From: Natrialbaceae archaeon Tc-Br11_E2g14
Lineage (GTDB): Archaea; Halobacteriota; Halobacteria; Halobacteriales; Natrialbaceae
NCBI GenBank assembly: GCA_001564275.1
Contig: LKND01000026.1
Span: 1 to 35,861, forward strand
Reading direction: 5' to 3'
DNA: 35,861 nt
A program made the position numbers and the translations under genes. Shown here in pieces: positions 1-35,861 of this stretch (positions are counted from its first letter, which is position 1; every line of letters starts with the position of its first letter). The notes under the pieces were generated by a model, which saw only the letters and a program-made list of their open reading frames with translations, ran no database searches and had not been told where the DNA came from.

Positions 1-731
1 AGTTGCCCACTCCCGAGGAACAGCGTGTCGAGTCCTTCGGCACTGAACCAGGAGCCTGCGGGCCCCTGATCGCCCAGGATGAGCAGGTACCAGCTGTAGA
101 AGAACCCTTCCTCGCTGAACGAAAGGAACCCCGAAACCAGTAGCTGACTCACCCCGGCGATGATGAAGAGGCCAACACCGCTCCCGATTCCCCACTTGCT
201 CACGACCTCGTCCATGTAGAGAATCAGGACGCCGCCGATGAAGATCTGCAGGAACATCAGGGACTGAATCTCGGTCCCGGTGAGCGTGAAGCCGCCCAAC
301 TGCAGGACGTCCGCTGGTGGAAGGAAGCCACCTGCGAACACCATCGGGGCTGCCGTGAGTGCCGTCATCACGATGACCAGCAGCTTCTGGAGACCCTGGT
401 AGAGGATCTGGTCTCGAGGGTCGTTGGTGTCGAGCCCCAGCAGGTTCGCCCCACCCAGCAGCTGCAAGACAATGCTGGCGGTGACGATGGGGCCAATACC
501 GACCTGCATGAGCGAGCCGTGCTCGCCGGCCAGGATCGTCCGGAACTGGCCGAACAGGTCGTCACCACCGTCGGGGTGGATCCCCAGCAGCGTGATGTTC
601 GTCAGGAAGAAGTACAATACGAGGATGCCTGCCGTCCACGCCAGCTTGCGCTTGAAGGGAACGTGCCCCTCCGGACGCCGGACGGTGGGCATCCGCGTCA
701 AGACCGGTTCAGCGGCTTCCTTCCATCCCAT
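1..731 (-). CDS. secY: Preprotein translocase subunit SecY (N-terminal part; runs off the window)
   Basis: This is the central pore subunit of the SecYEG translocon, which exports and inserts proteins across the cytoplasmic membrane. Only the first 243 codons are visible; the gene continues beyond base 1. The protein opens MGWKEAAEPVLTRMP, the amphipathic N-terminus typical of archaeal SecY. TM1 follows (AWTAGILVLYFFLTNITLL), then a plug-like segment with GSLMQVGIGPIVTASIVLQL and two further TM segments around residues 125-190. The start at 731 lies two bases after the L15 stop, so it is translated from the ribosomal operon transcript. SecY closing the spc block is the conserved arrangement in euryarchaea. 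The identity is certain; only the truncation limits it. Confidence 0.97.
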   Translation of the reverse strand, partial: MGWKEAAEPVLTRMPTVRRPEGHVPFKRKLAWTAGILVLYFFLTNITLLGIHPDGGDDLFGQFRTILAGEHGSLMQVGIGPIVTASIVLQLLGGANLLGLDTNDPRDQILYQGLQKLLVIVMTALTAAPMVFAGGFLPPADVLQLGGFTLTGTEIQSLMFLQIFIGGVLILYMDEVVSKWGIGSGVGLFIIAGVSQLLVSGFLSFSEEGFFYSWYLLILGDQGPAGSWFSAEGLDTLFLGSGQ

Positions 732-733
732 GG

Positions 734-1234
734 TCAGTTATCAGTGTCGCTGTCGTCAGCTTCCTCGGCCGCTACCTCCTCGGCACGCGCCTGGCCGCGC
801 TCGGAGACGATCGCCTCGCCCCCGCCAGCTTCGAGCTTCGCCTCCGCCGTCTCGCTGAAGGCATCAGCCGTGATCTCGAGCGTGTTGCGGACCTGGCCCG
901 TTCCGAGGACTTTGACGATGTCGACCTCGTGGCCGTCCTCGACGACGTCGCGTGCGTCGATGGCGTAGCCGTCGTCGGTCTCCTCGGCATCGCCGTCGGC
1001 GACGTAGAGGATCGCGTCCTCGTCGAGTTTGCGGACGTCGATCTCCGCGACGGTCGGGCGGACGCCCTGTGGTCGCTTGAAGCCGTGTTTCTCTCGCTTT
1101 TCGTAGTTGTGGAACTCGTGTTTGTCACGCCCGGCTTTGCCGCGGCCACCTCTGTGGCCCGCACCGCGGCGGTTCTTGTGCGTCCCGCCGCCGTGCGTCC
1201 GCGAGCCGCGCTGACGTCGTTTTTTACTCGTCAT
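734..1234 (-). CDS. rpl15: 50S ribosomal protein L15 (uL15)
   Basis: Large-subunit protein of 166 aa. The N-terminus MTSKKRRQRGSRTHGGG is the glycine/arginine-rich extension that threads into rRNA, followed by RGAGHRGGRGKAGRDKHEFH, diagnostic of archaeal/eukaryotic uL15 (L27a). The C-terminal third is acidic, as is usual in haloarchaea. An upstream in-frame extension to 1456 is possible but would run into the L30 gene and adds only a low-complexity Arg-rich peptide, so the ATG at 1234, two bases after the L30 stop, is preferred. It sits between L30 and SecY, as expected. Confidence 0.97.
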   Translation of the reverse strand: MTSKKRRQRGSRTHGGGTHKNRRGAGHRGGRGKAGRDKHEFHNYEKREKHGFKRPQGVRPTVAEIDVRKLDEDAILYVADGDAEETDDGYAIDARDVVEDGHEVDIVKVLGTGQVRNTLEITADAFSETAEAKLEAGGGEAIVSERGQARAEEVAAEEADDSDTDN

Positions 1235-1236
1235 GG

Positions 1237-1710
1237 TTATCGCATCGACGTGAGGAGGTCGTTGATTTCCTCCGTTGTATGTTTTCCGAGTTGGCCGCCG
1301 TCGACGGTCGGCTGCTTGACACCCTCGTGTCCACCCCGTGGGGGATGGAGTCGGAGCGTTGGCGAGAGCCCCTGCTCGCGAAGGGTCGTCTCCTCGGCCA
1401 GCAGCGCCTCGGCGAGCGCGGCGAAGTCGTCGTACTCGGTGTGCTCGGCGATCCACTCCTCGTCGACGTCTGCCTGACGGCCCTCGAGCGGTTCCGCGCG
1501 CTTTGCGAGGATCGTCTCGAGGACCTCGACGTCGGGTTCACCGAAGGCCACGTAGTCGTTGACTTTGGTGATCATGCCGCGATAGGTGTCCGTATTCGGG
1601 ACGATGGTCAAGTGGTTCGTCGAGTGCAGGTTGAGCATCGACAGCGTGTCGTCGACGCCCTCCTGGCGGTTGACCTCGCCACGAAGCTGCACGATGGCTG
1701 TCGCCGTCAT
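1237..1710 (-). CDS. rpl30: 50S ribosomal protein L30 (uL30)
   Basis: Archaeal uL30 of 157 aa, longer than the bacterial protein because it carries the archaeal/eukaryotic C-terminal extension. It begins [23 protein letters not shown], then [21 protein letters not shown], the ferredoxin-like RNA-binding core. The tail, with [13 protein letters not shown] and a basic end, matches the L7-like extension of archaeal homologues. Its ATG overlaps the S5 stop by four bases, implying translational coupling, and a GAGGTG Shine-Dalgarno-like stretch lies about 8 bases upstream, inside the end of S5. Confidence 0.97.
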
Positions 1711-2339
1711 CGGTTAGCCACCTCTCGTGGGATGCGCGAGCGGGAGGCGTTCTCCAGCGCGTTGAACGTCGCCTTCGCGAGGTTCACCGTAGTCCGGGTG
1801 TTGCCGTGGCTCTTGGTCCAGGCGTTCTCGATGCCGGCGAGTTCCAGCACCGCGCGCACGGTGTCGCTCGCGGCCAGTCCCAGCCCTTCGGGGGCAGGAA
1901 TGAGTTCCACCTCGACCGAGCCAGCCTTCCCCTTCGTTCGTCGGGTCAGCGAGTGGGGGCGGTCCGAACGGTCCTCCCAGGAACCCGAGCCGCGGGGCAC
2001 CTGGATGATGTTCAGTTTGGCGATGCCGATCGCCTTCTGGATGGCGGCACCGACCTGGTCCTCGCGACCCTCGGCGTAGCCGACGAAGCCGTCGCGGTTG
2101 CCGACGGCGACGACACACCGGAACTTCACCCGGCGGCCGGAGTCGGTCATCCGCTGGACCATGTTGATGTCGAGTACCTCGTCGTCCAGTCCGGGGAGGA
2201 GCTGATCGACGATTTCCGGTTCCTTCAGTGGGAGCCCGGAGTCGAGGGCGGCTTCCATGGTGTCGATTTCGCCCTCCTGGACGAGCTTCCCGAGTCGGGT
2301 GACGGGTTGCCACCCGTCGTTGTAGTTGTTTCCGCTCAT
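1707..2339 (-). CDS. rps5: 30S ribosomal protein S5 (uS5)
   Basis: Small-subunit protein of 210 aa involved in decoding fidelity and mRNA entry. The N-terminal dsRBD-like S5 domain shows [20 protein letters not shown] and [20 protein letters not shown], with the archaeal/eukaryotic form of the loop. The C-terminal domain contains [20 protein letters not shown] and ends in a basic tail. The start at 2339 overlaps the L18 stop by four bases, giving an ATGA coupling on the minus strand. Confidence 0.97.
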
Positions 2340-2884
2340 TTGAGAATCGCCTCTCGTGTGTCGTCGAAGTGTTCGGGGAGCTCAGTCGCGTCGAAGTCGC
2401 CGCTGTACAGTGGCTCATCGCGCTGTTCGGCGTACTCGGCGATGTGCTCGCCGCGGGTTCGCGACCAGTCTGCCAGCACGCTGTCGTTGTGTGGGATCTC
2501 GAGGCCTGCGTCGATCGCGCCCTCCTGGATCGCGAACACTTTGCTTCCGGGCGTCGCCTTGTTGAGGCCGATATCGAGAACGGCCTCGTCGACGCCGGCG
2601 TCGATCGCTCGCTGGCCGGCCAGCAGGCCGGTCAGGTACGCCGCCGAGAGGTTACTCGTCGGGGCGTCCCAGCCGTACTCCTCGAGATCACTCGAGTGAG
2701 CACTTGCGAGGGTCTCGTCACCCTGAGGACCGGGCGTAATCAGCTGCGCCGTGGCGTGGCTGTTGCTCAGGCGAGCAACGAGGCGGGGTTTCCCCGATTT
2801 CAGCAGGCGCAACCTCTGGTGGTAGTCCGTCCGGACCTCACGGCGACGTCGCATCGGAACTTTGTATCGTGGTCCTGTCGCCAT
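2336..2884 (-). CDS. rpl18: 50S ribosomal protein L18 (uL18)
   Basis: 5S rRNA-binding protein of 182 aa, the archaeal form homologous to eukaryotic L5. The basic N-terminus [20 protein letters not shown] contacts 5S rRNA. The core includes [20 protein letters not shown] and [20 protein letters not shown]. The C-terminal part has the archaeal extension with the [20 protein letters not shown] segment. The length fits haloarchaeal homologues. It overlaps S5 downstream by four bases and touches the L19e stop region upstream. Confidence 0.97.
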
Positions 2885-3333
2885 TATTGGTCACCGTAGT
2901 TGTCGTCGATGTAATTCAACAGATACCGGACGCTGCGGAACTCGCCACCGCCCGCTTTGCGGTAGAGTTCGCGGTACTGGGCGGGGGTCAACTCGCCCTT
3001 GTCGCGGAGCTCTCGGAGCTTCCGGCGCTGTGCGCGGATCTGTTTCGTCCACTGTGCTTTCTCGTTGTTTCGAGCGCCCTTCTTGCCTTTGCGCTTGCCT
3101 GGGCCGTTCTGGTGGCCGTAGGCGCGCTTTTTGTTTCGGGTCCTTGCACGACCGCGGGAGTTCCCGCGGGCGTCTTCGGCCCGGATTAGGCCGTCGTCGA
3201 CGAGTTCGCGGATCTCCTCGCGCGTGATCGCCGAGGCGATGTCGCCCTGGGCGTCCGGGTCGAGCCAGATCCGATTCTCGCCGACGTCGAGGACGTCAGC
3301 TGCGAGTCGTTTCTGTGCACTGAGATCGGTCAT
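2884..3333 (-). CDS. rpl19e: 50S ribosomal protein L19e (eL19)
   Basis: Large-subunit protein of 149 aa found only in archaea and eukaryotes. It starts [18 protein letters not shown] and has the long basic helix around NSRGRARTRNKKRAYG, HQNGPGKRKGKKGAR and KQIRAQRRKLRELRDKGEL. The C-terminus ends with the YRKAGGGEFRSVRYLLNYI helix typical of the family. The stop and the L18 start meet at base 2884. A GAGGTGG Shine-Dalgarno-like sequence lies upstream of its ATG, inside the L32e end. The family assignment is secure. Confidence 0.97.
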   Translation of the reverse strand: MTDLSAQKRLAADVLDVGENRIWLDPDAQGDIASAITREEIRELVDDGLIRAEDARGNSRGRARTRNKKRAYGHQNGPGKRKGKKGARNNEKAQWTKQIRAQRRKLRELRDKGELTPAQYRELYRKAGGGEFRSVRYLLNYIDDNYGDQ

Positions 3334-4040
3334 CAGTTGTCCACCTCGACTTCTTCGTAGGTCGGGTTGAGGACGCGAATTTCGGCATCCTCGGCCTGTT
3401 CCTCGATGCGCTCGCGCTTGCGGGCACCGACGGAACTCGCGATGCGGACTGCCTGGGTGTCGCCGTCGACTCCCTCGAGGTCGTCCGGGTTCTCGACGTG
3501 GACCTCCTCGAAGCCACTGGGGTGTTTGCCCCGCACGGACGCTGGCGTGCGGTAACCGGCTTGGACCGTCGGGCCCTTGCCTTTGATACCGCGACGCTGT
3601 TTGGAGAGGCCACCACGTGGGCGACGCCAGGAGTTCGGCGTGCGCGTCTTCATGTGGTAGTCCTGTCGGTTGAACTGCGGTTTCCCCTCGCTGTGGCGGC
3701 GCTCGAGCAGGCGCGCCTCCTCGTCGTCGAGGTCTGGCGTCTTCTCGGTCAGGCCGCGGGGGCGCAACTCGGTCTCGACGTCTTCGTCCGCCTCTTCGAG
3801 GTCGGCCTCGGCATCCTCGTCTTCGATCTCCGCTTCGGTCTCCTCGGTGACCTCGAGGTCGCCGACGTCGGCCTTGATACGGGCAGCGAGTGCGTTCCCG
3901 ATGCCATCGGTCTCTGCCAGGTCGTCCTGGGAGGCCTCCTTGATGTCCTCGATCGTCTCGAAACCGGCCTCGCGAAGTGCGTCGGCTTTGCTCGCACCGA
4001 CACCGCTGATGTCCTCGAGTTCCTGTGGTTCGTCTGCCAT
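3333..4040 (-). CDS. rpl32e: 50S ribosomal protein L32e (eL32) with N-terminal helix-hairpin-helix extension
   Basis: Protein of 235 aa. The ribosomal L32e domain occupies roughly residues 105-235 ([18 protein letters not shown], then [19 protein letters not shown]). The first ~60 residues instead form a tandem helix-hairpin-helix unit ([20 protein letters not shown] and [16 protein letters not shown]), joined by a very acidic linker (about 61-95). Haloarchaeal L32e proteins are known to carry such an extension, which is absent from other archaea. A strong GGAGGTG Shine-Dalgarno lies about 7 bases before the ATG at 4040, within the end of L6. Overlap with L19e is one base. Confidence 0.96.
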
Positions 4041-4043
4041 CGA

Positions 4044-4577
4044 TTATGCACCTCCTTTCCGTGGTTTCTGGGTGATGTAAACCCCGTCCTGGAAGACGCG
4101 GGTGTCCTTGCCCTTCACCTTGGTGAGCTGTTCGATGTCCGCGGCGGTCTGGCCGACGTCCTCCTTGTTCGGGCCGGAGAGCGTCAGGGCCTCGCCGTCG
4201 ACTGACACCTGGGTGTCACCGTGGATGGTCGTTCGTCGCGCTGCCTTCTCGCCGAGGAAGTTATCGATGACGACCTCGTCGCCTTCGACGCGGACCTGCA
4301 TTGGGAAGTGAGAGTAGAAGACTTCCATCTCGTACTCCCAGCCCTCGGTCACGCCGTGGAAGGCGTTCGTGAGGTGGCTCTCGAAGGTGCCGACGGTCGC
4401 GTTCGTTTTCGCGTTCTCGGTTGCACTCTCGATGACCACCTGATCGTCCTCGATCTCGACGGTCACGTCGGGGTACCAGAGGCGGCGGGTGACGCTGCCT
4501 TCCGGTCCCTCGACGGTGACGTCGAGATGGTCGACCTCGACGGATACGTCGTCCGGGATGTCCAGTTGTGTTCGCAT
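4044..4577 (-). CDS. rpl6: 50S ribosomal protein L6 (uL6)
   Basis: Large-subunit protein of 177 aa located at the base of the stalk near the sarcin-ricin loop. Two repeated alpha/beta domains can be recognised: residues 1-80 (MRTQLDIPDDVSVEVDHLDV, TVEGPEGSVTRRLWYPDVTV) and 81-177 (FYSHFPMQVRVEGDEVVIDN, FLGEKAARRTTIHGDTQVSV). FLGEKAAR is the typical archaeal signature loop. The gene lies two bases from S8 upstream and three from L32e downstream. Confidence 0.97.
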   Translation of the reverse strand: MRTQLDIPDDVSVEVDHLDVTVEGPEGSVTRRLWYPDVTVEIEDDQVVIESATENAKTNATVGTFESHLTNAFHGVTEGWEYEMEVFYSHFPMQVRVEGDEVVIDNFLGEKAARRTTIHGDTQVSVDGEALTLSGPNKEDVGQTAADIEQLTKVKGKDTRVFQDGVYITQKPRKGGA

Positions 4578-4579
4578 TG

Positions 4580-4972
4580 TTAGTAGACGTATGCGATCAC
4601 CTGGCCCCCAATGCCTCGTTCTCGAGCCTCGTAGTGGCTCATGATTCCTTCACTCGTCGTGACGACGAGCGCACCGAAGTCTCGAGCGGGGAGGAATCGC
4701 TTCTCCCACTTCTCGAAGCCGTCGGCGCTGACGGAATAGCGTGGCTTGACGGGGCCGCACTCGTTGATCGCTCCTTTCAGTTCGACCTCGAACGTCCCGG
4801 CTTTGCCGTCTTCGACGAATTCGAAGCCAGCGATGTACCCGCGGTCGTAGAAGACCTCGAGTACGCTCCCGATGACGTTCGAGGCGGGTGTTACCTCGTG
4901 GCTCAGGTGTCCGACGCTCTCGGCGTTGTCGATGCCCGACAGCGCGTTGCTGAGTGGATCGTTCCCAGTCAT
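4580..4972 (-). CDS. rps8: 30S ribosomal protein S8 (uS8)
   Basis: Small-subunit primary binder of the 16S central domain, 130 aa. It starts [18 protein letters not shown] and ends [19 protein letters not shown], the conserved C-terminal RNA-binding motif of archaeal S8. The reading frame is open to 5017, but that extension lies inside S14 and has no S8-like sequence, so the ATG at 4972 is chosen; it gives a four-base overlap with the S14 stop. Confidence 0.97.
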
Positions 4973-5151
4973 TTGTACTTCTTGAATCCCATGTCGCGGG
5001 CGATTTCGCGGAAGCACTGTCGACAGAGGTTGATGTCGTACTTGCCGACGAGCCCCTGTTTGCGGCCACAGCGCTGGCAGGCCACTTCCTGGCCCGTCCG
5101 CTTTGCGGTGTGCTCGCCCGTCTGCTCGGTGTCAGTTTCGCTTTCACTCAT
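4969..5151 (-). CDS. rps14: 30S ribosomal protein S14 type Z (uS14)
   Basis: Short zinc-binding S14 of 60 aa. The four-cysteine zinc ribbon is complete: CQRC at about residues 25-28 and CRQC at about residues 43-46, followed by [14 protein letters not shown], the conserved end contacting 16S rRNA. The N-terminal ~20 residues are a haloarchaeal acidic extension ([18 protein letters not shown]). It overlaps the L5 gene upstream by eight bases and S8 downstream by four. Confidence 0.96.
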
Positions 5152-5692
5152 CGTCTGGCTCCTCCTCGACGCTGACGTCGAAGTTTGCCTCGAGGTACGC
5201 GATGGCGTCCTCGGGGGTCAGGCGGTGTCGGGCCGGAATGGCCTGACTTGCTTTCACTCGCTTCGTGACGCGGTAGCCCGGGCGAACCAGGTTGACGGTC
5301 ACGTCCAGGCCGTAGATCCCGATCGTCGGATCGTACTCCTGACTGGGGAAGTCCGTGTGTTCGGCGATGCCGAAGCTGAAGTTCCCGGTCTGATCGAACT
5401 GCGTTGCCGAGAGGTCCGCGAGGACCAGCGCCGTCTCGAGGAATTCGGCGGCGTCGTCACCGCGGAGGGTGACCTTCGTGCCGATCGGATCGCCCTGGCG
5501 GATGCCGAACTCGGGTTCGGTCTTTTTCGCCTGGGTGCGGACGCTCTGCTGCCCCGTGATCTCCTCGATGATGTCCTCGGCGCGCCCGAGGTCACGACCA
5601 CCGCGACCGACGCCCATGTGGACGACGACCTTCTCGACGCGGGGTTCGCGCATCTCGTGGAACTCGGTGTCAGTGTCGCTGGCTTCGCTCAT
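5144..5692 (-). CDS. rpl5: 50S ribosomal protein L5 (uL5)
   Basis: 5S rRNA-binding protein of 182 aa in the central protuberance. The N-terminal segment [20 protein letters not shown] is the conserved beta-strand region. [20 protein letters not shown] and [15 protein letters not shown] match the archaeal/eukaryotic (L11e) subtype. [17 protein letters not shown] and RPGYRVTKR complete the fold. An acidic C-terminal tail (EEEPDDE) is typical of haloarchaea. The start overlaps the S4e stop by four bases. Confidence 0.97.
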
Positions 5693-6417
5693 TCGTCATC
5701 ACCCTCGCTAGCTGACTCCGTCGAGTCGTCGTCGACGAAGTTCTCGTCGATCACGACGACGTACTCCTCGACCGTCTCGAAGGTCTCGTCGTCAGCTTCG
5801 ACCGTGACGATGTTCGAACCGCTGCCGAGAGTGACGTCGATCTCGACTAGGTCGCCGATTTTGCCACCGTGGTTGCCGGAGACGGCCGTCACGAGTGCGC
5901 CCTCCTCGTAGGGGAAGTGGGCGACGATCGACTTGTCGTCGTTGTCGACGACGATCGAGTCTTTGGTGCTGTACGTGCCGTCTTCGACGGTGACGTTCGT
6001 CCCGTCGTGGAGGGTCAGTTGGGTCTCGCCGCCAGCAACCTGTTGTTTGCCGGCGACGCGTCCCAGTCGACTGCCTGCCGCGTCGGCGTCGATCTCTGTC
6101 AACGCGAGGCGGCCACCCTCGTCCGGGAAGACGCGGTAGTACTCCGCACGCTGGGGGAATGCGACGATGTCGAACATCCCGATGGGACGTTTCTCGTCGT
6201 TGATGGGGTCCCCGTTGACCAGGATCGCGTCCTGGGAGAGGGCGTAGCGGGCTTCCTTCTTCGAGTCGACGTAGCCTAGCACGTCCCGCAGGATGATGAC
6301 CAGCGGAACGCCGTCTTGACCGTGGGGGCCAGCGCCTGCCTTCGTCGTGAACACGCCGGTTTTGCGCTCGACGGGCCACGATTTCGGTACCGACAGTCGT
6401 TTCTGGTGGTTGCTCAT
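5689..6417 (-). CDS. rps4e: 30S ribosomal protein S4e (eS4)
   Basis: Small-subunit protein of 242 aa restricted to archaea and eukaryotes. It begins [19 protein letters not shown], the conserved S4e N-terminus. An S4-like RNA-binding motif follows ([40 protein letters not shown]). A C-terminal KOW-like part is seen around [20 protein letters not shown]. It overlaps L24 upstream and L5 downstream by four bases each. Confidence 0.97.
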
Positions 6418-6782
6418 TCACTATCACCTTCGTTGTCACCTTCGAGACGCGCCGCTCGACGGTCGTCCGAGAGGTCGAGGTCGACGATACGGACGTTCGA
6501 GGCGTCGAGCGGTCGGGCGACTTCCTCGCCGTCGGCCGTCTCCACGGTCACGTCCTCGACGTGAATCACGCCCTCGTCGAGCGTGACACGCAGCACTTCG
6601 CCTTCGGTGCCGGCGAAGTCACCACGCATAACCTCGACGCGGTCGCCCGCGTTGACGCGAGTGCGACGTGTGTCGTACTCCTCGCGGAGGTCCTCGGAGA
6701 GGGTCGCGTGCACCTGCTTGTGTCGCTGGTGCAGCGGCGCGCGCTCGGTCTGTGTTCGCTGTTTGTGTGGTTGTTTGCTCAT
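6414..6782 (-). CDS. rpl24: 50S ribosomal protein L24 (uL24)
   Basis: Large-subunit assembly-initiator protein of 122 aa. [20 protein letters not shown] is the archaeal/eukaryotic L26-type N-terminus, followed by a KOW motif around [21 protein letters not shown]. The frame can be extended to a TTG at 6794, inside the end of L14, but the ATG at 6782, eight bases after the L14 stop, gives the usual N-terminus. The tail is acidic. Confidence 0.96.
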
Positions 6783-6790
6783 AGCTGTAC

Positions 6791-7189
6791 TCAAACGATC
6801 ATTGTCGCCGTACTCGCGATGGCGCCGTACCGTTCGGCGACCTCACGGGCGATGGGTCCTTTGATCTCGGTGCCTCGGGGCTCCTCGTTCTCGTCGATGA
6901 TGACGGCGGCATTGTCCTCGAACTTGAGGCGGGTGCCGTCGGGCCGGCGGATCGATTTCCGCTGGCGGACGACGACGGCCTCGAGGACCTGGCGGCGCAT
7001 CTCCGGGGTGCCCTTGGTGACCGAGACGGTCACCTTGTCACCGAGGCCAGCCTTGGGCTGGCGGTTTTTCGTGCCGTGGTAGCCGGCGACGCTGATGACT
7101 TTCAGCTCGCGGGCGCCCGTGTTGTCGGCACAGGTGACCAGCGACCCCTTCTTGAGGCCCTGGGTGACGTCGGCTTTCATCGCCTCCAT
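6791..7189 (-). CDS. rpl14: 50S ribosomal protein L14 (uL14)
   Basis: Large-subunit protein of 132 aa at the subunit interface (bridge contacts with 16S rRNA). Diagnostic segments are [37 protein letters not shown] and [18 protein letters not shown]. The ATG at 7189 overlaps the S17 TGA by one base; a GTG one codon upstream (7192) would add one residue and is less likely. Confidence 0.97.
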
Positions 7190-7632
7190 CACTGATCACC
7201 CTCGGTGTCATCGCCACCGCCGACGATGTCCTCCGTCGAGAGTTCCGGATCGACTTCCGTCTCTCGAGTGAGTTCGGCACGGTCCTCGGCCGTTGCTTCC
7301 TGGGTTACTTCGACGACCACGTGCGATTTCGTCTTCGACAGTGGTCGGGTCTCTGCGATCTTGACCGTGTCACCGACCGAGAGCGGCTCGAGCACGCCCG
7401 GCACGTGTGCCGGAATGCGCGAGCGACGTTTCATTTGACGGTCGTATTTCGGAACCGTCACGTCGTACTCTCGCTCGACGACTACGGTCTTGTCCATGTC
7501 CGTGGAGACGACCGTCCCGACGAGGATCTGTCCTCGCACGGGAAGCTCGCCGTAGAACGGACACTTCTCGTAGTCGTATTCCTCCGGGTTCTGTGGTTCC
7601 GGAGGGGTGTCTACATCTAGTCCTATTGCCAT
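7189..7632 (-). CDS. rps17: 30S ribosomal protein S17 (uS17)
   Basis: Primary 16S-binding OB-fold protein of 147 aa. The archaeal N-terminal part ([19 protein letters not shown]) precedes the S17 core [20 protein letters not shown], with [19 protein letters not shown] as the family signature at the end of the fold. A ~35-residue acidic C-terminal extension follows, longer than in non-halophilic archaea. Its start codon lies inside the last bases of the RNase P protein gene (10-base overlap). Confidence 0.96.
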
Positions 7633-8060
7633 GGTGAGTCACCGTTGGTTTCGGTGCGTCGGGCGGGTCGTGAGAGCAATCGTGAGCCATCGACCGTAAC
7701 GTAGGCTACGCCCTCGCCAGCACCGTGATCGTGTCGATCACGGTCGCCGACGGTGTCGTCGGCGCGGTCCGCGAACACGTCGTCCACGGGTTGGGTGTTG
7801 GCCAGTTTGGACGCAGTCCCCGGGGACTTCTCGTCGCCGGCGGCGTCATCTGTGTCCACGATCGCGAATTCGAATACCGAGCCCGACTTCGGCACCGTGA
7901 GCACCCGATCGCGATCCTGCGACTCGATCGAGAGCGTCTTCGTCGTCTCGATGACGACCCGACCCTCGATGCCGACCCGGCCAGGGTCGTCACTCTCGAC
8001 GACCCTGACTGGCAGGCCGTTGAGTTCGTGTCGCGGGAGCGTTTCGGGTGTCAGTGCCAT
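7623..8060 (-). CDS. rnp1: Ribonuclease P protein component 1 (Rpp29/Pop4 family)
   Basis: Protein subunit of archaeal RNase P, which matures tRNA 5' ends; 145 aa. The Sm-like beta-barrel is visible as [36 protein letters not shown] and a final strand [15 protein letters not shown]. Between the strands is a ~50-residue acidic insertion (about 75-120), a haloarchaeal feature. Its position between L29 and S17 is conserved across euryarchaea. The ATG at 8060 ([15 protein letters not shown]) is chosen over an in-frame start at 8111, because the upstream peptide is unlike the family and would overlap the L29-tail repeat. Confidence 0.93.
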
Positions 8061-8064
8061 CTGG

Positions 8065-8133
8065 TTATTCCTCGTCAGTGTCGCCGTCTTCCTCGAGATC
8101 GCCTTCCTCACGGACTGCGTCCGTTCGGATCAT
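8065..8133 (-). other. Tandem remnant of the L29 C-terminus (22-codon micro-ORF)
   Basis: The 78 bases between L29 and rnp1 encode, in a frame shifted from L29, MIRTDAVREEGDLEEDGDTDEE followed by TAA. The part reading VREEGDLE repeats the end of L29 (VQREEGDLE). The two DNA copies, bases 8143-8162 and 8093-8112, are 50 bp apart and match at 17 of 20 positions; the three differences fall at third codon positions and are synonymous. I infer an old partial duplication or insertion that cut off the acidic tail of L29. Whether the micro-ORF is translated is unknown; no good ribosome-binding site is visible. Confidence 0.55.
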
Positions 8134-8138
8134 AGATC

Positions 8139-8345
8139 TCATTCGAGATCACCTTCTTCGCGCTGCACCGTCTTCACGCGGGCGATCGTTCGCTTGAGTT
8201 CGCCGATCTCTCCGGGGTTCTCCGGGGCACCACCGGCGGCGAGGACGGCGTTCGTGTTCAGCAACTCCGTCTCGAGGTCCTCGAGTTCCGCCTGGCGCTC
8301 TGCCGGCGTCATGTCGCGGATCTCCTCGACGTGTACGATTGCCAT
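8139..8345 (-). CDS. rpl29: 50S ribosomal protein L29 (uL29)
   Basis: Small two-helix protein at the peptide exit tunnel, 68 aa. It reads [20 protein letters not shown], then [21 protein letters not shown] and [19 protein letters not shown]. The length is near the family norm, but the acidic tail common in haloarchaea is missing: translation stops right after GDLE, and a second copy of that segment with an acidic tail lies 50 bp downstream in another frame. Its ATG shares one base with the S3 stop. Confidence 0.96.
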
Positions 8346-9316
8346 CAGTCCTCACCTCCCTCGGCTTCGTCTTCCTCGTCGGCTTCCATCTCGGCGACGA
8401 GGTCCTCGGCTTCCGCCTCGATCTCCTCGTCGAGTTCGTCGAGTTCCTCCTCGACGCTGTCGCCGTCGACGGCGGCCTCGGATGGACCGGCGTCGGTCGA
8501 CTCCTCGTCGACGACCTCCGCTTCGATGACCTCCTCGACGACCTCTTCGTCGATCTCGGGTTCGTCATCGACGGTTTCGGCGTCGGGGTCGGCAACCTCG
8601 AGGTCCTCGGCGTCAGCGTCGGCATCGAGGTCTTCGTCCTCGGGTTCACCCTCGAGGAGTTCCTCGACGCCCTCGGCCTCGTTGGCCTCGACGGCATCGG
8701 GAACGACCTCGGCGGGATCCATGTCGTCGTGGATGCGGAAGTCGTCCGGGAGCTCGGCGCCTGGCGGAATTATCTTGACGTTCACGCCGATCGTCCCGAG
8801 TTTCATGACCGCGACGCCCTGACCGTGATCGACGACCTCCTCTGCGGGCTCGCCGTTGTGCTTGATGTAACCACGGTTGAACTTCTCGACGCGCGATCGT
8901 GCGCCGGTGACTTTCCCGGCGAGGACGATTTCGGCACCGAGTGCGCCGGCGTCCATGATCCGGTCGATCGTGGTGTGACCGGCTTTCCGGAAGTACCAGC
9001 CACGCTCTAAGGCGTTGGCCAGTCGGTCCGCGACGATCCGGGCGTTGAGGTCGGGTTCGTCGACCTCCTGGACGTCGATCTGGGGATCCTCGAGGTTGAA
9101 CTTCTCCTCGAGGGCCGTCGTGACCTTCCGGATGTTCTCGCCGCCCTTGCCGATGACCATCCCCGGCTTCTCCGCCTTGAGGACGATCTGCGTGCCCATC
9201 GGCGTCTTGGCGACGTCCATGCCACCGTACCCCGCGCGGCCGAGTTCTTCAGCAAAGAACTCGTCGATCTGGGACCGCTGCAGGCCGTTCTGGATGAATT
9301 CGTGTTCGTCTGCCAT
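8345..9316 (-). CDS. rps3: 30S ribosomal protein S3 (uS3) with long acidic tail
   Basis: Small-subunit protein of 323 aa at the mRNA entry site. The N-terminal KH domain is clear, with the GxxG motif in [19 protein letters not shown] (about residues 53-71). The S3 C-terminal domain follows ([20 protein letters not shown]-type segment, [40 protein letters not shown]). From about residue 205 there is a ~120-residue tail made almost entirely of Asp, Glu, Ala and Val, which roughly doubles the bacterial tail length. Such tails are known in haloarchaeal S3. Overlap with L22 is one base. Confidence 0.97.
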
Positions 9317-9804
9317 TAGTTCTCACCCTCCGTGTCCGTGACGCCGTCCTCGGTCTGTGCGACGACGATTTCGACGTCGACTTCAGGGGTGTTCCAGGCG
9401 GAGGCTCGACCCATTGCTCGCGGCTTTCGGCCGGGGGATTCCCCGACCTTGTGTGCCGCACAGTGGGCGATTTCCATCGAGCCACCGTCGAAGCCCTGAT
9501 GATCGGCGTTCGCTGCGACGTTCTCGAGCAACTCGAGGAACGCCTCGCTGGCCTTCTCGGGGTAACGACCGGCGTCCCAGCCGTCGATGTCCGAGCGGTG
9601 GCCGACGCCGGAGTTGTGCGATCGGAACGGCACCGAGCGCTCCCCGGCGATGACGGCCTCGAGGTACTCGACGGCCTCGTCGACGGTTCGGCCCTTGATC
9701 TCGCGGGCGACCTCCTTGCTGTGCTTGTGGCTCATGTGACGCTCTCGGAGCATCGCCTTCGCGGTCGTCTCCGGATCGGCGTCGACTGAGTAGTTGATTC
9801 CCAT
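9316..9804 (-). CDS. rpl22: 50S ribosomal protein L22 (uL22)
   Basis: Tunnel-lining large-subunit protein of 162 aa. MGINYSVDADPETTAKAMLR is the archaeal/eukaryotic (L17) N-terminus. The sequence continues HKHSKEVAREIKGRTVDEA, FRSHNSGVGHRSDIDGWDAG and KPRAMGRASAWNTPEVDVEI, the last being the beta-hairpin that reaches into the exit tunnel. The gene follows S19 after a seven-base gap. Confidence 0.97.
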   Translation of the reverse strand: MGINYSVDADPETTAKAMLRERHMSHKHSKEVAREIKGRTVDEAVEYLEAVIAGERSVPFRSHNSGVGHRSDIDGWDAGRYPEKASEAFLELLENVAANADHQGFDGGSMEIAHCAAHKVGESPGRKPRAMGRASAWNTPEVDVEIVVAQTEDGVTDTEGEN

Positions 9805-9811
9805 GCGATGA

Positions 9812-10237
9812 TCACTTCAGTGGGACGAACTTCGACGATCGAGTCGCACCGATGCCGGCCTGTCCGTGTGTTACGGAGTTTCGTGTGAGCTGGAACTCAC
9901 CGAGATAGTGGCCAATCATTTCGGGTTCGACGCGGACGCGCTCGAAGCTCTGTCCGGTGTAGACGGCAAAGGTCAGGCCCACGAACTCCGGGAGCACCGG
10001 CATGTTGCGCAGGTGCGTCCGGATCGGGCTGTTTGCCGTCTCCTGTTCGTCTTTTTCGCGAGCTTTCTCGAGCAACTTCTCCTGCTCGATCGAGAGCCCG
10101 CGCTCGATACTCCGTCGCTGCCGTGCCGGAAGCACGCCAGCGACCTCCTCGAGCTCCATTGCCTGGAGCTCCTCGAGCGTGTGACCGCGGTAGGTGAACT
10201 CCTCACCCTCACGGCCGGTGCGGTATTCCGAACTCAT
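9812..10237 (-). CDS. rps19: 30S ribosomal protein S19 (uS19)
   Basis: Small-subunit head protein of 141 aa. The N-terminal ~75 residues are the archaeal/eukaryotic (S15) extension ([33 protein letters not shown]). The core is [39 protein letters not shown] and [18 protein letters not shown]. The start overlaps the L2 stop by four bases, and a GAGGTGG Shine-Dalgarno-like sequence lies upstream in the end of L2. Confidence 0.97.
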
Positions 10238-10956
10238 TTGTTTCCACCTCGACCGGTGCGTCGGGAGGCGATGTCACCCACCTTCCGTCCCGGCGGTGCG
10301 TCCTTGGAGACGGATTTTGGGCGACCGGGGTGTTGGCGACCGCCACCACCGAACGGGTGGTCGACGGCATTCATGGCCACTCCGCGCACGCGAGGCCATT
10401 TGATTCCTCGGGCGCGCATCTTGTGGTGTTTCTTGCCTGCCTTGACGAACGGCTTCTCGGTGCGGCCGCCACCGGCGACGACGCCGATGGTGGCACGACA
10501 CTGCGGATCGAGCCGCTTGACTTCGCCACTTGGCAGCTGGACGACCGCAGCCTTGCGGTCGTGGGTGATCAGATCAGCGTTGACGCCGGAGGCGCGAGCG
10601 AACTTGCCGCCGTCGCCCGGCTTGGCCTCGACGTTACAGACCGGGACCCCCTCGGGGATCTCCGCGAGTGGGAGCGTGTTGCCCGGCTTGATCTCGGCGC
10701 TGACGCCGACCTGAATCTCTTCGCCGACGGCGATGCCTTCGGGAACGAGGATGAGGCGCTGGTCGCCGTCCTCGAACTCGACGGCCGCGATGGGTGCCGA
10801 ACGGGCGGGGTCGTGCTCGATGTCGACGACCTGGCCCGAAATGACGTCGCTGCCCTCGGTCTTTCGGTGATCGAGTTTCGCCTTATACCGGTGTGATGGT
10901 GCGCGGAACGTCGGCGTCCCGCGACCACGTCGCTGGCCGAAGATGCGTCGCCCCAT
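10234..10956 (-). CDS. rpl2: 50S ribosomal protein L2 (uL2)
   Basis: Large-subunit protein of 240 aa required for subunit association and peptidyl transferase activity. It begins [20 protein letters not shown]. The SH3-like part contains [17 protein letters not shown] and [20 protein letters not shown]. The peptidyl-transferase-proximal loop carries the conserved histidine in [20 protein letters not shown]. The stop abuts L23 without a gap in the transcription direction, and L2 and S19 overlap by four bases. Confidence 0.98.
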
Positions 10957-11211
10957 CTAGAACACCCCGATTCTGGAGGCGACCTCCTGGGCATCGTCGT
11001 CCTCGCCCAGGGTCACCGTTGCTTTCTTTTTTCCGTTCATCGTGATCTGCGTGTTGACGCTGGCCACGTCGACATCGAAGCGGGCTTCGACCTCGTCCCG
11101 AATGTCGGGTTTGGCAGCGTCGACGTTCACGAGGAACTGGAGCTTGTTCTCGAAGTCCATGTCGTTCATGGCCTTCTCCGTCACCAGTGGGTGTTCGATA
11201 ATTGAACTCAT
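10957..11211 (-). CDS. rpl23: 50S ribosomal protein L23 (uL23)
   Basis: Tunnel-exit protein of 84 aa that also docks the signal recognition particle. It reads MSSIIEHPLVTEKAMNDMDF, then LQFLVNVDAAKPDIRDEVEA and RFDVDVASVNTQITMNGKKK. The bacterial extended loop is absent, as in archaea generally. Its ATG overlaps the L4 stop by four bases. Confidence 0.97.
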   Translation of the reverse strand: MSSIIEHPLVTEKAMNDMDFENKLQFLVNVDAAKPDIRDEVEARFDVDVASVNTQITMNGKKKATVTLGEDDDAQEVASRIGVF

Positions 11212-11960
11212 CGGTCTGCCACCTCCTCGAGTGCGCTCTCGGTCCAGACGGTCAGTCGACCGGGCTGGGTACCGGGCGCGAGGTCCTCGGCGTTAACCTC
11301 GTTGGCGGTCGCCACGTCCGCACCCGCGAGGTTGCGGGCGGCACGTGAGGGGCCGGTCTCGCTCGAGGTCACGAAGAGAATCGACTTCGGCGTCTTGTGT
11401 TTCCGGCCGCGCAGTTTGCCCTGCCCGGCGCGGATGCTTCGCCCCTCGTCGGCGCGTTCGACGTCCGCGTGGACACCGGCGGCCTCGAGGAACTCGACGA
11501 CCTCCTTCGTCTTCGAGAGATCCTCGAACTCGTCGCTGACGACCAGCGGGAGTTCGGTGTCCTCGTCGAAGGCGTGACCGCGTTCGGCCACGAGGTCGGC
11601 GTCTGCCGTGGCCGCGATCGCGCTACGGACCGCGAGTTGGCGCTCTTTCTTGTTGATCGATTCGCCCTGTTCCTTCTCGGCCTTCGGCGGGTGGGCCTTG
11701 CGGCCCTTGACCGTCTGGGGGACGCGGCGACCGCGTCCGTTCTGACGGGGGACGTGGGCCATCCCGCGACCGCTACCGAACGATTCGGCGGGGGTTCGCA
11801 TCCCGGCGAATTCGTCGGCACCGTAGGCCTGTTTCCGGTTTGCCTGTGCGACGCGTACCGCGCGGGCGATGAGATCCGGTCGGTGATTCGCCTCGAACAC
11901 CGACGGGAGCTCGATCTCCCCCGCATCCTCGCCGTCCAGGTCTCGTACTGTTGTGTTCAT
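11208..11960 (-). CDS. rpl4: 50S ribosomal protein L4 (uL4)
   Basis: Large-subunit protein of 250 aa that lines the exit tunnel. The N-terminal MNTTVRDLDGEDAGEIELPS is followed by NRKQAYGADEFAGMRTPAES and the long tunnel loop FGSGRGMAHVPRQNGRGRR, AHPPKAEKEQGESINKKERQ. The C-terminal part includes ILFVTSSETGPSRAARNLAG and NAEDLAPGTQPGRLTVWTES, matching the archaeal/eukaryotic L4 subtype. It follows L3 after 17 bases. Confidence 0.97.
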   Translation of the reverse strand: MNTTVRDLDGEDAGEIELPSVFEANHRPDLIARAVRVAQANRKQAYGADEFAGMRTPAESFGSGRGMAHVPRQNGRGRRVPQTVKGRKAHPPKAEKEQGESINKKERQLAVRSAIAATADADLVAERGHAFDEDTELPLVVSDEFEDLSKTKEVVEFLEAAGVHADVERADEGRSIRAGQGKLRGRKHKTPKSILFVTSSETGPSRAARNLAGADVATANEVNAEDLAPGTQPGRLTVWTESALEEVADR

Positions 11961-11977
11961 GTGTTACGGTTTCCAAG

Positions 11978-12997
11978 TTAGCCCTGGTTGGAGGCGGTGG
12001 AGACGTAGCGCACCTCGGGGTCGAGACGCGGCTGGTCTCCGGGTCGAATCGCCGGGCGGAAGCGCAAGAGGCGCTTGTTCGGCCCGGGCAGCGAGCCTTT
12101 TATCAACGCGTGTGGGCCGTCGACTTCGCCATAGTTGACGAAGCCGCCGTCCACCGACGCGTCGTCGCCGTCGCCGATGTCGACGAGGCGCTTGTTCAGT
12201 TCAGTCCGCTGGTGGTAGCCGGTCTGGCCCTGTTGTGGGACCGTCGACCGAACCCGCGAGGGGTTCCACGGACCGAGGTTCCCGATGCGACGGCGCCATC
12301 CCTGCCGGGCGTGTTTGCCCTTGCGTTTCTGGACGCCCCATCGCTTGACGGGACCTTGGGTTCCTTTCCCCTTCGTGATGCCGCTTGCGTCGACGTACTC
12401 GCCGGGTCGGAACACGTCGTTCATGACGTGTTCGCCACCCTCCTCGAGCAGTTCGAGGGCGAAGTCGACGCGCTCTTCGACCGAGCCGCCGCCGACACGG
12501 GTCTCCATCACGTCGGGTTTCTTTTTCGGGACCGAGGCGACACCGCCCGGGACGGTGTGCGTGATGACGCGCACGTCATCGACGCGGCCCTCCTCGAGGA
12601 GGCTTCGGAGCTCCTCGGTGGCGGCGTCGGCGTCGTACTCGTCGCCGGGCGTGTCGAGGACGCGCTCGAGTTCGTCGACGAACTCGGTCGTCCAGACCTC
12701 GGTGATCGGTTTCTGTCCATACGGTGTGTTCTCGTACGCACGCAGGGCAACGGCGCGCATCGGCGGCGTCTCCACGATGGTGACGGGAACGGTCGCTTCC
12801 ATTCCCTCGGTCGGCGAGTTAGCGGTGTCGTCGACCATCACGACGTGGGTCATGCCGGCCTTGTAGCCCGCGAAACCCTGGAGCGAAGGCTGTCCGTCGT
12901 CTTCGGGCCACGAGTTGAAGCGTGGGACCTCGCTGGTCGCCCGCTTTCGTGGGCCGAAGCCGAGTGAGCCTTTGCGTGGTGCATTTGGTTGTGGCAT
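11978..12997 (-). CDS. rpl3: 50S ribosomal protein L3 (uL3)
   Basis: Large-subunit assembly-initiator protein of 339 aa near the peptidyl transferase centre. The N-terminus MPQPNAPRKGSLGFGPRKRA is the archaeal/eukaryotic form. Conserved blocks are GYKAGMTHVVMVDD, PVTIVETPPMRAVALRAYE, GITKGKGTQGPVKRWGVQKR and HARQGWRRRIGNLGPWNPSR. The frame is open to 13330, but the upstream peptide lies inside the methyltransferase gene and is not L3-like, so the ATG at 12997 is used. The upstream gene ends five bases before it. Confidence 0.97.
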   Translation of the reverse strand: MPQPNAPRKGSLGFGPRKRATSEVPRFNSWPEDDGQPSLQGFAGYKAGMTHVVMVDDTANSPTEGMEATVPVTIVETPPMRAVALRAYENTPYGQKPITEVWTTEFVDELERVLDTPGDEYDADAATEELRSLLEEGRVDDVRVITHTVPGGVASVPKKKPDVMETRVGGGSVEERVDFALELLEEGGEHVMNDVFRPGEYVDASGITKGKGTQGPVKRWGVQKRKGKHARQGWRRRIGNLGPWNPSRVRSTVPQQGQTGYHQRTELNKRLVDIGDGDDASVDGGFVNYGEVDGPHALIKGSLPGPNKRLLRFRPAIRPGDQPRLDPEVRYVSTASNQG

Positions 12998-13001
12998 TGT
13001 A

Positions 13002-13874
13002 TCACGCTTGCAGTGAGAGGGAGGCCATCGTGGCGAACAGAGCCTCTTCCGTTCGCACGACGGCGCTTCCCTGGTCTGGAACCGTATTGAGCCAGAGGTC
13101 GAACCCCGTTTCCAGATCGCTGGGTTCGACGTTTGCGTCGCCCTCGCCATCGACGGCGGCTTCGACAGCCGCCTCGTCGATGTCGAGGATGTCCGGCAAC
13201 CCTCGTTCGGGGGCACCGAAGGCGACGGTGAGCCCGTCCCGTTCGATGTCCCCGGCCAGCGTCTCGAGCCGTCCGATGGTGAGCGGTTCACCGAATCGGG
13301 AGGCGGCGATACGAACGCCGGCGTCCTCACGGCCGAGTGCTGCCGGGAGGTCCGTCCGCTCGACGGCGAACCCCGGCGGGGATTCGTCGACGAGTTTCGC
13401 CCGGACCGGTCGTCGCGAAGAGATCCTGACGGTCACGCGCTCTCCCTCGTCGACCTCCATTCCGGGAGGCGTGTTGAGGGAGATCGGGTGTTGCAGTCCG
13501 CAATTGACCCGGACGCGCCCTTCAGGTCCGACCTCGGTCACGATTCCTTGTTTTGACGACCCCGAACCGTTCGATTCGGAGCCGGTCTGTGACGGGGCAC
13601 GGAGCGGCGGTAAGACGCCCACGGCCTCCAGTTCGTCCCGCTTGCCCCAGGCCTCCTTTCGGAGGTAGGGGGGCGTTGCGGCGTACCGCAGTACGGTGTC
13701 GACGAACCCGTCGCCAAATCGACCGGTTTCGCCTGCCCGATCGGGGTAGACGATGAGGCGGTCGACCCGGAAGATCGTCGCCGCGCGGGCGACGTAACCG
13801 AGTTTGCGAGTTGCCTCGCGTTTGTCCTCGGCCTCCCGGCAGAGTGACGACGGCACGAGTACGCTTGTGGTCAT
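13002..13874 (-). CDS. SPOUT-superfamily RNA methyltransferase (COG2106 type)
   Basis: Protein of 290 aa, probably an S-adenosylmethionine-dependent RNA methyltransferase. The N-terminal half (MTTSVLVPSSLCREAEDKRE, YVARAATIFRVDRLIVYPDR) and C-terminal GLTVAFGAPERGLPDILDID look like the split SPOUT alpha/beta knot fold. About residues 105-170 (KQGIVTEVGPEGRVRVNCGL, GERVTVRISSRRPVRAKLVD) resemble the OB-like insert of this family. It is the first gene of the ribosomal operon, a position conserved in haloarchaea, which suggests an rRNA substrate; the actual target base is not known from sequence. The ATG at 13874 is preferred to one at 13925 because the latter would lie upstream of the predicted transcription start. 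Confidence 0.85.
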   Translation of the reverse strand: MTTSVLVPSSLCREAEDKREATRKLGYVARAATIFRVDRLIVYPDRAGETGRFGDGFVDTVLRYAATPPYLRKEAWGKRDELEAVGVLPPLRAPSQTGSESNGSGSSKQGIVTEVGPEGRVRVNCGLQHPISLNTPPGMEVDEGERVTVRISSRRPVRAKLVDESPPGFAVERTDLPAALGREDAGVRIAASRFGEPLTIGRLETLAGDIERDGLTVAFGAPERGLPDILDIDEAAVEAAVDGEGDANVEPSDLETGFDLWLNTVPDQGSAVVRTEEALFATMASLSLQA

Positions 13875-13928
13875 ACGGCCACTTTGACGCCTCGTCACTA
13901 GACTGTAGCGCTTTGTTACCGACAAGGT

Positions 13929-13936
13929 CTTAAAAG
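13929..13936 (-). promoter_or_regulatory. TATA-box promoter of the ribosomal superoperon
   Basis: On the minus strand the sequence reads CTTTTAAG, a good archaeal TATA element. The predicted transcription start, about 25 bases downstream, falls near 13905, leaving a leader of roughly 30 bases before the methyltransferase ATG at 13874. No other strong TATA element was noticed between the genes of the operon. Confidence 0.6.
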
Positions 13937-14140
13937 GATGCCGGATTGGATTCTCGACTGTGAGCGGTTCACAGGGCCCAGAACGTGGTAATCGGACACA
14001 CTCTCACTCGAAGCAGAAGAATATGAGTGTCACGGTGGTTTGGAGCAGGCTTGGGCGACTGATCGAGGCGTTCACTCGAGGTGGCGAATCGACGGACAGG
14101 GCGTGCGCTAGGCTGTCGAGGTTGTCCCGATTCGCAACCC

Positions 14141-14146
14141 TTATAC
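14141..14146 (+). promoter_or_regulatory. TATA-box promoter of tRNA-Gly
   Basis: TTATAC lies 33 bases before the first tRNA base, the usual spacing for an archaeal tRNA promoter with a short 5' leader. Confidence 0.6.
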
Positions 14147-14178
14147 CTCCCTCGGGGTGTACGTGTAATTGCAATCAG

Positions 14179-14249
14179 GCGCTGGTAGTGTAGTGGTATC
14201 ACGTGACCTTGCCATGGTCACAACCTGGGTTCAAATCCCAGCCAGCGCA
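14179..14249 (+). tRNA. tRNA-Gly (anticodon GCC)
   Basis: The 71-base gene folds into a full cloverleaf. The acceptor stem GCGCTGG pairs with CCAGCGC, followed by discriminator A. The D arm is GTGTAGTGGTATCAC, the anticodon stem-loop is GTGACC-TTGCCAT-GGTCAC with anticodon GCC, and the T arm is CTGGG-TTCAAAT-CCCAG. CCA is not encoded. No intron is seen. The last 22 bases recur twice downstream (see the repeat entries), marking this tRNA as a recombination site. Confidence 0.97.
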
Positions 14250-14434
14250 TTTCTCGAACCACAACCCCGCAAGCACCGCCCAGCGGTGCGAGCATCCGTG
14301 GTTCGAGAAATCGCCCTGGATTTGAATCAGACTGAGGTTCTGTGAGCAACGCGAACAGGTTCTCAGGCGTGGTTCAAATCCCAGCCAGCGCACTTCTCGA
14401 ACCACAACCCCGCAAGCACCGCCCAGCGGTGCGT
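14228..14434 (+). repeat. 143-bp-period direct repeat spanning the tRNA 3' end
   Basis: Bases 14228-14249 (tRNA 3' end) recur exactly at 14371-14392. The following ~40 bases (from CTTCTCGAACCAC or TTTCTCGAACCAC through AGCGGTGCG) also recur with the same 143-bp offset. Between the conserved blocks, the segments ending each unit diverge. The second unit lacks the tRNA 5' half and cannot encode a tRNA. Confidence 0.8.
14249..14311 (+). repeat. Nested hairpin directly after tRNA-Gly
   Basis: Bases 14249-14262 (ATTTCTCGAACCAC) and 14298-14311 (GTGGTTCGAGAAAT) are a perfect 14-bp inverted repeat. Inside it, GCACCGC (14273-14279) pairs with GCGGTGC (14283-14289) around a three-base loop. It could be a processing or termination structure for the tRNA transcript, or part of a mobile or recombination element. 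A decayed copy starts 143 bp downstream. Confidence 0.7.
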
Positions 14435-14521
14435 GCATTCAAACTTCGAGAGATCAGGGGGCGGGTTTTGAATCAGGGAGGTCACACGCAACGAGCGAAG
14501 CGAGCGAGCACGTCCGACCGT

Positions 14522-14539
14522 GGTTCAAATCCCAGCCAG
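14522..14539 (+). repeat. Third partial copy of the tRNA-Gly 3' end
   Basis: GGTTCAAATCCCAGCCAG repeats the T arm and the start of the 3' acceptor strand for 18 bases, then continues CAGCCAGCGCG, a slipped version of the original acceptor end. It lies 151 bp after the second copy. Just before it (14490-14510) is a GAGCGAAGCGAGCGAGC tract. Confidence 0.75.
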
Positions 14540-14560
14540 CAGCCAGCGCGAGTCTCCGAA

Positions 14561-14574
14561 TTCGAATATTCGAA
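14561..14574. promoter_or_regulatory. 14-bp perfect palindrome upstream of the alcohol dehydrogenase
   Basis: TTCGAATATTCGAA is a perfect palindrome in the otherwise empty stretch before the dehydrogenase gene, about 90 bp upstream of its TATA-like sequence. It may be a regulator site or part of the tRNA-end repeat debris. There is no direct evidence for either. Confidence 0.3.
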
Positions 14575-14660
14575 CTGGCACGCAATGGTCAACCCAGACC
14601 AACCAACAGGGCGTCAGTGAGTCACTCTGGGATACGGACCGAACCGACTCCCCGGGCGAC

Positions 14661-14668
14661 CATTATTG
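14661..14668 (+). promoter_or_regulatory. TATA-like promoter of the alcohol dehydrogenase
   Basis: CATTATTG lies about 28 bases before the ATG at 14693, so the predicted transcript would be leaderless or nearly so, as is common in haloarchaea. Confidence 0.45.
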
Positions 14669-14692
14669 CGGTGCCAGCCATACCTGCGGTCG

Positions 14693-15706
14693 ATGCACGT
14701 CGCAGCATTTACCGAATTAACTGGTCCAAACGGTGTTACGATTATCGAACAACCGGCCCCCGATCCAGGACCTGAAGAGGCAATCATCGACGTCGAAGCC
14801 TGCGCGATTAACCGGCACGACCTGTGGATCCTCGAGGGCGATTCCGTTATGATCGACTCCGATGATCTCCCGTTCGTTAGCGGCCTCGACGTGGCGGGAA
14901 CAGTCCAGGCAGTTGGACCGGGCGTGACCGCCGTCGAACCCGGTGATGCGGTCGTTCTCTGTCCCAACAAGACCTGTGGAACCTGCCGGTTCTGCCGTGA
15001 AGGACCCGAGAACCACTGTGCATCGTACTCGCTGTATCACGGTGGCCTCGCCGAGCAGGCACGTGTCAGGGCTGATCGTCTCGTGGTGCTTCCGCCGTCA
15101 GTCGAGACGACGACTGCAGCCGCACTGCCGACGGCATATATGACTGCGTACCACATGCTGGAACGAGCGAACGTGAGCCCCACTGATACGGTGTTCATTC
15201 CGGGTGTGACCGGTGGCGTGGGCGTTGCGTGTGTGCAACTTGCCAAGATACTCGGTCTCGAGACGATTGGGACCTCCTCGTCGGCAGCGAAACTGGACCG
15301 ACTCGAAGCACTGGGTCTCGATCACGCGATTCGAGGGACCGACCCTGCTACCCTCCGTCGTGCGGTGCAGGAAATCACCACTCCGGATGCCGTTTTGAAC
15401 CACCTTGGGGGAGCGTACACGGAACTCGGGGTGGATCTGCTCAGTCGGGGCGGACGGATGGTTATTTGCGGACGGACTGCAGGGAGTCGATCCGAAATCA
15501 GCGTTCCCGATCTCTTCTTGGGGCACAAACGAATTATCGGCAGTACAATGGGCACACAGACTGAACTGGAACGGCTGGTCAGCCTCGTGGAACGTGAGAC
15601 ATTGCACCCAGAGATCGAAGCGTTCTATTCGCTTGAGGAGACTGCCCTCGCGTTTACGACGATGCAGAATCGCGAGAATGTCGGGAAACTCGTCGTGACA
15701 CCCTAG
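14693..15706 (+). CDS. Medium-chain (MDR) alcohol dehydrogenase-like oxidoreductase, structural zinc only
   Basis: NAD(P)-dependent oxidoreductase of 337 aa. The N-terminal GroES-like domain is followed by a Rossmann fold with GVTGGVGVAC at residues 171-180. The four structural-zinc cysteines are present (C95, C98, C101, C109). The catalytic-zinc ligands of classical alcohol dehydrogenases are not: the cysteine position is Asn40, and the His-Glu pair reads Leu65-Asp66. This points to a quinone-oxidoreductase/crotonyl-CoA-reductase-like branch rather than a true zinc alcohol dehydrogenase; the substrate is unknown. The ATG at 14693 fits a leaderless transcript; an upstream TTG at 14666 is unlikely. 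It stands alone and ends in a hairpin overlapping its stop codon. Confidence 0.85.
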   Translation: MHVAAFTELTGPNGVTIIEQPAPDPGPEEAIIDVEACAINRHDLWILEGDSVMIDSDDLPFVSGLDVAGTVQAVGPGVTAVEPGDAVVLCPNKTCGTCRFCREGPENHCASYSLYHGGLAEQARVRADRLVVLPPSVETTTAAALPTAYMTAYHMLERANVSPTDTVFIPGVTGGVGVACVQLAKILGLETIGTSSSAAKLDRLEALGLDHAIRGTDPATLRRAVQEITTPDAVLNHLGGAYTELGVDLLSRGGRMVICGRTAGSRSEISVPDLFLGHKRIIGSTMGTQTELERLVSLVERETLHPEIEAFYSLEETALAFTTMQNRENVGKLVVTP

Positions 15707-15730
15707 AACGGTTTCGTCGAAAACCGTTCT
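15705..15730 (+). terminator. Perfect hairpin at the end of the alcohol dehydrogenase gene
   Basis: AGAACGGTTT (15705-15714) and AAACCGTTCT (15721-15730) form a perfect 10-bp stem with a six-base loop, starting within the TAG stop codon. No long T run follows, so a classical terminator is uncertain; an mRNA 3'-end stabiliser is an alternative. The following stretch (15731-16076) holds no convincing gene or clear promoter. Confidence 0.45.
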
Positions 15731-16076
15731 GGTAATCGATTCGATACTGACCGACTACGAACACTGGCCACTACTTCGACTCTTTCCGAGCCGTGAACTG
15801 AGCGGGATGCGTACCGACGGATGTCACTTGGCGTGCAGAGAGCTCTGCTTCCAGACCGACGTGAGGGAGGTGTGCTTCCAGCGGTGTACGGTGTTGCCAC
15901 CGACACGAACGTGCGGCCCTCTCGAGTGACCCCACCGTCCCGATTCGCTGATGTTCCACCAAATCCGCGCAATAGGTTATGCTCTCGGATGGCGTCTGTA
16001 TGCTTACACCCATGCTATCGAGAGTCATCAATACCACCGTTGCACAGACCGAACCCACTACCTTCGAGGTCCGACC

Positions 16077-17018
16077 ATGAGCATGTCCTCGAGCGTTGGC
16101 CGCGTCGGCCACCGCCTTCGCTCCAGCGCGGGCCACGGCGCGTCCCGCGTCCGGACCCCGGCGTTTTACCTGCTGACCGCCGGCTTCGTCGCGTTCTTGT
16201 TGTTCGCCCTTCGCGAGGCGATGGCGATGACCGGGACGGCCTGGGGGGCGGCCTACGCGTTCCCGGACCACCGGGTCCACCACGTCGTGATCGGGGCCAC
16301 CCTCACGGCGTTCGTCGCGTCGGTGGCCGTCCAACTCTACCGGCCGACCAGGCGGGTGGGCGCGATGCAGCTCGCGATCGTGTTCGTCGTCGCCGCGTTC
16401 TCCCTCACCGCCGCCGCGTCGGGTATCGTGGCCGCGAGCGAACTGCTGGTGTTCGCCGTGCCCGTCCTGGTGATCGCCCTATTGCACCCGGCTCGAGCGG
16501 CCCTGATTCCGTCCCTTGAGTCCCTCGACCGACCGCTGTTCGCCGTCGCCGGCATCGGCGCGCTGGGACTCGGGACGCTCGCCACGATCGAGTACACAAA
16601 CCACGTGACGCTCGCCGACGCCCACGTCGCCATGGGTCACTACGAGTTCATGCTCTTCGGGCTGGTATCGATCGCCGGCTTCGCCCTGCTGAGCGCGTTC
16701 AGACCCGCTGGGTGGCGCTGGCTCGTCTACGCCGCCGCAGCGCTGGCGACCCTGTTCGTCGCCGTTTCGATCGCCTTCCCCGGAGCCGAGCAGGGCTCGA
16801 GTCTGGGCACGATTCCGGCCATCGCCATGCTCGTGTGGGCCGTTGGCCTGGTCGGCATGGCGGAGTACCGCGTGCGTGGCGGGGCGGCCTCCGCGGACGC
16901 GACCGGGGACGGAGTCGAGCCGGTGACGGACGACGATGCGGATGAGGAGGTGGGTCACGATCCCGACCGCTCGGGGGTCGTCGGTGAATCCGTCGATGCC
17001 TCGGAGTCGCGTCACTGA
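16077..17018 (+). CDS. Eight-TM membrane protein of unknown function
   Basis: Protein of 313 aa that I cannot assign to a named family. After a basic N-terminus (RVGHRLRSSAGHGASRVR) there are about eight hydrophobic segments, at roughly 29-46, 68-88, 98-119, 122-137, 155-172, 189-206, 214-234 and 245-262. A ~45-residue acidic cytoplasmic tail follows. Histidines cluster at membrane edges (HRVHHV at 65-70; HVTLADAHVAMGHYE at 176-190), which could bind a metal or heme, but this is speculative. The start at 16077 is chosen because the upstream frame, open to 15951, encodes a non-membrane, non-acidic peptide. It is followed by the beta-propeller gene after about 100 bases. Confidence 0.75.
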   Translation: MSMSSSVGRVGHRLRSSAGHGASRVRTPAFYLLTAGFVAFLLFALREAMAMTGTAWGAAYAFPDHRVHHVVIGATLTAFVASVAVQLYRPTRRVGAMQLAIVFVVAAFSLTAAASGIVAASELLVFAVPVLVIALLHPARAALIPSLESLDRPLFAVAGIGALGLGTLATIEYTNHVTLADAHVAMGHYEFMLFGLVSIAGFALLSAFRPAGWRWLVYAAAALATLFVAVSIAFPGAEQGSSLGTIPAIAMLVWAVGLVGMAEYRVRGGAASADATGDGVEPVTDDDADEEVGHDPDRSGVVGESVDASESRH

Positions 17019-17115
17019 TCGGCTGTTCACCGTCTCCCATCCAATCCTTGCCGTCTCTCCCGAACAGGTTGCCGCCTATCGGGGCTTTTCACCACTCGAG
17101 CGTGTGGACCCACGC

Positions 17116-18030
17116 ATGGCAGCCCAGTTACTCGTCCTGAACAAGGACTCTGACACGATGTCCGTCATCGACGCCGACACCGGCGAGACCGACACCGTCG
17201 TCGAGACGGATTTCAATCCCCACGAGATTACCGTCACACCGGACGGCGGGAAGGCCTACGTTACCTGCTCGCTCGGCAACTCGCTGCTGGTCTTCGACAC
17301 CGACTCCTGGGAACTCGTAGAGCGCATCGAACACGAGGACTTCGACTTTCCCCACGGACTCGCAATCCGTGAGGACGCGGGCGAGCTCTGGCTCGCCTCG
17401 ACGTACAGCTCTCGAGTGTACGTCATCGATATCGCAACCGACGAGATCCTCGAGCACTTCCCGACCCACCAGGACAAATCCCACATGGTGGCGATCACGC
17501 CCGACGAGGAGCGAGCCTTCGTCGCCAACATCGGTAGCGAGAGCGTGACAGCGATCGACTGTGACGAACGCCGCATCGTCGGCGATCCACTCGTCGGTGA
17601 GGAACCCGAGGGGATCGCGATCCACCCCGAAGCCGGGGTCCTCGTGGCGAATCAGGACGACAACCTCCTCTCCGTGCTCGATCCCGAGACGCTCGAGCAG
17701 ACGGGACGCGCCCTGCTCGGGGAGAATCCGATTCGTGTGGTCTCCTCGCCGGACGGTCGTCACGTGTTGGTCCCGAACCGCGAGGGCAACGACGTCTCCT
17801 TGATCGACACCCAACACGTCCGTGACGGCGAGCAGCGAGCCTGGGAGATCGCTCGCATCCCCGTGGGCATCTGGCCCGGCGGCACCGTCTTTGACGACCA
17901 CGGCGACCGGGCATTCGTCGCAAACAACAAAACCAACGACGTGAGTGTGATCGACTGTGCGACGTGGTCGGAACTCGAGCGCTACGATACCGAACTGCAT
18001 CCGGACGGGATCGCGTACCTGGCGCGATAA
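17116..18030 (+). CDS. YVTN-type beta-propeller protein, cytosolic
   Basis: Protein of 304 aa built of about seven repeats of the YVTN/40-residue-propeller type. Recurrent motifs are NKDSDTMSVIDADTGE, GKAYVTCSLGNSLLVFDTDS, RAFVANIGSESVTAIDCDE, GVLVANQDDNLLSVLDPET, HVLVPNREGNDVSLIDT and RAFVANNKTNDVSVIDCATW. No signal peptide or TM segment is visible with the ATG at 17116 (MAAQLLVLNKDSD), so it probably acts in the cytoplasm, unlike most surface YVTN proteins. The in-frame upstream region to 16936 overlaps the preceding gene and is not propeller-like. The binding partner or reaction is unknown. Confidence 0.8.
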   Translation: MAAQLLVLNKDSDTMSVIDADTGETDTVVETDFNPHEITVTPDGGKAYVTCSLGNSLLVFDTDSWELVERIEHEDFDFPHGLAIREDAGELWLASTYSSRVYVIDIATDEILEHFPTHQDKSHMVAITPDEERAFVANIGSESVTAIDCDERRIVGDPLVGEEPEGIAIHPEAGVLVANQDDNLLSVLDPETLEQTGRALLGENPIRVVSSPDGRHVLVPNREGNDVSLIDTQHVRDGEQRAWEIARIPVGIWPGGTVFDDHGDRAFVANNKTNDVSVIDCATWSELERYDTELHPDGIAYLAR

Positions 18031-18142
18031 CGTCGGCGAAAGCGGTGGTCCATGGTTGGGTTGTGTCTCGGAACTGTTGGTTCGGGAGTGGTGTCGGGCC
18101 AGTCCATCCCAGTCGTCTCACCGAGGGTACCTCGAGGCACGG

Positions 18143-18150
18143 TATTATGA
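18143..18150 (+). promoter_or_regulatory. TATA-like promoter of the UbiA-family gene
   Basis: TATTATGA lies about 25-30 bases before the ATG at 18173, compatible with a leaderless transcript starting at or next to the start codon. Confidence 0.45.
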
Positions 18151-18172
18151 TCCAGGCATCCGATGTGTCGGT

Positions 18173-19030
18173 ATGGCTCTCGCGAGACAGGGTTCCGGCC
18201 TGACGGCAACCGGGCGGGCCTACTGGTCACAGGTGCATCCCGTATTTATGTTGCCGCCGCTGGCGGCTTCCCTGTTCGGGGCCGTTCTCGCAACCAGGAT
18301 CGAGAGTGGTCCAGCGGCCGTACACGTCGTGGCGATGTTCGCGGCGGTCTACACGGCCCACGTCAAGGACGGCTACGTCGACTTCCACGTTCGCGGGGAG
18401 GACGACGACCACCCCCTTACGGTGGCTGGCTGTCGGGTCGGGCTTGGGGCCGCAACCGTCGTCTTCGCCGCGTGTACACTATTGTTGTTCCTGCTCGTCG
18501 ACTGGATCGCTGTTGCGCTGACGGTCCCGGCGTGGTTGATCGCCTACCACCACGCTCCACAACTCGATATGCACCCGATTACGGCCACCGGTGGCTATCC
18601 TGCGGGCATCGCCCTCGCCATGCTCGGCGGGTACTACGTCCAGGCGACTGCCCTCGATCCCGTCGTCCTCGCGTTTGCGGTCATCTTCTTCGTCCTGCTC
18701 TCGGGCATCAAAGTAATCGACGACACGAAGGACTACGCGTACGATCGTTCGATAGAGAAACGGACGGTCGCGGTCGTCATCGGTCGCGACCGGGCGATCA
18801 CCGCCGCCTACGGCCTGATGGCCGTGGCACTCGGCGTTGTCGTCGTGATGGGGCTCCTTGGGCCGTTCCCACCAGGGGCGATCGTCGCCGCCGGGGCCTT
18901 CGCCGTCGTCGCGGCGATTGCCGCTCGAGCGGACGCCACACTCGCGACGATGCTGTTGATCCGTGGCTCCTACGTCTTTTTGGCCGTGCTGGTCGCTGCA
19001 GTCTGGTTCGAACCGCTCGCGGGCCTGTGA
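18173..19030 (+). CDS. UbiA-family prenyltransferase
   Basis: Integral-membrane prenyltransferase of 285 aa with about eight or nine TM helices. The two Asp-rich, Mg-diphosphate-binding motifs are recognisable. The first is degenerate, HVKDGYVDFHVRGED, with D66 and D70 but without the usual Asn-Asp start. The second is KVIDDTKDYAYDRSIEKRT, with D183, D187 and D191. The family transfers an isoprenoid from its diphosphate to quinone, carotenoid, heme or lipid acceptors. The acceptor cannot be told from sequence. The start gives MALARQGSGLTATGRAYWSQ and matches a leaderless promoter. The degenerate first motif suggests an unusual substrate, or a divergent MenA- or lycopene-elongase-like enzyme. 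Confidence 0.75.
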   Translation: MALARQGSGLTATGRAYWSQVHPVFMLPPLAASLFGAVLATRIESGPAAVHVVAMFAAVYTAHVKDGYVDFHVRGEDDDHPLTVAGCRVGLGAATVVFAACTLLLFLLVDWIAVALTVPAWLIAYHHAPQLDMHPITATGGYPAGIALAMLGGYYVQATALDPVVLAFAVIFFVLLSGIKVIDDTKDYAYDRSIEKRTVAVVIGRDRAITAAYGLMAVALGVVVVMGLLGPFPPGAIVAAGAFAVVAAIAARADATLATMLLIRGSYVFLAVLVAAVWFEPLAGL

Positions 19031-19463
19031 AACGCGGGAGGCCGCAAGTGCAATCTCACCTGAGCCACCACTCGAGACTGGGTTCCTGTGCCGCGTCGTG
19101 AACTCGAGATGTCAGGCGAGTATCGCGGCGCCACCGGGGACGGCCGTGGCACGTTGCTACCCGATCGAAGCCGCCGGCGGGACTGGTAGTGCCGACGACG
19201 AACACTATAACACGAGGCTCGAGAGAGGGATCACCTGCGTAACCACCGTGGTCAAGCGACTACTGATGGAGATCACCGGAAACGTTGATCCGTCCCCCCG
19301 ATGAGACTGGGCTATCCGGTGAGTGTCGGGCTTCGAAAGCTTCGGCTGGCGACGACAATCCGTCCGTTGGGTTCTCCTCCGCCCCTCCTGGAACCGTTAT
19401 GCCAACCGCGTTGAGAGCAGATGCTGTGGGGTTCGCCGTGGATACAGTCTACCGGTCCCCGCA

Positions 19464-19470
19464 TTTATTA
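19464..19470 (+). promoter_or_regulatory. TATA-box promoter of the His-rich lipoprotein gene
   Basis: TTTATTA lies about 53 bases before the ATG at 19523, so transcription should start near 19493-19495. The preceding 430 bases (19031-19460) contain no gene I can support. Confidence 0.55.
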
Positions 19471-19479
19471 AGATCGTCA

Positions 19480-19493
19480 GGTTCATTAGTAAC
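19480..19493 (+). promoter_or_regulatory. Possible operator over the transcription start of the lipoprotein gene
   Basis: GGTTCATTAGTAAC sits at the expected transcription start. It shares a GGTT-(C)-ATTA core with the inverted-repeat arm (GGTTATTA) at the downstream binding-protein promoter, suggesting a common metal-responsive repressor. This is inference from two sites only. Confidence 0.35.
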
Positions 19494-19522
19494 TACGCGT
19501 AAATCGGGAGTAGAGTATCACA

Positions 19523-20173
19523 ATGAGATTCGACGAATCCATCCGTTCGCGCCGTTCGTTTCTGACCGCGTCCGCCACGGCGGGCGTCCTGGCCGTTGCC
19601 GGCTGTCTCGGTGACGACGACGAAGGGGCGGGTGACGATCACGACGACGATCACGAGGACGACCACGACCACGACGACGACCACGACGACGACCACGATC
19701 ACGACCACGACGACGATCACGATCACGACGACGAAGTCGAGGACGAGGAATTCGATCACCTCGGGATCGACGAATTTGCCGTCCTCGATCGTGCACACGA
19801 CCCACACGAGGAAGTCGCCTACATTCACGGGGACCACTGGCATGGCGATCTGCCGCCAATCGAGGTCGACGACAACATCTCACTCGGTGCGGAGGTTATC
19901 GACGAAGACGGCGACGAGGTCGAACTCGGTGACGAATACGAACTCGGCGTCGCGCTGGCCCCGGACGAACCGGAGGACGTCGTCTCGTTCGATTACCACG
20001 GCGATCACGTCCACATCATCGGTGAGGACGTCGGCGTCGTCGAGGTCGTCTTCCAGATCTGGCATGGCGACCACGCGGATTACCAGTCGCCGACGATCAC
20101 CGCTCAGGTAGTCGAGGATGCAGACGATCACGACCACGACGACGACCACCACGACGACAACGACGACTACTGA
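19523..20173 (+). CDS. Histidine-triad, His/Asp-rich Tat lipoprotein (probable zinc-binding)
   Basis: Secreted lipoprotein of 216 aa. The N-terminus has a Tat motif, SRRSFLTA (residues 9-16), and a lipobox, VAGC, with lipidated Cys28. Residues 31-76 are nearly pure Asp/His/Glu, and a second His/Asp tail fills 199-216. Between them is a folded domain (about 80-198) with two HxxHxH triads, HGDHWH (102-107) and HGDHVH (159-164), plus HGDHAD (181-186). HxxHxH is the zinc-binding motif of streptococcal Pht proteins. The same domain, about one-third identical by eye, is inserted in the metal-binding protein encoded next. I infer a surface zinc scavenger or chaperone handing metal to that protein. 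It has its own promoter and lies 193 bp upstream of the ABC operon. Confidence 0.8.
   Translation: MRFDESIRSRRSFLTASATAGVLAVAGCLGDDDEGAGDDHDDDHEDDHDHDDDHDDDHDHDHDDDHDHDDEVEDEEFDHLGIDEFAVLDRAHDPHEEVAYIHGDHWHGDLPPIEVDDNISLGAEVIDEDGDEVELGDEYELGVALAPDEPEDVVSFDYHGDHVHIIGEDVGVVEVVFQIWHGDHADYQSPTITAQVVEDADDHDHDDDHHDDNDDY
19633..19746 (+). repeat. Low-complexity His/Asp codon tract
   Basis: Runs of GAC, GAT and CAC codons encode the Asp/His-rich linker of the lipoprotein; a shorter tract of the same kind lies at 20118-20170. The irregular mix of CAC with GAC/GAT codons shows a protein-level repeat, not a CRISPR or a DNA satellite. Confidence 0.8.
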
Positions 20174-20304
20174 GCTGTCGAAAACCACCCCAGAAGGTTC
20201 CGCTGACGCTCTTCCAGTTTTCACTGCTTGGAACAATCACCCTCGAGGAGCAGTCGAATAGTCGGACTCCAGTTCCCCGAGCAGCCGGAGCTACTTGTGG
20301 CGAT

Positions 20305-20336
20305 GGTTATTAACACAGTCTTTAAAAATAATAACC
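20305..20336. promoter_or_regulatory. Inverted-repeat operator bracketing the TATA box of the metal uptake operon
   Basis: GGTTATTA (20305-20312) and TAATAACC (20329-20336) form a perfect 8-bp inverted repeat with a 16-bp spacer. The TATA element TTTAAAAA (20321-20328) lies inside the spacer, directly against the right arm. A repressor bound here would block TBP/TFB, so metal-dependent repression (Zur-, DtxR- or MarR/AdcR-like) is the natural reading. No regulator gene of that type is in the window. Confidence 0.6.
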
Positions 20337-20366
20337 CTTTTACCGATGAGTGCCCAATTCTGTCCC

Positions 20367-21779
20367 ATGAAACCGACACGCAGGGCTGCCATTCGAGGGA
20401 TCGGAGCGGCCGGTATCGCCGCACTCGCCGGGTGTCTGAGCGAACCCGGTGACGACGCTGGGGACCCTGACGACTCGAGTGCCACTGGCGGTCTCGACGA
20501 GATGGATGGCTACGCCGCGTTCTTCACGCTCTGGGACTGGGCCAACCAGATTACCGGCGAGGCCGTCTTCGAGAATCCCGTCGACACGGGGGAGATGGGA
20601 CACGGCTGGACACCGGACGGTGACCTGACCCGCGACGTCGCCTCGACCGACGTCTTCGTCTACCTGAACACGCCCGAGTTCGCCTGGGCCCAGGATCTCG
20701 CGAGCGAACTCGAGAGCGAGGGCGACCTCGACGTCGCCATCGTCGACGGCCTGGCTGAGTTCACCGAGGACCAACTCCTGTCGTTTTCGGACGAGGACAT
20801 CCCCGAGCCCGATTACGACCACGACTTCGATCCCGACGAGCTCTCCGTCGAGGGGTTCGACGTCATCGACCCGACCACGAACGACGTGACGGCCTACTGG
20901 CACGAGGACCACTGGCACGGCGGCCTCCCCGAGATTCCGACCGAAGACTCGGTCACGCTCGAGGCGGTCTTCGAGGCCGATGGCGGCCGTGTGATCCCGC
21001 TGGGTGACGAGCAGGGCTTCGAGTTCCACGCGCGACTCGACGCGGACTTGCCCGAGGTCGTCGAGATCGAATCCCACGGCGATAGCCTCGAGTTGCACGG
21101 ACTCGAGGACGGCCGATCGATCATCACCTTCGAGCTCCGTCACGGCGACGACGTCCTGTGGGACACGAGCGCAGACGGGATGAACGTCGACGTCTCCGAC
21201 GACGTCGATCCAGCCGATGTGACGGAGTTCCACGACCCACACGTCTGGGTCGACCCGGTCCTCGCACAGCAGATGGTCGCCACGATCGCGGACGGACTCA
21301 GCGACGTGTGGCCCGATCACCGCGAGACGTTCGAGGAAAACGCAGACGCCTACAGTCAACGTCTCGATGCCGTCGACGAGGCCTTCGAGGCAGCGGTCGC
21401 CGACGGCGAGTTAGAGGTCGCCGTCTTCGCCGGCCACGACGCGTTCCGGTACGTCGAGCACCGGTACGGGTTCGACCTACACTCGCCCGTGGGCGTCTCA
21501 CCGGACGAATCGCCGAGTGCCGGCGATATTGCCGACACGATCGAACTCGTCAACGAGCACGGCATCGACACGATTCTCTACGATCCGTTCGAGGCCGAGG
21601 AAGGCGAGGTCCCGCCGCTCGCCGAGACCATCGTCGAAGACAGCGACGCGAGCCAGACGGCACCGATGACACCCGCGGAGGCAAGCATGGCCGAGTGGAA
21701 CGAGGACGACTGGGGCTGGGTCGAACAGATGGAAGAGGTTACGATTCCCTCGCTCCGGCAGGCGCTCAAGGCGGATTGA
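20367..21779 (+). CDS. znuA: ZnuA/AdcA-type zinc (or manganese) ABC binding lipoprotein with inserted histidine-triad domain
   Basis: Solute-binding lipoprotein of 470 aa, long for the cluster A-I family (about 300). It has Tat-like RR at residues 5-6 and a lipobox, LAGC (Cys23). The expected metal ligands are His79 (MGHGW), His292 (DPHVWVDP), His357 (FAGHDAF) and Asp406 (ILYDPFE). Residues about 174-276 interrupt the N-terminal lobe just before DPHVW, where many ZnuA proteins have a His-rich loop. This insert is homologous to the domain of the upstream lipoprotein and keeps one triad (HEDHWH, 179-184). The start at 20367 is preferred over 20346, because the TATA box places transcription near 20350. 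It is the first gene of a three-gene ABC operon. Confidence 0.9.
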   Translation: MKPTRRAAIRGIGAAGIAALAGCLSEPGDDAGDPDDSSATGGLDEMDGYAAFFTLWDWANQITGEAVFENPVDTGEMGHGWTPDGDLTRDVASTDVFVYLNTPEFAWAQDLASELESEGDLDVAIVDGLAEFTEDQLLSFSDEDIPEPDYDHDFDPDELSVEGFDVIDPTTNDVTAYWHEDHWHGGLPEIPTEDSVTLEAVFEADGGRVIPLGDEQGFEFHARLDADLPEVVEIESHGDSLELHGLEDGRSIITFELRHGDDVLWDTSADGMNVDVSDDVDPADVTEFHDPHVWVDPVLAQQMVATIADGLSDVWPDHRETFEENADAYSQRLDAVDEAFEAAVADGELEVAVFAGHDAFRYVEHRYGFDLHSPVGVSPDESPSAGDIADTIELVNEHGIDTILYDPFEAEEGEVPPLAETIVEDSDASQTAPMTPAEASMAEWNEDDWGWVEQMEEVTIPSLRQALKAD

Positions 21780-21780
21780 C

Positions 21781-22584
21781 GTGTCCGGTTTTACCCCGAT
21801 GGAAAGTGCAAGAACTAACACCACCGAAAACGGAGGATCGAGCGTGACACCGGCGGTCGACGTGACGGACGTGTCGTTCGCCTACGGCGAGAAGCCAGTC
21901 GTGAGCGACGTCTCCATGACGATCGACCAGGGAGAGTTCCTCGGGCTCATCGGACCGAACGGCTCGGGGAAGACGACGCTCTTGCACCTCATGCTCGGCC
22001 TGCTCGAGCCCGACACCGGGTCGGTCTCGCTGTTCGGCGAGCCAGTCGGTGCGTTCGACGAGGGTGAGCGAATCGGCTACGTCTCCCAGCAGTCGACCAA
22101 CCGTGGCGGGACGATGCCTGTGACGGTGCGAGAGAGCGTAACCATGGGGCGATTCGCCCACGCGGGCCACAGACGGCTGACCAGCGAAGACGACGCGATC
22201 GTCGAGGAGGCCCTCGAGACGGTCGGCATCACCGAGCTCGGGGACCGGTTGATCAACCAGCTCTCGGGCGGACAACGCCAGCGTGCGTACATCGCTCGAG
22301 CGCTGGCGTCCGAAGCCGACCTGCTGGCACTGGACGAGCCGACCGTTGGCGTCGACGCCGAGTCGCGGGACGCCTTTTATCGGCTGCTCGACCGTCTCAA
22401 CGACTCGGGCATCACCATCATTCTGATCGAGCACGACATCGGCGTCGTCACCGACCGCGCCTCCCGCATCGCCTGTATCAACACCGAACTGTACCACCAT
22501 GGCGACACCGAGTCGTTCGTCGAGAGCGACGCCCTCGCCGAGGCCTACGGCGCGACCGGGCAGGTCGTCCACCACGATCACTGA
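21781..22584 (+). CDS. znuC: Zinc/manganese ABC transporter ATP-binding protein
   Basis: ATPase subunit of 267 aa that energises metal uptake. Walker A is GPNGSGKTT (58-66), the ABC signature LSGGQRQR (161-168) and Walker B LLALDEP (181-187) followed by the D-loop (GVDAES). The H-loop is IEHDIG. The C-terminus ends GQVVHHDH, a small His cluster. The gene starts with GTG one base after the binding-protein stop; an ATG at 21799 is an alternative that would remove six residues. The assignment to metal uptake rests on the neighbours; the ATPase alone would not tell the substrate. Confidence 0.92.
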   Translation: MSGFTPMESARTNTTENGGSSVTPAVDVTDVSFAYGEKPVVSDVSMTIDQGEFLGLIGPNGSGKTTLLHLMLGLLEPDTGSVSLFGEPVGAFDEGERIGYVSQQSTNRGGTMPVTVRESVTMGRFAHAGHRRLTSEDDAIVEEALETVGITELGDRLINQLSGGQRQRAYIARALASEADLLALDEPTVGVDAESRDAFYRLLDRLNDSGITIILIEHDIGVVTDRASRIACINTELYHHGDTESFVESDALAEAYGATGQVVHHDH

Positions 22585-22586
22585 CC

Positions 22587-23645
22587 ATGCCGGAACCCAT
22601 CGATTCGACCAATCGAGAGCACGAACACGGCACGGGCGGCGACCGCCGACGACTGCTCGAGCACTGTGGACTCGCTCTCACGGCAGTGATCGCACTCGTC
22701 ATGCTCTCGTTCGTCCTGCTTTACTGGTTGCGGGACAATCCGGCCCTCGCCAACGCCTACAGCCAGTTCATGATCGCCGGCCAGTGGTTCGATTACTACC
22801 TCGGGACGAACGTGTTCCAGTGGGCGTTCATGTGGCAGTCGATGGCGACGGGCGTGTTGATCGGCATCGTCGCCCCGCTCATCGGCACGTTTCTCGTCCA
22901 CCGCGAGATGGCGTTGATCGGTGAGACGCTCGCGCACACGGCCTTCGCGGGAGTCGCCATTGGCTTCGCCGGCGGTGCCGTGATCGGGTGGTCGGGCTCT
23001 CCGCTGTACGCCGCCCTGCTCGTGGGCGTCCTGGGTGCCCTCGGCGTCCAGTGGCTGGCCGAGCGGACGAACACCTACGGGGACGTCCCCATCGCCATCA
23101 TGCTGACGGGGAGTTTCGCCGTTGGGACCCTGATCATCAGCTGGGGTCGTGGACAGCGCGGGATCGATATCGAGGGCTTCCTCTTCGGCGATCTCGCGAT
23201 CGTGACCGCCGGCAGCGCCCGCATGATGGCGGTGTTGAGCGTGGTGGTCGTCGCCGTCGTTATTTACACCTACAAGCAACTCCTGTTCATCACCTTCGAC
23301 GAGCAGGCGGCCCGCGTCGCCCAGTTGAACGTCGACGCCTACAACACCCTGTTGATCGTGATGACCGCAGTCGTGGTGGTGGGATCGATGCAGGTCCTCG
23401 GGGTGATTCTCGTCGCCGGCATGCTCGTGATCCCCGTCGCCGCGGCCTCGCAGGTCGCTCGCGGGTTTCGGGAGACGATGTATCTCTCGATCCTGTTTGG
23501 CCAACTCTCGATCGCGGGCGGATTCGCCCTCGCGATTTCACAGGGGCTGCCATCAGGGGGTTCGATCATCGTCGTCGCCATCGCCATCTACCTCCTGTCG
23601 ATCCTCCTCTCGAGCGGGCGCGTAACGGCGATGTCGATGCACTAG
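22587..23645 (+). CDS. znuB: Zinc/manganese ABC transporter permease (ABC-3 family)
   Basis: Membrane permease of 352 aa with about eight to nine TM helices. The family core is clear: GIVAPLIGTFLVHREMALIG, ETLAHTAFAGVAIGFAGGA, then QVLGVILVAGMLVIPVAAAS near the end. An N-terminal ~30-residue hydrophilic extension (MPEPIDSTNREHEHGTGGDR) contains a few His. It is two bases after the ATPase stop, so the three genes form one transcript. The operon gives uptake of Zn2+ (or Mn2+) across the cytoplasmic membrane. Confidence 0.92.
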   Translation: MPEPIDSTNREHEHGTGGDRRRLLEHCGLALTAVIALVMLSFVLLYWLRDNPALANAYSQFMIAGQWFDYYLGTNVFQWAFMWQSMATGVLIGIVAPLIGTFLVHREMALIGETLAHTAFAGVAIGFAGGAVIGWSGSPLYAALLVGVLGALGVQWLAERTNTYGDVPIAIMLTGSFAVGTLIISWGRGQRGIDIEGFLFGDLAIVTAGSARMMAVLSVVVVAVVIYTYKQLLFITFDEQAARVAQLNVDAYNTLLIVMTAVVVVGSMQVLGVILVAGMLVIPVAAASQVARGFRETMYLSILFGQLSIAGGFALAISQGLPSGGSIIVVAIAIYLLSILLSSGRVTAMSMH

Positions 23646-23720
23646 CAACGCACATCGCGGGCGGCTACCAGGTCTTGTACGATCCGCTGTCGTCTCCTAC
23701 CGGTGAGTCCCAGTCCCGTC

Positions 23721-23763
23721 TCGGCACTCACCAGTAAACAGTTTCAATAGACCGTCTCACACC
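23721..23763 (+). repeat. Dispersed intergenic repeat, copy 1
   Basis: The stretch TCGGCACTCACCAGTAAACA and its continuation through GACCGTCTCA match the copy at 35661 over 38 positions (about 29 identical), without gaps. It lies between the permease and the acetyl-CoA synthetase gene. Confidence 0.55.
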
Positions 23764-23806
23764 GCAGGGCTTCGGTGGATCCCAGGCGACGGGAACACGC
23801 GGATAC

Positions 23807-23812
23807 GTTTAA
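23807..23812 (+). promoter_or_regulatory. TATA-like promoter of the acyl-CoA synthetase operon
   Basis: GTTTAA lies about 27-32 bases before the ATG at 23839, giving a leaderless transcript. Confidence 0.5.
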
Positions 23813-23838
23813 CCCGGTCGCGAGTGAGCATTGAGGTG

Positions 23839-25935
23839 ATGGGAAGGTTACGAGAACTCTTTGCTCCGGAGGTCGTTGCCGTCGTCGGCGCGACCGATCG
23901 GGAGGGCGCAGTCGGTCACGCCATCCTCGAGAACCTCGCGGCGGATTTCGAGGGGACGGTCGTGCCGATCAACCCCAACCGTGACTCGGTACTCGGTCGC
24001 GAGTGCTATCCGGACGTGGCGAGTGCGCCGCCGGTCGACCTGTCGGTGATCGTCGTCCCGCCCTCGATCGTCCTCGAGGCGATCCGAGAGAGCGCCGAGG
24101 CGGGAGTGAAAAACGTCGTCGTCATCACGGCCGGGTTCGCCGAAACCGGCAGTGATGGGGCCGCCCGCGAGCGGGAACTCGAGACCCTCGCGGCGGAGTA
24201 CGACCTGAACCTCGTGGGCCCCAACAGCCTGGGAATCATGAACACCAGGCCCGGCATGAACGCCACCTTCGGCCCGGAGAACGCCCTCGAGGGGAGTGTC
24301 TCATTCATGAGTCAGTCTGGGGCGTTCATCACGGCCGTCCTGGACTGGGCCAACGAGCAAGGAATCGGGTTCCGGGACGTGGTCTCGCTCGGGAACAAGA
24401 CCGTTCTCGACGAAACCGACTTCGTCCGAGAGTGGGGCGAGGATCCCGAGACGGACGTCGTCATCGGCTACCTCGAGGGGATCGATCACGGCGACGAGTT
24501 CGTCCGCGTCGCGAGTGAGGTCAGCGACGACACCCCGGTCGTCCTCGTGAAATCGGGGCGCACCGACGCGGGGGCGCAAGCGGCATCCTCACACACCGGA
24601 GCGATCGCCGGCAGCGAGGCAGCCTACGAGGTGGGTCTCGAGCAGGCGGGCGTCCTTCGAGCGCGGTCTGTCCAGGAACTGTTCGACTGGGCACGCGCGC
24701 TCTCGGGACTCCCCGTGCCACAGAGCGATGGGGTCGCCGTCGTCACGAACGCCGGCGGGCCGGGCGTGCTCACGACAGACGCCGTGGGCGACGCCAGCCT
24801 CGAGATGGCCGGCTTCACCGACGAGACGATCGACGCCCTGCGGGACGCGATGCCCGAGGAGGCAAACGTCTACAATCCGATCGACGTCATCGGCGACGCC
24901 GACATCGAGCGTTTCGAACGCGCCCTCGACATCGCCCTCGCCGATCCGAACGTCGGCAGCGCCGTCGTGGTGAGTGCCCCGACGGCCGTCCTCGAGTACG
25001 ATCGCCTCGCGGAGGTTGTCATCGAGAAACGCGAGGAGCACGGGAAACCCATCGTGACCAGCCTGATGGGCGGCAGTCGCTCCCGGGCAGCCGAGGCCGT
25101 CCTTCGGGAGTTCGACATTCCGAACTACTTCGATCCTGCGCGGGCCGTTTCGGGGCTCGACGCCCTGGCCCGGTACCGATCGATCAGGGACCGACCGATC
25201 GAGGAACCCACGCGGTTCGACGTCGACCGCGAGCGCGCCTGCGAGATCCTCGAGACCGCTCGTGGGCGGAGCGGCAACCGGCTGGGCGTCGAGGCGATGG
25301 ACTTACTCGAGGCGTACGGCATTCCGACGCCCGAAGGCGACGTGGTCGACGATCCCGCGGAGGCACAGGCACTCGCGGAGTCTATCGATGGCGACGTCGT
25401 CTGCAAGATCGTCAGCCCGGACATCTCGCATAAGTCCGACATCGGCGGGGTTCGGGTTGGCGTGAGCGACGACGAGGTGTACGACGCCTACGAGGACGTG
25501 GTGGCAAAAGCCAGGAGCTACCAGCCCGATGCCACCATCATCGGGGTCCAGATCCAGGAGATGCTCGACCTCGAGGGCTCGACGGAGACGATCCTCGGGA
25601 TGAACCGGGACCCCCAGTTCGGTCCACTGGTCCTCTTTGGCCTCGGCGGCATCTTCGTCGAGATTCTCGAGGACACCTCGTTACGGGTGGCCCCGATCGG
25701 CCAGGACATGGCACGGGAGATGGTTGACGACATCACGGCAGCCCCGCTGTTGCGCGGTGCGAGGGGGCGTGAGCCGGCCGATGTGGACGCCATCGTGGAG
25801 TCGATCCAGCGACTCTCCCAGCTGGTGACGGACTTCCCGGCGATTCTCGAACTGGACGTGAACCCGCTCGTTGCGGGGCCAAAGGGCGTACAGGCGATCG
25901 ACCTCAGACTGACCGTCGATACGGAGGAGTTATGA
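23839..25935 (+). CDS. Acetate-CoA ligase (ADP-forming), fused alpha-beta type
   Basis: Acetyl/acyl-CoA synthetase (ADP-forming), 698 aa: acyl-CoA + ADP + Pi gives acid + CoA + ATP, the main energy-conserving acetate-forming reaction of archaea. In order come a CoA-binding Rossmann domain (APEVVAVVGATDREGAVGHA), two succinyl-CoA-synthetase-like domains (VGPNSLGIMNTRPG; SQSGAFITAVLDW; catalytic phosphohistidine His252 in SSHTGAIAGSE) and, from about residue 465, an ATP-grasp domain (ISHKSDIGGVRVGV, LGMNRDPQFGPLVLFGLGG, LELDVNPLVAG). The alpha-beta fusion is the haloarchaeal form. The ATG at 23839 matches a leaderless promoter; a GTG at 23824 is possible but lies upstream of the predicted start. 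Acetate versus branched or aryl acids cannot be distinguished. Confidence 0.92.
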   Translation: MGRLRELFAPEVVAVVGATDREGAVGHAILENLAADFEGTVVPINPNRDSVLGRECYPDVASAPPVDLSVIVVPPSIVLEAIRESAEAGVKNVVVITAGFAETGSDGAARERELETLAAEYDLNLVGPNSLGIMNTRPGMNATFGPENALEGSVSFMSQSGAFITAVLDWANEQGIGFRDVVSLGNKTVLDETDFVREWGEDPETDVVIGYLEGIDHGDEFVRVASEVSDDTPVVLVKSGRTDAGAQAASSHTGAIAGSEAAYEVGLEQAGVLRARSVQELFDWARALSGLPVPQSDGVAVVTNAGGPGVLTTDAVGDASLEMAGFTDETIDALRDAMPEEANVYNPIDVIGDADIERFERALDIALADPNVGSAVVVSAPTAVLEYDRLAEVVIEKREEHGKPIVTSLMGGSRSRAAEAVLREFDIPNYFDPARAVSGLDALARYRSIRDRPIEEPTRFDVDRERACEILETARGRSGNRLGVEAMDLLEAYGIPTPEGDVVDDPAEAQALAESIDGDVVCKIVSPDISHKSDIGGVRVGVSDDEVYDAYEDVVAKARSYQPDATIIGVQIQEMLDLEGSTETILGMNRDPQFGPLVLFGLGGIFVEILEDTSLRVAPIGQDMAREMVDDITAAPLLRGARGREPADVDAIVESIQRLSQLVTDFPAILELDVNPLVAGPKGVQAIDLRLTVDTEEL

Positions 25936-27140
25936 CTGATACCACAGCGACCGACAGCGACCGACAGCAAACCCAGGACACCGGACAGGCGACCGACGAC
26001 TCGAGCGGCGTACGTGCAGGCTCGAGTGGCGAACAGACATCCCAAGCAGTGGGGGGTAACTCGACCACCCGGACCGATGGTGGGACGGACGCCCCACTCC
26101 TCGTGGTGTCCCTCGAAGAGAGTGCAGGCAAGACCGCCATTGCGCTCGCACTGGCACGTCACGCCGCCGAAGGCGGGGCCGACGTCGGCTACATGAAACC
26201 GAAGGGGACTCGCCTCCAGAGCAACGTGGGCAAGACCCTCGACGAGGATCCCCTGCTCGCTCGTACGGTTCTCGACCTCGAAGCCGAACTCCACGATCTC
26301 GAGCCGATCGTCTACTCGCCAACGTTCATCGAGCAGGCGATCCGTGGCCGTGAGGACCCTGCCGAGCTCCGCGAGCGCGTTCGGGAGGCCGCGACCTCGC
26401 TCTCGGCCGATCGGGATCGACTGTTCCTCGAGGGTGGCGGTCGCCTGGACCAGGGGGCCATCGTGAACCTCACCGACCCCGACGTGGCAGCGTTGCTCGA
26501 GGCACGCGTCCTGCTCGTCGCCACGTACCGGACGCCTGGGGACGTCGACGACGTGCTCCGAGCGGCGGCGGCCTTCGGCGACCGATTCGCCGGCGTGATC
26601 TTCAACGCGGTCGCCGACGCCACCCGTGACCAACTCGAGACCGAGGTCGCCCCGTTCCTCGAGAGTCGGGACGTGCCGGTTCACGGCGTGTTGCCCCACG
26701 AGCGGACGCTGTCCGGTGTCACCGTCGAATCCCTGGCCGACGAACTCGGGGGGCAGGTGCTCGCCGACGACGGCCTCGACGCCTACGTCGAGCGGTTCGC
26801 GGTTGGCGCCATGGGGGCCGACAGCGCGCTCAGACACTTCCGCCGGACGAAAAACGCCGCGGTGATTACCGGTGGCGACCGGGCAGACATCCACGCGGCC
26901 GCCCTCGAGGCGCCCGGCGTGAACTGTCTCATCCTCACCGGCGGCCACCGGCCCTCGGGCGCGATCCTCGGCCAGGCCGCCCAGAAGGGCGTCCCCGTCA
27001 TCGCCGTCCAGACGGATACGCTTTCGACCGTCGAGCGGGCCGAGGACGTCGTCCGCGGTGGTCGCGTGCGTGACGAGGAAACCGTCGCTCGAATGGGCGA
27101 GTTGCTCGTGGACCACGCGGACCTCGAGTCGCTCGTCTAA
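25932..27140 (+). CDS. BioD-like/DRTGG-domain protein (N-terminal phosphotransacetylase-like, COG0857)
   Basis: Protein of 402 aa resembling the N-terminal regulatory half of long phosphotransacetylases, without the catalytic PTA domain. Residues 1-52 are a disordered Thr/Asp/Ser-rich leader. Residues 55-220 are a dethiobiotin-synthetase-like P-loop domain with an aberrant Walker A, SLEESAGKT (60-68, Ser instead of the first Gly), and DRLFLEGGGRLDQGAIVNLT. Residues about 225-345 form a DRTGG domain, and the end holds AAVITGGDRADIHAAALEAP, NCLILTGGHRPSGAIL and VPVIAVQTDTLSTVERAEDV. It overlaps the synthetase by four bases (ATGA). Co-translation suggests a regulatory partner of the synthetase; a nucleotide-sensing role is inferred, not shown. 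Confidence 0.85.
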   Translation: MTDTTATDSDRQQTQDTGQATDDSSGVRAGSSGEQTSQAVGGNSTTRTDGGTDAPLLVVSLEESAGKTAIALALARHAAEGGADVGYMKPKGTRLQSNVGKTLDEDPLLARTVLDLEAELHDLEPIVYSPTFIEQAIRGREDPAELRERVREAATSLSADRDRLFLEGGGRLDQGAIVNLTDPDVAALLEARVLLVATYRTPGDVDDVLRAAAAFGDRFAGVIFNAVADATRDQLETEVAPFLESRDVPVHGVLPHERTLSGVTVESLADELGGQVLADDGLDAYVERFAVGAMGADSALRHFRRTKNAAVITGGDRADIHAAALEAPGVNCLILTGGHRPSGAILGQAAQKGVPVIAVQTDTLSTVERAEDVVRGGRVRDEETVARMGELLVDHADLESLV

Positions 27141-27372
27141 CCCGTCCCATCCGCTTCGTGCTCCCTATATACGGGGGTGGCTCGACCGAAGGGAGCTTTG
27201 ACGTAGGGTACCACGGGGGTACTCCCCGAGTTGCTCCCTCTGTTCCATCCGTAGCCCTCCCGATGGGGCCCAGCAACTGGACGGCACCCATAGCAGACGG
27301 CCCGAACGACGCTCGTTCGAGACGTCGGGTGGTATGGAGTACGCCGTTTTCCCGATACGTGTTGCCACGGGT

Positions 27373-27411
27373 TCGGCCACCGCCGATAAACAGGGACAGC
27401 AAACCGTATCA
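27373..27411 (+). repeat. Dispersed intergenic repeat, copy 2
   Basis: TCGGC-CACCGCCGATAAAC followed by AGGGACAGCAAACCGTATCA aligns with copies 1 and 3; against copy 3, 21 of 25 positions of the last part match. It lies in the 380-bp gap 27141-27521, which otherwise contains only the transporter promoter. Confidence 0.55.
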
Positions 27412-27478
27412 CAGCCGTCGACCGGGTCGTAGACCGGTTCCGGGGGTGACGATGGCCGGCCCGACCATGGACTACACG

Positions 27479-27490
27479 GTATATTTATAT
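27479..27490 (+). promoter_or_regulatory. Strong TATA-box promoter of the NSS transporter operon
   Basis: GTATATTTATAT is the most AT-rich promoter in the window. Transcription should start near 27510, leaving about 12 bases before the ATG at 27522. Confidence 0.6.
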
Positions 27491-27521
27491 TGCCAACATC
27501 TCTGGTAGAGAGAGTCACACA

Positions 27522-28982
27522 ATGGGTACCGCAGAGGCGAAAACGTCACGAGCGGAGTGGGGGACCCGATTCGGGTTCCTGATGGCAATGATCGGCGCCA
27601 TGGTCGGCGCAGGAAACATCTGGCGATTCCCGTACGTCATGGGGGAGAACGGCGGCGGTGCCTTCGTCCTCGCGTTCCTCGTGTTACTGTTCTTGTTGGC
27701 AGTACCGGGATTGATGGCGGAGGTCGCACTCGGACGGTACACGAACAAAGGCGTCATCGGAGCGTTCCGCGACGTCGTTGGTCCCGGCGGCTTCGTCGGG
27801 CTCGGCGTCGTGGTCTTGCTCGTCAACATCGCTCTGATGTCGTATTACTCACCGGTTATCGGCTGGACGCTGTACTACGCCGTTCACTCGTTGCTGTTTT
27901 CGTTTACCGCAACCGGCTTCGAGGCCGAACCCTTCATGATGGACCTCTTTGGCAATTCGGCCTTGATGATCGGGTTACACACGATCGTCATGGCGTCGAT
28001 TGCCGGCATCCTCTTACTGGGGATTAGACGCGGGGTCGAGCGAATCGTCATCTTCGCCGTCCCGGCGCTCGTCCTTGCGCTGGTCGTCATGATGGTTCGC
28101 GGACTCACACTCGATGGCGCATCCGAGGGCATCGCGTTCGCTTTCGGCATCGAGTGGGGGTACTTGCTGCTCAGTGAAACGTGGATCACCGCGCTCGGGC
28201 AGGCGCTTTTCTCGACCGGGCTGGGCTGGGGAATCGCCCTCACCGTCGGGAGCTACCTTCGGGAATACGACGACGTTCCGCTCGGCGGCGGCGTCTTCAC
28301 GGCGATTGGGGAGTCGAGTATCGGCATTCTCGCTGCACTCGCGATATTCCCCATCGTTTTCGCCGTGGGTGCAGATCCGGACGCCGGTGCAGGGCTCGCA
28401 TTCATCTCGCTCGCACAGGTCTTCCCCGAGATTCCCCTGGGTGGACTCGTCGCGATCGTGTTCTTCGTGGGCTTTTTCCTCGCGACGTTCACGTCGGGGC
28501 TGTTGATTACCGAAGTGAGCGTCACAACCCTCGCCGAAGAGACCCGATTCGACAGAACGCAGACTGTACTCGGTGTTTGTGGGCTCATCTGGCTCTTTGG
28601 CCTTCCCAGCGCGTACTCCGCAGACATCCTCGATTACCTCGACTTCGTCTTCGGGAACTGGGGGCTGCCGCTCGCCACGCTCGCTATCATTGGCGTGATC
28701 GGGTGGGCCATCGGCCCCGAGCGAATTCGGCTGCTCGCGGTCAACAAAAACGCCGGTATCTACATCGGCAGCTGGTGGAATCCAGTCATCAAGTACGTGA
28801 TCCCGGGTGTGATGCTCTTCATCATGGCCTACTTCGCCTACGAACAGTGGGGTACCAACGAGATGATCGGTGGCATGATCGTCCTGGTCACCTTCCCACT
28901 CATCGGCTACGCCATCATGTCCATCGTAGACAACGGACGCGAACCAACTGACACCGCCGAACTCGTCGGAGGTGACGACTGA
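27522..28982 (+). CDS. Sodium:neurotransmitter symporter (NSS/SNF) family transporter
   Basis: Na+-coupled amino-acid-type symporter of 486 aa with 11-12 TM helices. The TM1 sodium/substrate-binding signature is textbook: GAMVGAGNIWRFPYVMGENG (25-44) followed by GGAF, as in LeuT. Other conserved parts are YYSPVIGWTLYYAVHS (TM3) and TWITALGQALFSTGLGWGIA (TM6 region). The substrate is not determined by sequence. Co-location with racemase, DAO, aldehyde dehydrogenase and proline dehydrogenase genes suggests proline, hydroxyproline or a related imino acid. Its stop shares a base with the next ATG, so the small protein is a likely partner subunit. Confidence 0.9.
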   Translation: MGTAEAKTSRAEWGTRFGFLMAMIGAMVGAGNIWRFPYVMGENGGGAFVLAFLVLLFLLAVPGLMAEVALGRYTNKGVIGAFRDVVGPGGFVGLGVVVLLVNIALMSYYSPVIGWTLYYAVHSLLFSFTATGFEAEPFMMDLFGNSALMIGLHTIVMASIAGILLLGIRRGVERIVIFAVPALVLALVVMMVRGLTLDGASEGIAFAFGIEWGYLLLSETWITALGQALFSTGLGWGIALTVGSYLREYDDVPLGGGVFTAIGESSIGILAALAIFPIVFAVGADPDAGAGLAFISLAQVFPEIPLGGLVAIVFFVGFFLATFTSGLLITEVSVTTLAEETRFDRTQTVLGVCGLIWLFGLPSAYSADILDYLDFVFGNWGLPLATLAIIGVIGWAIGPERIRLLAVNKNAGIYIGSWWNPVIKYVIPGVMLFIMAYFAYEQWGTNEMIGGMIVLVTFPLIGYAIMSIVDNGREPTDTAELVGGDD

Positions 28983-29299
28983 TGGCGCTCACGATCGAGG
29001 TGATCGCCATGCTCGTGTTCACCCTCGCTGCGTTCTGGGGTGTCGCAACGTGGTCGCTCGTCAAAACCCTCCGTCAAGAGGATCGAAAAGCGGCGATGCT
29101 CGAGGCCCAAGAGCGGGTCGATACCTACCCACCGAAAGCGCTGGCCGAACTGCGCGCGTGGATCGAAGCGAATCCGAACGATTCGCTGGCCGACGAGGCC
29201 CGTCAGTCCTACAACGAGTGTGTCGACGTCCTCGAGTCGACGGACGAGCACTTCTACGACTGGAGTGAATCCGAAGTCCAATCGCTCGACCGACTCTAG
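28982..29299 (+). CDS. Small one-TM protein coupled to the NSS transporter
   Basis: Protein of 105 aa with a single N-terminal membrane helix (residues 2-26, LTIEVIAMLVFTLAAFWGVA), then a soluble charged domain (QEDRKAAMLEAQERVDTYPP, LAELRAWIEANPNDSLADEA) that looks helical. I do not recognise a named family. Its start overlaps the transporter stop by one base, so it is almost certainly co-translated. Some bacterial NSS transporters (for example MetP with MetS) need a small subunit; this protein is an archaeal analogue by position and topology, but no sequence similarity to MetS is claimed. Confidence 0.7.
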   Translation: MALTIEVIAMLVFTLAAFWGVATWSLVKTLRQEDRKAAMLEAQERVDTYPPKALAELRAWIEANPNDSLADEARQSYNECVDVLESTDEHFYDWSESEVQSLDRL

Positions 29300-29326
29300 C
29301 AACCGGTTCGGATTTTCCGTGATTTC

Positions 29327-30352
29327 ATGTGTGCTAAAACTACCGTCAAAACCATCGATACCCACACCGCAGGTGAACCGACCCGAATCGTCTTAGGCGG
29401 CGTCGACAACTCGAAGATTCGTGGCGAGTCGGTCACCGTCCAGCGTGATCGCTTTGCCGACACGTACGACTGGTTGCGAGAGTTTCTCATGTGTGAACCC
29501 CGCGGCCACGACGATATGTTCGGTGCCGTTCCGGTCGAACCTGGCAGACCCGAGGCTGACCTCGGCCTGTTCTTCATGGACAGTGGGGGCTACCTCGACA
29601 TGTGCGGTCATGGGACGATTGGTGCGATCACCGCGCTGATCGAGACTGAGCGTCTCGCGGCTAACAGGCAGATACTCGTCGACACGCCGGCCGGACTGGT
29701 TCGGACGGCCCCGACGGTGGCCGACGACCGTGTCGAACGCGTTAGAATTCGGAACGTCGACTCCTTCGTGGCGGCCGAGGTGACCGCTACCGTCGAAGTG
29801 AACGGGCACAACACGACAGTTCCGGTCGATCTCGTCTACGCTGGCAACCTCTTCGGCCTCGTCGACGTCGAACACGTCGACCTGGCAGTCGACCCAGAGA
29901 ATCTCTCGGCGTTCGTCGACCTCGGTATGCGGCTTCGGGAACGGCTCAACAGCGACCACACGATCACGCATCCGTTTCGTGACAGCGACGAGGACGTGTC
30001 GATCATCGAGTTCTACGAACCCGGCGGCGCTACGGACGGTACCGATCGAAACATCGTCGTCTTCGGCAATGCGCAGGTCGATCGCTCGCCCTGTGGTACG
30101 GGTACCTGTGCGAAGATGACACTCCTGTACGACCGGGGAGAACTCGACCTCGAGGACCCCTATCCCTACGAGAGCATTATCGGGACGCGTTTTACTGGCC
30201 GATTGCTCGCGGCTCGAGACCGATCGGGCTACACCTTGCTGACACCCGAAATCTCTGGGAGTGCACACATCACCGGGCACCACACGTTCGTCCGTGACCA
30301 GTGGGACGACCTCGATCCGTTCTCGTTCTCGAGTTGCCCGAGCCGAGAGTGA
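29327..30352 (+). CDS. Proline racemase / 4-hydroxyproline 2-epimerase family protein
   Basis: Cofactor-independent racemase/epimerase of 341 aa. It inverts the alpha carbon of proline or of 4-hydroxyproline (trans-L to cis-D). Both catalytic cysteines are present: Cys93 in DMCGHGTIG and Cys256 in RSPCGTGTCAK. The N-terminal IDTHTAGEPTRIVLGG block is also conserved. The presence of two Cys rules out the trans-3-hydroxyproline dehydratase subgroup, which replaces one. Racemase and epimerase cannot be separated with certainty here. It lies 27 bases after the small membrane protein and in line with the transporter. Convergent to it, after a 408-bp gap, is the FAD oxidoreductase, the expected next enzyme on the D-isomer. 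Confidence 0.87.
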   Translation: MCAKTTVKTIDTHTAGEPTRIVLGGVDNSKIRGESVTVQRDRFADTYDWLREFLMCEPRGHDDMFGAVPVEPGRPEADLGLFFMDSGGYLDMCGHGTIGAITALIETERLAANRQILVDTPAGLVRTAPTVADDRVERVRIRNVDSFVAAEVTATVEVNGHNTTVPVDLVYAGNLFGLVDVEHVDLAVDPENLSAFVDLGMRLRERLNSDHTITHPFRDSDEDVSIIEFYEPGGATDGTDRNIVVFGNAQVDRSPCGTGTCAKMTLLYDRGELDLEDPYPYESIIGTRFTGRLLAARDRSGYTLLTPEISGSAHITGHHTFVRDQWDDLDPFSFSSCPSRE

Positions 30353-30460
30353 ACGCTTCCCGGTTCAGTGTCCCAGTGGCGTCGACCGGGTGGTCGACAG
30401 CGCTTGCGATGAGTGATCTCGATGCGATGCGGCGTCGGGCGCGTGTCCCACGTACGAACA

Positions 30461-30510
30461 CGACAGGGAGACGGTGAACCCGGAAGGTGAAGGCAACCGG
30501 TTTCCTGTCG
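30461..30510. terminator. Imperfect hairpin between convergent genes
   Basis: CGACAGGGAGACGGT (30461-30475) and ACCGGTTTCCTGTCG (30496-30510) can pair at 12 of 15 positions. It sits in the gap between the epimerase (plus) and the oxidoreductase (minus) and could end transcription from either side. The rest of 30353-30760 holds no convincing gene. Confidence 0.35.
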
Positions 30511-30760
30511 TTTCTTCCCGGTACGTCCCGATCCGGTAGGGCAACCGCCGAGAGACACGTGGCCGGCGAATCACTAGCAGTCGGCGGAGTTCGGTGAAAC
30601 TCGCGGCGGTCGTGCCAGCACACAGAGACGACCGTGGGTGCCGACTCGAGGAAGCCGCCGCCGACGAACCGAGTAACCGGTCCGGGGGAGACTGTGTAAT
30701 ACGTTAATCCGATGCCGTATGGTGATCCACCAGCGTGAGAAAACGCCACAGCAACCCGGC

Positions 30761-31960
30761 TCAAATATTGTCAGCTGGAAGGCCGTGTCCCGTCGGGTTC
30801 TCTTCGAAGCGCTCGAGCGAAAAGTACTCGAGGTCGACCAGATCGCTTTCACCCTCGAGGACCAGGTCGGCGGTGAGTTTGCCGACGGCGGGGGCGTGTT
30901 TGAAGCCGTGGCCGGAAAAGCCACAGCAGAGATAACAGCCCGCCGGGCCGGCCTGATCGATAATGAAATCGTGATCTGGCGTGGTCGAGTACACTCCACA
31001 GTACTGGCCTTTGAGCCCCGCATCGCGTAGTTCGGGGACGTGATCGGCAAAGTCGTCGACGAGCTCGAGTATCGTCTCCTCGTCGGGCGTATTGTCGTAG
31101 GCGTCGGGATCCGTCTCCTCGGTGTGGCGATGGGTGCCGACCAGAACCCCGTCACCGAAGTCCGGCCGGATGTACCACTCACCACCGGGGAAACTCGTCG
31201 TCGGCTTCAGTGACGACTGCGCCTCGGCGTACGTCGCCGGGGGGTCGAGAAGGACGACTTGTTCACGGACGGGTGTGATCGGCACGTCGACACCAACTGT
31301 CTCGGCCAGTCTGGGCGTCCAGGGTCCGGCGGCAACGATGACCGCCTCGCAATCGATGTTGCCCTGGTCGGTTTCGACTCGGGCAATGGCCTCATCCTCG
31401 GTTTCGAGGGACTGCACTTCGACACCAGTGACGATTTGTGCGCCGGCGGCTCGGGCCCCTCGAGCGAACCCGAGCGCAGCGTCGGTGCCATCGGCGTAGG
31501 CGGCGCTGTCGTCGCTGACCGCGACGTCGTACCGGTCAGTGACGTCGAACATCGGATACTGCTCGCCGACTTTCTCGCCCGTGTACACGGACACCGGGAT
31601 ATCGCGTTCGCGAAGCACCTCGTAGCCTGCTCGAGCGTAGTCGCCACCGGCGGTCTCCTCGTCGGCGAATCGAACCAGTGGTGATTTCTCGTAGGAGAGG
31701 GCCGCATCCAGTTCGTCATCGAACGTCTGGAAGAACTGGTGGCTCCACCAGGCCATATCTGTGTAAATTGCCTCATCGCCGTAGTGATGGCGCAAAATGG
31801 CCGAGGAGTCGCCGGTCGACCCCGATGCGAGTTGTGATTTCTCGAGGAGGGCCACCGATTGATCGCTCATCGTCGCGAGGAAGTAGGCGGTACTCGTCCC
31901 CATGACGCCCCCGCCGATGACGAGGACGTCGGAATGCGTTGGAATAGAATCTTCTGACAT
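30761..31960 (-). CDS. FAD-dependent oxidoreductase, DAO/sarcosine-oxidase-like
   Basis: Flavoprotein of 399 aa of the glycine/D-amino-acid oxidase fold. The FAD dinucleotide motif is VLVIGGGVMGTSTAYFL (12-28) with Glu40 at the end of strand 2. The C-terminal FAD contact is CCGFSGHGFKHAPAVGKL. The segment CGVYSTTPDHDFIID resembles monomeric sarcosine oxidase, but the position of that family's FAD-linking Cys appears to be Gly, so covalent flavin is doubtful. A D-hydroxyproline, D-proline or N-methyl amino-acid dehydrogenase role is inferred from the epimerase and transporter next to it. Start ATG at 31960 (MSEDSIPTHSDVLV). It lies 100 bases after the aldehyde dehydrogenase and is probably transcribed with it. 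Confidence 0.82.
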   Translation of the reverse strand: MSEDSIPTHSDVLVIGGGVMGTSTAYFLATMSDQSVALLEKSQLASGSTGDSSAILRHHYGDEAIYTDMAWWSHQFFQTFDDELDAALSYEKSPLVRFADEETAGGDYARAGYEVLRERDIPVSVYTGEKVGEQYPMFDVTDRYDVAVSDDSAAYADGTDAALGFARGARAAGAQIVTGVEVQSLETEDEAIARVETDQGNIDCEAVIVAAGPWTPRLAETVGVDVPITPVREQVVLLDPPATYAEAQSSLKPTTSFPGGEWYIRPDFGDGVLVGTHRHTEETDPDAYDNTPDEETILELVDDFADHVPELRDAGLKGQYCGVYSTTPDHDFIIDQAGPAGCYLCCGFSGHGFKHAPAVGKLTADLVLEGESDLVDLEYFSLERFEENPTGHGLPADNI

Positions 31961-32060
31961 AGTGTGTGTCTACCGTGAACCGATATCAATGCTGTGTGGA
32001 TGTCCCATATCGTTTGCAGCCTGCCACGAGTCAGGTGCCCGAAACCGCGCACCCGCTTTC

Positions 32061-33611
32061 TCAGGTATCCGGATCAGTGCCGTCCTGGGTCGTGATGTCC
32101 GCCGAGAGTCCCTGTGCCATCTCGATGTCGCTCGAATTGTTGAGCGTAAAGGCCGTCCGTTCGGTCACCGCTTCGATGGCCTCTCGCGCACTCGGGTACC
32201 CGTTGCCGGACTTTTTTACGCCGCCGAACGGGAGGTGGACTTCCGCGCCGATACACGGTAGGTTCGCGTAGGCGAGGCCGATTTCGGCCCCATCGCGGAA
32301 GCGATGGATCTTGCGGTAGTCCTCGGAGATGATCGCCCCCGCCAGTCCGTAGTGAGTGTCGTTGTGAATCTCGAGGGCGCGGTCCATTCCGCCGCTGTAC
32401 TCGATAAGCGCGACGTGGGGGCCAAAACACTCCTCCTGGAGACATCGCAGGTCCGAATCGTACTCGATCTCGTAGACGAACGGGCCGACCCAGTTGCCCG
32501 ACTCGTGGCCCTCGGGAATCGCCTCGTTGGGCAGCTCGGCACGGTCGACAAGCACTTCACCACCCTCCTTCCGGGCGAGTTCGTTGTGTTTGTGGATCTT
32601 TTCGACGTGTGCGGGTTCGATAGCCGGCCCCATGAAGGTCGACTCCTCGAGCGGATCACCAACGGCAACCGACTCAGCAGCCGCCACGTAGCGTGTTTTG
32701 AACTCGTCGTAGACGTCCTCGTGAACGATCAGGCGTTCGCTTGAAACACAGCGCTGGCCCGTGGTCTTGAACGAGGACATGATCGCCGAGTGGACGGCGA
32801 CGTCGAGGTTGGCATCTTCTGCGACGATGATCCCGTTCTTGCCGCCCATCTCGCAGGCGGCGAGTTTGCCCGGTTCGCTGCCGACCTTGCCCGCAATTTC
32901 GTGGCCGACTTCGGCTGACCCGGTGAAGAGGACCGTGTCGACGCGCGGGTCGTCGACGATGGACGCGCCGGCGTCGCCGAAGCCCTGGACCATGTTGAAG
33001 ACGCCGTCGGGAACGCCGGCATCTGCCATCATCTCGGCGATGATCTGGCCACACCAGGGCGTCTGTTCGGCAGGTTTCCAGACGACGGTGTTGCCCTCCA
33101 CCAGGGCGAGAGCCATATGCCAAAACGGGATTGCGACGGGGAAGTTCCACGGCGTGATACACCCGACCACGCCGCGTGGTTTCCGGCGCATGTACGCGTC
33201 TTTCGAGGGGATCTCGCTCGGTATCACGTCACCGTGGGGGTGTCGAGCGTTCGCGGCCGCCCACTCGACCATGTGATAGGCTTCGATGACGTCCGCCCGG
33301 CCCTCCGAGATCTCTTTGCCACACTCCTTGGTGACGATTTCGCCCAACTCCTCCGTTCGCTCTCGCAGTTCGTGGTAGATGTCCCAGAGGTATTCCGCCC
33401 GATCAATGTACGACAGCGAACGCCACTCCTCGAAGGCGTCGTCGGCGGCCTCGAGAGCCGCATCAACGTCGGCTTCAGTCCCGCGCGGGAAGGTCGCGAG
33501 CGTTTCGCCTGTCGCCGGATTCTCGCTTACGAAAGGTTCCTCGCCAGTCCCGTCGGTCCACTCGCCATCGATGTAGTGTTGGTAGCGTTCGGTCGCTGCT
33601 GTGGCGCTCAT
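32061..33611 (-). CDS. Aldehyde dehydrogenase (semialdehyde or P5C step of imino-acid catabolism)
   Basis: NAD(P)-dependent aldehyde dehydrogenase of 516 aa. Catalytic residues are Cys288 (TTGQRCVSS), Glu254 (ACEMGGKNG), Asn155 (TPWNFPVA) and Lys179 (VVWKPAE). The cofactor loop is LFTGSAEVG. Beside a proline dehydrogenase, a glutamate-semialdehyde (P5C) dehydrogenase would be expected. However, the catalytic-loop sequence is not the GQKCSA type of classical P5C dehydrogenases and fits the alpha-ketoglutarate-semialdehyde/general ALDH group better. Both readings are possible. It is divergently oriented from the regulator, with 299 bases between. Confidence 0.88.
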   Translation of the reverse strand: MSATAATERYQHYIDGEWTDGTGEEPFVSENPATGETLATFPRGTEADVDAALEAADDAFEEWRSLSYIDRAEYLWDIYHELRERTEELGEIVTKECGKEISEGRADVIEAYHMVEWAAANARHPHGDVIPSEIPSKDAYMRRKPRGVVGCITPWNFPVAIPFWHMALALVEGNTVVWKPAEQTPWCGQIIAEMMADAGVPDGVFNMVQGFGDAGASIVDDPRVDTVLFTGSAEVGHEIAGKVGSEPGKLAACEMGGKNGIIVAEDANLDVAVHSAIMSSFKTTGQRCVSSERLIVHEDVYDEFKTRYVAAAESVAVGDPLEESTFMGPAIEPAHVEKIHKHNELARKEGGEVLVDRAELPNEAIPEGHESGNWVGPFVYEIEYDSDLRCLQEECFGPHVALIEYSGGMDRALEIHNDTHYGLAGAIISEDYRKIHRFRDGAEIGLAYANLPCIGAEVHLPFGGVKKSGNGYPSAREAIEAVTERTAFTLNNSSDIEMAQGLSADITTQDGTDPDT

Positions 33612-33867
33612 ACCGGCGTCTGGTATCGGACCGTGGTGAAATCGAGCCCTTCCATGGTCGGGTATTTTCTGGCGAGTTCAGGGGCCGCGTCCCGGACGCA
33701 AGACCGCTACCGTCCACCCGTCTCGCTTCCCGGTTCGGACTGGGCTGGTGCAGTAACGACTGAACCGAGGGAGACACGGTCACGGCGAGTCTGAACAGGT
33801 TGGGTTCGGCATCGGTTCTGAGCCTCGATATCGTGTAGCTGTGTCCAACGAGGTTCAGTGCTACTGA

Positions 33868-33883
33868 AACTGACCGTTCAGTT
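33868..33883. promoter_or_regulatory. Palindromic operator candidate between aldehyde dehydrogenase and regulator
   Basis: AACTGA-CCGT-TCAGTT is a perfect inverted repeat 28 bases before the regulator ATG, in the divergent promoter region. It could be an autoregulatory site. No strong TATA box is clear for either side; the rest of 33612-33910 has no gene. Confidence 0.4.
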
Positions 33884-33910
33884 GATTACCCTGTCTTCTA
33901 ATAGAGTGGT

Positions 33911-34654
33911 ATGGAATCGCTTGACAAACAGGGGGCGAAAAGCGCTCGGCTGACACTCGAAATATGGCATCCCAACTGCTGGACGCTCGAAGTCACTGAA
34001 AACGTGGAGACGGGGCTGATCGCACACACGGTATCGAACGCAACCGGTGAAACAGTCAAAGGCCACTTCACGGCGTACGGGGAGTCGGCGGCGGCCGTCG
34101 ATTCACTTGTCGACGCGACACGGCGCTCATCGCTGACCACGTCAGTCGCAGAGATGCATCGGCGATACGAGTTCGAGCACCACGGACTCACGTCCGGCTA
34201 CACGACCAGAGAACTGTTTGTCGAGTACGATCCGAGGAACACGATCAGCGTTGGCCTCGTGTCCCATGGCTTCATTCAGGACGCTCCCGTCCGGGTCAGA
34301 CAAGGACTCGAGTACTGGTCCGTGTTCGTCAAGAACGCGAATCGAGACGACCTCCACAGGCAACTCGACATGATTCGTGAGGAGTACGACGCCGAAATCT
34401 CCGTGACCAAAATTTACTCCCACGAAACGCGGACTGACGACGTCCCACGACGAATCGACGCCCTGTCCGAGCGGCAGCGAGAGATCTTCGAACTGGCCTG
34501 TGAACACGGCTACTACAATTGGCCACGGGAAGTCACGACTCGAGAGCTCGCCGACGTGGCCGGAATCGCCAAAACGACTATGCTCGAGCACCTTCGAAAG
34601 GCCGAGGCGAAATTACTCAACCCTGACACCATCGAGTCGCTGGACTCGTTGTAA
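33911..34654 (+). CDS. Bat-type (HTH-10) transcriptional regulator
   Basis: Regulator of 247 aa related to bacterio-opsin activator. The C-terminal HTH-10 domain (about 185-240) reads LSERQREIFELACEHGYYNW, VTTRELADVAGIAKTTMLEH and LRKAEAKLLNP. The N-terminal ~180 residues are the Bat-associated sensor-like domain, with no recognisable PAS or GAF motif. It is divergent from the aldehyde dehydrogenase and directly upstream of proline dehydrogenase, so it probably controls both in response to the imino-acid substrate. Such proteins are usually activators. Confidence 0.88.
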   Translation: MESLDKQGAKSARLTLEIWHPNCWTLEVTENVETGLIAHTVSNATGETVKGHFTAYGESAAAVDSLVDATRRSSLTTSVAEMHRRYEFEHHGLTSGYTTRELFVEYDPRNTISVGLVSHGFIQDAPVRVRQGLEYWSVFVKNANRDDLHRQLDMIREEYDAEISVTKIYSHETRTDDVPRRIDALSERQREIFELACEHGYYNWPREVTTRELADVAGIAKTTMLEHLRKAEAKLLNPDTIESLDSL

Positions 34655-34711
34655 GGAATTGCTGCCTATTCTTTCACCCCACACACGCCGAATTGTTTGG
34701 TCGGGGTTCAG

Positions 34712-34717
34712 TTTATA
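34712..34717 (+). promoter_or_regulatory. TATA-box promoter of proline dehydrogenase
   Basis: TTTATA lies 30-35 bases before the ATG at 34747, giving transcription near 34740 and a very short leader. The gene therefore has its own promoter, separate from the regulator. Confidence 0.6.
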
Positions 34718-34746
34718 CCAGTAGTAACCTCCTACATAGTTAATCA

Positions 34747-35583
34747 ATGATACCGCCTCTGGCCAGTAATTTTGTCGCGGGCGAATCAGCAACCGAGGTG
34801 CTCGAACACGTCGACCGACTCAATACCAAAGGCGTTGCCGGTATTTGTAATCTCCTCGGTGAACACTACGACGACCCGGCGAGGGCGACAGCCGACACCA
34901 ACGCCTATCTCGATCTGATCGAACAGATCGATCACACCGATCTCGATGCCTGTGTCTCGGTGAAACCGTCCCAGATTGGCCTCGATGTCGACGAGTCGGT
35001 CTTCACTGACAACCTCACCGCCATCGCGTCCAAAGGCGCAGCACACGGGGTATTCGTTTGGGTTGATATGGAAGACTACACCACGACGGACGCGACGCTC
35101 GATGTCTTCGAATCGCTCGTCCGATCGCACGGCGGCGGCATGGGCCTGTGTCTTCAGGTCAACCTCAATCGCACCCGAGAGGACCTCGAGCGGCTAGCCG
35201 ATGCCCCTGGCAAAATCCGACTCGTCAAAGGCGCGTACAACGAGCCACGAGACGTGTCCATCCGGGATAAAGAACGGATCGACGAGCGTTATCGCGAACT
35301 GCTCGAGTACATGTTCGAACACTTCGATGGCGGTATCGGCGTCGGGAGTCACGATCCGGCGATGATCGACCATGCTCGCCGATTGCACGAGGAGTACGGG
35401 ACCCCTTACGAGGTGCAGATGTTGACGGGCGTCCGAGAGAAACGCCAGTATGAGCTCGCCGCAGCTGGTGTAACCGTCTATCAGTACATTCCTTACGGGA
35501 CCAAGTGGCTCTCGTACTTTTATCGTCGGCTCCGTGAGCGAAAAGGGAATCTGTTGTTTGCGCTCCGAGCAATCTTCAGCTGA
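34747..35583 (+). CDS. Proline dehydrogenase (FAD-dependent)
   Basis: Flavoenzyme of 278 aa oxidising L-proline to pyrroline-5-carboxylate and passing electrons to the respiratory chain. The barrel motifs are DACVSVKPSQIGLDV, GVFVWVDMEDYTTTDATLD, IRLVKGAYNEP and GVGSHDPAMIDHA. The C-terminal substrate helix is YIPYGTKWLSYFYRRLRER, with the conserved Tyr and Arg-Arg. It lacks the ~35-residue N-terminal arm of the Thermus enzyme; the leaderless-type promoter supports 34747 as the true start. With the aldehyde dehydrogenase opposite, it can complete proline to glutamate. Confidence 0.92.
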   Translation: MIPPLASNFVAGESATEVLEHVDRLNTKGVAGICNLLGEHYDDPARATADTNAYLDLIEQIDHTDLDACVSVKPSQIGLDVDESVFTDNLTAIASKGAAHGVFVWVDMEDYTTTDATLDVFESLVRSHGGGMGLCLQVNLNRTREDLERLADAPGKIRLVKGAYNEPRDVSIRDKERIDERYRELLEYMFEHFDGGIGVGSHDPAMIDHARRLHEEYGTPYEVQMLTGVREKRQYELAAAGVTVYQYIPYGTKWLSYFYRRLRERKGNLLFALRAIFS

Positions 35584-35660
35584 CGGTCCCGCTGTGGTGC
35601 GGTGTACTATCGTAACAATTGACCGATGTACACACCCTCACAGCGAATCCTCGCTACGGG

Positions 35661-35703
35661 TCGGCACCCACCGGTAAAACGGTACAGCAGACCGTATCAG
35701 TGA
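35661..35703 (+). repeat. Dispersed intergenic repeat, copy 3
   Basis: TCGGCACCCACCGGTAAAAC plus GGTACAGCAGACCGTATCA matches copies 1 and 2. It lies in the 278-bp stretch after proline dehydrogenase (35584-35861), in which I see no convincing gene. Confidence 0.55.
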
Positions 35704-35861
35704 CCACGATACCGCTCGAGGAACCGGTTTTTGCACTTCCATGCTTGCAGCGGTCAGTGACAGCTCGCCTGTCGGCTCAATTTGGGGTGATGGCTTCACC
35801 TCGGCTTTGGGGTCCAGTGTGATGGATTCGAAACCGACGTCGTGTATCATCGACTCGAGTC

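Follow-up and report, generated by a model that had tools for sequence, protein, structure and literature searches.

A candidate metal-binding domain shared by a surface lipoprotein and a ZnuA-like binding protein in a haloarchaeal zinc-importer-like locus

The closest architectural parallel to the locus described here is the actinobacterial anchored-repeat Znu system (TIGR03769/03770/03772; ZnuAECB with ZnuF, ZnuG, and CmrA in Corynebacterium diphtheriae), which is zinc-regulated and in which, as here, a motif or insert of the zinc ABC binding protein recurs, in one to three copies, in proteins anchored at the surface (PMC12445094, PMC6711530). The original prediction for the locus missed this system and drew its parallel with the streptococcal Pht proteins. 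These are described by the PROSITE motif [DEH]-G-hyd-x(12,16)-hyd-hyd-hyd-x-H-x2-H-x-H-hyd-hyd, and hand-over of zinc from PhtD to the binding protein AdcAII has been followed by NMR (PMC3842936). A further precedent is the AztABCD system of Paracoccus and others, in which the accessory protein AztD, a beta-propeller unrelated to the archaeal domain, hands zinc to the binding protein AztC (PMC6689063). Zinc acquisition in archaea has barely been studied; Haloferax volcanii ZnuA1C1B1 is an experimentally studied archaeal zinc ABC importer, and the part of that report considered here mentions no accessory lipoprotein or insert of this kind (PMC8155600). The original prediction knew of no described archaeal system like the present one, which agrees with the literature found by a search of incomplete coverage.

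The window analyzed here is a stretch of 35,861 nucleotides, part of contig C46 in the 3.16-Mb genome of a haloarchaeon, and in it a candidate operator, a surface lipoprotein gene, a second candidate operator, and genes for a ZnuA-like protein, an ATPase, and a permease follow one another from left to right, all on the forward strand. The lipoprotein (216 amino acids; positions 19523 to 20173) has a Tat signal scoring above the NCBIfam cut-off and an AGC lipobox, followed by an Asp/His-rich tract evident in its sequence (19634 to 19735), one domain copy (19736 to 20125), and a C-terminal Asp/His tail. Both of the HxxHxH triads predicted for it were located, HGDHWH at 19826-19843 and HGDHVH at 19997-20014; the third HGDH (20063-20074) and the Asp/His-rich tails flanking the domain on either side had gone unmentioned. 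Homologues of the lipoprotein in relatives carry one to three domain copies each.

The ZnuA-like (cluster A-I) binding lipoprotein (20367 to 21779), for which the ATG at 20367 is a likelier start than the TTG at 20295, matches Pfam ZnuA (PF01297) with an E value of 2.2e-41, passing the cut-off, and the match is split by an inserted second copy of the domain (20847 to 21197). The insert directly precedes DPHVWVDP, at what we take to be the position of the His-rich loop of other zinc binding proteins, and its placement indicates that it replaces that loop. The likely metal ligands (given by first codon base) are His 20601, His 21240, His 21435, and Asp 21582, an H/H/H/D set that fits cluster A-I zinc binding proteins and whose columns are invariant across the main clade; the third ligand is His in zinc-type binding proteins, as opposed to Glu in the Mn/Fe types. 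An AlphaFold model of the protein (pLDDT 85) has a separate beta domain at the insert, and the nearest solved folds (AdcA, YcdH, Lbp, AdcAII, and AztC; best TM about 0.88, normalized by target length) are all zinc binding proteins. One side clade of binding proteins with the domain (loci L057 and L078, and the related L062, L068, L070, L072, L075, and L098) has His-rich linkers and no lipoprotein partner; within it, DPHVW becomes DAKF (L057 and L078) or DVKF (L098).

The importer appears to be completed by the ABC transporter ATPase (21781 to 22584) and an ABC-3 family permease (22587 to 23645). The nearest NCBIfam names for these two and for the binding protein are those of the zinc transporter components AztA, AztB, and AztC, all scoring below the equivalog cut-offs (189 of 220, 146 of 280, and 83 of 350 bits, respectively), and the operon contains no AztD partner. 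A YncE-like beta-propeller gene upstream in the window (16936-18030) is weakly AztD-like and was rejected as a candidate AztD-like chaperone; its AztD score (E 9e-6) lies below those of many other propellers, its place in the neighborhood is not conserved, and the neighborhoods of relatives hold no homologue. The same genome encodes a second zinc-type binding protein with its importer (L081; G000:C36:9184-10239), which does not contain the domain.

The two copies of the domain, which is about 120 residues long, are 37% identical over 108 amino acids (BLASTP E 7e-13), in line with the proposal that the ZnuA-like neighbor carries a homologous domain with one triad, HEDHWH at 20901-20918. A profile built from relatives detects each copy independently (E 1.8e-45 and 3.7e-44), so the match is not explained by low-complexity His tracts. 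The predicted alignment, running from YxHxDHWHGxLPxI through LGDE to HGD twice, stands as to the repeated HGD, but the second HGD of the binding protein falls in SHGDSLEL, with no HxH following. Among 85 aligned copies from relatives, 47 outside and 38 inside binding proteins, the Trp of HxxHW is invariant (85/85) and HxxHW[H/D] near-invariant. Copies inside binding proteins have the first two His in 38 of 38 cases and His at the third position in 32 of 38; when every domain protein is counted, this position holds His in 96 cases and Asp in 27. The second-triad residues H89, H92, and H94 are present in 39, 37, and 30 of the 47 copies outside binding proteins, and the alignment marks this triad as a feature of the lipoprotein only; the binding-protein copy lacks it, so that the two do not form equivalent sites, a point against the relay proposed below.

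AlphaFold models the domain confidently (pLDDT 93.9) as an all-beta, Ig-like fold in which each H-x-x-H-x-H sits on a beta-hairpin. Foldseek searches with this model returned generic Ig-like, S-layer, and Rib folds alone (TM around 0.4 to 0.5), sequence searches found no credible close solved relative, and Pfam and NCBIfam searches with 54 domain copies gave no family that describes it. From these comparisons, we regard the histidine-bearing domain as an undescribed candidate metal-binding domain.

A single-sequence search finds the domain in 33 of 61 relatives; within the order it occurs in 36 of 196 genomes (23 of 66 genera) and, phylum-wide, in 19 of 394 genomes, including one family outside the order. 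Its occurrence mostly away from metal transport genes would have spoken against the original prediction, and the reverse was found among relatives, where 25 of the 33 domain proteins other than binding proteins have a ZnuA-like gene no more than 3 kb away, almost always on the same strand and with the domain protein immediately 5' of it. Other settings are more varied. A Thermoplasmata MAG (L115:9005-10702) has a ZnuA-like protein that is circularly permuted at the His-loop site and carries two C-terminal domain copies, with genes for an ATPase, a permease, and a DtxR-family protein adjoining; Natroniella acetigena has a stand-alone secreted copy near a cobalt/nickel CbiMQO operon; in family f29 (L096 and L097), outside the order, a domain protein extended at its N terminus by a stretch of unknown family lies beside formate dehydrogenase; and a few further domain proteins are orphans. 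Zinc is expected to be scarce in soda lakes, and the named carriers are mostly organisms that we take from their names to inhabit such lakes, a link that comes from His-rich scan patterns with no background comparison and is descriptive only.

The genes for both partners are preceded by the same element, TTATTAA-N15-TARTAAC, which in relatives mostly begins 58 to 60 nt 5' of the ATG. In the window, operator 1 (TTATTAA-N15-TAGTAAC; 19465 to 19493) is an exact match about 58 nt 5' of the lipoprotein ATG, and operator 2 (TTATTAA-N15-TAATAAC; 20307 to 20335) lies 60 nt 5' of the ZnuA-like ATG, adjoining a CTTTTA TATA-like box; shuffles of the window predict no sites. The 3.16-Mb genome has no further exact site. 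A site with two mismatches (C17:2156) precedes a COG0523 zinc-stress GTPase with a GCICC motif, and the remaining sites with one or two mismatches either have no such target or overlap the two exact sites on the opposite strand. With up to two mismatches allowed, the element is present in 23 of 39 lipoprotein and 28 of 48 binding-protein upstream regions of relatives, compared with 0.12% of shuffled sequences. Across relatives, the element is likewise found upstream of COG0523 GTPases, of ZIP transporters, of ZnuA-like genes whether or not they contain the domain, of additional secreted His-domain proteins, and of an FAD oxidoreductase that runs divergently from COG0523; some sites have no recognizable target. 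COG0523 marks zinc-limitation regulons in bacteria, archaeal genomes surveyed earlier were without Zur, and a DtxR-like ZntR has been proposed in Methanosarcina (PMC2770081). The sharing of the element with COG0523, ZIP, and ZnuA genes thus points to a haloarchaeal zinc-limitation regulon, and suggests that the lipoprotein and binding-protein genes, through these putative operators, are turned on together under zinc scarcity.

Several other genes downstream of the element deserve mention. COG0523 GTPases, often divergent from an FAD-dependent oxidoreductase, recur under it (L133, L151, L165, L166, L167, L168, and L174), and the two are a candidate haloarchaeal zinc-limitation pair. In L139 and L141, an exact or near-exact site lies about 30 nt 5' of the start of an NMT1_2-type ABC binding protein, which may belong to a system for the import of zinc chelates or of something else. 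Another undescribed secreted domain (LELLAE..VDHHHACxHA...HVIW.VTY.G..GYVTFDA...GPFVFY), which has no Pfam match, is present in L177 (G021:C23), at L042:12759-13397, and at the N termini of proteins of about 950 amino acids in L042, L047, L063, and L119; in several cases, the element is close upstream of its gene.

We conclude that the locus is probably a high-affinity zinc acquisition module, induced by zinc limitation, in which a surface collector feeds an ABC importer. At low zinc, a repressor, probably of the DtxR family, would leave the operators. From its anchorage on the outer face of the membrane, the lipoprotein would then collect zinc through its two-triad domain and flexible Asp/His tails and, by exchange of ligands, pass it to the binding protein's single-triad copy, from which it would move to the H/H/H/D site, the AztAB-like permease, and the cell. 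The original prediction of a surface-capture relay is supported in part, by the conserved operon-like pairing with a zinc-type importer, by the insert, and by an operator that COG0523 and ZIP genes have in common with this locus; we infer zinc as the metal, its binding by the triads, and its direct hand-over. It is also possible, although we propose it only tentatively, that the Ig-like domain is a zinc relay that passes the metal between its copies, and that it belongs to a Zur-independent TTATTAA-N15-TARTAAC zinc-limitation regulon together with COG0523, ZIP, and secreted His-domain proteins. The locus yields an accessory protein, a domain that is a candidate for metal binding, and a candidate operator through which the response of haloarchaea to zinc limitation can be tested directly.

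The lipoprotein might instead be a surface zinc buffer or store that makes no direct hand-over, with the binding-protein copy acting as an independent second collector. The long Asp/His tails and the variation from one to three domain copies are compatible with storage, and in C. diphtheriae without the importer, ZnuF and ZnuG may serve to sequester zinc (PMC12445094). Against the relay, 18 of the 38 domain-bearing binding proteins have no adjacent lipoprotein, which is therefore dispensable in some lineages. These partnerless proteins, in keeping with storage, tend to have His-rich linkers around the domain (Mann-Whitney p 3e-4, Fisher p 8e-5, both raw), a contrast that recurs within the genus of the window (G002, G006, and G007 versus G000, G001, G003, and G004). 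Compensation for the missing lipoprotein by the linker is suggestive only, because on the tree the pattern amounts to about two independent events and is not significant. Storage alone also leaves unexplained why one homologous domain occupies fixed positions in both partners, and we consider this explanation unlikely.

A role for the Ig-like domain mainly in homotypic docking, with the His/Asp tails and the binding protein's canonical site doing most of the metal binding, seems more improbable still. The Ig-like or S-layer-like fold, the invariant Trp, the occurrence in multiple copies, and the fusion of the domain into surface proteins of about 950 amino acids would all suit such a module, but selective conservation of His at HxxHW[H/D] in both partners argues for a chemical role. 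That the metal is manganese, iron, cobalt, or nickel rather than zinc is the least credible alternative, with manganese its main candidate because the Halobacterium genes zurA, zurM, and ycdH are described as manganese uptake genes under SirR (PMC3600143), and with the Natroniella domain protein adjoining the CbiMQO Co/Ni operon; the nearest folds are nevertheless those of zinc proteins, the operator is common to COG0523 and ZIP genes, and the third ligand is His and not the Glu characteristic of Mn/Fe types.

A zinc collector paired with its importer, as we read the locus, can be set against each of the described systems. The archaeal proteins are anchored by a lipobox, whereas those of the actinobacterial anchored-repeat system, which is Zur-controlled, are held by sortase or the cell wall, and the actinobacterial motif, HxD...HxH, spans about 150 amino acids, unlike the archaeal HxxHW[H/D]. 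Membership of the TIGR03769 family was rejected, with none of the 54 archaeal copies matching it in NCBIfam at E<=10. With Pht/AdcAII, the locus shares HxxHxH motifs on beta-strands and a surface protein gene beside that of a zinc binding protein, and to this extent the predicted Pht parallel stands. Membership of the Pht family does not: the Pht PROSITE motif, its core part included, is found in 0 of 105 domain proteins, Pfam Strep_his_triad (PF04270) does not match the window protein and gives just two weak hits, short of the gathering score, among 54 members (best E 0.0055), and no Pht structure is among the listed fold matches of the domain model. The resemblance is one of functional analogy only. 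As in ZnuA/ZinT and in AdcA, a fusion of ZnuA and ZinT, an accessory and here putative zinc-binding domain accompanies a cluster A-I binding protein, but it lies within the protein, where the His-rich loop would be, and not at the C terminus, and the ZinT domain is absent here; AdcAII itself, to our knowledge, has no triad domain. The archaeal system would thus work like Pht/AdcAII and corynebacterial ZnuF/ZnuG with an unrelated domain, an apparently independent invention of a surface collector and importer that share a domain, comparable to that of the Actinobacteria and of which the streptococci have a simpler form.
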